A DNA stretch of 64,000 nucleotides from a virus, in the IMG/VR virus record IMGVR_UViG_3300009152_000004, positions 1 through 64,000 of that record. One strand, written 5' to 3'. Positions 1 to 64,000 of the stretch are shown here, in pieces (positions within the stretch are counted from its first letter, which is position 1; every line of letters starts with the position of its first letter). Both the position numbers and the translations under genes were made by a program. Below the pieces are notes generated by a model that was given only the letters and a program-made list of their open reading frames with translations, made no database searches and was not told the origin of the DNA.

Positions 1-1
1 C

Positions 2-217
2 GACTCGACGTCCATACTGCAAAAGTGCACCCTGCAACACAAAACTCACCCATGCGGCTGCGACGGTAATGGGTATAACGCCACTATTACGTCCGGTATT
101 TCCCTGCAACACGCTTGGTGGAGATTCACCCAGAAATCCAACGGGGTGCGTGTGCGTTATGTCTCCGATGAACCCGAAGAGGAATATGCAAAATGGCTCA
201 CTCCGTCGAAGAAATAA
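2..217 (+). CDS. C-terminal part of a small array protein, cut by window edge
   Basis: An open frame enters from the left edge and stops at TAA 215-217. The end resembles the C-terminal helix of the paralog array that follows (SLQHAWWRF, compare TLQHAF in the member at 62672). It also has a CGC-DGNGY turn. The next gene starts inside it at 193, the same overlap style as the rest of the array. If the window is circular, the frame joins in phase to the ATG at 63969 and gives an 82-residue protein. Function unknown. Confidence 0.6.
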   Translation, partial: DSTSILQKCTLQHKTHPCGCDGNGYNATITSGISLQHAWWRFTQKSNGVRVRYVSDEPEEEYAKWLTPSKK

Positions 218-405
218 AAGCGTTGTGTAAAGTAATGAACATCGAGATTTTTCGTGCGGGGGGTAGTCCCGGTAAAACATACGTTATCGGGTTATTCCAA
301 GATGCTTCTGCGCACAACCGCCTCGGTTCGGGCTCGGGCAAAAACTATGACGAAGCGCTTGTCGATGCATGGGGTGAATTTTTACGGGTGCATGGCCGCA
401 TATGA
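193..405 (+). CDS. Small paralog of the EEIxALxKLxG array (70 aa)
   Basis: Array member: N-terminal helix VEEIKALCKVMNI, a glycine/serine-rich variable middle, and a C-terminal helix DEALVDAWGEF. The start is ATG 193 inside the previous frame; the stop overlaps the next ATG at 402. Cytoplasmic, no signal or membrane segment. The helix-strand-helix layout recalls small phage alpha-beta sandwich proteins, but I cannot assign a named family or function. Confidence 0.75.
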   Translation: MAHSVEEIKALCKVMNIEIFRAGGSPGKTYVIGLFQDASAHNRLGSGSGKNYDEALVDAWGEFLRVHGRI

Positions 406-668
406 CCCACACCTGTGAAGAGATAGAAGCCCTCGTGCGGCTGATGGGGTTTGGTTTGATGCACCGTGCTGGAGAGACCAACATGCATCATGCTGGAGAG
501 ACCAACATGCATCATGTCTATATAACCACGCCCATAACACTGGCTGGTTGGGCGCACACGGTAGACACAACTATCATCGTAGCCGAAAACCACGGCACCA
601 GAGAACGAGCCTACGATGTAGCGTGGAAGAAATTACAGCAGTATCTGCGAGATAACCCAGCACCATGA
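402..668 (+). CDS. Small paralog of the array with internal 24-bp duplication (88 aa)
   Basis: Array member with helix CEEIEALVRLMGF and a C-terminal helix RERAYDVAWKKL. The variable middle contains AGETNMHH twice in a row, encoded by an exact 24-bp tandem duplication (468-515), so this copy has been lengthened recently by slippage or unequal exchange. Its start overlaps the previous stop by 4 bp and its stop overlaps the next ATG at 665. Function unknown. Confidence 0.75.
   Translation: MTHTCEEIEALVRLMGFGLMHRAGETNMHHAGETNMHHVYITTPITLAGWAHTVDTTIIVAENHGTRERAYDVAWKKLQQYLRDNPAP
468..515 (+). repeat. Two exact tandem 24-bp units inside a paralog gene
   Basis: Units at 468-491 and 492-515 both begin GCTGGAGAGACC and end CATGCATCAT. 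The unit is a multiple of three, so the frame is kept and eight residues (AGETNMHH) are added to the variable part of the protein. Confidence 0.95.
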
Positions 669-901
669 CCGAAAAAGAACTCCAGAACTACACCGAAGAA
701 GAGGCAAAAGCATTGTTGTTGGTGATGGGGTGTCGGCTGAAGGAACATCCAAAGCACGTCAAAGAGCCCGATATTTATTACCTGTATGGGGCGTACAGCG
801 ATGAAATATTCAACCGTGGGTACTCAGACGGTATGTGGGCCGACACATATAAAGACCTATTGCAGGATGTGCTGCGCGAGTTGGATGGGACAAATGACTA
901 A
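665..901 (+). CDS. Small paralog of the array (78 aa)
   Basis: Array member. The helix TEEEAKALLLVMGCRL matches the family head; the middle is tyrosine-rich (DIYYLYGAY) and the tail TYKDLLQDVLREL forms the last helix. Overlaps its neighbours at both ends (ATGA-type junction at 665, next start at 894). Function unknown. Confidence 0.75.
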   Translation: MTEKELQNYTEEEAKALLLVMGCRLKEHPKHVKEPDIYYLYGAYSDEIFNRGYSDGMWADTYKDLLQDVLRELDGTND

Positions 902-1190
902 ACTAACTACAAAAGAAATCGAAGCGTTGTTTGCCCTGCATGGGGTTAAGCTGCAAGATGAAACAAAACGCGGGCAAAGGATCAGGCAGTTTGACCATGA
1001 CAGAGAAGAGATGGCAGATGGGCGCGTGTGGGCTTGGTGGTATACGGGGGAAAAGTTACCGGCGGAGTTCAAATCGGCGATTGATGTAACAAGCCCGGAC
1101 ATGCCGCCCTTCACCCCGTATGATGAACAGGTCGCGGAGTTGTGGGAGTGGTATAACCGCACGAAGCAGTGGGAGAAGCGCTATGTCTGA
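894..1190 (+). CDS. Small paralog of the array (98 aa)
   Basis: Array member starting at ATG 894, which overlaps the TAA of the previous gene. Head TTKEIEALFALHGVKL; middle with VWAWWYTGEKL; C-terminal helix EQVAELWEWYNRT. One of the longer copies. A further upstream ATG in the same frame would lie inside the previous gene and is less likely. Function unknown. Confidence 0.72.
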   Translation: MTKLTTKEIEALFALHGVKLQDETKRGQRIRQFDHDREEMADGRVWAWWYTGEKLPAEFKSAIDVTSPDMPPFTPYDEQVAELWEWYNRTKQWEKRYV

Positions 1191-1392
1191 CGACGAAATC
1201 CGGGCGTTGTGCAAGCTGATGGGGGTGAAGATCGAAGAAGATGCCCATGATACCCCCGAAGTAAACCTACACCACTCTCCCGATGGGATTTTAGACCCCG
1301 GCACATGCGGCGGTCTTACCAACGGAAAAACGCTACGCATTGCGTGGCTGCGTTACTTGTGGAAACTGGGAGACCCTGATGGAAAAGAGTGA
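1183..1392 (+). CDS. Small paralog of the array (69 aa)
   Basis: Array member with a near-consensus head, DDEIRALCKLMGVKIE, and tail TLRIAWLRYLW. The middle is Pro/Gly/His-rich. ATG 1183 overlaps the previous TGA and the stop overlaps the next ATG (1379). Function unknown. Confidence 0.75.
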   Translation: MSDDEIRALCKLMGVKIEEDAHDTPEVNLHHSPDGILDPGTCGGLTNGKTLRIAWLRYLWKLGDPDGKE

Positions 1393-1594
1393 GGGAGTAG
1401 AACTGACTGAAAAAGAGGCGGAGGCGTTGCTAAAGCTGATGGGTTGGGGGGTTGAGGCAAAAGAACTATGGAGAGCAAACTCGGCGTACTACAACTTTCG
1501 GGCGGTGCGTTCTAGTTCTGATGGTGGCGTCCATTATGCGCCGGGTGATACATATCTTGAAATGCTGAAAGCGGTGATGAAACGTGAAGACTGA
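1379..1594 (+). CDS. Small paralog of the array (71 aa)
   Basis: Array member: LTEKEAEALLKLMGWGVE head, a middle with YYNFRAV, and tail DTYLEMLKAVMK. ATG 1379 lies inside the end of the previous gene, and this gene ends inside the start of the next. Function unknown. Confidence 0.75.
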   Translation: MEKSEGVELTEKEAEALLKLMGWGVEAKELWRANSAYYNFRAVRSSSDGGVHYAPGDTYLEMLKAVMKRED

Positions 1595-1856
1595 ACTGAG
1601 CACAGAAGAAATCGAAGCCCTGTGCAAGCTGGAGGGCATACACATTGAGAACGGGGCACCGGATGCGAAGGGGACTGTAGACCACACATGGAAACAAGTA
1701 ACACCTGACGGGAAGGTTTGGTTATGGAAGTGGAACGCTCGTTCTGGGTGGGACATAGTTGGGCAGGGCAGAGCAGATGTTAATAAAAGCTATAACATTC
1801 AGATACAAACGGCGTGGAAAGATTATAATGAACGTATCAAACGCGGTAAAGTTTAA
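1584..1856 (+). CDS. Small paralog of the array, last of the left block (90 aa)
   Basis: Array member: LSTEEIEALCKLEGIHIE head, tryptophan-rich middle (KVWLWKWNARSGWD) and tail IQIQTAWKDYNERIK. It ends the left block; a 60-bp gap with a weak promoter-like site separates it from the GIY-YIG gene. Function unknown. Confidence 0.75.
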   Translation: MKTELSTEEIEALCKLEGIHIENGAPDAKGTVDHTWKQVTPDGKVWLWKWNARSGWDIVGQGRADVNKSYNIQIQTAWKDYNERIKRGKV

Positions 1857-1862
1857 TAGGCG

Positions 1863-1891
1863 TTGCGGGGTATCTGTGTTTGTGATATTCT
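1863..1891 (+). promoter_or_regulatory. Weak sigma70-like promoter before the GIY-YIG gene
   Basis: TTGCGG, a 17-bp spacer, then TATTCT, followed about 27 bp later by the GIY-YIG start. Only moderate agreement with consensus, so this may be chance; a self-contained endonuclease unit would fit it. Confidence 0.3.
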
Positions 1892-1917
1892 TGTGGTGGT
1901 TACCATAAGGAAGCGGC

Positions 1918-2574
1918 ATGATCGGCATATACGCAATAACCCACAACAAATCTGGAAAGCAGTACATCGGGCAGTCGGTGGATATAAAAGCCCGCTGGCA
2001 AGAACATCGAAGAATGCTCGCGCTGGGGTCGCACCATAACCCTAAACTGCAGGCACATTGGAATAAATACGGGCCGGGGGCCTTCAAATTTCACACCCTC
2101 ATTGAGTGTCAAAAAACCGAATTAAACGCGCTTGAACAGAAGTATCTGGATTTAGAACCATGGTTCAACGTGGCGAAGTGCGCTACTGCACCTACGCGGG
2201 GTAGAAAGATGCCCCCGGGGTTTGGCCAAAAACTATCACAAATATTAAAAGGTAAAAAACGCACGCCCGAGCAACGCCAACGAATGTCACAAAACCGAAT
2301 AGGAATTGTGTTTACCCCCGAACACCGGGCGGCGCTCCGCAAAGCAAACTTAGGAACAACAAGACCGGCTAACCGCCGCCAAGTAAAGTGTATGGAAACG
2401 GAAGAAATATTCCCCATGCTGAAAGCAGTGGTCCACAAATACGGAGGGCGACTATCGCACTTATCAACGCATTTATCTGGATGTGAAACAAGAAAACATT
2501 TTCGTGGGTTGCATTTTGTGTATGTAAACGTATCAAAAACTTGGAAACCAAGAGGAAAAAGGAGAATCAAATGA
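1918..2574 (+). CDS. GIY-YIG homing-type endonuclease
   Basis: The first 30 residues carry the catalytic fold signature: GIYAI then KQYIGQSVDIKARWQEH (GIY...YIG with the following arginine). The C-terminal half has repeated DNA-binding modules of the NUMOD3 kind (RTPEQRQRMS, FTPEHRAALRKAN). Such free-standing nucleases cut DNA at a specific site and spread between phages. 218 aa; its stop overlaps the ATG of the next gene by 4 bp, and it lies between the paralog array and the conserved genes, as expected of an inserted mobile gene. Confidence 0.88.
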   Translation: MIGIYAITHNKSGKQYIGQSVDIKARWQEHRRMLALGSHHNPKLQAHWNKYGPGAFKFHTLIECQKTELNALEQKYLDLEPWFNVAKCATAPTRGRKMPPGFGQKLSQILKGKKRTPEQRQRMSQNRIGIVFTPEHRAALRKANLGTTRPANRRQVKCMETEEIFPMLKAVVHKYGGRLSHLSTHLSGCETRKHFRGLHFVYVNVSKTWKPRGKRRIK

Positions 2575-3473
2575 GTATAGTAAACAGTGGCGTGCTGGTT
2601 GACTTAAATATGTCCGTTTGGACCGGGAAAAAACAAGACCGCAAAGTAAGCGCCGAGGTAGATATCAATAAACAGACCCGCACTAAAGCAGGCTCGTATA
2701 ATAAAAACCTGTTCGCGGGCACCGACAAGCTGGAGAAAGTCACATCCGTTGCCAGCAAAATCCGCAACTGGCACGTAACCCAAACCCTACCATGGTCCGA
2801 CAACGGCACCCGGCTCCTGCCGATGGGCAACTTCTTCGAATACAAGCATCAACTGGCCCAATTCGAAACCGAGTTCAACCAAGCCGTGCAGGACTTCATT
2901 GCGGACTACTCAAGCCTTATCGCTGCGGCGGCGTTCCAGATCGGGGCGCTGTTCAACCGTGACGACTACCCCACCGAAGACCGGCTGGCGTCCAAGTTCA
3001 GTATCCGATATAGCTTCAACCCCGTACCCCTTGCGGGCGATTTCCGTGTGGACACCGATGCCGAGACCCAAGCTGAATTGAAAGAGCAGTATGAGAAACA
3101 GTATCAGCAAAAAGTTGCAGAAAGCACCCGTGATCTGTGGGATCGCCTGCATGAGTACCTGACCACATTCGCGGATCGCTTGCACAAGATGGACAACCCG
3201 CCGGAACCCGACGCCCCTACCGGCACAGACACCCAAACCGAACCCAAAGTGCGCAAGGTACCGTTTCGTGAAGCCCACATCAACAATGGGGTTGAGTTGT
3301 GCGAACTGCTGACCAAGCTGAATGTGACCGGTGACCCTGAATTGGAGGAAGCACGGCGTGATCTGGAGCGTGCGTTGTTGGGGGTGTCGGTCAAAGAGGT
3401 TCGGGACAGCGAGGGCACGCGTAAGGAAGTCAAAGCGCGAGTGCAGGACATATTGGGTAAATTTAACTGGTAG
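2571..3473 (+). CDS. DUF3150-like conserved phage protein (300 aa)
   Basis: ATG 2571 with GGAGAATCAA upstream. The N-terminus (LVDLNMSVWTGKKQDRK) resembles the start of DUF3150 proteins of phages and mobile elements, where LNVSIWSARK is typical; I make this link from memory. The middle is largely helical with a charged stretch (about residues 175-215), then a proline-rich linker (PPEPDAPTGTDTQTEP) and another helical tail. No catalytic motif seen. Heads a run of tightly overlapping early genes. Confidence 0.6.
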   Translation: MSIVNSGVLVDLNMSVWTGKKQDRKVSAEVDINKQTRTKAGSYNKNLFAGTDKLEKVTSVASKIRNWHVTQTLPWSDNGTRLLPMGNFFEYKHQLAQFETEFNQAVQDFIADYSSLIAAAAFQIGALFNRDDYPTEDRLASKFSIRYSFNPVPLAGDFRVDTDAETQAELKEQYEKQYQQKVAESTRDLWDRLHEYLTTFADRLHKMDNPPEPDAPTGTDTQTEPKVRKVPFREAHINNGVELCELLTKLNVTGDPELEEARRDLERALLGVSVKEVRDSEGTRKEVKARVQDILGKFNW

Positions 3474-3483
3474 GAGAGAAAAA

Positions 3484-3711
3484 ATGACCACAAGACTGGA
3501 CCCGGTTCGACAACCGGATGGAACTTACTTACAAAAAGAAGTGTCAAGGGAGTTACCTGTTAAGGTTAGCGACAGTGGTAGCAGGAAGTTAGTGGTTACG
3601 GTGCGTAGCGACGGGGCGCTGCTGATCCGTGCTAAAGGTTTAAAACGCGAAGTCTATTGGAAACTGGACGCCCTGTACGAGAAGGGCCTTAAAGAAGGGA
3701 GATCGATATGA
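3484..3711 (+). CDS. Small protein of unknown function (75 aa)
   Basis: ATG 3484 preceded by AGGAGAGAAAAA. Mixed strand/helix protein with a central beta segment (RKLVVTVRSDGALLIRAKG) and a basic C-terminal half (KREVYWKL). No family recognised. Overlaps the next gene by 4 bp, so translationally coupled. Confidence 0.7.
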   Translation: MTTRLDPVRQPDGTYLQKEVSRELPVKVSDSGSRKLVVTVRSDGALLIRAKGLKREVYWKLDALYEKGLKEGRSI

Positions 3712-3956
3712 GTGACGATATAAAGGCGGTTTATACAATCGAAAAAGATGTGCCGGTGCCGGTGCTGCAAAAACGGCAAGCCGCCGAGAACCCACCGCTG
3801 CTGTCTACAATAAAAGAGATGGAGATTGGCGACAGTATTTATTTGGCGAGTATGAGCGTCAAAAGCGCCACTGGCTTCGCGCTGCGTGGATTAGGAAAAG
3901 GTTGCTATGTCATCCGCAAAGAACGCGAGGGATACCGCATATGGAGGACGAAATGA
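3708..3956 (+). CDS. Small protein of unknown function (82 aa)
   Basis: ATGA overlap with the previous gene. Contains IGDSIYLASMSVKSATGFALRGLGKG and an aromatic/basic end (REGYRIWRTK). The GDSI-x-VP type region recalls small phage proteins with a beta-rich nucleic-acid-binding look, but I cannot name it. Next gene begins inside its stop. Confidence 0.65.
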   Translation: MSDDIKAVYTIEKDVPVPVLQKRQAAENPPLLSTIKEMEIGDSIYLASMSVKSATGFALRGLGKGCYVIRKEREGYRIWRTK

Positions 3957-4288
3957 GCAATGAACTGCTGAGAGAGGCGCGACGCGCCTTACAGAACCAC
4001 GCTGACGCAGTTACATACGACAGTGTTGAAGATGAAGTTGGACGCCGAGTATGCTGTGGGGTTACAAGTTACAAGCCCCACGAAAATGACTGTGAAATTA
4101 CCACGACAATAGCCCGAATCGACGCGCACCTTGCCAGCGGCGGGTGGATTGAGTGTAGTGAGTCCGGAGCAAAGCGCAACGCCGCCATGATTCCTTACGA
4201 AAACCTAGATATGCACTTATGCACTGAACGCAACGGGAAATGGTATGCACGGCAACCCCTCCCCTCACTGCCGAAGGAGACGAAATGA
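3953..4288 (+). CDS. Protein of unknown function (111 aa)
   Basis: ATG 3953 overlaps the previous TGA. Helical N-terminus (LLREARRALQNHAD), paired cysteines (RRVCCG, NDCEI, WIECSES, LCTERNGKWY) and a C-terminal ARQPLPSLPKETK tail. The tail 'WYARQPLP' type end is common in phage and prophage small proteins. Function unknown; lies in an overlapping early operon. Confidence 0.62.
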   Translation: MSNELLREARRALQNHADAVTYDSVEDEVGRRVCCGVTSYKPHENDCEITTTIARIDAHLASGGWIECSESGAKRNAAMIPYENLDMHLCTERNGKWYARQPLPSLPKETK

Positions 4289-4908
4289 GTTTCTGTAATT
4301 ATTGTGGCAATAGGGGTGCTAATTTTGAGCATTGCAAATCCAAGCTGGAGGCAGTAGCTAAGTGCGAATATAAGGAAAACGAAATGACCGACACCAAGCC
4401 GACGCTGGACGAGCAGATTAAGCATCAACAAAACACGGTAAAGATTATCGAAGATTTTGATGACAAAGAATCTTTGCCCAAAGAACAAGCCATCCTCGCC
4501 AGCCTTGAAGAACTCAAGCGCATCCATGAGGCGGAAATGCCGGAGCCGGTGGCGTGGATACTCTCTTACAAAGGGCTGCTGCCTGTGCATTTGTCGATAA
4601 ATGGTGGATGGAAGGTCGATGTGGTTTTGACTAATCCGTCCCGCAAGGAGGCCGATCACAAGGCAGCAGAGCAAAACGTAAGCGACTTAATGGCGGAAGT
4701 TGCTCAGACCGGCGCATTGCTTATGAAAGCCGAGCGCGAACGGGATGCGCTGATTGCCGAGAACGGAGGGCTGCGGAAGGATGCGGAGAGGTATCGGTGG
4801 CTGCGTGACAAAGTTGACCCAATCGCATATTACGAAATTGGCGTTTATCTTGGAGCAATGACCGGTATAGACGCAGCAATCGACAACGCAATCGCGGGGA
4901 GAAAGTGA
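4285..4908 (+). CDS. Ea22-like early protein with N-terminal zinc knuckle
   Basis: Starts at ATG 4285 (GAAGGAGACGAA upstream). Residues 4-17 hold a CxxC-type knuckle (CNYCGNRGANFEHC). The C-terminal third has a coiled-coil segment leading to ENGGLRKDAERYRWLRDK, the hallmark of Ea22-like phage early proteins. An internal ATG at about residue 34 (MTDTKPTLDEQ) could make a shorter form without the knuckle. Role unknown in this family; overlaps the next tiny gene by 3 bp. Confidence 0.62.
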   Translation: MSFCNYCGNRGANFEHCKSKLEAVAKCEYKENEMTDTKPTLDEQIKHQQNTVKIIEDFDDKESLPKEQAILASLEELKRIHEAEMPEPVAWILSYKGLLPVHLSINGGWKVDVVLTNPSRKEADHKAAEQNVSDLMAEVAQTGALLMKAERERDALIAENGGLRKDAERYRWLRDKVDPIAYYEIGVYLGAMTGIDAAIDNAIAGRK

Positions 4909-5036
4909 TGGAAGGAAGATGGATAGCTGCTGCATTTTCGTTTTTCTGTATAGCCGTTGCGGTTATTAACTCTGTAGATTCATACGGTAAGCATCAAGTC
5001 GAAATCGCCAAAATACAGCAGGAGAAATGCAAATGA
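4908..5036 (+). CDS. Tiny single-pass membrane protein (42 aa)
   Basis: ATG 4908 overlaps the previous TGA; TGA at 5034-5036 overlaps the next ATG (5033). One hydrophobic segment (IAAAFSFFCIAVAVI, about residues 6-20) followed by a short charged helix (KHQVEIAKIQQEK). The exact start/stop overlaps on both sides argue that it is expressed. Function unknown. Confidence 0.6.
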   Translation: MEGRWIAAAFSFFCIAVAVINSVDSYGKHQVEIAKIQQEKCK

Positions 5037-5389
5037 CCGCCGCAAAACTGAAAGAACTGGTAGCGAAGGCGACGGAAGGGCCATGGGTTGAATCCGGTGG
5101 TAACGTAAAAACGAAAGCGCATTTTTCCAAGTGGGGTAAGTCATACCTCGAAGAAGGAATGGTTAGCAAATTGGTATGTGTGCAACCACACGATGCCGAG
5201 CTAATCGCCTACCTCCGCAACCACTGCTCAGACTTCATCCGGCTGATGGAGGCGGCGGAAGAAGCTGCCATTGCGCTAAACATGGGATTAGGTCAGCAAG
5301 AAGCAAAATACGAGCAGGCGGTAACGCAAGCAGTCAAGTCCAGAGACATGCTTACGGAAGCCCTCGCCGCGTTCAAGGAGAAATCGTGA
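5033..5389 (+). CDS. Conserved phage protein of unknown function (118 aa)
   Basis: Begins MTAAKLKELVAKATEGPWV, then a strand region and the helix HDAELIAYLRNHCSDFIRL, a pattern common in phage/prophage hypothetical proteins annotated only as ead/Ea22-like. GGAGAAATGC precedes ATG 5033; an alternative ATG lies two codons upstream at 5027. C-terminal 45 residues are helical. Cytoplasmic. Confidence 0.65.
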   Translation: MTAAKLKELVAKATEGPWVESGGNVKTKAHFSKWGKSYLEEGMVSKLVCVQPHDAELIAYLRNHCSDFIRLMEAAEEAAIALNMGLGQQEAKYEQAVTQAVKSRDMLTEALAAFKEKS

Positions 5390-5505
5390 GCATTTTCGGA
5401 TTTGTTGCGGGGCTGTTCACCCTATTGGTGTGGCTGGAGTACGACGGATCGCTCGTCGATGATCTGGCCCGGTGGTTGGAAAAGCATTTGAAAGTTAGTA
5501 AATGA
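5386..5505 (+). CDS. Tiny membrane protein with GTG start (39 aa)
   Basis: GTG 5386 overlaps the previous TGA. Hydrophobic N-terminus IFGFVAGLFTLLVWL followed by an amphipathic basic tail (DDLARWLEKHLKVSK). The stop overlaps the ATG of the VRR-NUC gene at 5502. Function unknown. Confidence 0.55.
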   Translation: MSIFGFVAGLFTLLVWLEYDGSLVDDLARWLEKHLKVSK

Positions 5506-5801
5506 CACCTGAAGCCAAGGTCAAGAAAAAAGTTGTTGACATACTGAAGAAACACGGGGCATACTATTTTTTCCCGGTGGCATCAGGTTACGCCCGCGCT
5601 GGTATCCCAGACATCATCGTATGTATTGGTGGTAGGTTTATAGCTATTGAATGCAAGGCTGGTAATGGGAAGACGACCGCGTTGCAGGATAAGGAGATAG
5701 AGAAAATACACGCGGCGGGTGGTGTGGCGTTCGTTGTTAATGAGACAAATATCGATCTGGTGGATAGCTTGCTGTCCGGTGGTTACAAAGCCTTTTTCTG
5801 A
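5502..5801 (+). CDS. VRR-NUC domain nuclease
   Basis: 99 aa, all one VRR-NUC (PD-(D/E)XK type) domain: AGIPDIIVCIGGRFIAIECKAG carries the catalytic D and ExK, and TALQDKEIEKIHAAGG is the usual helix after the active site. Single-domain phage VRR-NUC proteins are thought to act on branched or replicating DNA. It closes an overlapping operon; a 136-bp gap follows, containing an AACCGC/GCGGTT inverted repeat but no T-run. Confidence 0.88.
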   Translation: MTPEAKVKKKVVDILKKHGAYYFFPVASGYARAGIPDIIVCIGGRFIAIECKAGNGKTTALQDKEIEKIHAAGGVAFVVNETNIDLVDSLLSGGYKAFF

Positions 5802-5937
5802 TTCCTAGCCCTCTCTCCAACCGCAAACACGGAGGCGGTTACCAGTTTGGCTGACATATACCCGAGGGCGTGCTGCTCATGATGGAGGGTAAAGCCAGAC
5901 ACCGTGTACCCCTTAATTAAACGACAGGAGAAGTAAA

Positions 5938-6288
5938 ATGAAAACCAAGAAACGTAAAACGACTAAAGCGCTGGTGGAAATGATGATTGAACAAGGTCTC
6001 AACAACAAAGAGATCACGGCGAAGCTGAAACACCGCAATACCAGTTACGCCTATGTAGCAGTTATCCGTTCCCAGTACCGTGCGCGTTTGGCGGAGGAGA
6101 CACAGAAAGTAATAAAAGACGCGCTCCAATTCGCGCCCAAGCAACCTGAAGTGCCCGAAGTACCTGAAGTACCTGAAGTACCGAGACCGGGGCAACTGAG
6201 CCACTGGGAGCCCGTCGTATTTACCCCGCAACCCCCGCAGAAAACAGGGTTCTTTGAGTCCATCAAGCGCTTCTTCCAGTTTGCGTAA
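5938..6288 (+). CDS. HTH-like protein with PEV repeat linker (116 aa)
   Basis: GACAGGAGAAGTAAA precedes the ATG. Residues 1-50 look like a helix-turn-helix (ALVEMMIEQGLNNKEITAKL, then a recognition-like helix with TSYAYVAVIRSQYRAR). Residues about 68-82 are a Pro-Glu-Val repeat linker from four 9-bp units, and the C-terminus ends in FFESIKRFFQF-like aromatic/basic residues. Possible regulator; no target visible. Confidence 0.6.
   Translation: MKTKKRKTTKALVEMMIEQGLNNKEITAKLKHRNTSYAYVAVIRSQYRARLAEETQKVIKDALQFAPKQPEVPEVPEVPEVPRPGQLSHWEPVVFTPQPPQKTGFFESIKRFFQFA
6145..6180 (+). repeat. Four 9-bp units encoding PEV
   Basis: Units CCTGAAGTG, CCCGAAGTA, CCTGAAGTA, CCTGAAGTA in frame inside the HTH-like gene; copy number could vary without breaking the frame. 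Confidence 0.9.
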
Positions 6289-6325
6289 CCCATACGGAGC
6301 TTCGGCCCCGGTTTTTGGAGGCGAC

Positions 6326-6418
6326 ATGCTTTTATTCATTGCGTTTGTTTTATGCCTGATGGAAGAACCGGGCTGGGCGGCGCTGTTTCTGTTTGTTTAC
6401 TGGTTGGTGGGCGATTAA
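6326..6418 (+). CDS. Tiny hydrophobic membrane peptide (30 aa)
   Basis: ATG 6326 with TTTTTGGAGGCGAC, a strong ribosome site, directly upstream. Two short hydrophobic stretches (LLFIAFVLCLM and AALFLFVYWLV) around EEPGW. The strong site and position between two genes support translation; function unknown. Confidence 0.5.
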   Translation: MLLFIAFVLCLMEEPGWAALFLFVYWLVGD

Positions 6419-6428
6419 AGGAGAAGTG

Positions 6429-6692
6429 ATGATCAAAAAAATCTGCAAGCACTGCAGGCAACCGATGGACCCGACAAACAACATGCATCATTGCAAGACT
6501 GCGCAACGGGTTATCTTCGGCGGTAACGACCGGGATTGGGACATCGTGTCCAGACCCAACTACACCATTGAGAATGCCCCTATCCCAACGCCTTCGTACG
6601 AACCCACACCCTCATATGACCCACCCGCAATTGAATCGGGCGGTGGGGACAGCGGCGGTGGTGGGGCCAGTGGTTCTTTTGGGAGTGATTGA
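6429..6692 (+). CDS. Small zinc-binding protein with Gly/Ser tail (87 aa)
   Basis: AAAGGAGAAGTG precedes ATG 6429. Residues 6-22 form a CxxC...HHC zinc site (CKHCRQPMDPTNNMHHC). The middle has two copies of a PTPSYEP-type motif and the C-terminal 20 residues are Gly/Ser low complexity (SGGGDSGGGGASGS). Gly-rich tails like this occur in many phage zinc-ribbon proteins of unknown role. Confidence 0.65.
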   Translation: MIKKICKHCRQPMDPTNNMHHCKTAQRVIFGGNDRDWDIVSRPNYTIENAPIPTPSYEPTPSYDPPAIESGGGDSGGGGASGSFGSD

Positions 6693-6693
6693 G

Positions 6694-6969
6694 ATGACAA
6701 AGCAATTCATGAAAGACGTAATGGAAACGCCACAAAAACCCCCTAAGCTGACGAGACATCAAGCTGCGGTTATCGGTGCCTATACCGGCGTACTCTGCGG
6801 CCCGGAGCGGGACATGCTGCACTACATCAGCCAGATCATGGGGCGTGACATCCACCCAATCGAACTGACCGTGAAGGAAATCGCATGGCAAGTAATGCAG
6901 AAAGCCAAGGAAGACTTTTTTGCGCTGGCGGCGAGGGATACAGATAAGGAGAATGGAGATGGTAACTGA
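6694..6969 (+). CDS. DUF7736-like conserved phage protein (91 aa)
   Basis: ATG 6694. The core LTRHQAAVIGAYTGVLCG followed by DMLHYISQIMGRDIHPIEL fits the conserved AYTGv...GRPvwThEl pattern of the small phage family I know as DUF7736 (from memory). Helical; overlaps the DUF3310 gene. Function unknown. Confidence 0.6.
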   Translation: MTKQFMKDVMETPQKPPKLTRHQAAVIGAYTGVLCGPERDMLHYISQIMGRDIHPIELTVKEIAWQVMQKAKEDFFALAARDTDKENGDGN

Positions 6970-7192
6970 AGAGAAAGCGCTGGACGTGCAAGTGGGTGGC
7001 GACCACTACAAGAAGTTTAAAATTCAGCCGGTGGAGTTCATCCACGCCAACAACCTCCCCTACATTGAGGGTGCTATAATCAAGTACGCCTGCCGGTGGC
7101 GCAACAAGAACGGGGTCCAAGACTTGAACAAAATCAAGCACTTCGTGGACCTTCTGATCGAACTTGAAGGAAGAAACACGCCGCCAAAATGA
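6959..7192 (+). CDS. DUF3310 family protein
   Basis: VGGDHYKKFKIQPVEFI, then GAIIKYACRWRNKNG and DLNKIKHFVDLLIE are the three blocks of DUF3310 (SaV-like), a very common phage family often described as nucleotide-kinase-like without proof. Start taken at ATG 6959 because the GGAG lies 7-8 bp upstream; ATG 6953 is too close. Overlaps the next gene by 4 bp. Confidence 0.85.
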   Translation: MVTEEKALDVQVGGDHYKKFKIQPVEFIHANNLPYIEGAIIKYACRWRNKNGVQDLNKIKHFVDLLIELEGRNTPPK

Positions 7193-7629
7193 CTCGCTAC
7201 GTCACACGGAAAGTCGACATCGAAGACCGCCTAGTTCTGGAAACACTTGCGGCGATGAATCGTGAGTGCTTCAGTCGGGCGGAGTGGTGTGGGCGAATTC
7301 GTCCTGATCGTGGTGATTGGTGGATCGTGACATGCGATGGTAAGGAAGCCGCATATGCGGGGATGGTGCCTTCAGTCCGGTTTCATCGGGCGGGGTATCT
7401 GATCGCGGCGGCTGTCTTGCCAGCGTATAGGGGGCATGGGTTACATAAGCGGCTGGTCAAAGCGCGTATCAAGCAGGCTAGGGCGTATGGGTGGACGCAG
7501 CTTTTTACGGAAACCATCAATGATAACGCCCATTCTGCAAACAATCTCATTGAGTGCGGGTTCCGGCAATTCAAACCTGACACGCCTTGGGGCTCACCAT
7601 ATGCAGTTTACTGGAGACTGAAGTTATGA
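7189..7629 (+). CDS. GNAT-family N-acetyltransferase
   Basis: 146 aa, full-length GNAT domain. The acetyl-CoA loop VLPAYRGHGLHKRLVKARIKQAR (V-x5-RGxG pattern) lies near residues 78-100, preceded by the beta-4 strand GYLIAAAVL and followed by TETINDNAHSANNLIECGFRQF, the usual N-x-x-(S/A)-x-x-x-x-x-x-x-GF end. Substrate unknown; could modify a host or phage protein, or a small toxin. Overlaps both neighbours. Confidence 0.85.
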   Translation: MTRYVTRKVDIEDRLVLETLAAMNRECFSRAEWCGRIRPDRGDWWIVTCDGKEAAYAGMVPSVRFHRAGYLIAAAVLPAYRGHGLHKRLVKARIKQARAYGWTQLFTETINDNAHSANNLIECGFRQFKPDTPWGSPYAVYWRLKL

Positions 7630-7820
7630 CAACGCACGGAGAGAAGCTGGAAGCCGCTGTCGCATACCTGCGCAGTAGGAACAAGTACATTACCGATGAG
7701 AACTGCGATTTCGTCCCGACCAACCGCGCCAGCACCGACGTCGCTGACACCATACGCGACTACAAGATCGAGATGGAAGGCGGGAGCCGGATGAAGCTGG
7801 TAGGTAGGGGGAAGAAGTGA
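7626..7820 (+). CDS. Small protein of unknown function (64 aa)
   Basis: ATG 7626 overlaps the GNAT stop. Begins with a helix (HGEKLEAAVAYLRSRNKYI) and ends basic (RMKLVGRGKK). The short KYITDENCDFVPTNRASTDVADT core looks like other small phage early proteins but no family is named. Confidence 0.6.
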   Translation: MTTHGEKLEAAVAYLRSRNKYITDENCDFVPTNRASTDVADTIRDYKIEMEGGSRMKLVGRGKK

Positions 7821-8017
7821 AACACAAACCCCAAGATCGCTATGCCCTGCTTCGGGCGATAGAATACAAGCACAAACCAAAAGCACAGAGTGACTTCCAC
7901 GACCGGTACTACAAATCGTTTGGCAGATGTTTGCTGCAGGAGTATTGGTTCACGGCGGAGGATGCGATGGCATTTGGTGAGGGCGGAGGATATGGGATGA
8001 CCGATGAACGACATTGA
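7817..8017 (+). CDS. Small protein of unknown function, GTG start (66 aa)
   Basis: GTG 7817 overlaps the previous TGA. Charged, aromatic protein (FHDRYYKSFGRCLLQEYWF). Its stop overlaps the next tiny gene, which starts at 8004. No family recognised. Confidence 0.5.
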   Translation: MKHKPQDRYALLRAIEYKHKPKAQSDFHDRYYKSFGRCLLQEYWFTAEDAMAFGEGGGYGMTDERH

Positions 8018-8156
8018 ATGGGCCGCTTTGATTGTAGCTGCCTGCGCGACATCGTACGTGTTGGGTTTATGTGCGGGCAGTCAAGAATGTAGATCGGGCC
8101 CACTACCGGACCTGTCTTTTATACAACGTCACTTTGGACTAATGAGGAATCTGTAA
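8004..8156 (+). CDS. Tiny membrane-anchored protein (50 aa)
   Basis: ATG 8004 inside the previous gene's end; TAA overlaps the next ATG at 8156. N-terminal hydrophobic helix (ALIVAACATSYVLGLCAG, residues 8-25) and a basic C-terminus. Possibly an inner-membrane peptide. Function unknown. Confidence 0.5.
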   Translation: MNDIEWAALIVAACATSYVLGLCAGSQECRSGPLPDLSFIQRHFGLMRNL

Positions 8157-8404
8157 TGAGCGCAAAAAGCAGTGCATGGTTAAACGAAGAAATGTATCGT
8201 ATCAACGGCGTGCACTTGGTTTACAGAACTATCACGCTGGGCGATATCCCCCACCACGAAATCCGAATGCCCGGTATTGGCTGGATGCCCGGAGTTGACG
8301 AACGTAAAGTCGCCCGTGGTATTATGGCTGATCATCTCAAACGTCGCTGCCACGAACTGGGCTGGGAATTTGTACCCCCCTCCAAGAAACGCCTCGCAGC
8401 ATAA
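8156..8404 (+). CDS. Small protein of unknown function (82 aa)
   Basis: Starts in the TAATG junction. Strand-rich start (GVHLVYRTITLGDIPHHEIRM) then MPGIGWMPGVDERKVARGIMADHLKRR helix and a basic tail. No recognised family; lies just before the two mid-genome paralogs. Confidence 0.6.
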   Translation: MSAKSSAWLNEEMYRINGVHLVYRTITLGDIPHHEIRMPGIGWMPGVDERKVARGIMADHLKRRCHELGWEFVPPSKKRLAA

Positions 8405-8410
8405 CTCCCC

Positions 8411-8587
8411 ATGAAACACCGCACGAAGAAGCACGCGCAGCCTGAATTTAAAAACAATAGAGAGCAAATGAAGCTCAATATGGCCGCGCGGAAACGCCTT
8501 GAAGAAATACGAGACGAGGAAGACGAAGATGAAATCGAACAAGCTGCAAGGCGATACGAGCGAGACCCAGACCCCGGCGGAGATTAA
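8411..8587 (+). CDS. Highly charged small protein (58 aa)
   Basis: ATG 8411, ends TAA 8587, overlapping the next gene by 59 bp in another frame. Composition is mostly Lys/Arg then Asp/Glu (RKRLEEIRDEEDEDEIEQ). It could be real, or the open frame could be a by-product of the overlap; there is no strong ribosome site. Confidence 0.35.
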   Translation: MKHRTKKHAQPEFKNNREQMKLNMAARKRLEEIRDEEDEDEIEQAARRYERDPDPGGD

Positions 8588-8804
8588 AGCCCTCTTGAAG
8601 CTGAGTGGGGTGGAAGTGGTTGAAACTCTGTTTGAAGCATATGGCGGCGAACACGACAAGTCACTCCACGATAACTACGGGCCGACCTATTGGCGGGTGA
8701 TGGTGAGGCCATACAGTGGTGGTAAAGCCTTCCGATCCGCCCAACGGGACACCGCATGGCAACAGGTATGGGAGTGGTACAAACGTGGAGAGGATTTAAA
8801 ATGA
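8529..8804 (+). CDS. Small paralog of the array, polymerase-proximal (91 aa)
   Basis: Array member away from the main blocks. After a 15-residue leader (MKSNKLQGDTSETQT) comes the family head PAEIKALLKLSGVEVVE, an aromatic middle (YGPTYWRVMVRPY) and the tail RDTAWQQVWEWYKRG. ATG 8529 chosen over an upstream TTG. Its presence here shows that the family moves within the genome. Function unknown. Confidence 0.72.
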   Translation: MKSNKLQGDTSETQTPAEIKALLKLSGVEVVETLFEAYGGEHDKSLHDNYGPTYWRVMVRPYSGGKAFRSAQRDTAWQQVWEWYKRGEDLK

Positions 8805-9010
8805 CCGAAGAAGAATTGAAGGCCCTGTTGTTGGTGGAGGGGTTTGAGCTACATGTATACCCAACAGCTACAGACCCGGACGCGTTGTGGATGGTTGATT
8901 TTAATGACATGCACGGTCGCCGCAAAATCCCGGCGAACTCCACAAACAACACACGCGAAGAAGCCGTGCAGCAGGCGGTTGGTTACTACAAACTGGGCCC
9001 CCTACGATGA
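8801..9010 (+). CDS. Small paralog of the array, next to polymerase (69 aa)
   Basis: Array member: TEEELKALLLVEGFEL head, DALWMVDFNDMHGRRK middle and tail TREEAVQQAVGYYKL. ATG 8801 overlaps the previous TGA, and its stop overlaps the polymerase ATG at 9007, so it is in one translational chain with the polymerase. Confidence 0.75.
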   Translation: MTEEELKALLLVEGFELHVYPTATDPDALWMVDFNDMHGRRKIPANSTNNTREEAVQQAVGYYKLGPLR

Positions 9011-10878
9011 AAAAAAGACAACTGGTGACGCTGGATTTTGAAACTTTTTACGACAAAGAGTATTCGCTGCGCAAGCTGACGATGGAGGACTATATTCGTC
9101 ACGACTTGTTTGAAGTTATCGGGGTGTCGGTAAAAATCGATGATGGCCCAACACAATGGTTTTCAGGAGGCCACAATGCCACACAGACTTTTCTCGACCA
9201 ATTTGATTGGTCTAATTCTATGCTTCTCGCCCACAATACCGCCTTTGATGGGGCTATTCTTAACTGGCGGTTCGGCATCCGACCGTACGCTCTGGCTGAC
9301 ACTATGTCTATGGCTAATGCTGTCGGTGATGGTGCTGGGTCTGTTAGCTTGGCGGCGTTATCGGAGAAGTATCAGCTAGGCACCAAGGGCACTGAAGTAC
9401 TGAATGCGTTGGGTAAACGTCGTTTGGATTTTACGCCGGACGAGTTGGCAGCGTACGGAGAGTATTGCAGCAACGACGTCGATCTGTGCTACCTGCTGTT
9501 CCAGCTTATGCTGGCGAGAGGGTTCCCCACCCAAGAACTAAAGCTGGTCGATTTGACTCTGCGGATGTTTACGGAGCCGGTGCTGGAACTGGACCTGTCA
9601 CTGCTGGAGGGCCATCTGGAAGACCTGCGCATCAAGAAGCAGGAACTGCTGAATAACATCTCGTGCAGCAAAGAAGACTTGATGTCCAACCCCAAATTTG
9701 CGGAAGTTTTGCGTAGTATGGGTATCGACCCCCCGATGAAGATCAGCCCAGCTACGGGCCGGGAGACCTACGCCTTCGCTAAGACCGATGAGGCATTCAA
9801 GGCCCTGCCAGAGCAGTACCCCGAAGACACACCCATGCGGTTTGTTGTTGAGGCCCTTGTTGCTGCCCGGACGGGGTTGAAGTCGACACTGGAGGAGACC
9901 CGCACTGAACGCTTTATCGCCATAGCCAAGCGCGGCAAACTGTCGGTGCCAATTAAGTATAGCGGTACCAAGACCAAGCGTTGGTCGGGTGAGGGCGGAG
10001 GTATCAACATGCAAAACCTGCCCAAGAAGTCCCCCCTAAAGAAAGCCATACGCGCCCCCAAGGATCACTATGTTATCGGTGCTGACCTGTCAAATATCGA
10101 ACTGCGCGTGGGGTTGTGGTTTGGTGGTATGGCGAACAAGCTGAAACTGATCGCTGGCGGTGTCGATCTATACCGCGACTTCATTGCCCCCGTGTTCGAT
10201 GTCCCCTACGCCCAAGTAAACCCAGACCAACGATTTATCGGCAAGACCTCACAACTCAGTCTGATCTACGGTGTTGGGGCCAAGAAACTCCGGCAGGCGA
10301 TCATTACCGGCTCCATGATGTACCTCCAGAAGAAGATTGACATTGGCGATGCCGAAGCGGACCGCATCGTGAAACTGTATCGCAACGAGTATCACGGTAT
10401 TGTCGACGCGTGGTATGAAGGTGACCGGGTTCTGGAAGCCATACTGAACGACCGATACATGGAATATGGCCCGGGGGGTGTGGTGCAAGTGCATGGCAGC
10501 AAAGGCATTCTCCTGCCATCTGGTCTGTATATGTCATACCCGGGGCTCCACAAAATGCAGGCGGACGGCAGGACACAATGGCGCTACAAGAGCCGTAAAG
10601 GATGGGAATACATCTATGGTGCAAAGGTCTTCCAACAAACCATTCAGGCCCTAGCCCGCTGCATTATGGGTGATGGTATGCTGCGTATCCGGAAAGTACT
10701 TCCCGAGTGCCCAATTGCGTTGACGGTGCATGACGCGGCCTACCCGATAGCTCACAAAACGCGGGCGCAGGAGGTACTGGACACGGTGATCCGGCTGTTG
10801 TGTGTCCCACCGGACTGGGGCCGAGATATCCCGCTGGCTGCAGAGGGTGGGTTTGGTGAAACTTTGAAAGATTGCTGA
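9007..10878 (+). CDS. Family A DNA polymerase with 3'-5' exonuclease
   Basis: 623 aa, the phage replicative polymerase. Exonuclease: LDFETF (D10, E12), LAHNTAFDGAI (Exo II) and EYCSNDVDL (Exo III). Polymerase: motif A IGADLSNIELRV with D360; motif B R409...K413...Y421-G422 (RFIGKTSQLSLIYG); motif C LTVHDAA with H575-D576. All catalytic residues are present; length fits short phage Pol A without a 5' nuclease domain. ATGA overlap with the preceding paralog. Confidence 0.95.
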   Translation: MKKRQLVTLDFETFYDKEYSLRKLTMEDYIRHDLFEVIGVSVKIDDGPTQWFSGGHNATQTFLDQFDWSNSMLLAHNTAFDGAILNWRFGIRPYALADTMSMANAVGDGAGSVSLAALSEKYQLGTKGTEVLNALGKRRLDFTPDELAAYGEYCSNDVDLCYLLFQLMLARGFPTQELKLVDLTLRMFTEPVLELDLSLLEGHLEDLRIKKQELLNNISCSKEDLMSNPKFAEVLRSMGIDPPMKISPATGRETYAFAKTDEAFKALPEQYPEDTPMRFVVEALVAARTGLKSTLEETRTERFIAIAKRGKLSVPIKYSGTKTKRWSGEGGGINMQNLPKKSPLKKAIRAPKDHYVIGADLSNIELRVGLWFGGMANKLKLIAGGVDLYRDFIAPVFDVPYAQVNPDQRFIGKTSQLSLIYGVGAKKLRQAIITGSMMYLQKKIDIGDAEADRIVKLYRNEYHGIVDAWYEGDRVLEAILNDRYMEYGPGGVVQVHGSKGILLPSGLYMSYPGLHKMQADGRTQWRYKSRKGWEYIYGAKVFQQTIQALARCIMGDGMLRIRKVLPECPIALTVHDAAYPIAHKTRAQEVLDTVIRLLCVPPDWGRDIPLAAEGGFGETLKDC

Positions 10879-10880
10879 AC

Positions 10881-11192
10881 ATGGATTATTCGGAATTGTG
10901 GCTACGCAGCAAAACGGCGTTACGGGCTATGGATGACGCCATCCTCACGGGAGAGTATGATCGCGCTGAGAAGATCGCTGATGAACTTGTGGTTGAAATC
11001 AGACTCTTACGAAACGCTGTCATTCTTGAACGAGAGAGGAAATGCCCCGATGAGCATAAAATGGTCGTACAGCAGTCTGTCTCTGTTCCAGCAGTGCCCG
11101 AAGAAATACCACCGGTTGCGAGTGGTGAAGGACATCAAGGAGCCCCCGTCGGAGCAGATGCGGTACGGTTTGGACGCCCACAAAGCGGCTGA
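10881..11192 (+). CDS. Small helical protein before the nuclease (103 aa)
   Basis: ATG 10881 two bases after the polymerase stop. The first 60 residues are a helical domain (TALRAMDDAILTGEYDRAEKIADELVVEIRLLR). The last 45 residues are read out of frame with, and overlap, the nuclease start at 11050. They are proline/valine-rich and may be a run-on. Function unknown. Confidence 0.5.
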   Translation: MDYSELWLRSKTALRAMDDAILTGEYDRAEKIADELVVEIRLLRNAVILERERKCPDEHKMVVQQSVSVPAVPEEIPPVASGEGHQGAPVGADAVRFGRPQSG

Positions 11193-11712
11193 AGAATATG
11201 TACGTGACGGCACTCCACTACCCGCTGGGTTTGCATTTTTACAACCGGTATTAGACAAACTGAAGGCCCTGCCGGGAGAGAAATTGTGCGAGTTCAAGCT
11301 GGGGTTGACTGAGGAGTTGGAGCCGTGTGACTTTTTTGCCGAGAACGTATGGTGGCGCGGCATCGCAGACTTGTTGATTATCGATGGGGATACGGCCCGG
11401 GTGTTGGACTACAAAACGGGCAAAGACAAGTATGCGGACAAGAAGCAGTTGGAGTTGCTGTCGTTGGCGGTGTTCAAGCACTTCCCGCATGTGAAGAAGG
11501 TAAAGGCGGGTCTATTGTTTGTGATCCACACCAACTTCATCAAAGAAGATTACCCACGCGAAAAAGAAGCAGCGATGTGGGCGAAGTGGTTGCCGGAGAC
11601 AGATCGACTGGAGACGGCGTATGAGGATGATGTGTGGAACCCGAAGCCAAACTTTACTTGTCGGGCGTGGTGCCCGGTGATGGACTGCCCACATAACGGG
11701 AAAACGAGATAG
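11050..11712 (+). CDS. PD-(D/E)XK (Cas4/RecB-like) exonuclease
   Basis: 220 aa. The N-terminus SIKWSYSSLSLFQQCPKKYH is the classic start of PDDEXK_1 nucleases with the first conserved cysteine. AAEEY gives the conserved helix; the core GIADLLIIDGDTARVLDYKTGK carries catalytic D and D-x-K; CRAWCPVMDC provides the C-terminal cysteines of the iron-sulphur-type cluster. Probably resects DNA in recombination/replication. ATG 11050 has GAGAGGA upstream. Confidence 0.88.
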   Translation: MSIKWSYSSLSLFQQCPKKYHRLRVVKDIKEPPSEQMRYGLDAHKAAEEYVRDGTPLPAGFAFLQPVLDKLKALPGEKLCEFKLGLTEELEPCDFFAENVWWRGIADLLIIDGDTARVLDYKTGKDKYADKKQLELLSLAVFKHFPHVKKVKAGLLFVIHTNFIKEDYPREKEAAMWAKWLPETDRLETAYEDDVWNPKPNFTCRAWCPVMDCPHNGKTR

Positions 11713-11720
11713 GAGTTGAC

Positions 11721-12008
11721 ATGCCCTACGTAAACAAAAAACGCCCTTATGGGCGGGAATACGCCCAATATCAAGGCACTCCTGAGCAGATCAGAAACCG
11801 CGCCAAGCGCAACAAGGCCCGTGCTGAGATGATGAAAAAAGGCAAGGTGCACAAGGGTGATGGCATGGACGTTGATCATACAGTGCCAATCAGCAAAGGC
11901 GGCGGGAACTCTTCCAGCAATCTGCGTGTCAGAACAGACAATGAGAACCGCAGCTTTAGCCGCAACAGTGATCGGTCAGTGAAGCGGAACTCCCCGAAGA
12001 AAAAGTAA
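11721..12008 (+). CDS. HNH-type nuclease, small phage form
   Basis: 95 aa, very basic. DVDHTVPISKGGGNSSSNLRV followed by DNENRSFSRNSD is the HNH core (D-H...N...N/H). This small form is widespread in phage replication modules and may not be a homing enzyme. Strong AGGAG before the ATG. Confidence 0.8.
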   Translation: MPYVNKKRPYGREYAQYQGTPEQIRNRAKRNKARAEMMKKGKVHKGDGMDVDHTVPISKGGGNSSSNLRVRTDNENRSFSRNSDRSVKRNSPKKK

Positions 12009-12019
12009 CCGAATGATTG

Positions 12020-12038
12020 ACCCCGGACGGGCCGGGGT
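12020..12038 (+). other. Strong GC hairpin between genes
   Basis: ACCCCGG and CCGGGGT pair around the loop ACGGG. No T-run follows, so it is more likely a processing or stabilising hairpin than a terminator. Confidence 0.5.
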
Positions 12039-12104
12039 GTAGGATGGTGGAAATAACGGGTGGGCGCAAAAGACGCTTTCACCCGATAACCTTTTGGAGA
12101 GACG

Positions 12105-13661
12105 GTGGAAATAGTCGGCAACAAGGCACTTCGTATCCGTGTCCGCAACCCGAAGCGGATCACAAATGTCATCCCGAAAAGCGCGATGATCGACGACCAC
12201 GAAGTGCTAGTGAAGTGGGGGCTGGACGAATGTCAGGTGTTGAAAAACCTTGGCGTCAAGAACATCCCGTCACCAATCACCAAAGACTATAAATGGCCGG
12301 GGCTGTTTCAACCGTTTGACCACCAGCGCACTACCGCTGAATTCCTGACACTCAACCGCCGTGGGTTTTGTTTCAACGAGCAAGGCACTGGTAAAACCGC
12401 CAGCGTGATCTGGGCGGCTGACTACCTCATGAACATCGGGAAAGTGCGCAGGGTGCTGGTGCTGTGCCCGCTGTCGATCATGGGCTCTGCGTGGCAGAAT
12501 GATCTGTTCAGGTTTGCAATGCACAGAACCACAGCCATTGCCCACAACCGTGACGGACGCAAGCGTAAGGAAGTTATCGACAGTGATGCTGAGTTTGTGA
12601 TCATCAACTACGATGGGTTGGAGATTGTGTCCCCGGACGTGATCGCGGACGGTCGGTTTGACCTCATTGTTGTTGATGAAGCCAACGCATACAAGAACCC
12701 GACTACCAAGCGTTGGAAGACCCTGAACAAGATCATCCGGCCCGATACATGGCTGTGGATGCTTACAGGAACCCCGGCGTCACAGGCCCCCACCGATGCG
12801 TATGGTCTGGCGAAGCTGGTCAACCCCGGGGGTGTACCGAAGTTTGCGGGGGCGTTCCGTGATCTGGTGATGAACAAGATTACGCAGTTCAAGTGGACTC
12901 CCAAGATGGACGCTGTGGAGACCGTGCACAGGGTGCTGCAGCCTGCGATACGCTTTACAAAAGAGCAGTGTTTGGACTTGCCCGACATGATGTATGTGAT
13001 GCGGGATGTGCCCCTGTCAAAGCAGCAGGAAAAGTATTATAAACAAATGCGCACGGAGATGTTGACGGTGGCGGCGGGTGAAGAGATCAGCGCCGTGAAT
13101 GCCGCAGCAAAGTTGACTAAATTACTACAGATATCATGTGGTGCGGTATACGCCGACAGTAAAGAGATTGTGGACTTCGACTGCAAAGGCCGCATGGATG
13201 TTTTGAAAGAAATCATTGACGAGTCGAGTCATAAGGTTTTAATATTCGCTCCATACCGCCATAGCATCTACGCAATTGCAGCAGAACTAAAGCACTGCGG
13301 TTACACACTGGATGTGATCGACGGCGGTGTGCCCCCGAATAGACGCACTGAAATATTCAACAAGTTTCAGACAACCGATGAACCACGCATTCTGGTGATT
13401 CAACCACAGGCAGCTTCGCATGGCGTTACGCTGCACGCAGCAAACACAGTTGTGTATTGGTCGCCAGTTATGTCCGTAGAAACGTATCTTCAAGCGAACG
13501 CCCGGGTGCATCGGGCGGGCCAGAAAAATAAAGTCACCATCATGCACCTGCAGGGAAGTCCTGTTGAACGCAAGCTGTATAAAATGTTGAGTGGCAAAGT
13601 GGACATCCACGAAAAATTAGTTGATCTATATAAAGAGGAATTAGGAGAAAGCAATGACTGA
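12105..13661 (+). CDS. SNF2-type superfamily 2 helicase/ATPase
   Basis: GTG start at 12105 with TTTTGGAGAGAC upstream. 518 aa. Walker A EQGTGKT (K97), Walker B VVDEAN (D191-E192), motif III LTGTPASQ, and helicase C-terminal domain with motif VI QANARVHRAGQKN (from Q463). DEAN replaces the more usual DEAH. SNF2-like phage helicases sit in replication modules and are thought to remodel protein-DNA complexes or assist fork progress. Overlaps the next gene by 8 bp. Confidence 0.9.
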   Translation: MEIVGNKALRIRVRNPKRITNVIPKSAMIDDHEVLVKWGLDECQVLKNLGVKNIPSPITKDYKWPGLFQPFDHQRTTAEFLTLNRRGFCFNEQGTGKTASVIWAADYLMNIGKVRRVLVLCPLSIMGSAWQNDLFRFAMHRTTAIAHNRDGRKRKEVIDSDAEFVIINYDGLEIVSPDVIADGRFDLIVVDEANAYKNPTTKRWKTLNKIIRPDTWLWMLTGTPASQAPTDAYGLAKLVNPGGVPKFAGAFRDLVMNKITQFKWTPKMDAVETVHRVLQPAIRFTKEQCLDLPDMMYVMRDVPLSKQQEKYYKQMRTEMLTVAAGEEISAVNAAAKLTKLLQISCGAVYADSKEIVDFDCKGRMDVLKEIIDESSHKVLIFAPYRHSIYAIAAELKHCGYTLDVIDGGVPPNRRTEIFNKFQTTDEPRILVIQPQAASHGVTLHAANTVVYWSPVMSVETYLQANARVHRAGQKNKVTIMHLQGSPVERKLYKMLSGKVDIHEKLVDLYKEELGESND

Positions 13662-14076
13662 TGCAGTAACACAAGCACGGGAGCCTTCTGTCCCCGTGGA
13701 CAAACTGATGAAGATTTTTATCAAAATTCGTGACTCAAGGGAGGCGCTATCGCGTAAATACGAGGAAGATGATGGGTTGCTGAAAGACCAGCAGGAAGTG
13801 ATCAAGACACAGATTCTGGAAGTATGTAAGGAGTTGAATCTGGATAGCCTCAAGACCACCGCAGGCACCGCTACCCGCTCGGTCAAAACACGCTACTGGT
13901 CTTCGGACTGGGGCGCGTTGCATGAGTTTGTCAAGGAGCATGACGCGATGGACCTGATGGAACGGCGCGTGCACCAGACGAATATGAAGCAGTTTCTGGC
14001 GGAGAACCCTGATGTCCGTATCCCGGGCCTCAACTCTGACAGCTACTACGACATTACTGTTCGACGCAGCAAATAA
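13654..14076 (+). CDS. Conserved replication-module protein (140 aa)
   Basis: Good ribosome site (TTAGGAGAAAGCA). Helical N-terminal half (IKIRDSREALSRKYEEDDG) followed by LKTTAGTATRSVKTRYWSSDW and HQTNMKQFLAENPDVRIPGLN, strongly patterned blocks I have seen in many phage replication clusters (recorded only as a DUF). Lies between the helicase and the putative ssDNA-binding protein. Biochemical role unknown. Confidence 0.65.
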   Translation: MTDAVTQAREPSVPVDKLMKIFIKIRDSREALSRKYEEDDGLLKDQQEVIKTQILEVCKELNLDSLKTTAGTATRSVKTRYWSSDWGALHEFVKEHDAMDLMERRVHQTNMKQFLAENPDVRIPGLNSDSYYDITVRRSK

Positions 14077-14090
14077 ACAAGGAGAAGTGA

Positions 14091-14990
14091 ATGACTACTG
14101 AAATGACGCTGTTTAAAGATGGTGCGGTTCCCTCGTATTTGAAGGGCCGTGAAATGGACGCGGTGACCAAAGCCCTGATGGGTGGCGGCGCTACGACCAA
14201 ACGTATCTCGATCAAAGGTGGTGTATGGCGGCTGATGTCTGGCGGCAAAGAGATCGCGGTGAACGAAGACCGGGCCATGAATGTGGTTGTGGTTGAAGCC
14301 GCTGCGAAAGTCTCGCGCGCGTTCTATGAAGGCACCTACGATCCGGACGCGGAGAAAGCCCCCTCCCCCACCTGCTGGTCTGCTGATGGTGATCGCCCGG
14401 ATAAGTCGGTAGAGACCCCGCAAGGTGCGTCGTGCGCAGACTGCCCCAAGAACGTCAAGGGTTCCGGTCAAGGTGAGTCGCGTGCATGTCGCTTCTCGCG
14501 TCGTCTGGCGGTGGTGCTGGAGAACGATCTGAGTGGTGACGTGTATCAACTCACGCTGCCGTCGCAATCGATCTTCGGCAAGACCGAGAATGGCAAGATG
14601 CCGCTCAACGCCTACGCACAGTATCTGGCGGGCTTCAATGTGCCAATCACTGCGGTGGTTACGGAGATGCGGTTCGACACCAACAGCGCTACGCCGAAGC
14701 TGACGTTCAAAGCCGTGCGCCCGTTGACGGAAGCCGAGTTCCACCAGTGTGAAGCCCAAGGCAAGACCCCCGCAGCCAAGAGCGCGATCACTATGACTGT
14801 CGCGCAAGCGGATGGTGTGCAGAAGCTGGAGAACAAGACCGAAGCCCCGAAGGTGGCGGATGTGGTAGATAAGCAGCAGGAAGCCGCTGCACCCGGAGAA
14901 GAAGCCCCAAAGAAACGCGAGTCCACAAAGGCCGCTCCTCCGGAGCCGAAGAAGAGCCTGCAGTCTGTTATTGATCAGTGGGACGACTAA
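14091..14990 (+). CDS. Probable ssDNA-binding protein of the replication module
   Basis: 299 aa, AAGGAGAAGTGA before the ATG. Cysteines arranged as CW...CADCP...CRFSRR in residues about 89-142 suggest a metal-binding insert. The C-terminal 65 residues are Ala/Pro/Lys low complexity and end in QSVIDQWDD, an acidic tip like those of ssDNA-binding proteins that recruit partners. Position between the SNF2 helicase set and primase-helicase agrees. Function is inferred, not shown. Confidence 0.55.
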   Translation: MTTEMTLFKDGAVPSYLKGREMDAVTKALMGGGATTKRISIKGGVWRLMSGGKEIAVNEDRAMNVVVVEAAAKVSRAFYEGTYDPDAEKAPSPTCWSADGDRPDKSVETPQGASCADCPKNVKGSGQGESRACRFSRRLAVVLENDLSGDVYQLTLPSQSIFGKTENGKMPLNAYAQYLAGFNVPITAVVTEMRFDTNSATPKLTFKAVRPLTEAEFHQCEAQGKTPAAKSAITMTVAQADGVQKLENKTEAPKVADVVDKQQEAAAPGEEAPKKRESTKAAPPEPKKSLQSVIDQWDD

Positions 14991-15005
14991 GTTCGGTGGT
15001 GGTTC

Positions 15006-15031
15006 GGGCGGGGTCGCTCCCCGCCCTTTTT
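15006..15031 (+). terminator. Rho-independent terminator after the SSB-like gene
   Basis: GGGCGGGG and CCCCGCCC pair over TCGCT and are followed by TTTTT. It would limit read-through from the upstream operon into primase-helicase; no clear promoter is visible in the short gap after it, so it may be partial. Confidence 0.85.
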
Positions 15032-15044
15032 CTTTGGAGGTATC

Positions 15045-15101
15045 ATGCAAGACCCCACGAATGAAGGCATAACCCAATGTCCACACGAAACGAGTTCCTG
15101 A
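15045..15101 (+). CDS. Possible 18-codon leader ORF before primase
   Basis: ATG 15045 has an ideal TTTGGAGGTATC site; the frame ends TGA 15101, 24 bp into the primase gene. The primase ATG (15077) itself has only a weak site. A leader that couples translation is plausible; the peptide itself has no features. Confidence 0.35.
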   Translation: MQDPTNEGITQCPHETSS

Positions 15102-17920
15102 ATGCGGTGCTGCCGCCTGATGGTGTCTACGTTGCGGTGTCTATCGACGACAATAAAAAAGTATCGCAGACATTTCACAATTCGGTCGCTGAACTTAATG
15201 AGCAACTGGAAACTATCACGCAGCAAAACAAGAACGCATTTTTCGCAACAGCCGCATACAACATCGAGACCACACGCACCAATGACAATGTAAAACATAT
15301 CCGCTCGTTCTTCATGGACCTTGACTGCGATCCGGAAGACGACACCAAATTCCCCGACCAGAATACTGCTCTGGCGGAACTGAAAGCGTTTGTTCAAGAC
15401 CTGCGCCTACCGAAACCCACTGTGGTTAACTCGGGACGCGGGATACACGCATACTGGCCGTTGCTGGAGCCGGTGGACCGCGTGAAGTGGAAGCCCGTTG
15501 CGGAGAAGCTGAAGCAGACCTGCATGTTCAAGGGCTTCCGTATTGACCCGGCGGTCACCGCCGATGCTGCGCGTATTTTGAGGGCACCCGGCACCCGCAA
15601 CCATAAAGACCCGTCCAACCCGCTTGATGTGGAAGTGATGCGGGTGGGGGAGCCGGTTGCGTTCGACGATATGCGCAAGTTGTTGGGCGTGTCGGAGTTT
15701 GATCTGTTACCGGCAACAAAGCGCCCGATGGACGAGGTATCCAAGAAGCTGTTGGCGAACCGTCCGTCTGTATTCAAGAACATCCTGCAGAAAAGCGCGG
15801 CGGGGGAAGGCTGCGCCCACATTCTATACGCGGTTACACATCAAGCGGATATATCAGAACCCCATTGGCGGGCGGTGCTGTCGATTGCGGCCCACTGTGC
15901 GGACAAAGACAAGGCCATACACAAGGTCTCCAGTGCCCACCCGGACTACAACCCCGCAGATACAGAGCGTAAGGCTGGGTCGATCCGTGGTCCATATACC
16001 TGCGCCACCTTCCAAAACATCGACGCCACGCTTTGCGAGGGGTGCCCGCACTTTGGTAAAATAGCATCACCAATAGCCTTGGGCGCTGGTCGCGTACTGG
16101 AAGCCACGAAGGAAGATAACGTGGTCGAAGTGCCCGCAGTCGGTGATGAACCTGCGGTGGTGTATGAGATTCCGGAGTATCCGTTCCCGTTTTTCAGGGG
16201 CAAGAACGGCGGGGTGTATGTCCGGGACAAGCGGGAAGACAAGAGCGGTAACACGGTCGAAGAAGACAAGCTGATCTACGAGTATGACTTCTATGCCGTG
16301 AACCTGATCGAAGACCCGTATCTGGGCATGACGGCTCTGTTCCGAGTGCATTTCCCACAGGATGGGGTCAAGGAGTTCTGCGTGCCAGTGAAGGACATGC
16401 TGGCTAAAGACCGCTATCGGGATGTGTTGGGGATGAAGGGTATTTGCCCGTCAAATAGTCAATTGGAGAACATAATGGCGTATTCGAACCATTGGGTTCG
16501 GCACCATCAGAAGTTGCGCAAGGCTAGTTTAGGGCGCGTCCAATTTGGGTGGGCCGACAGCAACTCCTGCTTTATTGTGGGGGATCGGGAAATCTCGTCC
16601 GCTGGCATCACCTACAGCCCACCCACGGCCAATACCGTAGACATCATCCCCAAGTTTCGCAAGGCCGGGACGCTCGACGCGTGGAAGCAAGTCACCAAGT
16701 TCTATGCCAGACCGGGGCAGGAACTGCCCCTGTTCGCGCTGTTTGCGGGCTTCGCTGCTCCCCTGATGCCATTCACCGGTACGCGTGGTGGTGTGATCAG
16801 CCTGTATTCGAATAAGGGCGGCACCGGCAAGACGACCACCCTGCAGGCCATCAACAGCATATTCGGACACCCAGATGAGGCGATGCTGATCAAGACCGAC
16901 ACCGTAAACTCCCGGGTCAACCGGGTAGGCACCATGAACAATATCGCGGCTACAACTGACGAGATCACCAACGAGACCCCAGAAGCCCTGTCAGAATACA
17001 TCTACTCTATGCTGCATGGCCGTGGCAAGAACCGACTGATGGGTAGCCAGAACATAGAGCGCATCAACAAGACGACGTGGAACACGATCAGCATCGTTAC
17101 CGGCAACTCAACCATTTCGGACAAGTTGTATACCATTAAATCACTACCGGACGGTGAGTTGCGTCGACTGATGGAGTTCCCGTTCCCCACACAGGTCAAC
17201 ATCTCCAAGGGTGAGTCGGACGCCATTTTCCGGCCCCTGCAGGACAACTACGGCCACGCTGGAGAGGTGTATATACAATACATCCTGAACAACATGGGGC
17301 GGGTGGGCGACCTGCTGCTCAAGGTGCAGGGGAAAATCGACAAGGCTGCGGAACTCACCCAGCGAGAGCAATACTGGTCAGCGACTACAGCGGCGTGTAT
17401 CTCGGGGGGTATTCTGGCGAAAGAGTCCGGGGCGCTGGACATCACCGACGACGACATCAAGCGGGTGTATGACTGGATTATCAATCAACTGAAGGTCATG
17501 CGTGGGCATGTGGCGATTGCGAATATCGAACCGGATGAAGTGCTGGGTATGTTTCTGTCCGAACACATCAACGATATGCTGATCATCAACGCCAGCGTGA
17601 AAGGCGGACTAAATGAGGGCCCGATCCGCGAGCCGAAAGGGAAGTTGTTGATCCGCTACGAGCCCGACACCAAAGACTTGATGATCAGTGTAGCGAAGTT
17701 TCGGGAATTTTGCACTAAGCGCCAGATGTCCTACAGCCACACCATCAAGGCACTACAGGCTGCGGGCGCACTGCATGGTGAGACGCGGAAGCGGTTGGGT
17801 AAGGGCACCCACATTTCGGTCAATGAACGGGTGTTGGTGTTTCGGAACGTAAACGAGAAATTTGTTTTGGGAGAGGTCGATGTGGACGCATGGTTTGCGA
17901 GTCAGGATAAACTGGCATGA
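15077..17920 (+). CDS. Primase-helicase: AEP-like primase plus DUF927-type ATPase
   Basis: 947 aa. The N-terminal third shows archaeo-eukaryotic primase motifs: FFMDLDCD (D81, D83), NSGRGIHAYW (H124) and TADAARILRAPGTRN (R166, R169). A cysteine cluster (CATFQN...CEGCPHFG, about 311-329) is a zinc site. The second half is a DUF927-like ATPase with Walker A SNKGGTGKTT (K585) and a Walker-B-like segment AATTDEITN. Should synthesise primers and unwind at the fork. Ends overlapping a small gene at 17880. Confidence 0.88.
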   Translation: MSTRNEFLNAVLPPDGVYVAVSIDDNKKVSQTFHNSVAELNEQLETITQQNKNAFFATAAYNIETTRTNDNVKHIRSFFMDLDCDPEDDTKFPDQNTALAELKAFVQDLRLPKPTVVNSGRGIHAYWPLLEPVDRVKWKPVAEKLKQTCMFKGFRIDPAVTADAARILRAPGTRNHKDPSNPLDVEVMRVGEPVAFDDMRKLLGVSEFDLLPATKRPMDEVSKKLLANRPSVFKNILQKSAAGEGCAHILYAVTHQADISEPHWRAVLSIAAHCADKDKAIHKVSSAHPDYNPADTERKAGSIRGPYTCATFQNIDATLCEGCPHFGKIASPIALGAGRVLEATKEDNVVEVPAVGDEPAVVYEIPEYPFPFFRGKNGGVYVRDKREDKSGNTVEEDKLIYEYDFYAVNLIEDPYLGMTALFRVHFPQDGVKEFCVPVKDMLAKDRYRDVLGMKGICPSNSQLENIMAYSNHWVRHHQKLRKASLGRVQFGWADSNSCFIVGDREISSAGITYSPPTANTVDIIPKFRKAGTLDAWKQVTKFYARPGQELPLFALFAGFAAPLMPFTGTRGGVISLYSNKGGTGKTTTLQAINSIFGHPDEAMLIKTDTVNSRVNRVGTMNNIAATTDEITNETPEALSEYIYSMLHGRGKNRLMGSQNIERINKTTWNTISIVTGNSTISDKLYTIKSLPDGELRRLMEFPFPTQVNISKGESDAIFRPLQDNYGHAGEVYIQYILNNMGRVGDLLLKVQGKIDKAAELTQREQYWSATTAACISGGILAKESGALDITDDDIKRVYDWIINQLKVMRGHVAIANIEPDEVLGMFLSEHINDMLIINASVKGGLNEGPIREPKGKLLIRYEPDTKDLMISVAKFREFCTKRQMSYSHTIKALQAAGALHGETRKRLGKGTHISVNERVLVFRNVNEKFVLGEVDVDAWFASQDKLA

Positions 17921-18077
17921 TTTCCCCGTCAGTGCGTCCGCGTTTGTGCCGGGGGTCGAGACGCGGTTGCTGCGCAACGATATTCAGAAGGAAGCCGACG
18001 CACTAGGTGTTGTGGTGTTGCTGGAAGAGGTCGCGGAGTTCGGGTATATGGGTGTCCGTGTTTGGCGAATTGGATAA
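17880..18077 (+). CDS. Small protein overlapping the primase end (65 aa)
   Basis: ATG 17880 with GGGAGAGG seven bases upstream, overlapping primase by 41 bp in another frame. LLRNDIQKEADALGVVVLLEEVAEFGYMGVRVWRI is helix plus strands. Function unknown. Confidence 0.6.
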   Translation: MWTHGLRVRINWHDFPVSASAFVPGVETRLLRNDIQKEADALGVVVLLEEVAEFGYMGVRVWRIG

Positions 18078-18088
18078 AGGAAAAAGAA

Positions 18089-18400
18089 ATGAATGACTTG
18101 GAAATGATTAAGAAGTGCGCGGAGAAGATGGGTTTTGTTCTGACGTTACTACCCCCTGATATGCGCCGTACTGACGGAGTGGTTGAGTTGGCGATAGCCA
18201 CAGAAACTGCTTGGGGTATGAATCACACGATCTACAATCCCTTCTGTGACGACGCGCAAGCAATGGCGCTGGTGAAGAAGTTTAAGCTGACAATTTCAAC
18301 TGGTCTGGATGGTTGGAGTGCAAACTATGCCGCGACAGGATGGGTTTCAAACCAAGACCTAAACCGCGCCATCTGCGAATGTGTGGCGAAACTACCCTGA
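18089..18400 (+). CDS. Phage alpha-beta sandwich-like protein (103 aa)
   Basis: AAAGGAAAAAGAA before ATG 18089. Layout helix (MIKKCAEKMGFVL), strands, then GWSANYAATGWVSNQDLNRAICECVAKL, the W-x-A...AIC pattern of Phage_ABA_S-type domains. Its head and tail helices also echo the paralog array, so the array may be a divergent branch of this fold (inference). Last gene of the rightward arm. Confidence 0.6.
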   Translation: MNDLEMIKKCAEKMGFVLTLLPPDMRRTDGVVELAIATETAWGMNHTIYNPFCDDAQAMALVKKFKLTISTGLDGWSANYAATGWVSNQDLNRAICECVAKLP

Positions 18401-18483
18401 CCCCTTGCACCACCCGTTTTTCTGTGCCACTATCCGCCCGACGCTGGACTCTCTCCCCAGTCGTCGCTTCTCCTCCTCGTTTA

Positions 18484-18509
18484 CCCCCGGCTTCGGCTGG
18501 GGGTTTTTT
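18484..18509 (+). terminator. Strong terminator where the two arms converge
   Basis: CCCCCGGC TTCG GCTGGGGG followed by TTTTTT: 8 pairs (one G-U) with a UUCG tetraloop. It ends rightward transcription 2 bp before the stop of the leftward giant gene. On the other strand no T-run follows the stem. Confidence 0.92.
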
Positions 18510-18510
18510 C

Positions 18511-21500
18511 TTACTCTTCCCCTTCAGCAGCCTTACGCACCCGCTCTTTGAGTTTCGGGTCGATCTGTACCCCATAGATAGCCTGCTGCTCCCTGCGATC
18601 ACGTCCTTTGACTGAAGCAATGATGTCCTTGGGTTTGATCGCCACCTCGGGGAACGCCATATTGAACGCTGCAATGCGCTCCTGCACACCCATCAGGGCA
18701 TCCACATCCCCAGCATCCGCTGCGGTCTCATACTGATCAAACAGGCGGCGTTTACGGTCACGCACGAACGTCTCCATCTCCTTCATGTAACCGCGTTTCT
18801 CGTAAATCTCAGTCAGCTTGGTCGGCGCAAACCCACCCAACTGGAACATTGCGTTCATGATATTGATGTCGTCCGTGATTGGATCACCCTTCAAAGTCGT
18901 GGCACCCTCCACCCCAAACCGCATGGCCTTCAAACCGTTACGCAGTGCGGCGGGAGCACCGGCTTCAATCCCACGATACCAATACCCGTCGTCGATCATC
19001 TGCGCAGCCCGGTTCATGTTGGTCAGGATGCTGAACGGTGCCCCCAAGAATATCTGCTCGATGTAGTAGCGCAGTGCCCCAAGTTCGGCTTTACTGCGGG
19101 AGTCGTCCCGGATCAGCAGGTCACCAAAACCCGTACGTTGTGCGACCTCAAGACCGGTTAGGTAGTTGGTCGGGCCCTTGAACGTGAACTCACCCAGCGC
19201 GTTGCGCATGGTGTTGCGGAAGTCCGGATACTCATCGTCATCCCCGAACGCCGACTGAAACACGTTGTAGAGGAACTCCCCCACCCCCACGAACGGCAGG
19301 CCCTGTGCACCGGCAAACGCAAACGTCATGGCATACGTCCCCAGCAACTGCTTCCGGGCGATGTTCTTGGCTAACTCCCGTTCTTGCGGTGACAGACTGC
19401 TATCCCCTTTGATCGCTACATACGCCATACGCGCAGTACGGAACATCATCAGTTGAGCGAAGCGTTTGAAGATCAACACAACACGACCCAGTGGGTGCTG
19501 GAATATCGGCCCCGCAGTCTCCATCATGCCGCTGCCGTGGGACTTGGTGATCATGTCGACGGCTTCATTCACGGCTTCGGTCTCAGACAAACCTTTTTGT
19601 TTTGCCAGCGTGTAGGCGGCGATTGCGGTGATCTCACGGTTTGCCATCTCTGAATGCTGGTAGGCGAACGTCATGGCGATACTGGCGGCGCGTTTGACCT
19701 TGCTGTCCGGAGACGACGGCTGTGACCGCATGTCCAGAATCTCCTGCGAGATCGAGATGTTGATCTGACCACGGCGCTGCAGTTCGTCATACAGGCCACG
19801 CAACGGGCTGTCTTTTGGCAGGGTGTTCAGAGGTGACAGGTAACCAAATTTCTTGAAGTTGTCCCCGGCGTTTTTATATACTGATTTGCCATACGCCTTG
19901 TATGCACCCATCAGGGCCGCAGTCGCTTTACCCGCGCCATACTTACTTGCCATCATGGGGTAGGCGATCATCGGGGTCTGCGTCAAGTTGATCAGAGCGG
20001 TGGATACGTTGGCCCCGAGGAAGTACGAGAACGTCAGCCAGTTGATGTTCGACGCCAGCTTGTTGATCGTCGGATTCAGCATTGTGGTGAGGCGCGACCC
20101 CGGCTCCGCCGAAATTTGTGTGGCTACTTCGTCGGCTAGTGGGTCAAACCCACGCGGGTCTTTGCTGGATATGTCCGCCAACTCATTACGGCCCAGCGCA
20201 GCGGTCTCTTCAATCCGACGGTTATACAGACGTGATGCCGTCTGTGAAATGAGCTTCGGGGCGGTAGCAGTGTAGCTACGCAGCACGTCTTTCTCAAAAC
20301 CAGCACGACCTTCCCGCTTGATCATATTCATGATTGCCGACTGCTGCGGATTCAACCGAAGCAGGGCTTTATATACATCGTTCACCACATCATCAGCCAC
20401 ACCGTTGTCGCGCATAGCCCGCAGAGTACGTTGGATCATGGGGTCAGACGGCGGGGTGCGGCCAGCGATAACCTCATCCAGATTCTTGTATTGCTTGAAA
20501 TCCTTGCTGTTACGGTCGATCTTGTTCTCAGCGATAAACCGATTGCGCTGCTCCGGGGTTTCAAACGCCATAACAATCTGCTCACCGTTCTTCTCAAACC
20601 GCATCCAGTAATCGCCAAACCGCATCAGCGGGAAGTAGGGCTTGATCTTGCTCTCGATACCTGCCTTGATCTCATCGATCTCATTCTTGGGCAGCACGGC
20701 CAAGTCTTTCTCCAGCGCGGCGATGTAGTCCTTGTACAGCTTCTCGTAGTGCTCCTTGATCTCGGTGTAGGACTTCTTCAGGTCATCCGGCAGCGCCTTA
20801 TAACGCGCCAACAGGTCCGGGCCTTGTTTGGCGGCGGGGTTACCACTGTTCTTCGGGTCGGCGGGATCAAACCGGGCCAACGTAGCGTCGTACACCACTT
20901 CGGTGAACTTGTCGTATTCTTTTTTGAGCGCCGTCGTCTGGCTGTATTTGTTCACCACTCGCTGCAATGACTTGGCGGTCTGACCTGCGCGGTCGATCTG
21001 GGTGTTCTCATAACCCCGGCGTTCGTTGAGTAGGTCTACAACCCCCCGCAGTGCAGGTGCCCGGTTGCCATAAATCTCCACCAGATGATTCAGGTCCAAC
21101 GTCTTCACCGCAGCACCCAGCACGCCACGGCTCATCTTGCCAACGACGTCGCTCCATGCTCCGGAAAACTTAGGTAGGTTTGTGGAACTATCACCCATCG
21201 TGTTGAGCATGTTTCTGTAGGCGGCGGAAGCACCCGATACATCAGCATTGAGAAACAGAATGTCCCCGGGCGTTTTGGGGATCGTCTTACCAGCACGGAT
21301 AATCTTGCCAATAATCTCGTCGATACGGTCCAACGCGGTGTTCGAACTGCGCGGCGACATACCAAAGAACTTACGCACAGCGTTCACAAACCAGTCATAC
21401 GCGGTCTTCAACGCACCTTGCGGAATGCGAATGCTGCGCAGCATCTGTTGGAACTCAGAGTTGGACTGGGCTTCTGCGGCGAACTCCTGCAAGCTGGTCG

Positions 21501-24486
21501 CGCCATACTGCCCCTCTATACGCGGACGTATCCGGGTGAACAACTCATTCAGTTGACGAGTCAGCGGGTGCATCCGGCTACGCAGAACATGGGAGATCGC
21601 GGCATGGGTAGTTTCATGCAGGATGGTGTGTTCGTGCAGTGAGTCCGGGCTGATCGTGATGGTGTCGGTGGTTGGGTCGTACTGGCCTGCGCCTTCCACC
21701 ATGCCTACCTTGATTCGTGTGTTGCCGATACGAGCGAGCAGCCGCTGTGCCACCTGTTTCAACAACGGATTGTTGGTGGACTGAATAATGCCCCGCAGCG
21801 TCTTCCGCAGATCACCCGCCTGAACTGCCGCAGCTACATCATCCTGCACTTTCACACCGACGGGTTTAGACGGCAGTAGCAGATCATCTTCCGCGTTCTC
21901 GTCATCTACTTGCTGCTGTACAGCGCGAGCGTTTTTCCGGTTGGCTTCATAGCGTTCTTGGATCGCAGCGGATGCAGCGAGTTTCTGTTTGGCGGCGTCG
22001 ATATCCTGTTGGGGGACTTCATTGCGCTCCAGAATGCTTCGGGCAGTCGACACCACGGCCTTGTTCTGATCCCGCATACTGTCCACCAGATACAGGACCG
22101 CACTGTTGTATTTGGAGGTCACTTTGGTGGTCTGGATCAACCGTTCGGCTTCCTGCAGTTCGAAAAGTTCTTCCGCGAAGTTCGTGCGCTCACCGCGCTT
22201 GGGTTTCTGTGACGGCGGGGTTAGTGGAGAAGACTGTTGCGTCGTTGCTCCATCACTTCGTCCAGCATCTCTTTGATCGCCATCCACGTCGGCAGGTCGA
22301 GTAACGTCAGCGGCCCCTCCTCCGGTGGTTCGTCCTTGTACAGGCACAGCCATGCCTGCGCTATCAGCTTCTCGTCCAGCATTGGGTGTCCCTTCAAAGT
22401 CAAATGCTCCTTGTACCCGTGGCATTGATTTACGTGGACGGCCACGGAGCACGGGTTCTGCGGCAGGTTCTTGGGTGGGCTCAGGTTGCACGGCGGGCGC
22501 TTGCGTCCCACGACGGCGTTTTTCACGGCCCTGCTGAATAGCCAGAGTCAGTCCCGGTGTCTTGCGTTCCTGCGCCTGCGCTACCTCCAGTTCGGCGGTC
22601 GTCTGCGGTTGTTGCTGCTTGAGCAGGTATTCTTGGCGCGGGGTCAGCGGCATCCCGGCATCCCGACGTTGCTTGGCGAACTCCAGTTCCTGAACGTCCG
22701 TATTTTGGGCGGCGGGCGTCTCACCCAGCACCTGTCCTTGGGTCATGCGGCCCTTGGTGGCGATCTGTTGCTCACGCGCTTTGTCAATCAGGTTCGACGC
22801 TACTTCAGGGTTGAACTTTACGCGACCGCTAATGTCACCCAGCACCCCTTCAAACTTGTTGAGATCATCGGCTCTGGTCAGGTCGAGCCCACGCAAGGTG
22901 TCTCTGGCTTTCTTCGAAGTGCGACTGAACCCAAGACCTGTCAATACGTCGTCGGTGATCTGCATCCCGACCGGTGTAGGTACTTCGGGAGCAGCGGGAT
23001 ATTGCAGCGGCTCTGGGGTGGGCGCGGGGCGTTCTTGTAGTTGCGGTTGTACCTCAGCCATCTGCTTCATGGACTGGCGACGGGTCGGCTCTTTCTCTGG
23101 ATTCGTCGGGTTGATTTGTTTATTGAGTGTATTTATCTGCGCACGAGTGCTGGCTATGGCGCTCTTGATCTGCTCCTGCTGCTCAATGAACTTTACTTTT
23201 TCGCCCGGGGTCTTAGCACGTTGGACTTCCCGATCCAGAATATCCAATACCCGGCGTTGCTCCTCCAACTGGGTTTGCAGGGCCGTAATTTCTTCCGTTG
23301 GGTCTTGGTTGAACCTTTCAGCGGTTAGCTTGTCACCACCGGGTGTATATGCAAACAGATCAGGTACGGCGTCCGGTGGCGGGGCCTGTTCACGATCCAT
23401 CATCTCCTGTTGCGCAGTATTGGGTACGGGCTTACCTTCCGGTCCCATACCGGTGAATACTTCTGACCGGGGGGCGTTCTCCGCCTCCGCCAACAACTGC
23501 TTGCGCTGCGTATCTTCTATAGCCGCCCGACGACCCAGTTCCTCTTGCGCATTACCACGACCTGCACGGGCCGCGCCCACTTGACCCACTGCACCCAACG
23601 GACCACCCAGCATCAAGGCACCAGCAGCGGCTTCAGCGTATTCTTTGGCGGCTTCAGGGTCGTCATAGGGGTTCGTCGCCAGACCCGCCTGCCAACGCTC
23701 CAGCACTTGCTGCGACACCTCCTGCGGGATTTCAAAGGCGATACCCTTCATCACCCCCTTGGCGATCTCCTGCTTATATTTGACCGGGTTGGCAGCGGCG
23801 AGCGCGAGTTCTTTCACGGTCTGGTCGGCAACGGCCTTACCCTCAATACCCAGCAGCTTACCCAATCCCAAAAACTTGCCGCCCAATAGGTCGAGCGCGG
23901 CCTGACCACCACCCGCTACCGTAGCAGGGAGTCGATCTACCGGCTTACCTTTATTCTCTTCGACTTGGCGACCGAGGTTGCTGGCGATGTACTGCCCCAG
24001 CAAAGTCAACCCATACGCACCCGTGCCGATCAACGCAGCCGGGGCACCTGCAACCGCAGCGGCACCTGCACCCAACAGACCGGCGGCAGCGGCTGGGGCT
24101 TGGAAACCAATCGATTCACCCGACAGTTCACGGAACTTATCCCACGTAGCGCCTAACGCCCCGCCGATATCCCCAGCCTTCGCACGGGCTCCGATGTCAC
24201 TGAACTGCGTGCGGCGATAGGCGTCCTGTGCCTCTTTCTGAACTTGCTGCATCTGCTGCGCAGCTTGCTCATCTCCCGGGTTTACCATGAGTTTGGCAGC
24301 GGGGGCCAAGGACTTGAGTGTCGACGACGCACCGGTACCCAGCGCTTTAAAGAAACCCGGCTCTTCCGGGATAGGGTCGAACTTCGGCTCGGCGGCGTAT
24401 TTCTGGTATCGGCGGATAAGTTCCGATTGTGTAATATCGTCCGGCACCCCGGAGATGACGGTACCATCTGGCATTCTTACATCCAT
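18511..24486 (-). CDS. Giant internal virion (ejection) protein with zincin motif
   Basis: 1991 aa. Begins with a short MPDGTVISGVPDDITQSEL segment typical of podovirus ejection proteins, then a long hydrophobic Ala/Gly helix pair (about 129-168) able to enter membranes. Coiled-coil and Pro/Gln-rich linkers span about 400-800. A metallopeptidase-like HETTH lies at 957-961 (context TILHETTHAAISHVL), with a later E in LQEFAAEAQ as possible third ligand. The helical C-terminal 600 residues resemble the large polyvalent protein region of such giants. Probably leaves the head with DNA and acts in the host envelope. Last late gene. Confidence 0.82.
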   Translation of the reverse strand: MDVRMPDGTVISGVPDDITQSELIRRYQKYAAEPKFDPIPEEPGFFKALGTGASSTLKSLAPAAKLMVNPGDEQAAQQMQQVQKEAQDAYRRTQFSDIGARAKAGDIGGALGATWDKFRELSGESIGFQAPAAAAGLLGAGAAAVAGAPAALIGTGAYGLTLLGQYIASNLGRQVEENKGKPVDRLPATVAGGGQAALDLLGGKFLGLGKLLGIEGKAVADQTVKELALAAANPVKYKQEIAKGVMKGIAFEIPQEVSQQVLERWQAGLATNPYDDPEAAKEYAEAAAGALMLGGPLGAVGQVGAARAGRGNAQEELGRRAAIEDTQRKQLLAEAENAPRSEVFTGMGPEGKPVPNTAQQEMMDREQAPPPDAVPDLFAYTPGGDKLTAERFNQDPTEEITALQTQLEEQRRVLDILDREVQRAKTPGEKVKFIEQQEQIKSAIASTRAQINTLNKQINPTNPEKEPTRRQSMKQMAEVQPQLQERPAPTPEPLQYPAAPEVPTPVGMQITDDVLTGLGFSRTSKKARDTLRGLDLTRADDLNKFEGVLGDISGRVKFNPEVASNLIDKAREQQIATKGRMTQGQVLGETPAAQNTDVQELEFAKQRRDAGMPLTPRQEYLLKQQQPQTTAELEVAQAQERKTPGLTLAIQQGREKRRRGTQAPAVQPEPTQEPAAEPVLRGRPRKSMPRVQGAFDFEGTPNAGREADSAGMAVPVQGRTTGGGAADVTRPADVDGDQRDAGRSDGATTQQSSPLTPPSQKPKRGERTNFAEELFELQEAERLIQTTKVTSKYNSAVLYLVDSMRDQNKAVVSTARSILERNEVPQQDIDAAKQKLAASAAIQERYEANRKNARAVQQQVDDENAEDDLLLPSKPVGVKVQDDVAAAVQAGDLRKTLRGIIQSTNNPLLKQVAQRLLARIGNTRIKVGMVEGAGQYDPTTDTITISPDSLHEHTILHETTHAAISHVLRSRMHPLTRQLNELFTRIRPRIEGQYGATSLQEFAAEAQSNSEFQQMLRSIRIPQGALKTAYDWFVNAVRKFFGMSPRSSNTALDRIDEIIGKIIRAGKTIPKTPGDILFLNADVSGASAAYRNMLNTMGDSSTNLPKFSGAWSDVVGKMSRGVLGAAVKTLDLNHLVEIYGNRAPALRGVVDLLNERRGYENTQIDRAGQTAKSLQRVVNKYSQTTALKKEYDKFTEVVYDATLARFDPADPKNSGNPAAKQGPDLLARYKALPDDLKKSYTEIKEHYEKLYKDYIAALEKDLAVLPKNEIDEIKAGIESKIKPYFPLMRFGDYWMRFEKNGEQIVMAFETPEQRNRFIAENKIDRNSKDFKQYKNLDEVIAGRTPPSDPMIQRTLRAMRDNGVADDVVNDVYKALLRLNPQQSAIMNMIKREGRAGFEKDVLRSYTATAPKLISQTASRLYNRRIEETAALGRNELADISSKDPRGFDPLADEVATQISAEPGSRLTTMLNPTINKLASNINWLTFSYFLGANVSTALINLTQTPMIAYPMMASKYGAGKATAALMGAYKAYGKSVYKNAGDNFKKFGYLSPLNTLPKDSPLRGLYDELQRRGQINISISQEILDMRSQPSSPDSKVKRAASIAMTFAYQHSEMANREITAIAAYTLAKQKGLSETEAVNEAVDMITKSHGSGMMETAGPIFQHPLGRVVLIFKRFAQLMMFRTARMAYVAIKGDSSLSPQERELAKNIARKQLLGTYAMTFAFAGAQGLPFVGVGEFLYNVFQSAFGDDDEYPDFRNTMRNALGEFTFKGPTNYLTGLEVAQRTGFGDLLIRDDSRSKAELGALRYYIEQIFLGAPFSILTNMNRAAQMIDDGYWYRGIEAGAPAALRNGLKAMRFGVEGATTLKGDPITDDINIMNAMFQLGGFAPTKLTEIYEKRGYMKEMETFVRDRKRRLFDQYETAADAGDVDALMGVQERIAAFNMAFPEVAIKPKDIIASVKGRDRREQQAIYGVQIDPKLKERVRKAAEGEE

Positions 24487-24494
24487 CAGAACTC

Positions 24495-26870
24495 CTAGTT
24501 GGGTAGATCAGCGAAATTTACCACGTCTGTTTTCCCGCCGGTGTCACCCGAAGGTACCGCACCCGCCATTGCTTTGGCGGTTTCTGACTGGATCAGTTTA
24601 CCGATATTATCCAACTGTACCTGTTCTTCAGGTTTGATTTTACCAGCAGCGGCCTTTTGTTGCAGCGCCGTATACATTGGGTACCGATCACGTACTTTGT
24701 CTTGGATCGCAGCCAGAACCCGGGCGCGTTTGGTATCAGCATCCTGCTGGCGCACGTAGTTCAGTGAATCGCGTTGGGTTCTATTACCTTCTGCCACGGC
24801 AGCGGTGCGACGATCTTCAGCGCCGATCTTAGCCACGGTCTCAAAGCGCTTCTCACCCAGTTCAGCAACCTTGAGTTCAGTGGTAGCGATGGCTTTGTTG
24901 TAGGCGTCACGGGCGGTACGAACACGATCCCCCGCAGCGATAGCGTCCTTCTCAATACCCATGCGCTCTGCACGATCCAGACGTTTCTCTGCCAGCACCA
25001 GCTTATTGCGCTCACGTTCCGCGTTGCGGAAATCTTTATTGATTGAGCCCAGTTCCTTCGTCGTGAGGCCGAGACCTTCCGCAAAGTTCTTCAGCATGTA
25101 TGGAGAAGTGCCCGCAGCCGCCGCGAACCCACCCATAGCCACGGCCAGCCAGCGGTCTTTATCACGATCTTGCACGGCGGTCTTGGCTTCTTCTTTGAAC
25201 ATGTCGAGCCGCTCTTTGATATCGTCCGGGATTTCTTTGCGCAATGCGTCCCTACGGGCAGTGGTTGCGTCTTCGGCGGTACCCAGATTATCTCGCTCAG
25301 TTTGCAGGGACTTGGTGATGCTGGACAGATCGGGGCCTTTGGCACTTAGTTGGGGTGCTCTTACTGTGCTAGCAGCTTGTGCTGTGGGTGCGGGTTGTGG
25401 GGTTGGCGCGATTTGCGGCGTCGTTGGCTTGGCATAAACAGTCGGTTCCGGTTCGTTGGCTGAGAATGCCGCGATGCCGCCCGGAGCTACCGGCGCTTGT
25501 TGTGCTTGCGCACGTTGTTCTGCGATGGCCTGTAGACGTTTAGCGCGTTCCTCTTCCGCTGGCGTGGCGTAAGTGCGAGGACGGTTGTATGCGTCCTTAA
25601 AGAACTTGGCAATACCACCCAACATACCTACACCACCACCATCATCAAACGCGACGATCCCACCACCTGCGTAGTCGGCGCTTTCCATAACACCAGTGTC
25701 CATACCGGCGATACCACCCAGCACAGTACCTTGGGGCTCACCGGCTTGCAGGGCTTGGTAGTTCTGGCTGCTCTGGCGCATCTGTTGCACCTTCTGCGTA
25801 GCCATCATTTTCTCAAGCGGTGTGGCATTGGCCTGCGAGATAACCTGCTGCGGGTTCGGGCTGGACAGCGCCACTTTGATCAGCTTTGACACATTCGATG
25901 CCAGACCACCCTCACTACCGACTTCACCGCCGATAGCAAACTTCTTGACCGCGCCACCCTCTTTAAATGCTTTTGACAGACCCAGTGCACCGAGACCTAA
26001 ACCGCCGATTTGAGACGCGATGTTTGGCTGCTGCTGGTAGGAGTACATGGTCTGATTGGGGGACACTACAGAGCCGCGCAAGAGGGAACTCAGGTTCTGC
26101 AATTGCGTCCACGGATATTGCTGCTGGCGCATGAACTCTTCGTACTTCTGATCGATACCTTGTTGCGCCTGCGCTTGTTGAATACCGCCAGCCTGCTGCT
26201 GCGCTTGATTGATACCCATCTGTTGGTTGTATGAACTCTGACCCAGTTGGCCCAACGTGCCAGCAGCTTGACCTGCCGTCTGGAGACCCTGAAGCCCCGC
26301 CGTGGTACCGAACTGCAACGACTTCTGTGCTTGGTCAAATGCGTTCTGAGTGCCGGTTGCTTGGATACCCGCCAGTTGGTTCTGCAGGTTACGGTTGGCT
26401 TCCGATTCTACGAGCGCATGGCGAGTGCCACCAAACGCACCGGCCTTTGACGCACCAGCGCCAATACTCGGGAGCCCACGGTTGTAGTCCTGAACCGCTT
26501 GGTTTTTCTGCCAGTCGACCACGTTCTGCATATACGGCGACATGTATGACTGCATGGCTTGCGGTGAGGTGGCTTGTTGCATGTAGTTGTTGCCAGCATT
26601 GAGCCCGCCGATGCCAGCCATACCCGCCATACCAGCACCCTGCCCCATTAGGGGTGACACGCCCATGTTACCAACATTTTCAAATGCCTGATTCTGCAAG
26701 CCGGTAAAATCCGCAACGCGCTGACCGGTGTAGGGTTGGTACGAAGTTTGAGACGCGGCTTGACCGCGATTCATTATGTCTTCGAAATATGGCCGAGCGT
26801 ATTCAGGAATGTTTGAGGTCGTTTGCTGTACAGTGCTAGGCTGTTGTGGTGCGCTTGATCCCTTACCCAT
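24495..26870 (-). CDS. Internal virion/ejection protein (791 aa)
   Basis: Start taken at ATG 26870 (GGAAGAGGTGTAACT upstream); a longer in-frame start at 26900 would overlap the HNH gene. Gln/Ala/Gly-rich N-terminal 250 residues with helical QQ repeats, then GG-V-KFAIGGE and YAGGGIVAFDDGG glycine motifs, a linker rich in Pro/Ala, and a long charged coiled coil (about 560-740). Same glycine motifs occur in the protein at 27891. Order beside the giant protein matches T7-like gp14/15/16 ejection cassettes; exact role inferred. Confidence 0.72.
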   Translation of the reverse strand: MGKGSSAPQQPSTVQQTTSNIPEYARPYFEDIMNRGQAASQTSYQPYTGQRVADFTGLQNQAFENVGNMGVSPLMGQGAGMAGMAGIGGLNAGNNYMQQATSPQAMQSYMSPYMQNVVDWQKNQAVQDYNRGLPSIGAGASKAGAFGGTRHALVESEANRNLQNQLAGIQATGTQNAFDQAQKSLQFGTTAGLQGLQTAGQAAGTLGQLGQSSYNQQMGINQAQQQAGGIQQAQAQQGIDQKYEEFMRQQQYPWTQLQNLSSLLRGSVVSPNQTMYSYQQQPNIASQIGGLGLGALGLSKAFKEGGAVKKFAIGGEVGSEGGLASNVSKLIKVALSSPNPQQVISQANATPLEKMMATQKVQQMRQSSQNYQALQAGEPQGTVLGGIAGMDTGVMESADYAGGGIVAFDDGGGVGMLGGIAKFFKDAYNRPRTYATPAEEERAKRLQAIAEQRAQAQQAPVAPGGIAAFSANEPEPTVYAKPTTPQIAPTPQPAPTAQAASTVRAPQLSAKGPDLSSITKSLQTERDNLGTAEDATTARRDALRKEIPDDIKERLDMFKEEAKTAVQDRDKDRWLAVAMGGFAAAAGTSPYMLKNFAEGLGLTTKELGSINKDFRNAERERNKLVLAEKRLDRAERMGIEKDAIAAGDRVRTARDAYNKAIATTELKVAELGEKRFETVAKIGAEDRRTAAVAEGNRTQRDSLNYVRQQDADTKRARVLAAIQDKVRDRYPMYTALQQKAAAGKIKPEEQVQLDNIGKLIQSETAKAMAGAVPSGDTGGKTDVVNFADLPN

Positions 26871-26872
26871 AG

Positions 26873-27475
26873 TTACACCTCTTCCGGCATATCGGGCCAT
26901 GCCCGGTTTAATTTGCGAATATTCTCAGAACCTACGAGTAACTGCATATTAGCATGAACATGCAACCCACACACGAGAGGGCTGGTGATCGGCACTACGT
27001 GGTCCACATGCCATAACACCCCCGTGGCTCTGGATAATTCGCGGGCTTTTTTATACAGCAGCCGAATACCTGTTATATCTGCCCACTTTGGGGTTGCCTG
27101 TTTTTTGTTCACCTGATAACGCCGACATTTTTCTGCCCCCTGCACTTTCATTTGTTCGCTTGTGGCATACCGCTCACGTTCATATGCGTTATGGCTTGCT
27201 AGGTTAGCGCTGCGCCATTTTTTGCACGCGGCCTTGTGTTTGCCCATATTCGCATTGCGCCACGCATATATTTTTTCTCGGGACGTGATTTTATTCTCTT
27301 TGTACCGTTGGTTAGTTTGTGCACGGATATGGACTCGATTGGCTTTGTACCGCGCAGCCGTATATGCACTAGCGCACTCGCGGCATTTATTTGTGCGGCC
27401 ATTTGCGGACCTTGAGTGTTTTTGGAACATCTCAAGCGTTTTCTCCACCCCGCAATATTTGCACGTCTTAATCAC
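26873..27475 (-). CDS. HNH homing-type endonuclease
   Basis: 200 aa. N-terminal zinc finger CKYCGVEKTLEMF...CRECAS, a very basic middle, and the HNH core GVLWHVDHVVPI...LVCGLHVHANMQL. Clearly related to the gene at 39779 (GVKWHVDHIIPL...LVSGLHVPTNLRV). It sits between two ejection-module genes with 3-4 bp spacing/overlap, the position expected of a mobile insertion. Confidence 0.88.
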   Translation of the reverse strand: MIKTCKYCGVEKTLEMFQKHSRSANGRTNKCRECASAYTAARYKANRVHIRAQTNQRYKENKITSREKIYAWRNANMGKHKAACKKWRSANLASHNAYERERYATSEQMKVQGAEKCRRYQVNKKQATPKWADITGIRLLYKKARELSRATGVLWHVDHVVPITSPLVCGLHVHANMQLLVGSENIRKLNRAWPDMPEEV

Positions 27476-27894
27476 ACATATTCCTTCTCAAATAGCCGGT
27501 AGGTTTCCTTCAGGCCGTGCTTCTCCAGCACTTTACCCCAACCCTTGCGACCGGTGAACTCCATACCATCCAGTTTACTGTCAACCGCCCAGCGGTCAAT
27601 CAGTGCCATCATTTCATCTTGCCATTCATCCAATTTGTCGCCAGCGCAGAAGGTCATATCAACCATCCGTTTGCACGGGTATGTTTTTACCGTGGTGATC
27701 ACAATCCCATAAATCTTGCCCGCTTCGTTTTCGTCATAGGCCACCCACAGATTAGACGCCCCCGAGAACAGCATGTTGAACACATCATCAACCCCCATAC
27801 GACCATTAGTCCGATCCACTGCGCGGGCCACATATTCGATTACCGACCCAAACACATTACTTATGTGCCCATGTGGGATTGCTGAACATTTCAT
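27472..27894 (-). CDS. Internal virion protein, GNAT-like (T7 gp13 type)
   Basis: 140 aa. Contains a strand-helix order NLWVAYDENEAGKIYGIVITTV ... MVDMTFCAGDK, and ends KHGLKETYRLFEKEY, the pattern of acetyltransferase-fold proteins found beside phage ejection genes. The acetyl-CoA loop is not obvious, so it may be a structural relative. Overlaps the gene upstream and the HNH gene downstream by 4 bp each. Confidence 0.6.
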   Translation of the reverse strand: MKCSAIPHGHISNVFGSVIEYVARAVDRTNGRMGVDDVFNMLFSGASNLWVAYDENEAGKIYGIVITTVKTYPCKRMVDMTFCAGDKLDEWQDEMMALIDRWAVDSKLDGMEFTGRKGWGKVLEKHGLKETYRLFEKEYV

Positions 27895-28952
27895 ACGGGG
27901 AGCAGCCTATCAGGATTCGTGTCTACTGCGATTTTGTCCTTGCCAACCGTCTTACTTCGGGCTTTCTGCACGCGCTCCATCATCTCATAAAGCCTACGCG
28001 CCCCGGCTTTTGTGGAGCCATTACCCAGTTCCGACACAATTCGGGCCGGTATAACAAATTCTCCGTCTGCCAGTGCAGCACGCTGGGGCTCTTCGCCATT
28101 GATTACAGCCGGGATAGAGTCAGATACACCGTCACCCGGGCCGTCCAGCAGCTTACCGCCGGCGGCATAGTCACCGATACCCCCACCCGCCGCGTAGTTG
28201 GGCTGCAGATGCCCCTTGTCGGTGAAGTAGTAACCCCCCGGTGCGGACTCATCATACGGTCGTGTAAACGGTTTGGAGAGTTGTGCGTTAACCCCGCTAC
28301 CCTCCGGGGAACCCACTGGACTGAACTGCGGTTGTTCGAACCCACCCATCGCCCCGAGCGCCCCTACCCCCAACGCACCGGCAGCGTATTTATTGTCCTT
28401 CAAAAACGCCATCGGATCACTGGCTGCGGACTGGATACCAGCACCGGCCTTGTCCATAAAACTCATCGACTGCATGGGTGCCAAATCCGCCACCTGCCCC
28501 GGAAGACCCCCCAATCCAGCCGCCGCATCAGCCGCGTTTTGCGCAGCCAGCCAATTTTGTGCCCCAGCCTGTTCACCAGCCTGTAGCACGCTACCCATAT
28601 TCTCACCAGCAGCCGAACCGGGGCCAAACAACGCAGCCCCGCCTCCAGCCAGCAGCCCGCTCATCAGAGCGCTGCCCGCATCTTTTCCAGTAGCTAGAGA
28701 GGCCAAGCCAGAACCTAGCCCAACGCCCCATGCGGGAACGCCCATCATGGTCAGACCAATGCCAGCTACGGCGGGGAGGATATCTTGAAGAAACCCGGCT
28801 TCCGGGAGTCCAGTTTGTGGGTGTATGGTCAATGATCCACCAGCGGCTTTCGCCAATGCCTGCAACCCACCGACTTCCCGTGGGCTCATGTGCACCAGCA
28901 GTGAATCCCCATCCCGGCCAAGCGAGGCCAGCCCCGCAGCGACATCTTTCAT
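27891..28952 (-). CDS. Internal virion/tail protein with Gly-rich core (353 aa)
   Basis: N-terminus LASLGRDGDSLLVHMSPREVGGLQALA is shared by tail-region proteins of many podoviruses. Residues about 55-115 are strongly hydrophobic (AGIGLTMMGVPAWGVGLGSGLASL), suggesting membrane entry. C-terminal DGVSDSIPAVINGEEPQRAALADGEFVIP is a conserved module before a basic helix. Probable ejection-complex component. Confidence 0.68.
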   Translation of the reverse strand: MKDVAAGLASLGRDGDSLLVHMSPREVGGLQALAKAAGGSLTIHPQTGLPEAGFLQDILPAVAGIGLTMMGVPAWGVGLGSGLASLATGKDAGSALMSGLLAGGGAALFGPGSAAGENMGSVLQAGEQAGAQNWLAAQNAADAAAGLGGLPGQVADLAPMQSMSFMDKAGAGIQSAASDPMAFLKDNKYAAGALGVGALGAMGGFEQPQFSPVGSPEGSGVNAQLSKPFTRPYDESAPGGYYFTDKGHLQPNYAAGGGIGDYAAGGKLLDGPGDGVSDSIPAVINGEEPQRAALADGEFVIPARIVSELGNGSTKAGARRLYEMMERVQKARSKTVGKDKIAVDTNPDRLLPV

Positions 28953-28985
28953 AGAACCCCCAGAATTTGTTGGGATATTACCATC

Positions 28986-29495
28986 TTACGTATGTGCCGT
29001 GTATAGGTAGTATCGGACGTTCCAAACCACATTATTGCCTACCGCCCCGGTTACCCGAAGCAGGGCATCACCCCCACTCGCAGACAATGTGCAACTCCAT
29101 CCAGCCTGATCTTCAGCCGTAAACACGGCAGTTTCACCAATTTCTGTGGCCGTACCCGCCACGTTTTTATACGCTGCATCAATTACATACGCCGCGCCAT
29201 CTTCCGCCGTTCCGGACACTCCACCAGTTCTACGCGCCACTACATGCGCTTCAATCAAAACCGTGGTCTCTGACGGTATAGTAATGGTCGCCAAAGTCGT
29301 GGTTGTCGCGTCGGTGGTTTGGACCGAGTAGATGTGTGCGGGATCAGCCCGCAACTGGGACAGGTAGTTGTCGATGGTCGCAAAATACAGCCGTAGAGCA
29401 TTGTGGAACTGCTCTTGAGAACGGGCGTCGTAGGCTTGCGGCGCAAGCGGAATATTCGGGGCTTTTGACGGACGCAGTTCGGTCGGGTTCGCCAT
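28986..29495 (-). CDS. Tail/virion structural protein (169 aa)
   Basis: Starts with PNIPLAPQAYDARSQEQFHNALRLYF, a recognisable head of a small podovirus virion protein, then a Thr/Ala-rich beta domain (TTTLATITIPSETTVLIEAHVV) that looks like a short fibre or appendage. Stop-start adjacency with the 698-aa tail protein. Confidence 0.65.
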   Translation of the reverse strand: MANPTELRPSKAPNIPLAPQAYDARSQEQFHNALRLYFATIDNYLSQLRADPAHIYSVQTTDATTTTLATITIPSETTVLIEAHVVARRTGGVSGTAEDGAAYVIDAAYKNVAGTATEIGETAVFTAEDQAGWSCTLSASGGDALLRVTGAVGNNVVWNVRYYLYTAHT

Positions 29496-31591
29496 TAGCG
29501 TCTACCATCCGGGCGAATATCAATACGGGGGGTTCCCAACTGCCAGTTAACCCCGGTCTCTGTGGACTCAATACGGTAGGCCATCTGCCGCCCCCGAATG
29601 CGGGTGTACACCTGCCCGGTAAATTGTTCGACCGGATAAGTGGCGGTGCGCTCTACACGCGGGGCATCTGGGGTGCCGTATTGGGTTCCCGAATTTTGTC
29701 GCGGTTTAACGACCATATTCAATGTCGGGGTGGTAGCCGTTGAGCCATCAAACGTAATGTCCGGCAGGATACGCCACACAAACCCAAAGTTGTGCCCGTC
29801 ACCGATGTCAAAGTCCGACGACTGGATGTAAGACTCCATGGGTAGCGGAGGGTTTACGATGCCGTCATCAACGCCGGTTTCGTGGTAGATCAACTGGTTC
29901 GCGGCAATATACGTTACAGGTACATATTGTGCATGAGATGCGGCGGTAGTCCCATCTACACCACGAACGCATCCGGACAACGCAGACCCGTTGTTGCTGG
30001 TGTAGGAAATCTTTTCCGACTCAATGATAATTGTCCCTTCGTTTGGGTATGAGGAGGCATTGAGTAACGGGATAGACGTAATCGTACTATCAATCGCGGT
30101 GTCTAAATACGAGTTCTGCACGCTGAACGCCGCCATGGGGAATTGCCGCAAGGGGCTGTCCAACCACGCGGTGCGGTTGATGGTCCCGTAATACCAAATA
30201 TTTTCAAGGTAGTTGAAGATCACATACCGGTTGTTGGATTGACTATCGGCGGACGGGTATAGCCACCACACCTCACTGAAACCCTCATTCGAACCCGATA
30301 CAATCTGAAACGCCTGATCCTTGTTCAAGTCCCCGAAAACGTATTGGCGCACGGTGCAGGGTATCGTCTCTACGCGACCTGCGTATGAAAAGAACTTATC
30401 CACACCCATCCAGAATGTGACGTTGTTGACCGTAGTGGCCGCTTGCGGGGAGATAATGGAGATGTTATCCATCAAAACAGTAAACCCCCACACATATGGC
30501 GGGCCTAGATATTGCATGGAATACAGCGCGGTATCTGACCAGATCAGAATCTCTTGCCGCGTGATTTCAGCACACACCAGCAATGAACCATGCGCCAACC
30601 GCTGTTCACCGGACTGATTACTTGTAGTCGGCACCCAGTCAAATTCATTCTCTTGGTCTGACCATCGGACAAGCATTGGGTCGAACGTGGTCTCAGTATC
30701 TGCTGGGTCGTATGGGTTTGAACCAATAGCAAGAGCAAAACGCTGGATGCCTGACGCGATCACTTGATATGTTGAATTGGGTACATAGTCACCGACATAC
30801 CCAGCATTGTCGGCAGCGTCTGCCAGCAGAATACCTCGGGGGTATGTAGAGGTGTCCACTTCCCAGTAGTAGATTTCTCCGCCACGTTGGGCGAACACCA
30901 AGTTCTCACCAAAATTATCATTCGACCACAACAGCAACTGCTGTGCGACACCGACTGTAGTGGCGGAACCCCACGTACCACGGCTCCATACCCCCGCCCC
31001 CCAACCAGTACCTGTGGTGTATGTGGCGTTACCGGCGTTGATTTGATACGCGGCGCTGACAGCGGCTCCGCCACCCGTCGTGGTTGCATTGGCTGCGGTT
31101 GCTGAAACAATCGTGTATGTGTTGCCGTCTATTACCGAAATAACTTCATACTCGCCGTTCAATGTCAGACCCGCCACAGCCGACGCCCCAGAGTATGTCA
31201 CAAAAGTCCCAGCGGACGTGCCATGTGAGGTATCAGTAACGGTAACCAGCTTACTGCCATTGGTGGTGGCGAATGGGTCGGTATTTATGGTGGCAGTAAC
31301 CCGCAGCGGGGTGATGTCGAAATACCGCCCGCCGTTCTCAATATAGTATTTTTGGTTCGTCCCAACCGCTGCTAGATTTGCGAAACCCAAAGTAACCCAG
31401 TTCCACAGTATCCGGCACACGCCTTTGTATGTGTATAGAGAGGTGTCAGATATGCTTACCCATCCACCCAGTTTCTGCGGGAAACCCGAACGGAACCGAG
31501 CCTTGTCGATGTCGAACCACCCACCCTCATTTGAGTAGTTAGTTGATTCTCGGTTGACCCCCGGCTTGAACTGTAGTTTCTGGAGCGGCAT
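29495..31591 (-). CDS. Tail protein, P22 gp10 / T7 gp12-like
   Basis: 698 aa, mostly beta. LQKLQFKPGVNRESTNYSNEGGWFDIDKARFRSGFPQKLGGW is the characteristic head of this podovirus tail-tube/stabilisation family (recognised from memory). Repeated short loops such as DGNTYTIVSATAAN suggest inserted Ig-like segments at about 95-160. It follows the adaptors functionally and should form the tail knob below the portal. Confidence 0.72.
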   Translation of the reverse strand: MPLQKLQFKPGVNRESTNYSNEGGWFDIDKARFRSGFPQKLGGWVSISDTSLYTYKGVCRILWNWVTLGFANLAAVGTNQKYYIENGGRYFDITPLRVTATINTDPFATTNGSKLVTVTDTSHGTSAGTFVTYSGASAVAGLTLNGEYEVISVIDGNTYTIVSATAANATTTGGGAAVSAAYQINAGNATYTTGTGWGAGVWSRGTWGSATTVGVAQQLLLWSNDNFGENLVFAQRGGEIYYWEVDTSTYPRGILLADAADNAGYVGDYVPNSTYQVIASGIQRFALAIGSNPYDPADTETTFDPMLVRWSDQENEFDWVPTTSNQSGEQRLAHGSLLVCAEITRQEILIWSDTALYSMQYLGPPYVWGFTVLMDNISIISPQAATTVNNVTFWMGVDKFFSYAGRVETIPCTVRQYVFGDLNKDQAFQIVSGSNEGFSEVWWLYPSADSQSNNRYVIFNYLENIWYYGTINRTAWLDSPLRQFPMAAFSVQNSYLDTAIDSTITSIPLLNASSYPNEGTIIIESEKISYTSNNGSALSGCVRGVDGTTAASHAQYVPVTYIAANQLIYHETGVDDGIVNPPLPMESYIQSSDFDIGDGHNFGFVWRILPDITFDGSTATTPTLNMVVKPRQNSGTQYGTPDAPRVERTATYPVEQFTGQVYTRIRGRQMAYRIESTETGVNWQLGTPRIDIRPDGRR

Positions 31592-31594
31592 CGA

Positions 31595-32038
31595 TTACCC
31601 CCGTACGTACGGGCGTGTGCCCTGCTTGTCTATGATCAACCGGGAGTGGCGGATCGGCGCTATCGGGGTATTCGGCACTGAGATATGCACCCACGACTCA
31701 TACTCCAAAATGATCTGATCGTAGGGCAATTTTGCCTCAATACACGCCTTGAATACCTCACGCGGGGTCATACCCGCTACTTTGATATCGGCGGCACACC
31801 CAATACGGTGTTGACTCGCGTCAGTGGAGCCCACGGCGTCATTCAGTTGCTTGGAGCGATACCCCGAAGTAACTATCACTGCACGACCACCAGTCGCTGA
31901 CTTTACCTGTTGTAGCAACTGCGCAAGGCGCTTGAGATTCTCGATTGTTTTTTCATCAGGCGTGTTATCCCAGCCGTGCCGCGCAGCCGTAGCGGATGCA
32001 GTGAGTTCTTCCAGCGTGAAATTCGCGGTCAGTTTCAT
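31595..32038 (-). CDS. Endolysin, M15 family D-Ala-D-Ala peptidase
   Basis: 147 aa, complete peptidase domain. FTLEELTAS head; zinc/active region SGYRS (58-62), SQHRIGCAAD (H77, D84) and WVHIS (H118) give the metal ligands of the M15 fold. No signal peptide, so release needs a holin, which is the adjacent gene (overlap 4 bp). Confidence 0.92.
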   Translation of the reverse strand: MKLTANFTLEELTASATAARHGWDNTPDEKTIENLKRLAQLLQQVKSATGGRAVIVTSGYRSKQLNDAVGSTDASQHRIGCAADIKVAGMTPREVFKACIEAKLPYDQIILEYESWVHISVPNTPIAPIRHSRLIIDKQGTRPYVRG

Positions 32039-32565
32039 TTTTTAGCGCCACCCCACACCTCAATACCTTTTCCGATTTGGCGCAGCCCCGCGTACGCCCA
32101 AGGCAAGGTCAGCAGCAGACTGATAATATAGAGGTCCATATCGTTGATCTCACCAGTGCGCAGCCCGACGTAAATAAACGCCATGACCAAACTGGCCCAC
32201 GATTGCAGCGGGCGGGTGCGGCGCACTACAATATCTTCGGCGTTATCGCCGGAACGGATTGTCTCTTGGGTCTCTTTATGCGCAGCCTGTTGGTCTTCTA
32301 GGCGCAGTTTTTCCATGTCGTGGATATGTTGACGGATCGCCGCTTCTTCTTGGATGGCGAGTTCTTTCAGTCGCACTATTGTGGCGGGGTCGGCCTGAAA
32401 TGCTTGCAGTGCCTTTGCGGGATCATCCGACCCAGTGGCGCTACTCACCAAAGAAACGCCCGCAGCGACTGCGCCCGGGATATTACCCGTGAGGAGTGAT
32501 CCAACCAGCGCAGCCCCCGCACCCGCGTTATCTTTAAGCCATGCTCCTACCTGTGACCATTCCAT
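32035..32565 (-). CDS. Holin with three membrane segments (DUF3154 type)
   Basis: 176 aa. Membrane segments at about 18-42 (AALVGSLLTGNIPGAVAAG), 120-138 (ASLVMAFIYVGLRTG) and 143-162 (YIISLLLTLPWAYAGL), with a charged helical middle (KELAIQEEAAIRQHIHDMEK). The order fits the 3-TM gene-transfer/phage holin family. Lies in a lysis pair with the endolysin. Confidence 0.82.
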   Translation of the reverse strand: MEWSQVGAWLKDNAGAGAALVGSLLTGNIPGAVAAGVSLVSSATGSDDPAKALQAFQADPATIVRLKELAIQEEAAIRQHIHDMEKLRLEDQQAAHKETQETIRSGDNAEDIVVRRTRPLQSWASLVMAFIYVGLRTGEINDMDLYIISLLLTLPWAYAGLRQIGKGIEVWGGAKK

Positions 32566-32575
32566 AAAGCACCTC

Positions 32576-33577
32576 TTACGTTTTCATAATGTAGGCCAAC
32601 GCGTAGTACGGCGGCAGGTTGGCGTTCGTTCCCGATGCGCCGGAGGAGTCCACCGATATGCCGGTTGTCGCCGACGCAGTAGTGCCAGTCGCCCCCGTTG
32701 GGCTCCACACCCCGGTCACCGCGCCGTTCAGGGCTGTGTTGGCCCCGAAATTGGCTATGTCGTGGTCGTGGCCCGGGTCCGTTACTGTGTGAGTATGCGC
32801 CACATTAATTGCATTAGCAGAACCGCCAGTCGCAGCAACGGCGTAGGTAGACCCCGCGCCCACAACGAACCTATTGCGTAAATCAGGCGTGCTGTTGGTG
32901 CCGTCGCATATAACCCAACCCGACGGTATCGTGCCCACACTACCCGACCACAGCAGGATCACCCCGCTCGGTATCAGCGTCTGAAATGTAGGTTTCGCTG
33001 CCGCCCCATTGCTGGTCAACACCTGTCCGGCGGTACCTACACCCGCCACCGACTGCACCGCGCCCGTTGAGGTGGTGCCTCCACAGAGGACCGCATAGGC
33101 CGTATTTGATGTCGTCCCAGTACCTCCAGACGCCACACCTAGTGCTGTGCCTAGAGACAGCAGCGACTGGTAGTTGGTGGCGTCTTCCACATCAGTACCA
33201 TCACACACCAGCAGGACTTTTGCCCCGTTGGGGACTGACACACCGGTCTGCCCGGTGACTTTTACCGTAACGGCGTAACCACCAGTGGTGTTGTTGTAGA
33301 TCACATATAGTTTTTTCTTCGCGGGGACTTCCAGCACGCGTGCCCCGGTCAAGGCTCCAGTGCACTCAATCGCCATATTCCGGGCTACACCAGAAGCGCC
33401 GTTCGGGATTGTAATGACTGTGGCGGCACCATCAGTGATTGCTTGGGTTACATACCCGCTAATCGCCTGCTCAATCAGGGTGCCAAGGTTGGCATTTGTA
33501 GTGGTTCCCCAAGTACCCGACTGCTCACCGTTCCCGATAAGTTCGATACCAAGGTTTGTTGAATAGGTCGACGCCAT
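32576..33577 (-). CDS. Tail fibre protein with tail-collar domain
   Basis: 333 aa. Begins YSTNLGIELIGNGEQSGTWGTTTN, typical of virion-attached fibre bases. The C-terminal 130 residues are a phage collar domain: SGVILLWSGSVGTIPSGWVI, CDGTNSTPDLRNRF and ending NLPPYYALAYIMK. Host-recognition or adsorption role. Confidence 0.85.
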   Translation of the reverse strand: MASTYSTNLGIELIGNGEQSGTWGTTTNANLGTLIEQAISGYVTQAITDGAATVITIPNGASGVARNMAIECTGALTGARVLEVPAKKKLYVIYNNTTGGYAVTVKVTGQTGVSVPNGAKVLLVCDGTDVEDATNYQSLLSLGTALGVASGGTGTTSNTAYAVLCGGTTSTGAVQSVAGVGTAGQVLTSNGAAAKPTFQTLIPSGVILLWSGSVGTIPSGWVICDGTNSTPDLRNRFVVGAGSTYAVAATGGSANAINVAHTHTVTDPGHDHDIANFGANTALNGAVTGVWSPTGATGTTASATTGISVDSSGASGTNANLPPYYALAYIMKT

Positions 33578-33626
33578 TTGGTTATCCTTTTAGAGCATTC
33601 ACAATACTACATTTGTACGTCACTCG

Positions 33627-33989
33627 CTACTGGACCCAGTTGGGGGTTTGGGCATCGTTTATATCCACCCAAAACGACGTTTGCCCATCATCAACCGCCA
33701 CCCAACCCGGGCTACCTGACGGGCTTACTGGGGTCCAACCCGGGCTACCTGACGGGCTTACTGGGGTCCAAATTGCACCGTTCCCGGCGTCGATCACAGA
33801 CCAAATTGTAACCGATCCCAGCGCACCTGTGGCATACACCCCCAGCGGTGTAACCGTGCAACCCAAGGCCACCGAAACAGTGCCAACCTCGCCCGTTCCC
33901 AACACCCCCGTAACCGATACTGTGACCGTAACGGCTTCAATTTGGAATCCATTGTTTTGGAACGCATCAAATTGAAACGCAGTAGCCAC
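33627..33989 (-). CDS. Small virion-region protein with duplicated SPSGSPGW block
   Basis: 120 aa, beta-rich (VTVTVSVTGVLGTGEVGTV). The segment WTPVSPSGSPG occurs twice, from an exact 33-bp DNA duplication. N-terminal FQFDAFQNNGFQ is aromatic. Between the fibre and methyltransferase genes. Probably a fibre-associated protein; function unknown. Confidence 0.6.
   Translation of the reverse strand: MATAFQFDAFQNNGFQIEAVTVTVSVTGVLGTGEVGTVSVALGCTVTPLGVYATGALGSVTIWSVIDAGNGAIWTPVSPSGSPGWTPVSPSGSPGWVAVDDGQTSFWVDINDAQTPNWVQ
33704..33769 (-). repeat. Exact 33-bp tandem duplication in frame
   Basis: Two units (33704-33736 and 33737-33769), each starting AACCCGGGCTACC on the plus strand. Adds eleven residues to the encoded protein without a frameshift. 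Confidence 0.95.
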
Positions 33990-34001
33990 AGCCCGCCCCG
34001 G

Positions 34002-34556
34002 TTAGTTTTTGGTCAGAGTCACGATCATATCAGCCGCTACATTCAAATAGTGTGTCTGGGCAAACGCCTGCACTTCCTGACTTCGGCTATCCCATGGAAC
34101 CGCCAAATTGTTGCCACCTGAGAAATCAAAGTCGCAGGTATATCCGCAGTGGGGGGCATTTTGATCACGCCAGCCCCTGTTCAAGTAATAGAAAGAGAAG
34201 CCGCAAACCGGAGGCCATTGATGTGTGGGATCACCATAAGCCCGCTCGCTCGTCCAACTCGGAACAATGATTGTGGCTTGCGCACGGTGGCGTAACACCC
34301 GAAATAGCTCATTGAAGAAGTGCACCCGTTCAGCGCCGGTAAGATGCTCAAGAAAATGGCTGGAGTGAACCGCATCCACCGATCCATCCTTCCACGGCCA
34401 CGGCTTGCGGAGGTCCATTACGGTGTCAACCTTACCGTCAAATGGTAACGCATCAACGCCATGAAACCCTTCGCGCTTGTTCGGGCCGCAACCCAAATCC
34501 AGCCTGATGATTTCAGGTGCCGCGACCGCTTTCAGTTTTTTCTTTGTGCTAGCCAT
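34002..34556 (-). CDS. SAM-dependent methyltransferase
   Basis: 184 aa. Motif I IRLDLGCGPNKREGF (D20-G24), GVDALPFDG (acidic loop binding SAM ribose), then DAVHSSHFLEHL (motif IV-like). Class I small-molecule or sugar methyltransferase type, not a DNA methylase (no DPPY). Sits with glycosyltransferases and fibres, so may modify a surface glycan or virion protein. Confidence 0.85.
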   Translation of the reverse strand: MASTKKKLKAVAAPEIIRLDLGCGPNKREGFHGVDALPFDGKVDTVMDLRKPWPWKDGSVDAVHSSHFLEHLTGAERVHFFNELFRVLRHRAQATIIVPSWTSERAYGDPTHQWPPVCGFSFYYLNRGWRDQNAPHCGYTCDFDFSGGNNLAVPWDSRSQEVQAFAQTHYLNVAADMIVTLTKN

Positions 34557-34719
34557 GTAGTGAGTCCTCTTTTTCAGTTTTTACAGCAGCCAAAACTGCA
34601 GCATCGCGTTGCTGGAATAAACGCAGTGCATCAAAGCCTACATCAACGCACCGCTGCAGGGATTCATCCGGGAGCCTCGCGCAAAACTCTTGCTCCAGCT
34701 TTTGTCTGTCGGTGTTCAC
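34549..34719 (-). CDS. Small helical protein between GT and methyltransferase (56 aa)
   Basis: GTG 34719 (or 34722) overlaps the stop of the glycosyltransferase, and its TAG overlaps the methyltransferase ATG by 8 bp. Helical (LQRCVDVGFDALRLFQQRDAAV). The tight junctions on both sides support it as a real coupled gene; function unknown. Confidence 0.55.
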   Translation of the reverse strand: MNTDRQKLEQEFCARLPDESLQRCVDVGFDALRLFQQRDAAVLAAVKTEKEDSLHG

Positions 34720-35447
34720 CACATTGTCCTCGGCGGTCCGAATTTACCTTCATGGTCGTAATGCCCGACTTTCACGCTGCAGTCGATAGCACACCGATAC
34801 CCATACTTCCGCGCATCAGCCCAGAAATATAAGTCCTGAGTGCCTACACCTGTCTCATCCGCAACGGTCTTGAACCACGGACGGCGCAGGCGCTCGTCTT
34901 TGAACATTTTGAGCCGCCACAAGTTGAAGCCCATTCCCGTCCCGCAGCACTCCACAAGCCCCCCGTTCGGGTCCGGTGCTTGCGGCCGGAAGTTCAGGTT
35001 TGCGTCGCGTGGGTCACCCCAGATTTGGGGCATACCGCCTTCGCCCTTTGTCCAATAGAGCCCTCCGATACATGCAAACTCCGGGTGTTCTTCCATCCGT
35101 TTAATCAACCGAACGAGCCCATCTGAAGGTGGGCAATTGTCATGCTCTATCGTCAGCAGATACTCCCACTGACTTAGTTCGGGGTGGTTTATTATTTCTG
35201 CGATAGAGCTTGAGAATGCTTCCCCTACTTCAAAGCCTTCCGCCGCCATACGGTGCGCGGGCTGGTTGGGCGGAAAAATCAGCGACGTGTGGTTCAAATA
35301 CACGCGTGTGGGGATCATGTCCCCAGCAGGGATCAACATGATTGTACGCTGTTTTTTCCATGAACCACCCTGAATGATACGGTTCGTGGATTTTTGCAGG
35401 TCTTGGTTATGCAAGCCCGTGTCGGCGTTTAGCAGTTGTGGTTTCAT
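34716..35447 (-). CDS. Glycosyltransferase-like protein, GT-A fold
   Basis: 243 aa. TIMLIPAGDMIP then EYLLTIEHDNCPPSDGLVRL (acidic EHDN in place of DxD), FACIGGLYWTKG, and GTGMGFNLWRL, the order of GT2-like enzymes that place sugars. Similar in plan to the gene at 46921. Probably modifies virion or host-surface glycans; substrate unknown. Confidence 0.7.
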   Translation of the reverse strand: MKPQLLNADTGLHNQDLQKSTNRIIQGGSWKKQRTIMLIPAGDMIPTRVYLNHTSLIFPPNQPAHRMAAEGFEVGEAFSSSIAEIINHPELSQWEYLLTIEHDNCPPSDGLVRLIKRMEEHPEFACIGGLYWTKGEGGMPQIWGDPRDANLNFRPQAPDPNGGLVECCGTGMGFNLWRLKMFKDERLRRPWFKTVADETGVGTQDLYFWADARKYGYRCAIDCSVKVGHYDHEGKFGPPRTMW

Positions 35448-35450
35448 TTG

Positions 35451-37634
35451 TTAGGCTTCTTTGATGAATTGAACTATTGGAAACGCGTTGCCGCTGGAGT
35501 TTGCGCGTATGCTGCTAAAAGGGATCGCAGAGGTAGTGTAAATGGGCGCTGCGGATGTGATATTACCTTGCATGTAAAAAGGCATCTGCAAGGACGCGAC
35601 TGTAGTAGCGCCATCAGGCGGCCCAAAGTTCGTTATGTTTGATCCGCCCAGTCCAAACAAGGTGTTTACGTTAAGCCTTCCAACCATGTGGTTGGAAAAA
35701 CTAGCTGCTTGTGTCGTTATAGATGTGCGATGCGCTAAAAACATCCAATACACCCCGGGGGTAAGCAGCGTTGATAGTGGCATGTCTAAAAACCTGTTAC
35801 CACTAAAACGTGTATCTCCTAGTGAGGTAGCGGGCAGTATCACACTCGCGTTGCTGATGGCTATGGAGGTACTAAAACTGGTTGTTACGCCACCCGCCCC
35901 GTGCATACTTTGAGAATAGTTGTAGGTGTACTGCGACCCGACAGCCCCCACAGTAATCTGCATTTGCATCGCGTTTGTGTACTCAGTGGACAGCACTGAG
36001 TATAGAGATTGGCTACTCGCGCCTGTTCCTTTTGTCATCAACATCATAGCGAGAGTGTTAGATTTACCCACCGTAGCTGAGGTATTTGCCGACGTAGTCG
36101 CGGTCATTGTGGAAGCCACCCCCAAGCCCCCAAGCCCGCTGTTTAGAAATCTAACGAAGTCAACAGACACATAGTAGGGTACGGTGATTGGGAATATAGG
36201 CGCATTGCCCCCGGCTACACCTACGTTATTACTGGTGTTAATTAGAATCTGGGCATTTGCAAACTGACTAAGCGTTGCTGGCTGCACAACACTAGCCGTG
36301 ATCGTTCCGTTTGTGTCCATACCAAACGACACGCCGTTGCTGTTTTCAAAATCCACAGTGCCCGTGCTTCGGCTATTTGTGCCAGCGGATATCATCACAC
36401 CGCCTCCACCGCCCGGGGCCGCGACACTCACAGAAATACCGTTGCTGTTTATGGTTCCGCTTGCGTTTGTCCCTGCGAAAGCGGCGGTAGCTTGCACGAA
36501 GTCAGACCCACGATTAGACGCCATCGCCGTTGTCAGATATGCACCCGCAGACTGCAGCGCCGTGGTGATGTTGGACGCCAGCCCGAACGTGATGCTACTT
36601 CCTGCGGTGGAAGAACTAAGGCTTGAGCCCACGTTGAGGCTGATCTGGCCCGTGCTTCCGTTCAAGCTGTTGACGACTTGGTTGGATTGGGCGGCTGTGG
36701 TCAGCCCGTTGTGAGAGGCTGTCATTACTGAGCCACCAACAGCGTTCAGCCCGAATGTAATCCCGTTACCAGAATCAAAAAGAATGTTGCCAGCGGTCGT
36801 GGCTGTTCTGGTTCCAGCAGCAATACCTACCCCGGCTGCAGGAGCGTTAGCACTGAGCGACAGCCCGTTGCTAAACATGGTTCCTGAGATGTTCGTGCCG
36901 CCGATTGTCCCGCTGGAGTTACCCATTACCCACACCTGCGACTGTGACCCGCTCTGCATCGCGGTGGTCAGATACGCACCGGGCGACTGCGCGGTTGTCA
37001 GAAACGCCGGAAAGTTGAGGCTCAACCCACTGCTATTTGCGGTAACGCTCACGCCGTTGGCGGTCAGGGCCGAGTTAAGCCCGATGGCGTCGTTGCTCGC
37101 CCGAGCCGTTGTCAGATACGCACCCGCAGACTGCAGGGCCGTGGTGATGTTGGATGCCAGCCCGAACGTGATCGCATTACCGACCCGCGACGACGACAGG
37201 CTTGAGCCCGTGTTGAAGCTGAACGTGCCGGTTGAGCCGTTGATGCTGTTTATGACTTGGTTCGACTGCGCAGCAGTGGTCAGAAACGCCGGGAAGTTCA
37301 AGCTCAATCCACTGCTGTTGGCGGTTACCGAAACACCGTTGGCTGTGAGCGCGGTGTTGGTGCCCATGAAATCGGACCCCCGATTAGACGCCATGGCGGT
37401 AGTAAGGTAATTACCAGCCGAAATCACCATTTTGCTGCCAGCGGTATCCGCCGACAACGTGATGTTGTTACCACCAACAAACGTGATATCCATTCCGGAT
37501 ACCCGCGACGACCCAATGGTGTTACCCGAAAGTGCGAACGCCTGAGCGTGTGCGCTGTTCCAATCGCTGGGTCGAACTACACTGGTAGCGGTTCCATCAG
37601 CGACTGTCTGGGTATAGGCATGGAAAGTAGCCAT
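35451..37634 (-). CDS. Repetitive tail fibre protein (727 aa)
   Basis: Very Ser/Thr/Asn/Gly-rich, no cysteine-based sites. Sequence blocks repeat, for example ANGVSVTANSSGLSLNFPAF (twice), FGLASNITTALQSAGAYLTT (twice) and ITFGL/LTTA units, so it is a long beta-structured fibre built by internal duplication. N-terminal 35 residues (FHAYTQTVADGTATSVVRPSDWN) are the likely virion anchor. C-terminal about 250 residues are less repetitive and may be the receptor-binding tip. Confidence 0.78.
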   Translation of the reverse strand: MATFHAYTQTVADGTATSVVRPSDWNSAHAQAFALSGNTIGSSRVSGMDITFVGGNNITLSADTAGSKMVISAGNYLTTAMASNRGSDFMGTNTALTANGVSVTANSSGLSLNFPAFLTTAAQSNQVINSINGSTGTFSFNTGSSLSSSRVGNAITFGLASNITTALQSAGAYLTTARASNDAIGLNSALTANGVSVTANSSGLSLNFPAFLTTAQSPGAYLTTAMQSGSQSQVWVMGNSSGTIGGTNISGTMFSNGLSLSANAPAAGVGIAAGTRTATTAGNILFDSGNGITFGLNAVGGSVMTASHNGLTTAAQSNQVVNSLNGSTGQISLNVGSSLSSSTAGSSITFGLASNITTALQSAGAYLTTAMASNRGSDFVQATAAFAGTNASGTINSNGISVSVAAPGGGGGVMISAGTNSRSTGTVDFENSNGVSFGMDTNGTITASVVQPATLSQFANAQILINTSNNVGVAGGNAPIFPITVPYYVSVDFVRFLNSGLGGLGVASTMTATTSANTSATVGKSNTLAMMLMTKGTGASSQSLYSVLSTEYTNAMQMQITVGAVGSQYTYNYSQSMHGAGGVTTSFSTSIAISNASVILPATSLGDTRFSGNRFLDMPLSTLLTPGVYWMFLAHRTSITTQAASFSNHMVGRLNVNTLFGLGGSNITNFGPPDGATTVASLQMPFYMQGNITSAAPIYTTSAIPFSSIRANSSGNAFPIVQFIKEA

Positions 37635-37637
37635 GAG

Positions 37638-38084
37638 TTACGCAACCCGAATAATGGCGTTCGTGGCATCTGCAGTTGGGAACTGAATAGTAAAATCACC
37701 CGCAGTGGAGGTTTTATCACCGCCAAAAGCCAGCACCGCAACCGCCTTATTGCTTTGGGTGCTGTTATAGATCAGCGCACCGTTTGCTGTAATAGTCGCT
37801 GCCGACCACGTTGTATCACTGAAATCCAGAAAGGCCGTAGTGCCTGATGAAGTGGGGGCAGTTGTGGTGAGAGTGTTACCCCCCGCGGAATACCCCACTC
37901 CAACCACTTCATTGGTGGCTGAATATGCGGTAGTCGAAGCGCTCAAAGTGGCCGAGGAGGTATATAGGGCGATTTTGAAAGTATCCGGGGTGGTCGCTGC
38001 ACGAACAACCGTCGTGCCAAACGCGTGGACACCGTTAAGAATCTCCACCTTGAACGACGTGCACATTGCTTGTGAAATAGCCAT
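37638..38084 (-). CDS. Virion structural protein (148 aa)
   Basis: Thr/Ala-rich beta protein: SFKVEILNGVHAFGTTVVRAATTPDTFKIALYTSSATL, a pattern conserved in phage virion proteins upstream of fibres. Possibly part of the baseplate/fibre attachment. Stop-start contact with the fibre gene. Confidence 0.65.
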   Translation of the reverse strand: MAISQAMCTSFKVEILNGVHAFGTTVVRAATTPDTFKIALYTSSATLSASTTAYSATNEVVGVGYSAGGNTLTTTAPTSSGTTAFLDFSDTTWSAATITANGALIYNSTQSNKAVAVLAFGGDKTSTAGDFTIQFPTADATNAIIRVA

Positions 38085-38374
38085 TACATACTCCTTATAT
38101 GCGCTGCCATATCAGATTGTCCTTGCTGCGATAATTTCGCGCATATGGTGTCGCGTTCGGCTTCTTGGGCCCGGGTGAGATAGTGCACCAGAACAGACCG
38201 CAGCCTGTCCTTAAATGCTATAGCTTGCGCAGTAATAACGGGGTCGCTCCGGCCACCAATGTGGATAATCTTATCCAGCGCCAGTTCAGCTAACTCTTCT
38301 GGTGTAGACCCGCGATGCGACGTAGTGACCACTTTGCAATCACCTAACAGCGCCGCCATTTGTCCGCTATGCAT
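38084..38374 (-). CDS. Conserved phage protein (96 aa)
   Basis: Helical: RGSTPEELAELALDKIIHIG, ITAQAIAFKDRLRSVLVHYLTRAQEAERDTI. I recognise the block order from many phage genomes near adaptor genes, without an assigned role. No catalytic motif. Overlaps the next gene by 1 bp. Confidence 0.65.
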   Translation of the reverse strand: MHSGQMAALLGDCKVVTTSHRGSTPEELAELALDKIIHIGGRSDPVITAQAIAFKDRLRSVLVHYLTRAQEAERDTICAKLSQQGQSDMAAHIRSM

Positions 38375-38386
38375 CTGCTCTCCTTA

Positions 38387-39070
38387 TTAAGTAACCGCGA
38401 CCCGCGCTTGACCGCTACGATAGGCATCCCGGCGGTTTTTACCATCTCCAAGCTGTTTAAGTGCGGCCAGCGACTCTTGGTATTTGGACTCATATGACGC
38501 GATGATATCTGCTTCGCCCTTCATGAACAGATACGCTTCTCGCAATGCGCCATAAAGGAGCACGCTCTCAAAATTATCCCCTAACCACGTATTCGTGGCC
38601 GTCACAATCGATTCCGGGTAGTAGTAGTAATGGAGTTCCGTCGCGTACGACAAATCCGGGGTTGGGCCGAGGATAAGCGTGGTGGCATCAAATTGTGCGT
38701 AATGCTGTGGCGTGCCGGTGTCGGTCGGTATGGGGTAGGATTCCCGAATGTAGTTAACATCTTTGTCCAGCATGAACGAATACGCACCGGTCGATGGGTT
38801 GATTACCGCTATTGAGAACGTCGCCAGCCAGTCGGTCGGCAGTGTCAGGTATTTATTACTTGCTGTGAGACTACCCGTGACATTCTTGCGGATCGCGGGG
38901 ATTTGCACGGAGTTGTAAATACGTTCTTCCGCCAGTTCAATAAAGGTATTGATCTGCTCGGTGCTGGACATCGTTTCCGTGCCAGTACCCGCCGTATCCG
39001 TGAACACGGTATCCGGGAAGTCATTCTCTGTGTATCCTTTGATCGCGGTAAACAACTCAGTGTAGTTCAT
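38387..39070 (-). CDS. Head-tail adaptor-like structural protein (227 aa)
   Basis: Begins NYTELFTAIKGYTENDF, then INTFIELAEERIYNSVQIPAIRKN and a beta region (KYLTLPTDWLATFSIAV), followed by a helical C-terminus (YESKYQESLAALKQLGDGKNRRD). This is the layout of phage adaptor/gp11-type proteins that sit under the portal. A second adaptor-like gene lies at 40354. Confidence 0.72.
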   Translation of the reverse strand: MNYTELFTAIKGYTENDFPDTVFTDTAGTGTETMSSTEQINTFIELAEERIYNSVQIPAIRKNVTGSLTASNKYLTLPTDWLATFSIAVINPSTGAYSFMLDKDVNYIRESYPIPTDTGTPQHYAQFDATTLILGPTPDLSYATELHYYYYPESIVTATNTWLGDNFESVLLYGALREAYLFMKGEADIIASYESKYQESLAALKQLGDGKNRRDAYRSGQARVAVT

Positions 39071-39080
39071 GGGCTACCTC

Positions 39081-39233
39081 TTAGGCCATCGGGCCGCGGG
39101 CCATTTTGCCTTTGGTCTGGGCCTTCCCACCACGCACTTTGATGCCAGACGTCTTCATACCCGTCTGCGGGTACCCACCACCGCCAGCCCCCGGGGGGAT
39201 CGGCACGGGCTTCGGCATTTTACCTGTCTTCAT
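39081..39233 (-). CDS. Tiny basic Gly/Pro-rich protein with KGKMARGP tail (50 aa)
   Basis: ATG 39233 is the TAATG junction with the previous tiny gene. PVPIPPGAGGGGYPQTG then IKVRGGKAQTKGKMARGPMA. The tail resembles the RGKTKG tags of the genes at 41493-42958. Conserved-looking but functionless by sequence. Confidence 0.6.
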   Translation of the reverse strand: MKTGKMPKPVPIPPGAGGGGYPQTGMKTSGIKVRGGKAQTKGKMARGPMA

Positions 39234-39394
39234 TATTTGCTCCGTTGGTTGGACGCACGGGCCAGATTACGGCCTACTTTACGCATTTCACCAGTGGTAA
39301 CCCCACCCTTCTTCATCCCTTTGGCAGCGGCGTCCGGATGGGCACCCTTACCCTTCATCATGTGCGCTTTCAGCGCCGATTTCATGTTCGCCAT
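39233..39394 (-). CDS. Tiny very basic protein (53 aa)
   Basis: MANMKSALKAHMMKGKGAHP... followed by AAKGMKKGGVTTGEMRKVGRNLARA. Lys/Arg/Met-rich, no hydrophobic segment; may bind nucleic acid or be packaged. The stop overlaps the next start. Good GAGTGGTAAA just upstream. Confidence 0.6.
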   Translation of the reverse strand: MANMKSALKAHMMKGKGAHPDAAAKGMKKGGVTTGEMRKVGRNLARASNQRSK

Positions 39395-39404
39395 TTTACC
39401 ACTC

Positions 39405-39782
39405 CTATGTAGTAGATACAGTCACATCACCAACACCACCAACCGCCACAAGCGCATTCGGGGTCAGTCCGTTATCATCCGACCGGGCACCGCCCACCGG
39501 GTTCCAGCCCCACTCAATTACCCTGCTGCCACCGGCACCGTTGTTGCCGTCCTCATAGTAACTCAAATCGGGCCGAGGATTGCGTATCGCCCATGCATCT
39601 TCGACAGGATACATACCTAACTGCAACTGTGGATGATCGGGGTTCCAACACTCACTACAGGCCAGAATATTGATGTTTTTGGTCTTGATTACAAGACCCT
39701 TCAATTCGGTCAACTTGTACCGGAACCCGCAGATATCACATTCTGCGATAGCATTCTTGCCTGAGGCAAATTTGCTGCTCAC
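39405..39782 (-). CDS. Zinc-ribbon virion-region protein (125 aa)
   Basis: CDICGFRYKLTELKG...LACSECWNPDHPQ gives two CxxC knuckles (residues 15-60). The C-terminal half is Gly/Asn-rich with RNPRPDLSYYEDGNN. Found next to adaptor genes in several podoviruses as I recall; role unknown. ATG overlaps the stop of the HNH gene. Confidence 0.68.
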   Translation of the reverse strand: MSSKFASGKNAIAECDICGFRYKLTELKGLVIKTKNINILACSECWNPDHPQLQLGMYPVEDAWAIRNPRPDLSYYEDGNNGAGGSRVIEWGWNPVGGARSDDNGLTPNALVAVGGVGDVTVSTT

Positions 39783-40357
39783 GCTATCACCTCAAACCGA
39801 TTACCCTTCCTCACGTTCTCAACCGCCGGGATAACCCGCAAATTGGTGGGCACATGCAGCCCTGACACCAACCGCCCTTGCAGTGGGATTATATGGTCTA
39901 CATGCCACTTCACGCCAGTCATCTTCGACCGCAACGCAGCCAACTCATAGGCTTCCCGCATCAGCCAGTGCTCTTCAGAACCGATCCATTTCGGGGTGCG
40001 CTTGAGTTTAGATGCGTGGCGGCGTCTACATAAAGCCGCAACCACGGTCTTATTGCTCACCCGCCATTTACGAGAATACGCGTTATCTTTTTCTCTATTG
40101 CGGGAAGCCCACACCTTGCGCGACTCTCTTGCTTTATCTTTGTGGTTTTTCCGGTAGTTCTTAGCCCGTTCTGCTGCTTTTTCCAAATAATCTTTTCTGT
40201 TGTTTTGCGCGTATTGTTTTAATTTAAAATTGGCGCAAGTAACACATGAACGACTACTCACGAGCCGTTCAGCAATATGGCCGTTTTTGCACGGGTAACC
40301 TGTGAAATACCGGGTTTGCCCCGCAGCTTTCGCGGCCTGTAACGTGATGATCTTCAT
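39779..40357 (-). CDS. HNH homing-type endonuclease
   Basis: 192 aa. Zinc finger (YFTGYPCKNGH, CVTCANFKL), long basic helix of YRKNHKDKARESRKVW type, HNH core GVKWHVDHIIPLQGRLVSGLH. Shares plan and core with the gene at 26873. Inserted between the two adaptor-region genes with ATGA overlaps on both sides. Confidence 0.88.
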   Translation of the reverse strand: MKIITLQAAKAAGQTRYFTGYPCKNGHIAERLVSSRSCVTCANFKLKQYAQNNRKDYLEKAAERAKNYRKNHKDKARESRKVWASRNREKDNAYSRKWRVSNKTVVAALCRRRHASKLKRTPKWIGSEEHWLMREAYELAALRSKMTGVKWHVDHIIPLQGRLVSGLHVPTNLRVIPAVENVRKGNRFEVIA

Positions 40358-41076
40358 GTAATAAACATTTGGCGCGGCACGAATCTAATCGCGGCTTTTT
40401 CCCTGTCTTCATCAGAAGCTAATTGAAATTGGGCCTCGTAGTCCGCCTTCAACTCCATACGGCGCTGCGGGTCCACTGACGGCAGCTTCATCGACAGGTA
40501 GTAGGCCAGCCCCGCCACCATGGGGGGCAAGAACCGAAACGGTATGTCCTGACCATTCAGACCATTACCCGCGTCCTGCACGCGCCGCAAACGCCAATAG
40601 ACGAAGGTGTAGGTCTGGGCGGTATCGGGGGCGGGCCATACGGTGATCTGCGGGTACTGCACCACACTGGCGGAACTGGTGGCACCTGACTTGCGCTGCA
40701 CCCAGACTTGAATCGGACGCCCGGTGGCGTTCTTGTTGGGGATCGACGCATAGGTGCTGACTGAGATGCGGGAGATGGTGATGTCTGCTTGGTTGGTACT
40801 GGTGCCGGTGCGGACTACGTGGTCCAACAGGTCAATGGTGTCAACTGGCAGATCGTAGGACAGAGTGCCCGCCACAAGTGGAATAGACCCCTGCTCAATA
40901 GTCCACAGGTTGATCCCCCGGTTCGCCCACTCAATTGTCATTAGATTCAACGACCTACGGGCTGTTCGCAGGTCGTAACCCGACCGAAGTTCTGCGCCGC
41001 ATCGCTCAAACGACTCCTCGACCAGCGAGTTCAGGTCTAGGTTAAAATCTGTGGTGTTGGTGGTTTTGGCTACCAT
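40354..41076 (-). CDS. Head-tail adaptor protein, gp11-like
   Basis: 240 aa. LVEESFERCGAELRSGYDLRTARRSLNLMTIEWANRGINLW is the hallmark N-terminal block of podovirus adaptors; TLSYDLPVDTIDLLDHV and QITVWPAPDTAQTYTFVYWRLRRV are beta parts; helical end LSMKLPSVDPQRRMELKADY. Should bind the portal and tail knob. Confidence 0.78.
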   Translation of the reverse strand: MVAKTTNTTDFNLDLNSLVEESFERCGAELRSGYDLRTARRSLNLMTIEWANRGINLWTIEQGSIPLVAGTLSYDLPVDTIDLLDHVVRTGTSTNQADITISRISVSTYASIPNKNATGRPIQVWVQRKSGATSSASVVQYPQITVWPAPDTAQTYTFVYWRLRRVQDAGNGLNGQDIPFRFLPPMVAGLAYYLSMKLPSVDPQRRMELKADYEAQFQLASDEDREKAAIRFVPRQMFIT

Positions 41077-41077
41077 G

Positions 41078-41491
41078 CTATGCTCCGTATATCCTCAAGT
41101 AATCCAATGCCCGCTTCACTAGCACGCTGCTATCTTTCAGCATCCCCAAACCACTGTTGCATTGACTGCATAGCAACCCGCGTATTTTACCTGAATTGTG
41201 GCAATGGTCTACATACAGCACACGCCCGGTTGCCAGACAAATCCTACATCTCCCGTCCTGCGCGTTCTTCATAGCTTCATACTCGTCGACTGTGATTCCG
41301 TACCGGTCCTTGAAGTTCTTGTTCTTCACCCGTCGTGGGTTGGCCTTCCTGTACGCGGCCAGATGCGCACGGTCACACAGTTTACAACGACTCATCAACT
41401 TGCCTTTTGCTCGATCCTTGTAGTGATATTCAGAACGCGGTTTTTCTTCATCGCACCGGCTGCATGTCTTACTAGGTTCGGAGGTTGGCAA
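41078..41491 (-). CDS. Endonuclease VII-like HNH/zinc nuclease
   Basis: Core from about residue 10: TCSRCDEEKPRSEYH...CKLCDRAHLAAYRK, then CRICLATGRVLYVDHCHNSGKIRGLLCSQCNSGLGML, the Endonuclease_7 block (H-C-H with two CxxC). Start uncertain: TTG 41491 right after the upstream stop is chosen because longer forms overlap the upstream gene in another frame. Probably a mobile nuclease. Confidence 0.78.
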   Translation of the reverse strand: MPTSEPSKTCSRCDEEKPRSEYHYKDRAKGKLMSRCKLCDRAHLAAYRKANPRRVKNKNFKDRYGITVDEYEAMKNAQDGRCRICLATGRVLYVDHCHNSGKIRGLLCSQCNSGLGMLKDSSVLVKRALDYLRIYGA

Positions 41492-41492
41492 T

Positions 41493-41909
41493 TTAGATGA
41501 TCTTGCCTTTGGTCTTCCCACGCGACTCAATACCACCGCCGCGAGCCATTTTAACGATGGTGCCTTTGGTCTTACCCCGGGACTCGATACCGCCGCCTTT
41601 GGCATACGTAGCAGTGTCACCCATTTCTTTTTGCTGCTTACCGATTTCCGATTTGCTTTTCATGAGGCCACCTTCTTTTTTACCCGCATACTCGCGGAGA
41701 CTGGTATATGGCATGTCAACCTTCCCATGCGCTGTGTTTGGCTTATTTACCTTTGCCTTGGTGCCGCCCTTCCAAAAACGCTGTTGCTTCCGATCCGCCT
41801 TCTCAAAATCCTCACCTACCTTACGGTCGACCCCAACCTTCTCTGCGAACGCCGGGTTGTTCGCCACTGCGCTGAAAAATTTATGCTGCCGTTTTGATAT
41901 CGATGGCAT
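41493..41909 (-). CDS. Basic protein with two RGKTKG tags (138 aa)
   Basis: Start at ATG 41909, inside the end of the HNH gene. MPSISKRQHKFFSAVANNPAFAEKVGV is a conserved phage block; the end carries two copies of ARGGGIESRGKTKG (the second finishing KII). Basic, soluble; likely virion-associated small protein. Related tags in the next two non-nuclease genes. Confidence 0.65.
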   Translation of the reverse strand: MPSISKRQHKFFSAVANNPAFAEKVGVDRKVGEDFEKADRKQQRFWKGGTKAKVNKPNTAHGKVDMPYTSLREYAGKKEGGLMKSKSEIGKQQKEMGDTATYAKGGGIESRGKTKGTIVKMARGGGIESRGKTKGKII

Positions 41910-42378
41910 TTTTGCGCCTTTTGTGTTCTTTCCGCCAGTTGCAATTTTTACAAAGCACTTGATACACGCTTTTATCATAATTACTTCTACGCACCAAAAA
42001 GACCACGTTTTTACACCCCGTGGCTTTTCTTTCCGCTGCGCCGTTATTATTTATATGATCTATATCAAGCACCACTAAATCATCTTCCCCACAAGCCGCG
42101 CATCGACCACCTAGCGCAAGTATAGTCTCTACTCGCTTAGAACGTCGCCATTCAGAAGCCACTGCATCTGCTTTTTCTTTGTTTTTTATGTAGTACGCCC
42201 GCATATACGCTGCTTTTTCTTCTGTGGTTTGTTTGGGTTTATTTGCGTAATAAAACTTGCTACCGCAAGGTCGGCACCGGGGGTTCAAATGCCTATCTCG
42301 GGCGACATCGTACTTCGAAAAGTGCTTATCCACACCACAATCGCAGCACTGGGTCGTGAGCACTATTTGCCGTGACAT
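41881..42378 (-). CDS. HNH homing-type endonuclease
   Basis: 165 aa. CCDCGVDKHF and CRPCGSKFYYANK zinc knuckles, basic linker, then GGRCAACGEDDLVVLDIDHINNNGA and YQVLCKNCNWRKEH: a complete HNH-N module. Inserted between two RGKTKG-tag genes; overlaps the downstream start by 29 bp and the upstream stop by 1 bp. Confidence 0.88.
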   Translation of the reverse strand: MSRQIVLTTQCCDCGVDKHFSKYDVARDRHLNPRCRPCGSKFYYANKPKQTTEEKAAYMRAYYIKNKEKADAVASEWRRSKRVETILALGGRCAACGEDDLVVLDIDHINNNGAAERKATGCKNVVFLVRRSNYDKSVYQVLCKNCNWRKEHKRRKNAIDIKTAA

Positions 42379-42731
42379 TAGATCATCCGCCCTTTGGTTT
42401 TACCTCGCTGTGCGCATCCATCGATTGAGCCACCCTTCTTGAACCCCATAACGTCTTTGGCGCGTTTGCGCATGGTTTCACCGAAGGTTGCTTTCTTCTT
42501 CGACGGTTCGCCAAACCCAGACATCATTCCACGGCGCTGCTCTTTACGGTCATAACTGCCGTCGTCGCGTTTGGCTTTCGATTTGGCGCTGGGGGTGGCA
42601 CTGGATGCGCGGGGGCGGCGTTCGGCGTCGGAGAGTTCTTCGCCCTTGGAGTTGTAGACCTTTTGTGATTCGGAGTCCGAGTCTTTGTCGAAGTCCACTT
42701 CACCGCCATCATCATAGCATTTCTTTTTCAT
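42378..42731 (-). CDS. Charged protein with RGKTKG tag (117 aa)
   Basis: Low-complexity, highly charged: DDGGEVDFDKDSDSESQKV, RPRASSATPSAKSKAKRDDG, then a basic helix and the tail GFKKGGSIDGCAQRGKTKGRMI-type end. Natively disordered look. The tail is almost identical to that of the next gene (GCAVRGKTKGRMI). Confidence 0.65.
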   Translation of the reverse strand: MKKKCYDDGGEVDFDKDSDSESQKVYNSKGEELSDAERRPRASSATPSAKSKAKRDDGSYDRKEQRRGMMSGFGEPSKKKATFGETMRKRAKDVMGFKKGGSIDGCAQRGKTKGRMI

Positions 42732-42958
42732 ATCATCCGTCCTTTCGTTTTGCCGCGCACCGCGCAGCCGTCAATGGAACCGCCTTTTTTATAACCCTGC
42801 TTCATGGCCTTCTCTTCCTTCTTGCGGGTCTGGGCGTCGCGGTATTCTTGGGTCTCGTTGCTTTCTTTCACGCCATCAACGGCGGAATCCACCGCAGCAT
42901 CGATCTTTTTCCCACGGTTGCGGAACCGCTCAAGAAACCCGGGTTTACTTTCGGCCAT
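42728..42958 (-). CDS. Small protein with RGKTKG tag (76 aa)
   Basis: ATG 42958; helical charged body (LERFRNRGKKIDAAVDSAVDG, AQTRKKEEKAMKQGY) and C-terminal KKGGSIDGCAVRGKTKGRMI. Overlaps the 4-bp start of the next gene. Function unknown; a packaged or capsid-associated protein is possible. Confidence 0.65.
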   Translation of the reverse strand: MAESKPGFLERFRNRGKKIDAAVDSAVDGVKESNETQEYRDAQTRKKEEKAMKQGYKKGGSIDGCAVRGKTKGRMI

Positions 42959-43145
42959 GTTTGAACTCCTCAATAATCTGATTGATCGTCTTACCAGTGA
43001 TCATTTCCACAATGCGCAGTATAGTCCAGATCAGGCTGAAAAGGGCGGCGATGGCCGGGAGCGCATTGAAAAAGGCCCCAACCGCTGTAACGACGGATGC
43101 CAGATCAATCATCGTTTTTGTGTGCTCTGGTAGATGCTCCGTCAT
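42945..43145 (-). CDS. Small hydrophobic protein, possible holin (66 aa)
   Basis: ATG 43145 after GGGAAAGGATCGAAA. One or two hydrophobic helices (IDLASVVTAVGAFFNALPAIAALFSLIWTILRIV) then a basic tail (EEFKHGRK). The plan fits small phage holin-like membrane proteins; the true holin is more likely the one beside the endolysin, so this may be a second or structural membrane protein. Confidence 0.55.
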   Translation of the reverse strand: MTEHLPEHTKTMIDLASVVTAVGAFFNALPAIAALFSLIWTILRIVEMITGKTINQIIEEFKHGRK

Positions 43146-43177
43146 TTTCGATCCTTTCCCTGTGTGGTTGTTTACCA

Positions 43178-43582
43178 TCATTTTTGAGCCGCGTATTCTC
43201 CCCATTTTGGGTCGTCCGTGCTCGCATAAATATATTGTGACGCAAACTCCAGCAGCATGGGATCGTCCCTGAAATGCCCTAGGCCGCGATTACAGTGGTT
43301 GCACAACATGCCCCTTATTTGTCCGGTGGTGTGGCAATGGTCTACAACAAGTGGTTCTTCCGCCCCGCAAATCACACACTCCTTGACCGAGGCTTTTAAA
43401 TCCGCCAAGTCCGAGTCACTGATAACTGACCGAAATTTCCCCCGATTTATACCGTTCCGGTAGCTTGCTCGGCACGTACGGCACCAGCTATCAAAACCAT
43501 TTCGCTTTTTGTTGTGCAATGGGAAATACACCGCAGTGGCTGGTTTTTCATACTCGCACTTCGTGCATTTCAACATTTCCAT
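43178..43582 (-). CDS. Endonuclease VII-like nuclease
   Basis: 134 aa. CTKCEYEKPATAVYF...CRTCRASYRN, then CVICGAEEPLVVDHCHTTGQIRGMLCNHCNRGLGHFRDDP, the full Endonuclease_7 signature. Related to the gene at 41078. Could be a mobile nuclease or a Holliday-junction resolvase; position among small virion genes favours the first. Start overlaps the upstream gene. Confidence 0.85.
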   Translation of the reverse strand: MEMLKCTKCEYEKPATAVYFPLHNKKRNGFDSWCRTCRASYRNGINRGKFRSVISDSDLADLKASVKECVICGAEEPLVVDHCHTTGQIRGMLCNHCNRGLGHFRDDPMLLEFASQYIYASTDDPKWGEYAAQK

Positions 43583-43818
43583 GCTTTCCTCGCCAAACGA
43601 AGTCTACTTTTTGGGTCTTTCGCGGCCTTCGGCCACATCTTCATCTGCCCCGCGCTCCTTGCACAGAAACTGTCTTTGCGCGAGCCGCCTTCCGGCTGTG
43701 GGGCCTTCAACCCGGGCTTTCCGGGATTCGCCTTGTTGTACGACGCCCGCCCTTTGGCGTTCAAACCACCGTTGGGGTTCTTGCCCTCTTTGCGTTGCCA
43801 TGCGGGTGATTTTGCCAT
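43570..43818 (-). CDS. DUF6321-like small basic protein (82 aa)
   Basis: AKSPAWQRKEGKNPNGGLNAKGRASYNK and GGSRKDSFCARSAGQMKMW match the conserved blocks of the phage family I know as DUF6321 (from memory). Lys/Arg/Gly-rich, probably virion-associated. Stop-start contact with the depolymerase gene. Confidence 0.7.
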   Translation of the reverse strand: MAKSPAWQRKEGKNPNGGLNAKGRASYNKANPGKPGLKAPQPEGGSRKDSFCARSAGQMKMWPKAAKDPKSRLRLARKAWKC

Positions 43819-45611
43819 TATGCCGCCACTCCTCTGCGCTGCGATTGACCCGTCTGCACCAAAGCGCCGATTCTGTTCTCTGATGACTTGTCGCGCCCGT
43901 TGTAAAAGTCCGACTGCTGTGCGGGGAACTGAGCCCCGCCACCGTCTGCGGCATAACTTGCTGCGGATACCGTAAAACCAAGCGGCGATGTCAGCGGCCC
44001 AACAAATTGAGGGCTTGTTCTGATCTGGCCGGATGAATTGGTGTTTCCTGTTGCCGTTACCGCAATATCCGGCGTGCTGTAAATCGCGTCAGTTCCTGTG
44101 TTGTCATTTGGTGCATAGACCAAGTTGTTCGCAATCGTTGCGGTTGCTACTCCGGTCGTGTTGTAGGACGTTTGCTGGAACATGAGAACGCTACCGTTTT
44201 CTGTGGTGTATCCAGTGTTATTGCTAATGTAAAAATTAGTCGGGTCTGCGTAACCGACAGCAAAGTCATATCCGGTCGTCTTGATGTAGGCAATACCAAC
44301 GCCTCCAACAAATACGTTGTTGCGAATAGATATATCCGAGGCAAACGCATCGTATAGATTGACCGAGGTTGCACTTGCGACTTGGTAATTTCTTTCCCAG
44401 ATAATGTTTCGCGCAAGCCCCGTGGATGATTGATTCGTCGGGCCAACGCCGCACTGTCCTGAAGTTTCGCCACCGAAGCAGTAATTGTTGCTCCCTACAA
44501 TTTTTTCCGTGTAATAGGGATTCGGGTATCCGCCACCCGATAGCGTCAATGAACCTTGATCTGGCGAACGCAAAGTAATAAAAGCACGGCCTGACGGAAT
44601 GCCGGTTACCGTGTTATTTGACACTACGCCACGGTCGATAAACGCGGTTCTGAATCCATGCTCTGAACCAAGCGCGTTGTTTATGTAATTACCCATCACG
44701 GCCATACGAGCAGCGGCTAGATAAAGCCCGTTTCCGCCGTTTCCGGGTGTCGGCACCATCGGCCCTATGGTGCAATCTTGCACAAACAGCCCATCCCAAA
44801 CAGGAGCCACAAACCCGCTGCCGTTTTGCACATCAAGAACTGAAATTGACGCGATAATGCCGTTTTTAATGCGTCGCGCCTCGCAGCGCAGATACAGCAC
44901 GTTATTTACTGGGCCAGAGTGCGCCCACGCCGATGCAGAGGCCAAGTCGTTACCATCAAACACCAGATCAACAAAGCGCCAGTCCGCCATAGCAGTGCCG
45001 GTAACAGTATTGTTTGATACGTTAATCCCGTTGCCGTTTACCGATGAATTGATGATTGGCTTTGCGCCAGTGCCAAACGCGCCAAACATGCCGGGGCCGT
45101 TCTGTGTGATCGTCACCGCACTTGCAATGTCGAAAGTCTCTCCGCGACGGAACAGAAGGCGACGGTCTGCGGCAAGGTTTGAAGTAATCGACGATGCGCC
45201 CGTATAGGTCACTTGCGTTGCGCCAGTCGGTGCACCCGTAAAATTTCCAGACGTTGAAAAACAAATGGTTTTAGTGGTTGACCATTGCGTATCCGCCGCA
45301 GTTACGGTGACCGTGTTTGTCGTAATAACAGCGGTTGTTCCGTCATAGCAAAGCATCGACCATGTATATGTGCCCGCTGTCTCGTAAACATGAGCAGCGA
45401 CAGGCCCAAATGCTAAATTTTTACTCAGCGACGTATTTGCCCCGTTTCCCCAAGCGCCAGAGCCAGAATCACCAAAATTCCACATATAAAACAGGTCATG
45501 AAAAGGCTTGGTCGTATCTGCGTCAGTTGTTCCGCTAGCGTCAAAAAACACCGCCAAAGGCGCTACGCCTGTGGGTCTTGATACGGAAACGGCTGGAATT
45601 GGCGCGGCCAT
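43818..45611 (-). CDS. PKD plus beta-helix tailspike/depolymerase-like protein
   Basis: 597 aa. Residues about 8-105 form a PKD-type domain (VAPLAVFFDASGTTDAD...YMWNFGDSGSG...AGTYTWSMLCYDG). From about 150 onward, short Asn/Gly-rich repeats with IxxNxV spacing (VSNNTVTG, IRNNVFVGG, ISNNTGYT, IANNLVY) mark a right-handed parallel beta-helix, as in tailspikes that bind or cleave capsule or LPS. Catalytic residues cannot be assigned. Confidence 0.78.
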   Translation of the reverse strand: MAAPIPAVSVSRPTGVAPLAVFFDASGTTDADTTKPFHDLFYMWNFGDSGSGAWGNGANTSLSKNLAFGPVAAHVYETAGTYTWSMLCYDGTTAVITTNTVTVTAADTQWSTTKTICFSTSGNFTGAPTGATQVTYTGASSITSNLAADRRLLFRRGETFDIASAVTITQNGPGMFGAFGTGAKPIINSSVNGNGINVSNNTVTGTAMADWRFVDLVFDGNDLASASAWAHSGPVNNVLYLRCEARRIKNGIIASISVLDVQNGSGFVAPVWDGLFVQDCTIGPMVPTPGNGGNGLYLAAARMAVMGNYINNALGSEHGFRTAFIDRGVVSNNTVTGIPSGRAFITLRSPDQGSLTLSGGGYPNPYYTEKIVGSNNYCFGGETSGQCGVGPTNQSSTGLARNIIWERNYQVASATSVNLYDAFASDISIRNNVFVGGVGIAYIKTTGYDFAVGYADPTNFYISNNTGYTTENGSVLMFQQTSYNTTGVATATIANNLVYAPNDNTGTDAIYSTPDIAVTATGNTNSSGQIRTSPQFVGPLTSPLGFTVSAASYAADGGGAQFPAQQSDFYNGRDKSSENRIGALVQTGQSQRRGVAA

Positions 45612-46519
45612 TAAATTGCTGCCGCCTCAAATGAATCAAGCCAAGGATTTAAAATTTCAGCCCTAGCCAATACACCTTGCCTAACCTCTGTGCTGTTAAA
45701 TGAGTCTGTAACCGGCCCAACGCGCAACGTAGTGTTGAGATAAAACCTGATCTCGTTTGACGAATTAACTTCAATTTTAAGCACATCCCCAACGCTTGCC
45801 GCTACCACGTAACTTCCAAGTAGGGTAAACGTGCCCGCGTTCCGTTTATAAACCTGATAGGTTGTTCCCGCGTTATATCGAACGCCAATAAAATTGGCTT
45901 GATCTGTTGCCCTGACGCAGAGAAAAGAACTATCCCATGATGTATTTCTCAGCACGCACTGTGAATAATGATTAGCCGAACCCTGCGATGGGCATTGATA
46001 AAGCGTTTCAGTCGCGGAACCAACTGCCGTAATTGCTAGTTGATTGCTCTGAATATCACAAGACGCGGCAAGTCCTGACGCGCGAGTCCACACACCACCA
46101 GAGGGCGTAGGAATGTGGTTCTCAAGGAAAACGCCGTTTGTGTCGGTAAACGTATCTTGGAATGATCCGGCCGGAGTTACTACAGTTCCGCTGGCTCCAT
46201 AAACCCGATTCCCAATTGCGTCTACCGGATCATTTGTCGCATATGACCGCCATGCGTAAGTCGTTCCAGCCAAAACACCATCACCAGCGTTAATAATGAT
46301 GGTATGGCTTGCCGACTGTGAGGCATCAAATGTTGACCAAGTGTAAGCTGGCGATACGCCCCACTCAACACCAGCGTATGAAGCGGGCGACACGTTAACG
46401 GTGAATGTTATTTCCGTCGAGCCGGTCGCATTAGCAGAAGCCAATGTAACCGAAACACCAACACCGCCCATATTTGACCGGGACAACCGTAGACGACGTT
46501 TTGCGGCCTGTGTCTGCAT
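45611..46519 (-). CDS. Structural protein with lectin-like domain (302 aa)
   Basis: N-terminal basic anchor (AAKRRLRLSRS), an Ig-like beta segment (VTLASANATGSTEITFTVNVSP), and from about residue 115 a jelly-roll of the concanavalin/LamG kind (FQDTFTDTNGVFLENHIP...GVWTRASG...LRVGPVTDSFN). Likely a sugar-binding appendage expressed with the beta-helix spike. Confidence 0.65.
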   Translation of the reverse strand: MQTQAAKRRLRLSRSNMGGVGVSVTLASANATGSTEITFTVNVSPASYAGVEWGVSPAYTWSTFDASQSASHTIIINAGDGVLAGTTYAWRSYATNDPVDAIGNRVYGASGTVVTPAGSFQDTFTDTNGVFLENHIPTPSGGVWTRASGLAASCDIQSNQLAITAVGSATETLYQCPSQGSANHYSQCVLRNTSWDSSFLCVRATDQANFIGVRYNAGTTYQVYKRNAGTFTLLGSYVVAASVGDVLKIEVNSSNEIRFYLNTTLRVGPVTDSFNSTEVRQGVLARAEILNPWLDSFEAAAI

Positions 46520-46520
46520 G

Positions 46521-46910
46521 TTAACTGAGTATCAGCACCAACGTGATGTCGTATGTGGCCGTGGCCGATGCCCCAACCGTGGACAACAGAACGTCACCCG
46601 TGTCCCCGGTACCGGAATCCGGCAGAGGCCCGATGAGACTGTAATCGCGGTATCCGTTGCCGGTCAGTACGTCGATCTGCAGATCGGTGGTGCGATCCCA
46701 TTTGAGATTGACCGATGAAAACCCTTGGATGGCCCATTGGATTTCTTTCACCGCCGTGCGTGTGGGGGCCTGTCCGTTAGCCAGCCGCAAAGTGGAAATG
46801 TCCACCTTGACTACATTGGTCTCACCCGTGCCATCAGAGACATTGGTAAACCGGGCGGCGTACTGCCTAGGCCCGCCTGCTAGAACACTGGTGGTTACTG
46901 TATCAGCCAT
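46521..46910 (-). CDS. Virion structural protein of unknown type (129 aa)
   Basis: Beta-rich: YAARFTNVSDGTGETNVVKVDISTLRLANG, EIQWAIQGFSSVNLKWD, ending ATYDITLVLILS. Seen as a small structural neighbour of spike genes in similar phages, from memory. Two bases from the next gene. Confidence 0.6.
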   Translation of the reverse strand: MADTVTTSVLAGGPRQYAARFTNVSDGTGETNVVKVDISTLRLANGQAPTRTAVKEIQWAIQGFSSVNLKWDRTTDLQIDVLTGNGYRDYSLIGPLPDSGTGDTGDVLLSTVGASATATYDITLVLILS

Positions 46911-46920
46911 AAAACCTCCG

Positions 46921-47658
46921 TTATGCCGCCGTACTTACAGCAGCATCCATCGGCTTCAGCATCGGGTACAACACATCGTTGCCGAAGTCGCTCTTGAACT
47001 CATGAATACCCATGTGACCCAGTTTGATGGTAGGGTCAATCCATATACCAAATCCCGCTTCAATCGCACGCTCGCAGAACAGGAAGTCTTCACCAATGTA
47101 ACCTTCCGGGGTTACCTTGAAATCAAAGTAGCTGTACAGCATGGCTTCGGACAGATTGTCGTGGTGTTTCCATTCGGGGTGCAGTTCGGCCAACTTCTCA
47201 AATACTTGCCGCTGGATCATCATAAAACCAGTAGCCACCCGCTTGGCCTTGACCAACCCCATCGCGTCCATCAGCACATTTTCTTGGTCACCATCGAGCG
47301 TCAAGATATAAATCTTGCCCGCCTTCCGCGACTCATATGCGCCCGCCACGATATGCTTCTCTTGATTCCATGCCATCAACCGCAGCACATCGTCCGGGTC
47401 GAACGTCATGTCAGAGTCAATGAACAGCAGATGATCACAATCAGACTGCATGAACTCATGCACGATCATATTCCGCGCACGCGAGACAACCGAACAACCG
47501 CAGATGCTGCTGACTTGAACCGTAATACCATGCTCCAGAACCTTTTGCGCGAGGCGCATCAAGGACACCGCCATCTTCAGCCCCACTTTGTGATCGTATG
47601 CCGGAAGGCCGATCATCAGCTTTTTACCCGCGAGGTTGTAGCCTTTTTGGTTTTGCAC
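46921..47658 (-). CDS. Glycosyltransferase family 2-like protein
   Basis: 245 aa. KLMIGLPAYDHKVGLKMAVSL start, SRARNMIVHEFMQSDCDHLLFIDSDMTF with the DxD metal motif, HIVAGAYESRKAG, VATGFMMIQRQVFEKL and EDFLFCERAIEAGFGIWIDP: a complete GT-A enzyme. Lies between capsid and spike genes; probably glycosylates a virion or surface component. Confidence 0.82.
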   Translation of the reverse strand: MQNQKGYNLAGKKLMIGLPAYDHKVGLKMAVSLMRLAQKVLEHGITVQVSSICGCSVVSRARNMIVHEFMQSDCDHLLFIDSDMTFDPDDVLRLMAWNQEKHIVAGAYESRKAGKIYILTLDGDQENVLMDAMGLVKAKRVATGFMMIQRQVFEKLAELHPEWKHHDNLSEAMLYSYFDFKVTPEGYIGEDFLFCERAIEAGFGIWIDPTIKLGHMGIHEFKSDFGNDVLYPMLKPMDAAVSTAA

Positions 47659-47680
47659 AAATTCTCCTGTTTGTGAGGTT

Positions 47681-47722
47681 GGGGCTGGAGGGGGCTAAAC
47701 CCCCTCCGATATTAAAAGCCCC
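47681..47722 (-). other. Two-tier intergenic hairpin
   Basis: Inner 8-bp stem GGAGGGGG/CCCCCTCC over CTAAA (47687-47707), enclosed by GGGGCT (47681-47686) pairing with AGCCCC (47717-47722). No T-run on either side, so RNA processing or attenuation is more likely than termination. Confidence 0.55.
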
Positions 47723-47727
47723 GGGTA

Positions 47728-48267
47728 TTACGAGTTAGCGAACGGAGTCGCCGGTGCGCCCGTACAGACAATAACACCATTAACCACGTATTCCGCCGTA
47801 TCCAGCGCCGTTACCTGCAGCCATGTACCAGCAACACCGCCGGTAGTGCCGCCGTTCAGGTTGATGAAGTCATTGGCCGCAGCCGGAATAAATCCTGCCA
47901 TCGCTCCTGAAGTGTCTGAGTCAATCGACAGAACATAGCCAACATATTTATCCGTGCCGTTTGTGCCGATTTTCAGGCTAGAGGTAGCAATCGTGACGTC
48001 GATCCAGAACGTGAACACCGCCCCTTGGTTATTGGGGTTATTGGGGTCAGAAGCTGGGCCCGAAGACGACGGGTTGGCTTGCACATTGATGGTCGGCAGG
48101 GTCAGGGTCACATCTGCAGCCAGAGTGCCACCTACTTTAATGATCCGACCCGCGTGGGCTGCTACAGTGAGAGAGGTGCTGGTACTGAGAGTTACGACGT
48201 TGCCGGGGCCAGTAGCATAGAAGCCGTTTTTCGAAATTACCGGGCCGTCGAGGGTTGATTGTCCCAT
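47728..48267 (-). CDS. Virion surface/decoration-like protein (179 aa)
   Basis: Ser/Thr/Gly-rich beta protein: GNVVTLSTSTSLTVAAHAGRIIKVGGTLAADVTLTLP, a block found in head-fibre or decoration proteins. No enzyme motif. First gene after its own promoter at 48362, so it opens the second late transcript. Confidence 0.65.
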   Translation of the reverse strand: MGQSTLDGPVISKNGFYATGPGNVVTLSTSTSLTVAAHAGRIIKVGGTLAADVTLTLPTINVQANPSSSGPASDPNNPNNQGAVFTFWIDVTIATSSLKIGTNGTDKYVGYVLSIDSDTSGAMAGFIPAAANDFINLNGGTTGGVAGTWLQVTALDTAEYVVNGVIVCTGAPATPFANS

Positions 48268-48361
48268 TGTGGTTCCTTTTCGTGTGTTAGCACATTTCCC
48301 GTACCGTCTCTAACAAGTCTGCCAAGCCAGTCTGTACGGGTAAAAATCTTGGGCTGAGTGC

Positions 48362-48390
48362 TTTATATCAGGCTGTTTTGGGGGTGTCAA
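48362..48390 (-). promoter_or_regulatory. Strong sigma70-like promoter for the tail/lysis operon
   Basis: Minus strand: TTGACA (48390-48385), 17-bp spacer, TATAAA (48367-48362). Near-perfect consensus, placed just after the capsid terminator and 95 bp before the 48267 gene. The bases after -35 (CCCCC) match the terminase promoter. Confidence 0.88.
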
Positions 48391-48523
48391 CAGGCTTCTT
48401 GGCCTCCCGCTTTTCCAACATCCTCTCCCGAAACTCCGGGTCACTCCATCGGGGAATTGCAAATACTTTCGAAAACGTGCGAATGAGTTACGACACGGGT
48501 AACAGAACCGCTAAACCCAACAG

Positions 48524-48552
48524 ACAAAAAGAAAGGGCCCCCGAAGGGGCCC
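48524..48552 (-). terminator. Terminator after the major capsid gene
   Basis: Minus strand GGGCCCC TTCG GGGGCCC followed by TTTCTTTTT. Separates the capsid operon from the tail operon. Confidence 0.92.
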
Positions 48553-48578
48553 AGTTGGACGCTAAGTGCTTGATTCTA

Positions 48579-49496
48579 TTAGGTAGAACCGCTCGAACCG
48601 AATGCGCCCAGCGGATCAGACGCTCCGAACGAGTAACGCTCACGACTCTTATACCGTACGTTCCCGGTATCAAAATCACCGTCCATTGAGTTTTGCAGCG
48701 GGGTGCGGACAAAGTGCTTCAGGCCGTTCGGCACATCGGTCATCAGGAACCACGCGTTGGTATCGGTCAAGAAGTGATTGACACGGTAGCCTTCGGGGAT
48801 GGAACCCATCGTCTTGATCGCGTTCACGTCGTTGTTGGTCGTGCCGACGCGCAGTTCCGTTTCCAGAAGGCGAGTAGCAACGAACATCAGGTTCGGCGGG
48901 ACGATCAGCTTGCGGGGCTTGGCGGCAATCAGCAGGCCACGTTCGTCGGTCCAAGCGGCGATCTGAATAACAGCGGCTTCCAGAGAAGTCTCATTCAGGT
49001 CAGCTTGGGTCGTGAACGTATTGCTGTTGGTACCACCACTGACCAGCGGATGGTCAGTCGCAAACAGGACTTTGCCGTCACCGTAGGTCGGGTTGCCGGA
49101 GCCAGTGAACCCTTTATTCAGGATCGTGGCAGCTTTAACCTGCTTGGTGTACGACATGGCACGGGCCAGCGCTTTGGTGTAACGACCAGACAGCGAGTCG
49201 TACAGATTGTCTTCGACCGCTTCTTCAGTGATCGAGAAACCCAAAGCAATGGTTTCGTGTTGGTAGCGGGCAGTCCATGCTTCCTGCGCATTGTCATACG
49301 CAATTGCATTACCCTCGTTCTTTACCGGAGCCGCCGAGAAGCCGGACAGCTTGGTTTCTTCTTCGAACGAACGCTCGGAGGTTTCCGTATCGAAAATCTC
49401 TTTGTGTTCTTCGCCGTAACGCTTGTACTCCAGACCAAACAAGGCGTTCAGGCCCGGGAGCAGTTCTTTGAGAAGTTGTGCGCGTGAAATAGCCAT
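48579..49496 (-). CDS. Major capsid protein
   Basis: 305 aa. ISRAQLLKELLPGLNALFGLEYKRYGEEHKEIF, GFSITEEAVEDNLYDSL, DGKVLFATDHPLVSGGTNSN and LLETELRVGTTNNDVNAIK are the order and wording of HK97-fold Mu-gpT/podovirus-type capsids, with the conserved FATDHPL and PPNL strands. Followed by a strong terminator, as often for the most expressed late gene. Confidence 0.88.
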   Translation of the reverse strand: MAISRAQLLKELLPGLNALFGLEYKRYGEEHKEIFDTETSERSFEEETKLSGFSAAPVKNEGNAIAYDNAQEAWTARYQHETIALGFSITEEAVEDNLYDSLSGRYTKALARAMSYTKQVKAATILNKGFTGSGNPTYGDGKVLFATDHPLVSGGTNSNTFTTQADLNETSLEAAVIQIAAWTDERGLLIAAKPRKLIVPPNLMFVATRLLETELRVGTTNNDVNAIKTMGSIPEGYRVNHFLTDTNAWFLMTDVPNGLKHFVRTPLQNSMDGDFDTGNVRYKSRERYSFGASDPLGAFGSSGST

Positions 49497-49509
49497 TTTT
49501 TATTCTCCC

Positions 49510-50121
49510 TTAGATGCCAGCGGCAGTGGTATACATCTGGATCGTCGGGTTCCACGTCACCAGAACTTCAGTGAACGAGCCGGAAGCATTCACCGACTCA
49601 GCAACCACATCGACCACACGAAGCGGCAAGGTGGTCGTAGCAGCACCCACCGAGGAAATCGCGCCTTTGCCCGCGCCGGTAACAGTGCTACCCGCGTTGT
49701 AAACGATAGCAGCGTTCTCGCCCACAAAGTCACGGGTACGCCCGCTAATCGTGGTGGTCGCGGAAACAATCGCACACTGCATGACAGCTTGGGGGTCGTC
49801 GCAGACATACGCCTGAATTGCGCTGGCGGTGTCCACAGTGCCGGTCGTACCTGCCGGGAAGTACTGCGAATAAACACGCTGGCTCATCGAATTGATGTAT
49901 GAGCAGCCCATGAAAACACCTGCCACGTTAACAGCGGTTGCCGTCAGAGTGGAGTTGTTGATGCAACCATTCGAAGACAACGTAACAACGTCGCCAAAGA
50001 AGATCGCGGTGCCGTGACCGGAAGCAATTGCCATCAGTCGGGTTGAGCCAGAGAACACGCGGCCACCCAGCAGATTGACAGGCTTGAAACCGTACGGCGC
50101 ATCGACAGTCGGATATGCCAT
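49510..50121 (-). CDS. Capsid decoration/stabilising protein (203 aa)
   Basis: APYGFKPVNLLGGRVFSGSTRLMAI then a Gly/Thr-rich beta domain (FFGDVVTLSSNGCINNSTLTATAVNVAGVFMGCSY). Located directly upstream of the capsid gene, the usual site for head decoration proteins. No enzyme motif. Confidence 0.72.
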   Translation of the reverse strand: MAYPTVDAPYGFKPVNLLGGRVFSGSTRLMAIASGHGTAIFFGDVVTLSSNGCINNSTLTATAVNVAGVFMGCSYINSMSQRVYSQYFPAGTTGTVDTASAIQAYVCDDPQAVMQCAIVSATTTISGRTRDFVGENAAIVYNAGSTVTGAGKGAISSVGAATTTLPLRVVDVVAESVNASGSFTEVLVTWNPTIQMYTTAAGI

Positions 50122-50137
50122 AGTTAAAACTCCTTAG

Positions 50138-50590
50138 TTATTTTTTACCAGACCCAAACGACACGGTAGTCTTCTTCTCACTGAAGAGGGGCATACGCGG
50201 GTCATTGGCCTGCATGAAGTTGTTGTCCACAGCCTTCACTTGCTGGTCGGACTGGGCGTCGTAGTACTCACGCCGTTGCTCAACCATTTCCATGGGGGCC
50301 TTGCACAGCAACAGACCACCGATTTCGATTGCGTCTTTAAAACGACTATTCGAATCGGCCTGCAACATCATTTCCGGGTGATCAGATGCCTTTACCGGCT
50401 CCCAACCTTCACGGAGTTTTGCGGAGGTATTCGTGGGGTCCAATTGGCCCATGATACTGGTCCGAATCCATCGAAATGCATACCCTGCTTCAGCTTTGGG
50501 GGTAGGCAGTAGCTGGGGCGGTGCCCAAGCCTGTTTGCGCCGCGTTTGCAGACGGGTTTCTTGCTCTCGATTCATACGATCTTCAGCCAT
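50138..50590 (-). CDS. Conserved head-region protein (150 aa)
   Basis: Basic N-terminus (RMNREQETRLQTRRKQAWAPP), then AGYAFRWIRTSIMGQLDPTNTSAKLREGWEPV, a block found between scaffold and capsid in similar phages. May be a head completion or connector-associated protein; not assigned. Stop overlaps the neighbouring start. Confidence 0.62.
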   Translation of the reverse strand: MAEDRMNREQETRLQTRRKQAWAPPQLLPTPKAEAGYAFRWIRTSIMGQLDPTNTSAKLREGWEPVKASDHPEMMLQADSNSRFKDAIEIGGLLLCKAPMEMVEQRREYYDAQSDQQVKAVDNNFMQANDPRMPLFSEKKTTVSFGSGKK

Positions 50591-51542
50591 TGTTGTTCTC
50601 CAATTTAATCATTTCACTAGCATACTGTTCCGGGGAAAGCCCAAGTCGTTTGGCTAGGCCCAGTTGAGTCTGCGTCAATCGCACTTTTTTTGGCGCGGTG
50701 CTACGCGTTACGGGAGCAACTACATTTGGCTTGCGCGATTCAGACTTTTTTTCCGTCGCGGTTGTGGATTGCTCGCCATCGATCTCATCGTCGGTTTTTG
50801 TACCGTCATCGAAATACTCAGGGAAGCGCTTTCGCATGGTCATATCGAGTTGCTTGTAATACTCGTCGCTACGAGGATCAACTTTCGACCGGACTAATTT
50901 GTTGTGCAGGCCAAGCGCGAGGCTAGTCATTTCCTCATCAACCCCGAACCAAGTGTTTTTGGCACGCCACGCTTCCGCTTTGGGATCAACGTGTGGCTGG
51001 GATTCTTGACGCTGTTGTGTGGTTTCTACGCCCTTTTCTTCTGTTTGTAAAGGGGTGGGGCGAGAAAATTGAATTTCCTTGAGTTTGATCTTGGCATCAA
51101 ACACCGCTTCCTGCGCGGCGGTGATGGTCTTCGGGTCACCCCCTTCGAATGCCTGCTCCAGTCGCGTTTTGGCCGACTCCAGTTCAACGGTGACCGCTTT
51201 GGTCATATCGTCTACGTAGGTCTTTTCGCCAGCACCAAGTTTTTTCTCTAACTCCTTGATTTGACTGTCTTTTGCCTGCGCCAGTCGTGCGGCTTCATCG
51301 GCTTCGCGCTTCGCGGCTTCTTTCTCGCGACGCTCGTCGTGCCAGACTTTCTTCATCTGGGACAGGCGCTTTTTGACCTTGTCCGAGTACTCACTCAGGT
51401 CATCTTCTTCCAGTTCCTTGACGATCTTCTCGGGCAGTTTCTCGCGGCCACGGTCGGCCTCCGGGGTGTCATCGATAATCTCGATCTCCAATGCTTCCAG
51501 ATCGGGATTGGTTTTTTTGTCTTCGTTCTCTTGGGTTTGCAT
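50583..51542 (-). CDS. Scaffolding-like protein (319 aa)
   Basis: Acidic N-terminus (EALEIEIIDDTPEADRGREKL), long charged coiled coil (about 60-150) and a basic C-terminal domain (PKKVRLTQTQLGLAKRLGLSPEQYASEMIKL). Acidic coil plus basic end upstream of the capsid genes is the signature of phage scaffolds. No protease motif. Confidence 0.75.
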   Translation of the reverse strand: MQTQENEDKKTNPDLEALEIEIIDDTPEADRGREKLPEKIVKELEEDDLSEYSDKVKKRLSQMKKVWHDERREKEAAKREADEAARLAQAKDSQIKELEKKLGAGEKTYVDDMTKAVTVELESAKTRLEQAFEGGDPKTITAAQEAVFDAKIKLKEIQFSRPTPLQTEEKGVETTQQRQESQPHVDPKAEAWRAKNTWFGVDEEMTSLALGLHNKLVRSKVDPRSDEYYKQLDMTMRKRFPEYFDDGTKTDDEIDGEQSTTATEKKSESRKPNVVAPVTRSTAPKKVRLTQTQLGLAKRLGLSPEQYASEMIKLENNNG

Positions 51543-51587
51543 GTACTACTCCTTATTTGCGCCAAAAGGCGTTTGAGTGGTCGCGGG

Positions 51588-51998
51588 TCATTTTCTACGA
51601 ACTCCGCGTGGGTCCTCGATTGTAGCTTCCACCGTGTCGTCGTTGATGATGCGGAACTCTTTGCCGTGGATATCGAGTCGGGTTCCAGAGTTTGGACGGA
51701 CAATAATAAAATCGCCTTCTTTGCACCACGGGCCGGAAGGAAATTTAACCGTGTCTTTGTACGCCTCTGGCCCGACCTTAACTACAAACAACACTGTAGT
51801 CAGAATCTCTTCGGTATGGACAGTGGCGTCAGCTTTGATAATAACGCTGTCGGTAAATTTATCTTCAATCTCCGGGATCGCGCACAGGAGGTGATACCCC
51901 GTGGGGTCCGGCAACTGCTTGGCCTTACGTGCGTCCTCTTGCTTCTGCTCTTCCCACTTCTGTTCCAGTGCTGTCGGTGCAGCTTCAGTCATCTTCAT
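51588..51998 (-). CDS. GroES-like co-chaperonin
   Basis: 136 aa. After a charged 30-residue start: LPDPTGYHLLCAIPEIEDKF (strand 1), a mobile-loop-like stretch, then LTTVLFVVKVGPEAYKD, CKEGDFIIVRPNSGTRLDIHGKEFRIINDDTVEAT, the order and glycine positions of Cpn10. Such proteins (gp31-like) recruit host GroEL to fold the capsid. Lies inside the capsid operon. Confidence 0.8.
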   Translation of the reverse strand: MKMTEAAPTALEQKWEEQKQEDARKAKQLPDPTGYHLLCAIPEIEDKFTDSVIIKADATVHTEEILTTVLFVVKVGPEAYKDTVKFPSGPWCKEGDFIIVRPNSGTRLDIHGKEFRIINDDTVEATIEDPRGVRRK

Positions 51999-52173
51999 GC
52001 TCCAGTCTTTTTGCGAGGTCTATAAGTACTTCATCGGCGGTGCGTAGGCCCCGGATCACACCACAAATATGTCTGTAGTCAGCATAGTCTTTGGCGTTAC
52101 CACTAGCCAAAAATTCGACCTTAGCCGCTATTTCTTCTTGATACTTACCGCGAAGCAAATCTACTTCGGTCAT
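51985..52173 (-). CDS. Small helical protein after portal (62 aa)
   Basis: MTEVDLLRGKYQEEIAAKVEFL, DYADYRHICGVIRGLRTADEVL. Helical, acidic. Overlaps portal stop by 4 bp and the chaperonin start by 14 bp. Typical of tiny co-transcribed head genes; function unknown. Confidence 0.6.
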   Translation of the reverse strand: MTEVDLLRGKYQEEIAAKVEFLASGNAKDYADYRHICGVIRGLRTADEVLIDLAKRLEHEDD

Positions 52174-54602
52174 GTCGTCGTTCCTTTAGGTGCGGGCTTC
52201 TGTTTTTGTGCCCTGATTTTTTCCCTTTCCAACTCCAACCGTTGGGTCTCGCGTGCGTCTTCACGGTCATTCGACTTATGCTCGGAGGCGATATTGACCC
52301 CCAGTTCGGCACCCTTGATACGCTCGTTGGAGGCGATTTTTTCCTCTTCGATGCGAATCTTATCGGCAGCGGTGGCGGCGTCGATAACCACCTTCTTCTC
52401 TTTGATGCCCGCTTCCTTCTCCTTGATCTCCAGTTCCTTCTGCTGCATCTGGATGAGCGGGTCTTGCGCCTGCTGCGCGGCTTGTTGGGCTGCGGCTTCT
52501 GCCTGATCTTTCTGGAGCAGTTTGCTCGCGGCCTGTGCCGTGAGTTGTGACAGCATGACCTCGTATTCCTCCGGCAAGTTCTCCTCCGGATGTGGCATCG
52601 CGCTGCCCAGTTGTTTCTCGATCTCGCGGCGGTACTGGAACGCAACGTGCTCGGTTATGTGGGCTGCGGCTGCAGCCAGAATCTGCTGCGCCATCGGGTT
52701 CTGCCCCATCACCTGCATGATCTTCGGGTCTTGGATCGCGGCCATGTGCACAGCAATGTGGGCTTCATGGTCTTGGTACATGAACGCCTTGACCGGCTTC
52801 CCATTGAGGATCGCCATATTCTCTGTCACAGGATCAACCGGCTTCATGTCATCGTCCGTCGGCACCAGCTTGGCGGCGTTCTTCACCCCCAGCGTCTCGA
52901 TCATCTGCCGGTGCAGCAGCTTCAGGTCATACAACTGCGGCGCGGTCTTCGCCAACTCCATCACCGCCTGATACTGCACCACCTTCTGGCTCATCGTCGC
53001 GGCGTTCGGGTCCGACACGGGGATCACGTCCACCATGTCATAGTCGCTACGCTTGGCCTTGCGGTCACCCACCTCCGGCTCATATGCGTAGTCTTCGGGC
53101 GTGTTGTCGCGGATGATCGCCGCCAGCAGCTTGAACTCCTGCTTCATCGCGTAGTGGATGCGGGCCTGCACAGCACTCATGACCTTCAGCATCCGCTCCA
53201 GTATCGCCAGCGTGGTACCCACCGGGCTCTGGGCGCTCATATCACTGATCTTCATGTCAGCCGTAGCCGCGAACCGTTGCGCATCAGCCACGATCTTGTC
53301 CATCAGGGCTACCAGCGTCTGGCTAGGCTCCTTGTAGGGCAGGGGCAGGATGTTGTCGCGCATGGTCCCGCTCGGTACGTCGACGTCACGGAACTCACCC
53401 GGCGCAATCGGGGTGTCATCACCCTTTACCCGCAACCCTCGCGTTTTGAACCCGCCCGGGAGATTTGACAACGTACCCGCGTCCACCAACTGCCGCATCA
53501 ATGAAGTAGCAGCCTGCGCATGTCCACCAATCAAGTGCACCAGACCAAAGGCGTAGAAACCAAAACCCGGGATGTACGGATAATGGACAAAATGCTGTCG
53601 TCGGTGGTGAAGCTCATCATCCTCCAACCAATTACGGCGCACCGACAGAATCTTAGTAGTTCCCTTCTCAATGGTCACCACATACGGAGACCCGACACCA
53701 TCTTTACGGGCGTATTTATCCTTCCAGCCCAGATCATCAAAGTTAATATCGACGTGCATCTCCAGCAACTGGAACCGGTCGTCAACTTCCGCACTGAAAC
53801 CCTGCTCAAGCGCCTTCTGTTTCTCGATGTCGTCAATAACGCGTGTCGGCTCACCCAGATCAACGTCCACGTAAAACCCAGCGGCCTGCAATTTCTTAAT
53901 CTCGATCTTAGTCTTACGCATCCGGTGCGTGACCCGTTCAGCGGTCTCCAGATTAGACGCGCCATAAGGTACAACTACGTCTTCTGCGGGTATATAAAGG
54001 GCTACTTGGCGGTTCAGCGAAGGGTCAAAATACACCTTTTTGAACGCATTTCCCGACAAACTGAGTGAAAATAGCAGACGTTCGTGCTCCGGGCGGTACT
54101 CAATCATCCGCTCCGTCATCTCGTAGTTCATATCCTCCTTCACTCGCACTGCAGCCTCTTCTTTTTCCTTGGTCTCTTTACCGATGATCACGGTTTTGAC
54201 CGGGCCTGCTGCGGGGAACGTCTCCATGATGGTCTCGGACTGAAACTTGACCGCGCTCTCCATCAGCATCGGGTGGAACACACCGCAAGCACCAGCCCAT
54301 GGCTCTGTTCGCTCGTCGTATTTCAGACCCAGCAACTTCAGGCCCTTGACGTAGGTGTCCATCCAGTCCTTCCGACTGCGATAGTCCATGTCGTAGTTCT
54401 CAAGCAGGTCGGTACTCAGTTCGGAGAGCACGCCGTCGGGGATTTTATCTTCGGCCAGATTAGCGCCGAACTCCGTGTTTTCCACTGCGGGCTCGACTTC
54501 AACCTCTGGAGACTCTAGTTCAATTTCAATCTCGACTTCTGGTTGTGGCGCGAGCGCTTCAAGCCCTTGCGGGGCGGGGTTCAGTGATTTTTCGATAGCC
54601 AT
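52170..54602 (-). CDS. Portal protein
   Basis: 810 aa, podovirus-sized. LLENYDMDYRSRKDWMDTYVKGLKLLGLKYDERTEPWAGACGVFHPML and EHERLLFSLSLSGNAFKKVYFDP are portal core blocks; LIGGHAQAATSLMRQLVDAGTLSNLPGGF is the conserved 'wing-to-stem' helix; a long Gln/Glu/Lys coiled coil ends the protein (about 690-800). Directly follows terminase. Confidence 0.9.
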   Translation of the reverse strand: MAIEKSLNPAPQGLEALAPQPEVEIEIELESPEVEVEPAVENTEFGANLAEDKIPDGVLSELSTDLLENYDMDYRSRKDWMDTYVKGLKLLGLKYDERTEPWAGACGVFHPMLMESAVKFQSETIMETFPAAGPVKTVIIGKETKEKEEAAVRVKEDMNYEMTERMIEYRPEHERLLFSLSLSGNAFKKVYFDPSLNRQVALYIPAEDVVVPYGASNLETAERVTHRMRKTKIEIKKLQAAGFYVDVDLGEPTRVIDDIEKQKALEQGFSAEVDDRFQLLEMHVDINFDDLGWKDKYARKDGVGSPYVVTIEKGTTKILSVRRNWLEDDELHHRRQHFVHYPYIPGFGFYAFGLVHLIGGHAQAATSLMRQLVDAGTLSNLPGGFKTRGLRVKGDDTPIAPGEFRDVDVPSGTMRDNILPLPYKEPSQTLVALMDKIVADAQRFAATADMKISDMSAQSPVGTTLAILERMLKVMSAVQARIHYAMKQEFKLLAAIIRDNTPEDYAYEPEVGDRKAKRSDYDMVDVIPVSDPNAATMSQKVVQYQAVMELAKTAPQLYDLKLLHRQMIETLGVKNAAKLVPTDDDMKPVDPVTENMAILNGKPVKAFMYQDHEAHIAVHMAAIQDPKIMQVMGQNPMAQQILAAAAAHITEHVAFQYRREIEKQLGSAMPHPEENLPEEYEVMLSQLTAQAASKLLQKDQAEAAAQQAAQQAQDPLIQMQQKELEIKEKEAGIKEKKVVIDAATAADKIRIEEEKIASNERIKGAELGVNIASEHKSNDREDARETQRLELEREKIRAQKQKPAPKGTTT

Positions 54603-54620
54603 TTTCGCCTCATTCGTCCG

Positions 54621-56222
54621 TTAGTAGTAGCCCGCGTTTCGTTTGCTCTTGAAGTACCGGGGCTCGTCTGGCTCATCCTTCTCCAGCTTGAGGAACCCAC
54701 CCAGTCGAACTCGCATCAGGGCCAATGTCATCGCGTCCACCAAGTCATCGTGCTGCCCGACCGGAAACGACGCCACCTCATCGACCATCTCCTCTGCCCA
54801 GCGCGTGCGCGGAACCCACACAATACCACTGGCGAACATATCCGCAACACTATTAAGCCGGGATATTTTATCCTGTCCTTTACTCGGTGTGTATTCCCCC
54901 ACCGGCAACCCCATCGCCCGCAACTCATAAATCAGTGGGGCACCCGAGGCTTTCTTCTCAACCAACAGCGCGTCCGGCTTCCACCGGTCGTAGTGCTCTT
55001 TCGCCACGGCCTTCAACTCCGGGAACTCCATACGGTCCTTGAAGCTGTCCAGCAGGATCACGTTCGCCGCGCCGCGCTCACGCTCACGACCCTCCGGCCA
55101 CCACACACCCCACGTCGTACAGGCACTGAAGTCCGCCCGGGAACTTTTCTCAAACGCCGTGTCCCACGACTGAATGATGAACTGACAGGTCGGCGGTCTC
55201 TCGTCCTCCCACCACCTCCACCACTCGCGCTTGATGATCGCCCCCTCTTCCGAGGTCGGGTTCTGCTGGTACTGCGCACTCCACTGGTACGCAGGCATCG
55301 AGGCTTTGGTTCTCAGCAGCGCGTCCAACGGCCACTGCTCCGGCCACAGGGATTTCTGTTGAACCTCTATCCGGGTTGTAACCTCCCCGTCATCATCCGT
55401 CTCTTCGATCTCGACTTCTTTCTCCAGCACCGCCGGGAACTCCACGACTTCAAACTGGTCAGCGCCGTCGTTCATGGTCATGTCCCGCACCAGTCGACCG
55501 GTCAGGTCATTCGTCGCCCATCGAGTCTGCACAATCGCCACCCTACCTCCGGGCATCAAACGTGTACGGGCACCCGTCGTGTACCACTCATAGGCTTTAT
55601 CAAAAACGTCCAAGTTCCCGTTGATGATGTCCTGTTCATTGTGGGGGTCGTCCACCAGCAGCAGGTCTGCACCACGTCCAGCGATTGCACCGCCGACACC
55701 CACCGCGAAGTATTCACCCCCATAATTGGTGTTCCACCGACCCGCGCTCTTGGAGTCCGGACTCAATTCAACCCCTTTGCCATCAGGGTTAAAAAGTGCC
55801 CGAAACGGCTCAGAATCGATCAAATTTCGCACTTTTCGACCAAAACTGACCGCCAGATCAGCCGTGTGGGACACCATCATGACCTTCGCTTCGGGGTAAT
55901 TGGCAAGGAACCAAGCCGGGAAGTAATACGACACCATGTGACTTTTCCCCATCCGGGGGGCCATATTCACGCAAATCCGGTCTTTATCACCCCGGGCAAT
56001 CGACTCCAGCAGTGCCGCCAGCCGCCTATGGTGCGGGCCGATCTTATATGACGGCTCTATATACTGTATGAAGTCCAACAGACTGGTGTGTGCCCGTTTC
56101 TTGGTCTTCCGTGCCTCCAACTCGTCCAGCAGTCGCAGTACTTCCTCTTTCTCGCCCCGTGGTAGCTGTTTCAGCAGGGACGGATTTCTGCGCAGTTGGT
56201 CGATGTGGATGGGGAGGGCCAT
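54621..56222 (-). CDS. Terminase large subunit
   Basis: 533 aa. ATPase: APRMGKSHM (K93) as Walker A variant and ADLLLVDDPHNEQD (D191-D192) as Walker B with QTRWATNDLTGRL as motif III. Nuclease: QSWDTAFEKS (D354), LLVEKKASG (E422) and HDDLVDAMTLAL (D496), the full RNase-H-like triad. Packages DNA through the portal. Confidence 0.93.
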   Translation of the reverse strand: MALPIHIDQLRRNPSLLKQLPRGEKEEVLRLLDELEARKTKKRAHTSLLDFIQYIEPSYKIGPHHRRLAALLESIARGDKDRICVNMAPRMGKSHMVSYYFPAWFLANYPEAKVMMVSHTADLAVSFGRKVRNLIDSEPFRALFNPDGKGVELSPDSKSAGRWNTNYGGEYFAVGVGGAIAGRGADLLLVDDPHNEQDIINGNLDVFDKAYEWYTTGARTRLMPGGRVAIVQTRWATNDLTGRLVRDMTMNDGADQFEVVEFPAVLEKEVEIEETDDDGEVTTRIEVQQKSLWPEQWPLDALLRTKASMPAYQWSAQYQQNPTSEEGAIIKREWWRWWEDERPPTCQFIIQSWDTAFEKSSRADFSACTTWGVWWPEGRERERGAANVILLDSFKDRMEFPELKAVAKEHYDRWKPDALLVEKKASGAPLIYELRAMGLPVGEYTPSKGQDKISRLNSVADMFASGIVWVPRTRWAEEMVDEVASFPVGQHDDLVDAMTLALMRVRLGGFLKLEKDEPDEPRYFKSKRNAGYY

Positions 56223-56227
56223 GGGGG

Positions 56228-56872
56228 TTACAGCAAATTGTCTACGTCGACTATCTGAGGGTGGGGGTTCGGGGATTGTATGGGTTCCGGGCTTTCTTGG
56301 TCTTCTCGCACTACTTCACCCTCAATTTCCACCGCGCCCATGAACTTCTCCAGCCGCGACTGAATCTCCTGCTCCAACTCCTCGTCGGTTTTCGTCTTGT
56401 GGGTGATCTCCAGCTTGTCGCTGAACAGCCCAACGTCCTTGATTTTACCCAGCAATTCCAGTGCCTTCAGGCGGATTTTACCGTCGACGTGCTCGGTCTC
56501 CTCCAGCAGCTTGTTGGTCACGTAGGTCCGGATGCGGGCCGCGTTGTTGATCAGTTCTTCGTCAAGCTCACCCAGCATGAGGTCCAGCTTCTGTACTGCG
56601 GGCTTGGTGTAGTGAGCGATCCGGCCTATGGCCTGCTTCACTTCCTTGGGTGGGGACTCCGGGTCTGCGATTACTGCGAACGTATCACGTACTTCTTCTT
56701 CGTCAAACCGGGTCAATGGCAGGGTGTCAGGGGTCTCATCCATCAGCGAATTCATGGTATGCACCGCGAGACGAGCGCGCTCGTACAGTGAGATATTCTT
56801 CAACGGCGTAGCCAACTCGGGACCGCCGCGCATCTCGATTTTCGGGTGTATCTCGCTGATTTTGTGCTCCAT
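56228..56872 (-). CDS. Terminase small subunit (probable)
   Basis: 214 aa, helical. Residues about 130-165 (RIRTYVTNKLLEETEHVDGKIRLKALELLGKIKDVGLFSDK) have the look of small-terminase oligomerisation regions, and the gene is 5 bp upstream of the large subunit. N-terminal HTH not obvious. Behind a strong promoter. Confidence 0.75.
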   Translation of the reverse strand: MEHKISEIHPKIEMRGGPELATPLKNISLYERARLAVHTMNSLMDETPDTLPLTRFDEEEVRDTFAVIADPESPPKEVKQAIGRIAHYTKPAVQKLDLMLGELDEELINNAARIRTYVTNKLLEETEHVDGKIRLKALELLGKIKDVGLFSDKLEITHKTKTDEELEQEIQSRLEKFMGAVEIEGEVVREDQESPEPIQSPNPHPQIVDVDNLL

Positions 56873-56902
56873 GCAGGTGGTTTGGTACCTGTTGACGGGG
56901 TG

Positions 56903-56931
56903 GTTATATATTGTGGGGGGTGGGGTGTCAA
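56903..56931 (-). promoter_or_regulatory. Strong promoter for the packaging/capsid operon
   Basis: Minus strand TTGACA (56931-56926), 17-bp spacer of C/A, TATAAC (56908-56903), about 30 bp before the small-terminase start. Shares TTGACACCCC with the 48362 promoter. Confidence 0.88.
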
Positions 56932-56996
56932 GTGGAGGAGGTAAGGAATCCTACCCGGGGGTGTTTCCTATAGAAGTATAGTGGGGGGGGTCGAGT

Positions 56997-57500
56997 TTAC
57001 TTTGCGCGTTTTGCGTATGTTTTTGAACGGTTCTCGGATTGCTGTGCCTTCGACGCCCACCGGCAATTACCGGGTGCATACCCCAACGCGTTGTCGATCC
57101 TGTCAATTGAAAATCCTGTGGGTTTTGGTCCCATGTCCTCGAAGAAACACAACCACCCAGACAGCCCATTTTCCCCAAATCGCCAACGATCACACACAGT
57201 GACACCACTACCCCCATAGTACTGATAGCTCGGATAGCGCGGATTTGTACATCTACCAATCATGGCGGTCCACGATTTTTTTGTGTACGCCCGACGTTCA
57301 CTGTCTGCTTTGGATTGCGCCGCCGCACGTAGCTCCGCCCCGTAACACCCACAGGATTGCGTATTGCCCGAGCGCAGTTTGTCACCTAGTACGATGGTGG
57401 TGTTGCCGCAGTCACATTCACATAACCACCGCTTGTTGTAGTTTGCGTCTTTGCTGTGCAGCTTGGCTACGGTCAGCCGATGAAACCTGTTTCCTTCCAT
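56997..57500 (-). CDS. HNH/AP2-type homing endonuclease
   Basis: 167 aa. NRFHRLTVAKL then RWLCECDCGNTTIVLGDKLRSGNTQSCGC (zinc/AP2-like DNA-binding block), RCTNPRYPSYQYYGGSGVTVCDRW and FSIDRIDNALGYAPGNCRWAS, a full phage HNH-AP2 signature. Own weak promoter upstream and no overlap with terminase, so an independent insertion. Confidence 0.85.
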   Translation of the reverse strand: MEGNRFHRLTVAKLHSKDANYNKRWLCECDCGNTTIVLGDKLRSGNTQSCGCYGAELRAAAQSKADSERRAYTKKSWTAMIGRCTNPRYPSYQYYGGSGVTVCDRWRFGENGLSGWLCFFEDMGPKPTGFSIDRIDNALGYAPGNCRWASKAQQSENRSKTYAKRAK

Positions 57501-57530
57501 ACACCCTCCTATGGTTACCTACTGGTGGGG

Positions 57531-57558
57531 AGTATACCCGATTTTTAAAATGATGCAA
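57531..57558 (-). promoter_or_regulatory. Possible promoter for the HNH gene
   Basis: Minus strand TTGCAT (57558-57553), 16-bp spacer, TATACT (57536-57531), 30 bp before the ATG. Fair match only. Confidence 0.4.
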
Positions 57559-57682
57559 TCCTTTGTCCAAAACCTAGTGTAAGTGGTCGCGGTGTGGGAC
57601 TCCTAACCATAAAGCGGGGTGCCACTCCGGTGGGGTCTGCGCTAGGGCTGTAGGGGATTGCGGATTGGGGAATTTTGGACGT

Positions 57683-57707
57683 AAAAAAACCGCCCCGAAG
57701 GGCGGTT
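57683..57707 (-). terminator. Terminator after the 57731 gene
   Basis: Minus strand AACCGCCC TTCG GGGCGGTT then TTTTTTT: 8-bp stem, UUCG-type loop, T-run. Isolates the small transcription unit from the downstream genes. Confidence 0.93.
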
Positions 57708-57730
57708 AGATGCTACAGGGTAGGGCTGTG

Positions 57731-58285
57731 TTACTCGGCGCTCTTGCCTCTGAACAGCGTGTTAACTCGTGCCCTTGTATCCTTGAGCAATGCCACAAGC
57801 TCAACCACCGGCGCGCCTTTCTTGCCGTCATCCTTCTGAATCAGTTTCACCAGTGCCGCGAGGCGCTCGTCGATCTTTTCGTGCAGCGTTAACGTCTTGC
57901 GCGTACCGGCTTCCTGTTCCAGCACTTTCGTCATGTTGCGCTTGATACCTGCTATTGCCTTACGCTCTTTGGCCTTGTACATGTGACGCAAGTCCGATTC
58001 CTGTTTCGTGCTCGCCGCGATACTCTTATCCGCTGCATCAAGGGTCTTGCGGGCTTCAGCACTGAAGCGAACGCGAACTGCTTGCCGGACTTCCTGAAGC
58101 AATGCCTCGTTGTACTGCGCCGCGTCCTTGTCCAAGTTCTCTGGCTTAAACCCGGCGTCCACCATTTCCTTCGCAGCAGCGTACAGCGCATTTTCGGCCG
58201 CTTCCATTGCCCCGAACGCTTCACCGATTGCAGCAACAACTGCTTGCGGGAGGATAGCGAATTTGAAACCGTTTGCTTTTGACAT
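57731..58285 (-). CDS. Helical protein of unknown function beside the origin (184 aa)
   Basis: All-helical, Ala/Lys/Glu-rich: VVAAIGEAFGAMEAAENALYAAAKEMV, DAADKSIAASTKQESDLRHMYKAKERKAIAG, DERLAALVKLIQKDDG. No motif of a known replication initiator or regulator. It forms its own unit with promoter (58340), ATTGGAGAATC ribosome site and terminator, right at the edge of the repeat-rich control region, so a DNA-binding or regulatory job is a fair guess. Confidence 0.65.
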   Translation of the reverse strand: MSKANGFKFAILPQAVVAAIGEAFGAMEAAENALYAAAKEMVDAGFKPENLDKDAAQYNEALLQEVRQAVRVRFSAEARKTLDAADKSIAASTKQESDLRHMYKAKERKAIAGIKRNMTKVLEQEAGTRKTLTLHEKIDERLAALVKLIQKDDGKKGAPVVELVALLKDTRARVNTLFRGKSAE

Positions 58286-58339
58286 GATTGATTCTCCAAT
58301 AAAACGGAAGGATGCAATTGCTTCCTTGACCGTGACTCC

Positions 58340-58368
58340 ATTATGCCATAGAACCGTTCCTTAAACAA
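58340..58368 (-). promoter_or_regulatory. Promoter for the 57731 gene
   Basis: Minus strand TTGTTT (58368-58363), 17-bp spacer, CATAAT (58345-58340), 55 bp upstream of the ATG. Leftward outlet of the control region. Confidence 0.55.
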
Positions 58369-58471
58369 ATATCCCAAATGAATACCCGACTAAATCACTC
58401 CGTCTTTTTAAGACCGACAAGACTGTAGGGTTATTACCTGACCCGAACACAACCCCTACCCAAAACCCCCA

Positions 58472-58486
58472 TGCTGCAATGCAGCA
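58472..58486. repeat. Perfect 15-bp palindrome
   Basis: TGCTGCAATGCAGCA (7-bp arms, central A). Lies between the leftward promoter and the first control-region repeat; operator-like. Confidence 0.7.
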
Positions 58487-58490
58487 CCCC

Positions 58491-58519
58491 CATGATAGTT
58501 CCTTTGTCGGCGGTGGCGC
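58491..58519 (+). repeat. Left copy of a 29-bp split direct repeat
   Basis: CATGATAGTTC, seven variable bases, GGCGGTGGCGC. An identical pair of 11-bp arms with different centre occurs at 59318-59346; together they bracket the octamer cluster. Confidence 0.85.
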
Positions 58520-58930
58520 GAGTCCACAATTTGGTCGCGTTTGTAAGTCCTTGATTTTCAACCACCATTACATTACTGGGAGTAGGGTTATTAGCCATGT
58601 CATTGATTCTATTGCGTTTTGGGAGGCGTGGACTTTCACAAAAAGACGTTGAAATGAACACTTTTGACCCTCTAATAAAAATACACGTATTTCTATACAC
58701 TAATGTAAAACGACCCGAAATATACGCAAAAAAGTGGGCGCTCGTAAGTCATTGATAAGTAGTATGCATTCCCACAATGTTCCAAAGGGTATTATAAGTC
58801 CTTGATTATAAATGGAACATTTTAGGGGGTGTTTTTCCCTTTAAAATCAACATGTTCCAAAATCTGTTCCAAAACCCTACTAGCGTCATGGAACACGTTA
58901 TTTACCTTTAGAATCAAATACTTAGGTGAG

Positions 58931-58939
58931 TTATCCACA
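58931..58939 (+). promoter_or_regulatory. Consensus DnaA box
   Basis: TTATCCACA, exact match to the E. coli consensus, inside the octamer cluster. One perfect 9-mer could occur by chance in 64 kb with modest probability; the setting makes it credible. Confidence 0.65.
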
Positions 58940-58989
58940 GCAATGTTCCAAGATTTCCAACATATATGGTCTGGTAACCAAAAGTGTTC

Positions 58990-59007
58990 AAAAAAACGCG
59001 TTTTTTT
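58990..59007. repeat. Perfect 18-bp palindrome A7CGCGT7
   Basis: Seven A, CGCG, seven T in the middle of the candidate origin. Easily melted arms around a CpG core; possible unwinding or protein-binding site, or a weak bidirectional terminator. Confidence 0.75.
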
Positions 59008-59317
59008 ATTAGCCTAAAATGGCAGGAGCCCCAGACCCCGTATACCTTTTGCTTGGAACATTTGGAACATTCAGGCATCCTATAATAATAATAATCTTTA
59101 AAAACAATTAGTTAGTAGATGTTCCAAATGTTCCAAACTTTTGCCTCGACCCCTAACCCATTGATTTTAAATGGAACATATTTCACCTGTGCATTCAAAG
59201 ACTTACACCACTTTTTTCTCTAAGTCCTTGATTATAGGCTTGGAACATTTGCAAATCTGCCTCTTTTTTAATCAGTTGGGGTTTTATTGCACCGCACCAC
59301 AGATCAGGCCCAACCCG

Positions 59318-59346
59318 CATGATAGTTCTCGCGTAGGCGGTGGCGC
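59318..59346 (+). repeat. Right copy of the 29-bp split direct repeat
   Basis: CATGATAGTTC, seven bases (TCGCGTA), GGCGGTGGCGC; same orientation as the copy at 58491. It lies about 90 bp upstream of the rightward promoter. Confidence 0.85.
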
Positions 59347-59434
59347 AACGCCCTCCAGACCCAAAGCCAACACACCAGAAGCCCACCGAACTCCCCATCG
59401 GGCCCCGTCACACCTCACTTTACACTCCAAATAC

Positions 59435-59463
59435 TTGTATTACAAACGCTTTTCCGGTATAAT
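59435..59463 (+). promoter_or_regulatory. Rightward early promoter
   Basis: TTGTAT (59435-59440), exact 17-bp spacer, perfect TATAAT (59458-59463); start expected near 59470. No gene begins for about 890 bp, so the first product is a long leader or a non-coding RNA. Confidence 0.75.
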
Positions 59464-59469
59464 AGTAGT

Positions 59470-60340
59470 ACGATGGGTAGTAAAGAAGTGGTCAGGAAGT
59501 ACCCCATCACCGCTCTTTAAAAACAAGCGCCGTGCCGAACCAGCGCACGGCAACAAAGTCCACAGGCAGGAGTTACGGCCTGTGGTTGGCAGGGCTTTGA
59601 CCTGATGCGTTTCAACAACAGTGTGTGGACACCCACACCACGCTCAGACCTCCCTGCGGTTCAAACCGGCAACTCACGCGCACCAACAGTAACCCGAAGC
59701 ACCCAATGAACCCATTGGCTGTGATCAGTAAGACGGGGCAATAACAATAGCGGCAACACCAGCGCCCCCCGCAACCAGAAGGCCCAATGGCAGTAGGCGT
59801 GACCACGATGTAACGGCAGCGACTGCATGAAGTAATAGGTACAAACCCAAACACCCCGCCAGATCGCATGGAAGCAGCTAGAGATACGTCCGAGGCATGT
59901 GGTGGAGGGCATGGCGTGAGCCAACCCCCATGATCCCGCTAAACCTCATACGAACGTCCCCAGCCCTACCCATGCGTCCCACGACGCTGAACCGACGTAG
60001 GGGGAAACCCCACACAACCCGTCAAACTGGCAACGAACGAGAGCAAACTCAGCACACCAACCCCTGCGGTAACCCGCTAAATATGTGGACACTCCCACAT
60101 AGGAAGTCCCTGCTGTCTCGCATAGAGTCAATCCAGAAGCGCCGTGTAACAAATCAAAATGAACAAAGCAGGCAATACAATGCAGCCGCACGCAAACCCA
60201 ATACCAGACCGGAGAAACCAAGAAACCTGTGTAGTATAAATCCGCGTCTTCTCTGTTGGGCAGGAACGGTACCCCCGTTTAAACCAGACATCCTGCGTGC
60301 GACTGCTGTGTGTGCTGCCTAGAGGGGTGAGATAAAACCG
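59470..60340 (+). ncRNA. Candidate large structured non-coding RNA (about 870 nt)
   Basis: No convincing gene in six frames; open frames that cross it have no ribosome site or protein-like composition. Many local hairpins: GATGGG/CCCATC (59473-), GCCGTGC/GCACGGC (59530-59551), CCACAGGC/GCCTGTGG (59559-59586), GTGTGG/CCACAC (59620s), CCAATG AACC CATTGG (59702-59718), GGGG GAAA CCCC with a GNRA loop (60000-60014), GCGG TAAC CCGC (60065-60077), TATGTGG/CCACATA (60082-60102), AACGG/CCGTT (60266-60281). Strong promoter upstream. Size, promoter and phage context recall giant phage RNAs such as GOLLD or ROOL, but I cannot match a consensus by eye. Confidence 0.45.
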
Positions 60341-60362
60341 AACCAAACGTAAAGGAGAACCA

Positions 60363-60563
60363 ATGAAACTGCAACAACTGGCGGACGAAATCAACAAACT
60401 GGTATCTGAAGGGCATGGTGGCAAGTGGGTGTTTTACCGGCACACGGCGTCCGGTGATTGTGGTGCGGTGTGGGGTGCGCAGGTGACAGACAGTGTTGAC
60501 GATTCTGGTCCGTTCGATTTGGACGAGCCGGAGTACGTCGCGTTGAATGTTGGGGGCTTTTAA
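60363..60563 (+). CDS. Small conserved early protein (66 aa)
   Basis: GTAAAGGAGAACCA then ATG. MKLQQLADEINKLVSEGHGGKWVFYRH followed by SGDCGAVWGAQVTD and PFDLDEPEYVALNV, blocks seen in small phage early proteins of unknown role. First gene of the rightward arm. Confidence 0.72.
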   Translation: MKLQQLADEINKLVSEGHGGKWVFYRHTASGDCGAVWGAQVTDSVDDSGPFDLDEPEYVALNVGGF

Positions 60564-60584
60564 ACGGAGAAAGGAAGGTGATGT

Positions 60585-60767
60585 ATGACAGGAGCCGAAG
60601 TTCGGGGAGCGATTGTGTTGGTCGTTGTGTGGATGCTGTTGTGTTTGTTGGGGCAGTATTGGTTCGGTAATACGTGGCAGATGCTCGCGGGTCTTATTGC
60701 GTGGTGGATAGCGCGAGGTGCGGGGAAGTTCACGGAACTGTTGCTGGAGGACAGACCGGGCCGGTGA
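60585..60767 (+). CDS. Small two-pass membrane protein (60 aa)
   Basis: Hydrophobic helices AIVLVVVWMLLCLLGQYWF and WQMLAGLIAWWIARGAG, then a charged end (ELLLEDRPGR). GAAAGGAAGGTG upstream. Function unknown; early membrane protein. Confidence 0.62.
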   Translation: MTGAEVRGAIVLVVVWMLLCLLGQYWFGNTWQMLAGLIAWWIARGAGKFTELLLEDRPGR

Positions 60768-60831
60768 AGCGAAGCAAGGAAGAAGTACAACCCACCCCTC
60801 TAGCCAGCATATACAACCAAGGAGAACTATC

Positions 60832-60879
60832 ATGAGCGGCGAAAACCAGAACCCAACCACCCCGAAGAAAACCAAATGA
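60832..60879 (+). CDS. Possible 15-codon leader ORF
   Basis: ATG 60832 has an ideal AAGGAGAACTATC site and the stop overlaps the next ATG (ATGA at 60876). The downstream gene has no site of its own, so this leader probably delivers ribosomes to it. Peptide is MSGENQNPTTPKKTK. Confidence 0.5.
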   Translation: MSGENQNPTTPKKTK

Positions 60880-61085
60880 ACTGCTGCTGGTGTGGTGAAG
60901 ACGTAGACCCGTCACGCTGGGCGTTAGGGTACCGCGTGTGTCTGCCCTGTGGTGAGGAGCAAGCAAAGCGTGCACGGGGTAGCTGGTGTGTGGTGCAGGA
61001 GTATGGGAAGGGTGCGTATCAGTTGGTCACCCCCGAGTCGGCGTTCAAGACGCTGCGCGAGACGAACCAGAAACAACAGAGGTGA
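60876..61085 (+). CDS. Zinc-ribbon protein (69 aa)
   Basis: CCWCGEDVDPSRWALGYRVCLPCGEEQAKRA holds two CxxC pairs (residues 3-28), then a beta/helix end with SWCVVQEYGKGAYQLVT. A common small phage early family as I recall; may bind nucleic acid or a host protein. Translation coupled to the 15-codon leader. Confidence 0.72.
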   Translation: MNCCWCGEDVDPSRWALGYRVCLPCGEEQAKRARGSWCVVQEYGKGAYQLVTPESAFKTLRETNQKQQR

Positions 61086-61088
61086 AAC

Positions 61089-61364
61089 GTGAACCCTGAA
61101 ACCATACCCGACCTGACCGAAGAAGAAATCAAAGCCCTAGTCAGGCTGCACGGATGGTATATCGGGTATATCAGCGCGGGTGGAGGCCGACGTACTTACC
61201 GGGTGTTCAATGAGAACAACTGGTGTGTTGGCGAAGGCAATACGTTGGCCGGAGCGTACGCAGATGCTTGCCAGAACGAAGACTCGGGGCACAATGAGCA
61301 GTTCAAGGTTTCCCCCGGGCCGTGGGTGAAGACTATAGACAAAATCAAAGCGGGAGAGATATGA
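61089..61364 (+). CDS. Small paralog of the array, first of the right block (91 aa)
   Basis: Array member: LTEEEIKALVRLHGWYIG head, TYRVFNENNWCVGEG middle, NTLAGAYADACQNEDSG tail followed by a 20-residue extension. Start after CAGAGGTGAAAC. Opens the right block. Function unknown. Confidence 0.75.
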   Translation: MNPETIPDLTEEEIKALVRLHGWYIGYISAGGGRRTYRVFNENNWCVGEGNTLAGAYADACQNEDSGHNEQFKVSPGPWVKTIDKIKAGEI

Positions 61365-61687
61365 AAAACCAAAAAACTATCATCATGCTGTTCATCATCG
61401 CACTGCTCCCGGCATGTGCGCCCAACCCAACCGTGGATAACCCCGACGAGATCATTGTGCGTTGGGTGCGTATGCAGCCATCAGAGGTGAGGGCCAAGTG
61501 TGGTGCAGACGCAGAAGCCTGTTTCCGTACGACACAAGGTAAGCATGTGATTTATACACGCAAACCCACAGGCCCGTACGATGAGCAACTGCATCGCGCA
61601 TTGGGTCATGAACTACGTCATGGGTTCGAAGGGTATTTCCACGGCACGGCCCGCCGGTATGTAGACCTGAAGAGTCTGGGCCAATGA
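61361..61687 (+). CDS. Lipoprotein with HExxH metal site (108 aa)
   Basis: MKNQKTIIMLFIIALLPAC is a lipoprotein signal (lipobox LPAC, Cys19). The mature part has CGADAEACFRT (possible disulphide), VIYTRKP, and RALGHELRHGFEGYFHG: HELRH is an HExxH zinc motif followed by a further histidine. A mini metallopeptidase or metal-dependent envelope protein, perhaps acting against competing phages or in lysis; catalytic activity unproven. Embedded between array paralogs, 4-bp overlaps on both sides. Confidence 0.7.
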   Translation: MKNQKTIIMLFIIALLPACAPNPTVDNPDEIIVRWVRMQPSEVRAKCGADAEACFRTTQGKHVIYTRKPTGPYDEQLHRALGHELRHGFEGYFHGTARRYVDLKSLGQ

Positions 61688-61932
61688 CAACCGAAGAACA
61701 AAACGCGCTGTGTAGGATGATGGGGTTTAAACTCATATACCACCCCTCCAACTCACAATCTTATAAATCTTATATCCAATGGGGAATCAGATCGCTACCT
61801 AACGGCATGTTTTGGTTGGGGTATGGCAATACGTTTGAAGAGGTGTTCAATAACGCTTGCGAGACGGTAAAAAAACATCCCGAGTGGTTGAGAGACGGCC
61901 CGGCAGGAGAAGAGCAATGGAAAATAAACTGA
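61684..61932 (+). CDS. Small paralog of the array (82 aa)
   Basis: Array member: TTEEQNALCRMMGFKLIYH head, middle with YIQWGIRSL and MFWLGYGNTF, tail EEVFNNACETVKK. Overlaps the lipoprotein stop and the next start. Function unknown. Confidence 0.75.
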   Translation: MTTEEQNALCRMMGFKLIYHPSNSQSYKSYIQWGIRSLPNGMFWLGYGNTFEEVFNNACETVKKHPEWLRDGPAGEEQWKIN

Positions 61933-62246
61933 CCGACAACGAAGTGCGAGCGTTGTGTAAATTGCAGGGGGTGGTTTTATATAAGGGCGCGATGCTGCGG
62001 CCCGACAACTGCCCGAAACCCGGATATATTCTATTCACTCGGACGGGGTGGTGGTTGTGCGAAGACTATACTGCGCATGATGCATATATGTGGTTTGCCG
62101 ATCCACCAAAAAAGAGCGGCTTATACATGGAAGCACCAACCGGGTATAGCGCTGAAGAATTGGAGTGGATGACAACCCGAACAGATGAGGGCCCCTTTTC
62201 CATTCTCGCTGAGAATGGACTACAACAAAACGCAGAACTATCATGA
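61917..62246 (+). CDS. Small paralog of the array, long copy (109 aa)
   Basis: Array member from ATG 61917 (GGAGAAGAGCA upstream): LTDNEVRALCKLQGVVLYK head, ILFTRTGWWLCEDYTAHDAYMWF middle/tail, then a 45-residue extension (TGYSAEELEWMTTR) that could be a remnant of another copy. Function unknown. Confidence 0.7.
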   Translation: MENKLTDNEVRALCKLQGVVLYKGAMLRPDNCPKPGYILFTRTGWWLCEDYTAHDAYMWFADPPKKSGLYMEAPTGYSAEELEWMTTRTDEGPFSILAENGLQQNAELS

Positions 62247-62458
62247 CCGAAGACACCCCACTCCGCCCGGAAATCAAAGCGTTAACCTACGCCCAAATCA
62301 AAGCCCTGTGCAAACTGCAAGGATGGAAGGCAGTAAAAAAACCGTTTGGTTGGGCGATAGACGATCCTAGAGACGAACTGATGTATAAGGGTACTGGTAG
62401 GCAACTGAAGCTGGCGTACCAAGACGCGCTGGACACTACGGATAAAGAATGCAACTAA
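62243..62458 (+). CDS. Small paralog of the array (71 aa)
   Basis: Array member: LTYAQIKALCKLQGWKAV head, PFGWAIDDPRDELMYKGTG middle, QLKLAYQDALDTT tail. ATGA overlap with the previous gene; stop overlaps the next start. Function unknown. Confidence 0.75.
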   Translation: MTEDTPLRPEIKALTYAQIKALCKLQGWKAVKKPFGWAIDDPRDELMYKGTGRQLKLAYQDALDTTDKECN

Positions 62459-62694
62459 CTGAAGACGAAGCCCGCGCTCTGACCAAGCTGCATGGGTGGG
62501 AGATCGAAGACGAGCCTGAGCCGTGGAAGTATGAGAACGCCAGATGGTGGGTGTACGACGTGATATCCGACCCTAGGCCACTAAACGGCTACAGAGACTA
62601 TCTGGCCTGCGGCGAGACCATAGCTGAAGCGTATCAAAAAGCTGCGAAAGAATCAGACCGGAGGGCCCGACTTGGAACCGCAACTGACCTTTAA
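62449..62694 (+). CDS. Small paralog of the array (81 aa)
   Basis: Array member: LTEDEARALTKLHGWEIEDE head, YENARWWVYDVISDPRPLNGY middle, ETIAEAYQKAAKESDRRA tail. The close match of head and tail to the consensus makes it a good query for family searches. Function unknown. Confidence 0.75.
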   Translation: MQLTEDEARALTKLHGWEIEDEPEPWKYENARWWVYDVISDPRPLNGYRDYLACGETIAEAYQKAAKESDRRARLGTATDL

Positions 62695-62915
62695 AGAGGT
62701 GCAGGCGATCTGCAATATGCGTGGGTGGGTGGGTGCTGTACCGGCCAAGAGAACCCAAACGTAATATATTGGCCTCCACAGATGCTCACCCAAAGAAATA
62801 CAAAATATACACCAAAACAGCACCCCATTTTTGGTTAGGCACGGGTAGGACCCCGGGGCTGACATTGCAACACGCGTTTGATTATTCCGAACAGAACCCT
62901 GAGTATGACGTATGA
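62672..62915 (+). pseudogene. Array paralog broken by a (TGGG)n frameshift
   Basis: TTG 62672 after CGGAGGGCCCGAC starts LTFKEVQAICNMRGW, the family head, but the frame stops at 62764. The tail continues in another frame: RPREPKRNILAST...HFWLGTGRTPGLTLQHAFDYSEQN to TGA 62915. Removing one 4-bp TGGG unit from the run at 62722-62734 fuses the two into a perfect family member. Either phase-variable or recently inactivated. Confidence 0.8.
62722..62734 (+). repeat. Three TGGG units at the frameshift
   Basis: TGGGTGGGTGGGT; each unit is 4 bp, so gain or loss of one changes the reading frame. Two units restore the paralog. Confidence 0.92.
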
Positions 62916-62944
62916 AAACAATTGAAGAAGTAAAAGCGAAATGA
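62912..62944 (+). pseudogene. N-terminal remnant of an array paralog
   Basis: Ten codons MKTIEEVKAK ending TGA: the exact start of the family helix (TxEEVKAL...) and nothing more. Overlaps the stop of the frameshifted copy. Either a deletion scar or a leader peptide for the next member. Confidence 0.5.
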
Positions 62945-62956
62945 GGGAGAGTAATC

Positions 62957-63190
62957 ATGACCTACACCAAGGAAGAGATTGAAGCGGTGTTGAAACTCGC
63001 GGGCCTTAGACTGAAAACAAAAACGAGATCAGCGACAGCGGTGCAATATGGTTTGCATCCTTGGGTTGGGCTGATCTATGTCGACCCCGGCAAAGATAAT
63101 GGACGTGCAATCACATCAGGCGGTGGTGAAACTGAAGAAGAGGCCGTCCAGAAGATGTTTGCGAACTGGTTGAGGGAGAAGCAGATATGA
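62957..63190 (+). CDS. Small paralog of the array (77 aa)
   Basis: Array member: YTKEEIEAVLKLAGLRLK head, WVGLIYVDPGKDNGRAITS middle, TEEEAVQKMFANWLRE tail. GGGAGAGTAATC upstream. Function unknown. Confidence 0.75.
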   Translation: MTYTKEEIEAVLKLAGLRLKTKTRSATAVQYGLHPWVGLIYVDPGKDNGRAITSGGGETEEEAVQKMFANWLREKQI

Positions 63191-63525
63191 GAAAAATAAA
63201 TCTGACTAAAAAAGAAATCGAAGCGTTGGCGGCGCTTGATGGTGTGAAGATAGCGGTGACCAGAAGAACCTATAGGGCCGAAACGTACGGGCCCGGCACT
63301 TACTATGGGCACATATTTTCGAAGTCCGGTGCGCGGATAATAGATAAAGCCGGGTTCCAAGGCGAAGGGGAGACCAGCGTGCAGTGTGTGAAAAACACAT
63401 GGGTCAAGTGGTGTAAGTATTGTGAAGAAAGTGAAGCGACACGAACTGGACTATTATTGATAAAGGTGTTGAAGCCCAGCAAGCATGGGACAAAGCATGG
63501 GCACGATTCGAATCGGGAGAGGTAG
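63187..63525 (+). CDS. Small paralog of the array with run-on tail (112 aa)
   Basis: Array member: LTKKEIEALAALDGVKIAV head, TYYGHIFSKSGARI middle, TSVQCVKNTWVKWCKYCEE tail at about residue 80. The last 30 residues (ATRTGLLLIKVLKPSKHG...) are read in the wrong frame across a C-terminal fragment of another paralog, so they are probably a run-on created by a deletion. Confidence 0.7.
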   Translation: MRKINLTKKEIEALAALDGVKIAVTRRTYRAETYGPGTYYGHIFSKSGARIIDKAGFQGEGETSVQCVKNTWVKWCKYCEESEATRTGLLLIKVLKPSKHGTKHGHDSNRER

Positions 63526-63530
63526 TTTGA
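63435..63530 (+). pseudogene. C-terminal remnant of an array paralog
   Basis: In the third frame: SDTNWTIIDKGVEAQQAWDK followed by AWARFESGEVV and TGA, a textbook family C-terminus without its head (stops lie just upstream). It sits under the run-on tail of the previous gene. Evidence for deletion or recombination between members. Confidence 0.65.
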
Positions 63531-63772
63531 AGCGTCTAACCCGCGAAGAAAAAATCGCTCTAATGAAACTCGCGGGGATGGAAGTGCATGAGTATGGGGA
63601 TGCAAAGTATGCTGGGTACTCTAATTACAACTGTTTATGCGAAATATACCCACCGGGTTCCAGTCACGTACGTCATAAAGGATACGGCCACACCAAGCAA
63701 CAAGCCCTGAATAATTGCTTTGCGGCGTTTAAAAACGGACAATTTAAGGTGCAGCCAAAAGGAGCTAAATAA
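63527..63772 (+). CDS. Small paralog of the array, TTG start (81 aa)
   Basis: TTG 63527 behind GGGAGAGG. LTREEKIALMKLAGMEVHE head, YSNYNCLCEIYPPGSSHV middle, TKQQALNNCFAAFKNG tail. Starts just after the stop of the previous gene and overlaps the next by 1 bp. Function unknown. Confidence 0.72.
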   Translation: MKRLTREEKIALMKLAGMEVHEYGDAKYAGYSNYNCLCEIYPPGSSHVRHKGYGHTKQQALNNCFAAFKNGQFKVQPKGAK

Positions 63773-63969
63773 TGGACGCAATATGGATCGGTGTGGCGGT
63801 AATGATCGGCGGTTTGGTAGGTTACATCGGCGGGGTTCATGCCGGTGTTAAGGCCGTGCGTGAGACTTTTGCTACAGCAGACCAGTTGTCCGACGGCATG
63901 ATCAGCCGTGGTTTGAAAGCAGCCAGTAAGAAACACGCTGAGTTGCATAAGAAAGAGAGGAAAGCCTGA
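63772..63969 (+). CDS. Small membrane-anchored protein (65 aa)
   Basis: One N-terminal membrane helix (AIWIGVAVMIGGLVGYIGGVHAG) and a basic helical cytoplasmic tail (KAASKKHAELHKKERKA). Not an array member. CCAAAAGGAGCTAAATA gives its ribosome site. Function unknown. Confidence 0.65.
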   Translation: MDAIWIGVAVMIGGLVGYIGGVHAGVKAVRETFATADQLSDGMISRGLKAASKKHAELHKKERKA

Positions 63970-64000
63970 TGTTCGTAATAAGTACGCGTGCAACACCAAG
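63969..64000 (+). CDS. Start of a gene cut by the right edge
   Basis: ATG 63969 overlaps the previous TGA and reads MFVISTRATP to the edge. If base 64000 joins base 1, the frame continues exactly into the open frame at base 2 and ends at 217. Confidence 0.5.
   Translation, partial: MFVISTRATP

Follow-up and report, generated by a model that had tools for sequence, protein, structure and literature searches.

The stretch of viral DNA at 61089–63772 raises the question of what a phage might do with some twenty related small proteins that keep one head and differ in their centre, and of how such a set came about. The window, meaning the whole 64,000 nucleotides analysed here, comprises positions 1–64,000 of the IMG/VR record IMGVR_UViG_3300009152_000004, a phage from uncultured nature. 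Because 123 bases are common to both contig ends and a second contig (L003) spans the junction, the genome is circular, with a length of about 68,934 bp (68.9 kb). Other contigs found for the same phage are identical over the shared stretch.

In the circular genome the family consists of 19 intact members and one frameshifted copy (C6), which are arranged in three tightly overlapping same-strand arrays and a single copy, D1. Array A (eight members, A1–A8) starts at 68855 on the plus strand, crosses the contig junction and ends at 1856, array B (B1 and B2) occupies 8529–9010 and array C, with eight intact members and the frameshifted one, 61089–63772, both likewise on the plus strand; D1 is located at 64709–65011, just past the end of the window. 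Membership was assessed with leave-one-out profiles, in which a profile made from all other members was run on 955 six-frame ORFs. The features in the window are as follows, with the leave-one-out E value of each member in brackets.

2–217, plus strand: 3' part of A1; full gene 98 aa, starting at 68855 of the circular genome (6e-6)
193–405, plus strand: A2, member, 70 aa (1e-7)
402–668, plus strand: A3, member, 88 aa (8e-8)
665–901, plus strand: A4, member, 78 aa (1.5e-8)
885–1190, plus strand: A5, member, 101 aa (8e-6)
1183–1392, plus strand: A6, member, 69 aa (7e-9)
1379–1594, plus strand: A7, member, 71 aa (1e-8)
1584–1856, plus strand: A8, member, 90 aa, GTG start (2e-9)
1918–2574, plus strand: homing endonuclease gene of the GIY-YIG type, immediately following array A (PF01541, E 2e-9; SegE_GIY-YIG and NUMOD3 matched more weakly)
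8529–8804, plus strand: B1, member, 91 aa (2e-6)
8801–9010, plus strand: B2, member, 69 aa (5e-9)
61089–61364, plus strand: C1, member, 91 aa, GTG start (2e-8)
61361–61687, plus strand: interleaved lipoprotein-like gene, not a member, with 4-base overlaps on each side; sequence MKNQKTIIMLFIIALLPACAPN
61684–61932, plus strand: C2, member, 82 aa (1.5e-7)
61917–62246, plus strand: C3, member, 109 aa (4e-5)
62243–62458, plus strand: C4, member, 71 aa (3e-6)
62449–62694, plus strand: C5, member, 81 aa (3e-10)
62672–62915, plus strand: C6, frameshifted member; its two pieces are the top non-member matches in most leave-one-out runs
62957–63190, plus strand: C7, member, 77 aa, structure predicted with pLDDT 88 and pTM 0.76 (2e-10)
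63187–63525, plus strand: C8, member, 112 aa (2e-8)
63485–63772, plus strand: C9, member, start at 63485 or 63497 (1.4e-5)

All 19 intact members were recovered by these profiles with E values from 4e-5 to 2e-10. The best other matches were the pieces of C6 (E about 0.0025–0.04) and, in a single run, one protein from a second small family (E 0.03). The single paralog family of about 20 copies that a sequence-only reading had claimed is thus borne out and is slightly larger than supposed. The eight genes placed by that reading at 2–1856 and the two at 8529–9010 are present on the plus strand, the gene at base 2 being a true member whose complete form starts outside the window; in place of the roughly ten copies expected at 61089–63772, there are the eight intact and one broken listed above. 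The lipoprotein-like gene among them, for which a Pfam scan gave no match, is a non-member. The head is also detectable in the DNA as a repeat family (44 nt, 11 copies). As had been noticed, neighbouring genes overlap, by 4 to 25 bases, and the only gap lies between C6 and C7. The end of B2 overlaps the start of the DNA polymerase gene through an ATGA. In A3, the variable loop contains a 24-nt tandem duplication (459–516), and C6 has its head in one frame and its centre and tail in another, with the break near a short GTGG repeat. The array genes belong to a plus-strand unit, with array C near the unit start, after a divergent 2-kb region; early expression of the arrays is inferred from this position, and a search for promoters gave no convincing ones.

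Searches of Pfam, PHROGs and PADLOC with the family gave no convincing match, in agreement with the initial impression that no described system with this layout is known; weak PHROG and PADLOC matches (E 0.004–0.3), concerning one or two members each, were treated as chance. No anti-CRISPR-associated or known anti-defence genes were recognised beside the arrays. Relatives of the family exist in other phages: the sister phages carry one copy, L111's phage three and the distant G008 four to six, and 40 of the 48 related records have no member. From these copy numbers it follows that the family arose here by lineage-specific expansion from a single-copy gene. No members were found in the cultured relatives identified by terminase (DSL-LC04, 023Pt_psg01, HTVC027P, HTVC023P, MinM2) or in the comparison phages Rollin and D520. 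A scan of IMG/VR for the head EIxALCKLxG had no matches beyond this phage except in unrelated proteins, for the most part in the C-terminal tails of ClpP-type prohead proteases, and scans for EEAxALLKV, EAVLKMAG and EEI(E/K)ALx(K/R)LxG found members nowhere but in this phage, in G008 and in the phage of L111.

The division into a conserved scaffold and a hypervariable centre, proposed from the sequence, is upheld by the D1 orthologues of the sister phages, in which the head is 91% identical and the loops are 13–22% identical with indels, with pN far below pS in the head and about equal to pS in the centre. Among the paralogues the heads are gap-free at a mean identity of 44%. The description of the family as rapidly varying therefore holds for the centre; positive selection could not be demonstrated, since synonymous sites are close to saturated, and some of the D1 divergence looks like allelic exchange. 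The variation of the centre may be a simple absence of constraint. A constant head with a variable centre could also be expected of client adaptors for the MoxR ATPase and VWA protein of the phage, with the head docking and the centre selecting the client. Wherever D1 is present, it lies immediately upstream of MoxR or nearly so, and copies adjoin VWA in this phage, L111's phage and G008. However, the majority of related phages that encode MoxR and VWA lack members, other copies adjoin the DNA polymerase or lie at the unit start, and the conserved residues of the head seem to form core and caps, not an exposed surface for docking, so that we give the adaptor explanation little credence. The VWA protein, used as a query for host genomes, gave no match.

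Structures of D1 and C7 were predicted with AlphaFold (n = 2), a comparison between members that the sequence-only reading had proposed, and the two models agree in an alpha-beta-beta-beta-alpha fold. In a Foldseek search with the D1 model, PDB matches 1–16 are all proteins containing a dsRBD, and the top match of the C7 model is the protein-binding dsRBD5 of Staufen, although the fold matches are individually weak, none reaching E < 0.001. The suggested link with the phage ABA sandwich domain (PF18066), likewise a small phage alpha/beta protein, was not sustained, since a search of the genome with this profile (E up to 10) gave no match and the models are closest to dsRBDs. An alignment of the family with five dsRBDs by hhalign was not significant.

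The topology, together with a GxGx(S/T) turn that precedes helix 2 in members as in dsRBDs, might indicate RNA-binding regulators of phage or host messages with true dsRBD function. The family differs from dsRBDs in the RNA-contact lysines of the KKxAK motif at the start of helix 2: K or R occupies the three lysine positions in 10/26, 2/26 and 0/26 sequences, the third being always hydrophobic. A dsRNA-binding function was rejected on account of these missing lysines, many members are acidic, and the genome, searched with the dsrm profile (PF00035) to an E of 10, gave no match; regulation through RNA is accordingly considered very unlikely. Given the missing lysines and the isoelectric points of the members (pI 4.6 to 9.6), varied protein or ligand partners fit better than one RNA.

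Among phage proteins of this kind, Acb4 of SPO1 is a dsRBD-like CBASS sponge of about 96 aa whose monomer is similar to dsRBDs (PMC11722364). The members, which are of similar size, could by this model be dsRBD-fold oligomers whose variable loops are tuned to cyclic-nucleotide signals (CBASS, Thoeris, type III CRISPR), and varied pocket residues could explain different ligands. Yet the pocket of Acb4 is strongly positive and its interfaces are conserved, whereas the net charge of the members ranges from -8 to +9, they share no conserved exposed polar positions, and the binding residues of Acb4 are not recognisable. Membership in the Acb4 family (Phage_gp49_66, PF13876) was rejected, as neither the genome (E up to 10) nor scans of 26 members gave a match, and the Acb4 family has been described as widespread, the tandem array in one genome being a feature of the family here. 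Nucleotide sponges are thus improbable. The fold matches of the C7 model also include T7 Gp1.2 (7u65_G; weak, probability 0.57), annotated as an inhibitor of the host dGTPase, which is similarly a small phage protein adjoining early genes and binding a host enzyme; unlike the family, it is present in a single copy. Sequence homology to Gp1.2 was rejected (hhalign E 0.45 over 7 columns).

With regard to the origin of the arrays, homing-endonuclease genes flank array A at both ends, and the GIY-YIG gene directly after A8 (1918–2574) adjoins tandem copies in the manner of SegB; arrays B and C have no adjoining endonuclease gene. A small gene in tandem with a GIY-YIG gene nearby is reminiscent of segmental amplification in T4 and T6, where tifA is amplified in T4 (PMC9391042) and SegB promotes the amplification of anti-defence genes (PMC13096335), but the T4/T6 copies are recent, identical and arose in experiments, whereas those of the family are fixed, deeply diverged and located at several sites. 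The arrays could also be a largely neutral by-product of endonuclease activity and tandem duplication, with most copies decaying and lacking a separate function. The bracketing of array A, the broken C6, the similar pN and pS of the centre and the sufficiency of one copy in sister phages are consistent with such an origin. Against it, only one of the 20 reading frames is broken despite deep divergence, and the paralogue heads have stayed free of gaps. Useless genes also tend to be lost from phage genomes, and we regard neutral decay as having a low probability.

In our judgement the chances are about even that the family is, by analogy with T7 Gp1.2 and SPO1 Acb4, a binding repertoire on a dsRBD-like scaffold for early host takeover or counter-defence. 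Binding to defence components or host enzymes, as put forward by the sequence-only reading, is still the most plausible role. One ancestral copy would have been amplified by tandem duplication, possibly aided in array A by the homing endonucleases at its ends, after which loops and strand 2 would have changed from copy to copy around a retained hydrophobic core and retained helix caps. Every member would be a binding protein that blocks or redirects a different host molecule early in infection, most likely one involved in defence or takeover, and the arrays would form a repertoire of such effectors. The complete proposal, in which some 20 early proteins on one dsRBD-like scaffold arose by homing-endonuclease-assisted tandem amplification and were each retargeted through their loops to a separate host molecule of defence or takeover, is tentative and, taken with all its parts, rather unlikely.

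The known phage answers to host defences are mostly small proteins that occur singly and are unrelated to one another, and amplification of anti-defence genes has been followed chiefly in laboratory evolution. In nature, a phage with about 20 diverged copies of one scaffold would show a possible outcome of such amplification. The arrays are a ready library for studying the retargeting of one small fold, with the single-copy D1 of the sister phages as a natural comparison. The family extends the set of phage proteins with a dsRBD-like fold, which suggests that phages favour this fold as a starting point for binding proteins. If the reading as a repertoire is true, it would be a phage counterpart to the expanded effector families of cellular pathogens.

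The virus record comprises 69,057 bases, of which the window covers the first 64,000. Since its two ends share 123 identical bases and L003, a second contig of this phage, spans the junction with 0 mismatches, the genome is circular or circularly permuted with about 68,934 bp, and the left and right paralog clusters lie opposed across the junction. The whole circular genome contains 19 intact members and one frameshifted member of the small-paralog family, as follows:

Array A (A1-A8): 68855 to 1856, across the junction, plus strand, family members
Array B (B1-B2): 8529-9010, plus strand, family members
Array C (C1-C9): 61089-63772, plus strand, family members, C6 broken
D1: 64709-65011, beyond the window, single family member
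Lipoprotein-like gene: 61361-61687, plus strand, interleaved in array C, non-member

The sequence-only reading had counted about 20 copies, which holds for the total, but of the roughly ten placed at 61089-63772 only eight are intact, together with C6; the gene it began at base 2 is real and on the plus strand, yet is only the 3' part of a complete gene whose start lies at 68855. That the copies form one family was confirmed with leave-one-out profiles, each built from all other members and searched among 955 six-frame ORFs, which recovered 19/19 intact members (E 4e-5 to 2e-10). The best non-member matches in these runs were C6 fragments and, once, a protein of a second small family (E 0.03). 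The head, the conserved N-terminal scaffold, was independently detected as a DNA repeat family of 11 copies. Neighbouring array genes overlap by 4 to 25 bases, often by exactly 4, and the C6 frame break lies near a short GTGG repeat. The variable loop of A3 contains a 24-nt tandem duplication, a direct trace of loop-length change. The lipoprotein-like gene carries an HELRH motif, overlaps translationally with C1 and C2, and has no match in Pfam.

No convincing match to the family was found in Pfam, PHROG or PADLOC. AlphaFold models of D1 (pLDDT 85, pTM 0.73) and the array member C7 (pLDDT 88, pTM 0.76) agree in helix 1, three strands and helix 2, in line with the structural likeness expected of one family. 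The top 16 PDB matches of D1 all contain a dsRBD (probability 0.89-1.00, E 0.009-0.05), and the matches of C7 are of the same kind, with Staufen dsRBD5 complexed with the protein Miranda at the top; among viral models, a DRBM protein and RNase III are within the top four. As no single E-value is below 0.001, the similarity is at the fold level, and aligning the family profile with dsRBD sequences gave a non-significant local match at the GxGx(S/T) turn alone. The family shares with dsRBDs the predicted helix-three strands-helix order and this turn but has not retained the RNA-contact lysines: K/R occupy these positions in 10/26, 2/26 and 0/26, the third being always hydrophobic, which argues against an RNA-binding regulator. 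The fold predicted for the family is therefore dsRBD-like, but the dsRBD RNA-binding signature is missing.

The proposed conserved scaffold with a hypervariable centre is supported by the D1 orthologues (n=4), in which the head has 91% identity, beta1 into its loop 22%, strand 2 32%, the beta2-beta3 loop 13%, and beta3 with helix 2 60%; both loop parts contain about 30% gaps. Regarding selection, pN in the head (0.05-0.12) is far below pS (0.5-1.0), as a conserved scaffold implies, while in the centre pN (0.41-0.65) is near pS (0.54-0.75), which decides positive selection neither way. Between L110 and L134, contigs of sister phages, MoxR has 99% protein identity and dS 0.08, whereas D1 is among the least identical stretches (dS about 1.0, dN/dS 0.31) and its adjacent genes are of intermediate divergence. 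Three neighbouring genes including D1 (L110:679-2164 vs L134:5332-6826) show dS 0.4-1.0 and the genes after them 0.02-0.1, which suggests allelic exchange of this block. The data fit a D1 locus at which divergent alleles are exchanged, with the scaffold under purifying selection and the centre under little constraint or diversification. Where residues are conserved, they seem to belong to the hydrophobic core and the helix caps (TxEE at helix 1, G ending it, T/S before helix 2), and among them no exposed polar residue common to members stands out; function would reside in the variable surface.

D1 orthologues occur in five other contigs, upstream of the MoxR ATPase gene. The sister phages, with about 60-68% identity to this phage in VWA and MoxR, have no copy besides D1, as seen in L108, L110 and L134, which span the places of the arrays here. 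In the phage of contig L111, three copies follow VWA immediately, at the site that array A occupies here; in the member tree, two of these cluster with A4 and A7 with moderate support. In the distant phage G008, copies stand next to VWA and also next to DNA polymerase, in whose neighbourhood array B lies here, and G009 has one copy adjoining the polymerase. The copy counts are 19+1 here, 1 in sister phages, 3 in L111's phage and 4-6 in G008. A 286-aa G008 protein (L105:4343-5203) is family-like in its C-terminal part (E 0.3-3) and is perhaps a fused copy. Members are absent from 40/48 related records searched whole, and degenerate head-pattern scans of the whole collection gave no further member; head-like EIRALCKLAGK words in the C-terminal tails of ClpP-type prohead proteases (L085, L086, L088, L089, L092) are apparently coincidence. 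In the member tree, branches are long and only a few forks are supported. Most simply, an old gene of narrow distribution would have persisted as a stable single copy, D1, and expanded in tandem in particular lineages, to the greatest extent in this phage.

A second tandem set of small genes, with a terminal helix of the type PMPIEEAEALAKLLN and no match in Pfam, lies between the MoxR and VWA genes:

This phage: L001:8206-9109 (genome 66206-67109), four copies
L111's phage: L111:951-1474, two copies
L108: L108:7807-8025, one copy

Array A is flanked by a gene at 68324-68806, 48 bases before A1, which we take to be a probable HNH-type endonuclease gene (no Pfam match), and by a GIY-YIG gene 61 bases after A8. 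In the sister phages L110 and L134, two ordinary genes stand in place of the former. Amplification of a small anti-defence gene is documented for T4 tifA (PMC9391042), and such amplification is promoted by the GIY-YIG endonuclease SegB (PMC13096335); likewise, a GIY-YIG gene lies beside array A.

The minus strand carries structural genes and the plus strand replication and accessory genes, the plus-strand unit starting after a divergent 2-kb intergenic region (about 58.3-60.4 kb). As the arrays lie in this unit, array C near its start, their early expression is likely. The intergenic region (58300-60360) contains many TGTTCCA/TGGAACA and several AAGTCCTTGATT-like repeats and is possibly an origin or control region. 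GAACTATCATG has four exact copies (58491-58501, 59318-59328, 60824-60834, 62235-62245), two preceding start codons and two inverted within the intergenic region; with one mismatch allowed, 5 matches were found against 0.8 expected. A 33-nt perfect tandem repeat lies within a minus-strand gene of the structural region (33702-33771).

Small size, position, a conserved scaffold without evident active site, variable loops, member pI values from 4.6 to 9.6 and lineage-specific copy number are consistent with a repertoire of binding proteins directed at different host molecules. We give such a host-targeting repertoire an even chance; a nucleotide sponge, a client adaptor of MoxR/VWA, a neutral by-product and the RNA-binding regulator jointly take up the rest. 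Two phage proteins of comparable fold act in this manner: SPO1 Acb4, a 96-aa CBASS sponge with a dsRBD-like monomer (PMC11722364), and T7 Gp1.2, which inhibits the host dGTPase and whose complex was weakly matched by the C7 model. A literature search of partial coverage, hence weak evidence, found no paper on such a layout. Precedents exist, as single proteins for the fold and as experiments for amplification; new, going by the predicted structures, would be that one phage carries about twenty dsRBD-like paralogues as a fixed and diversified set.
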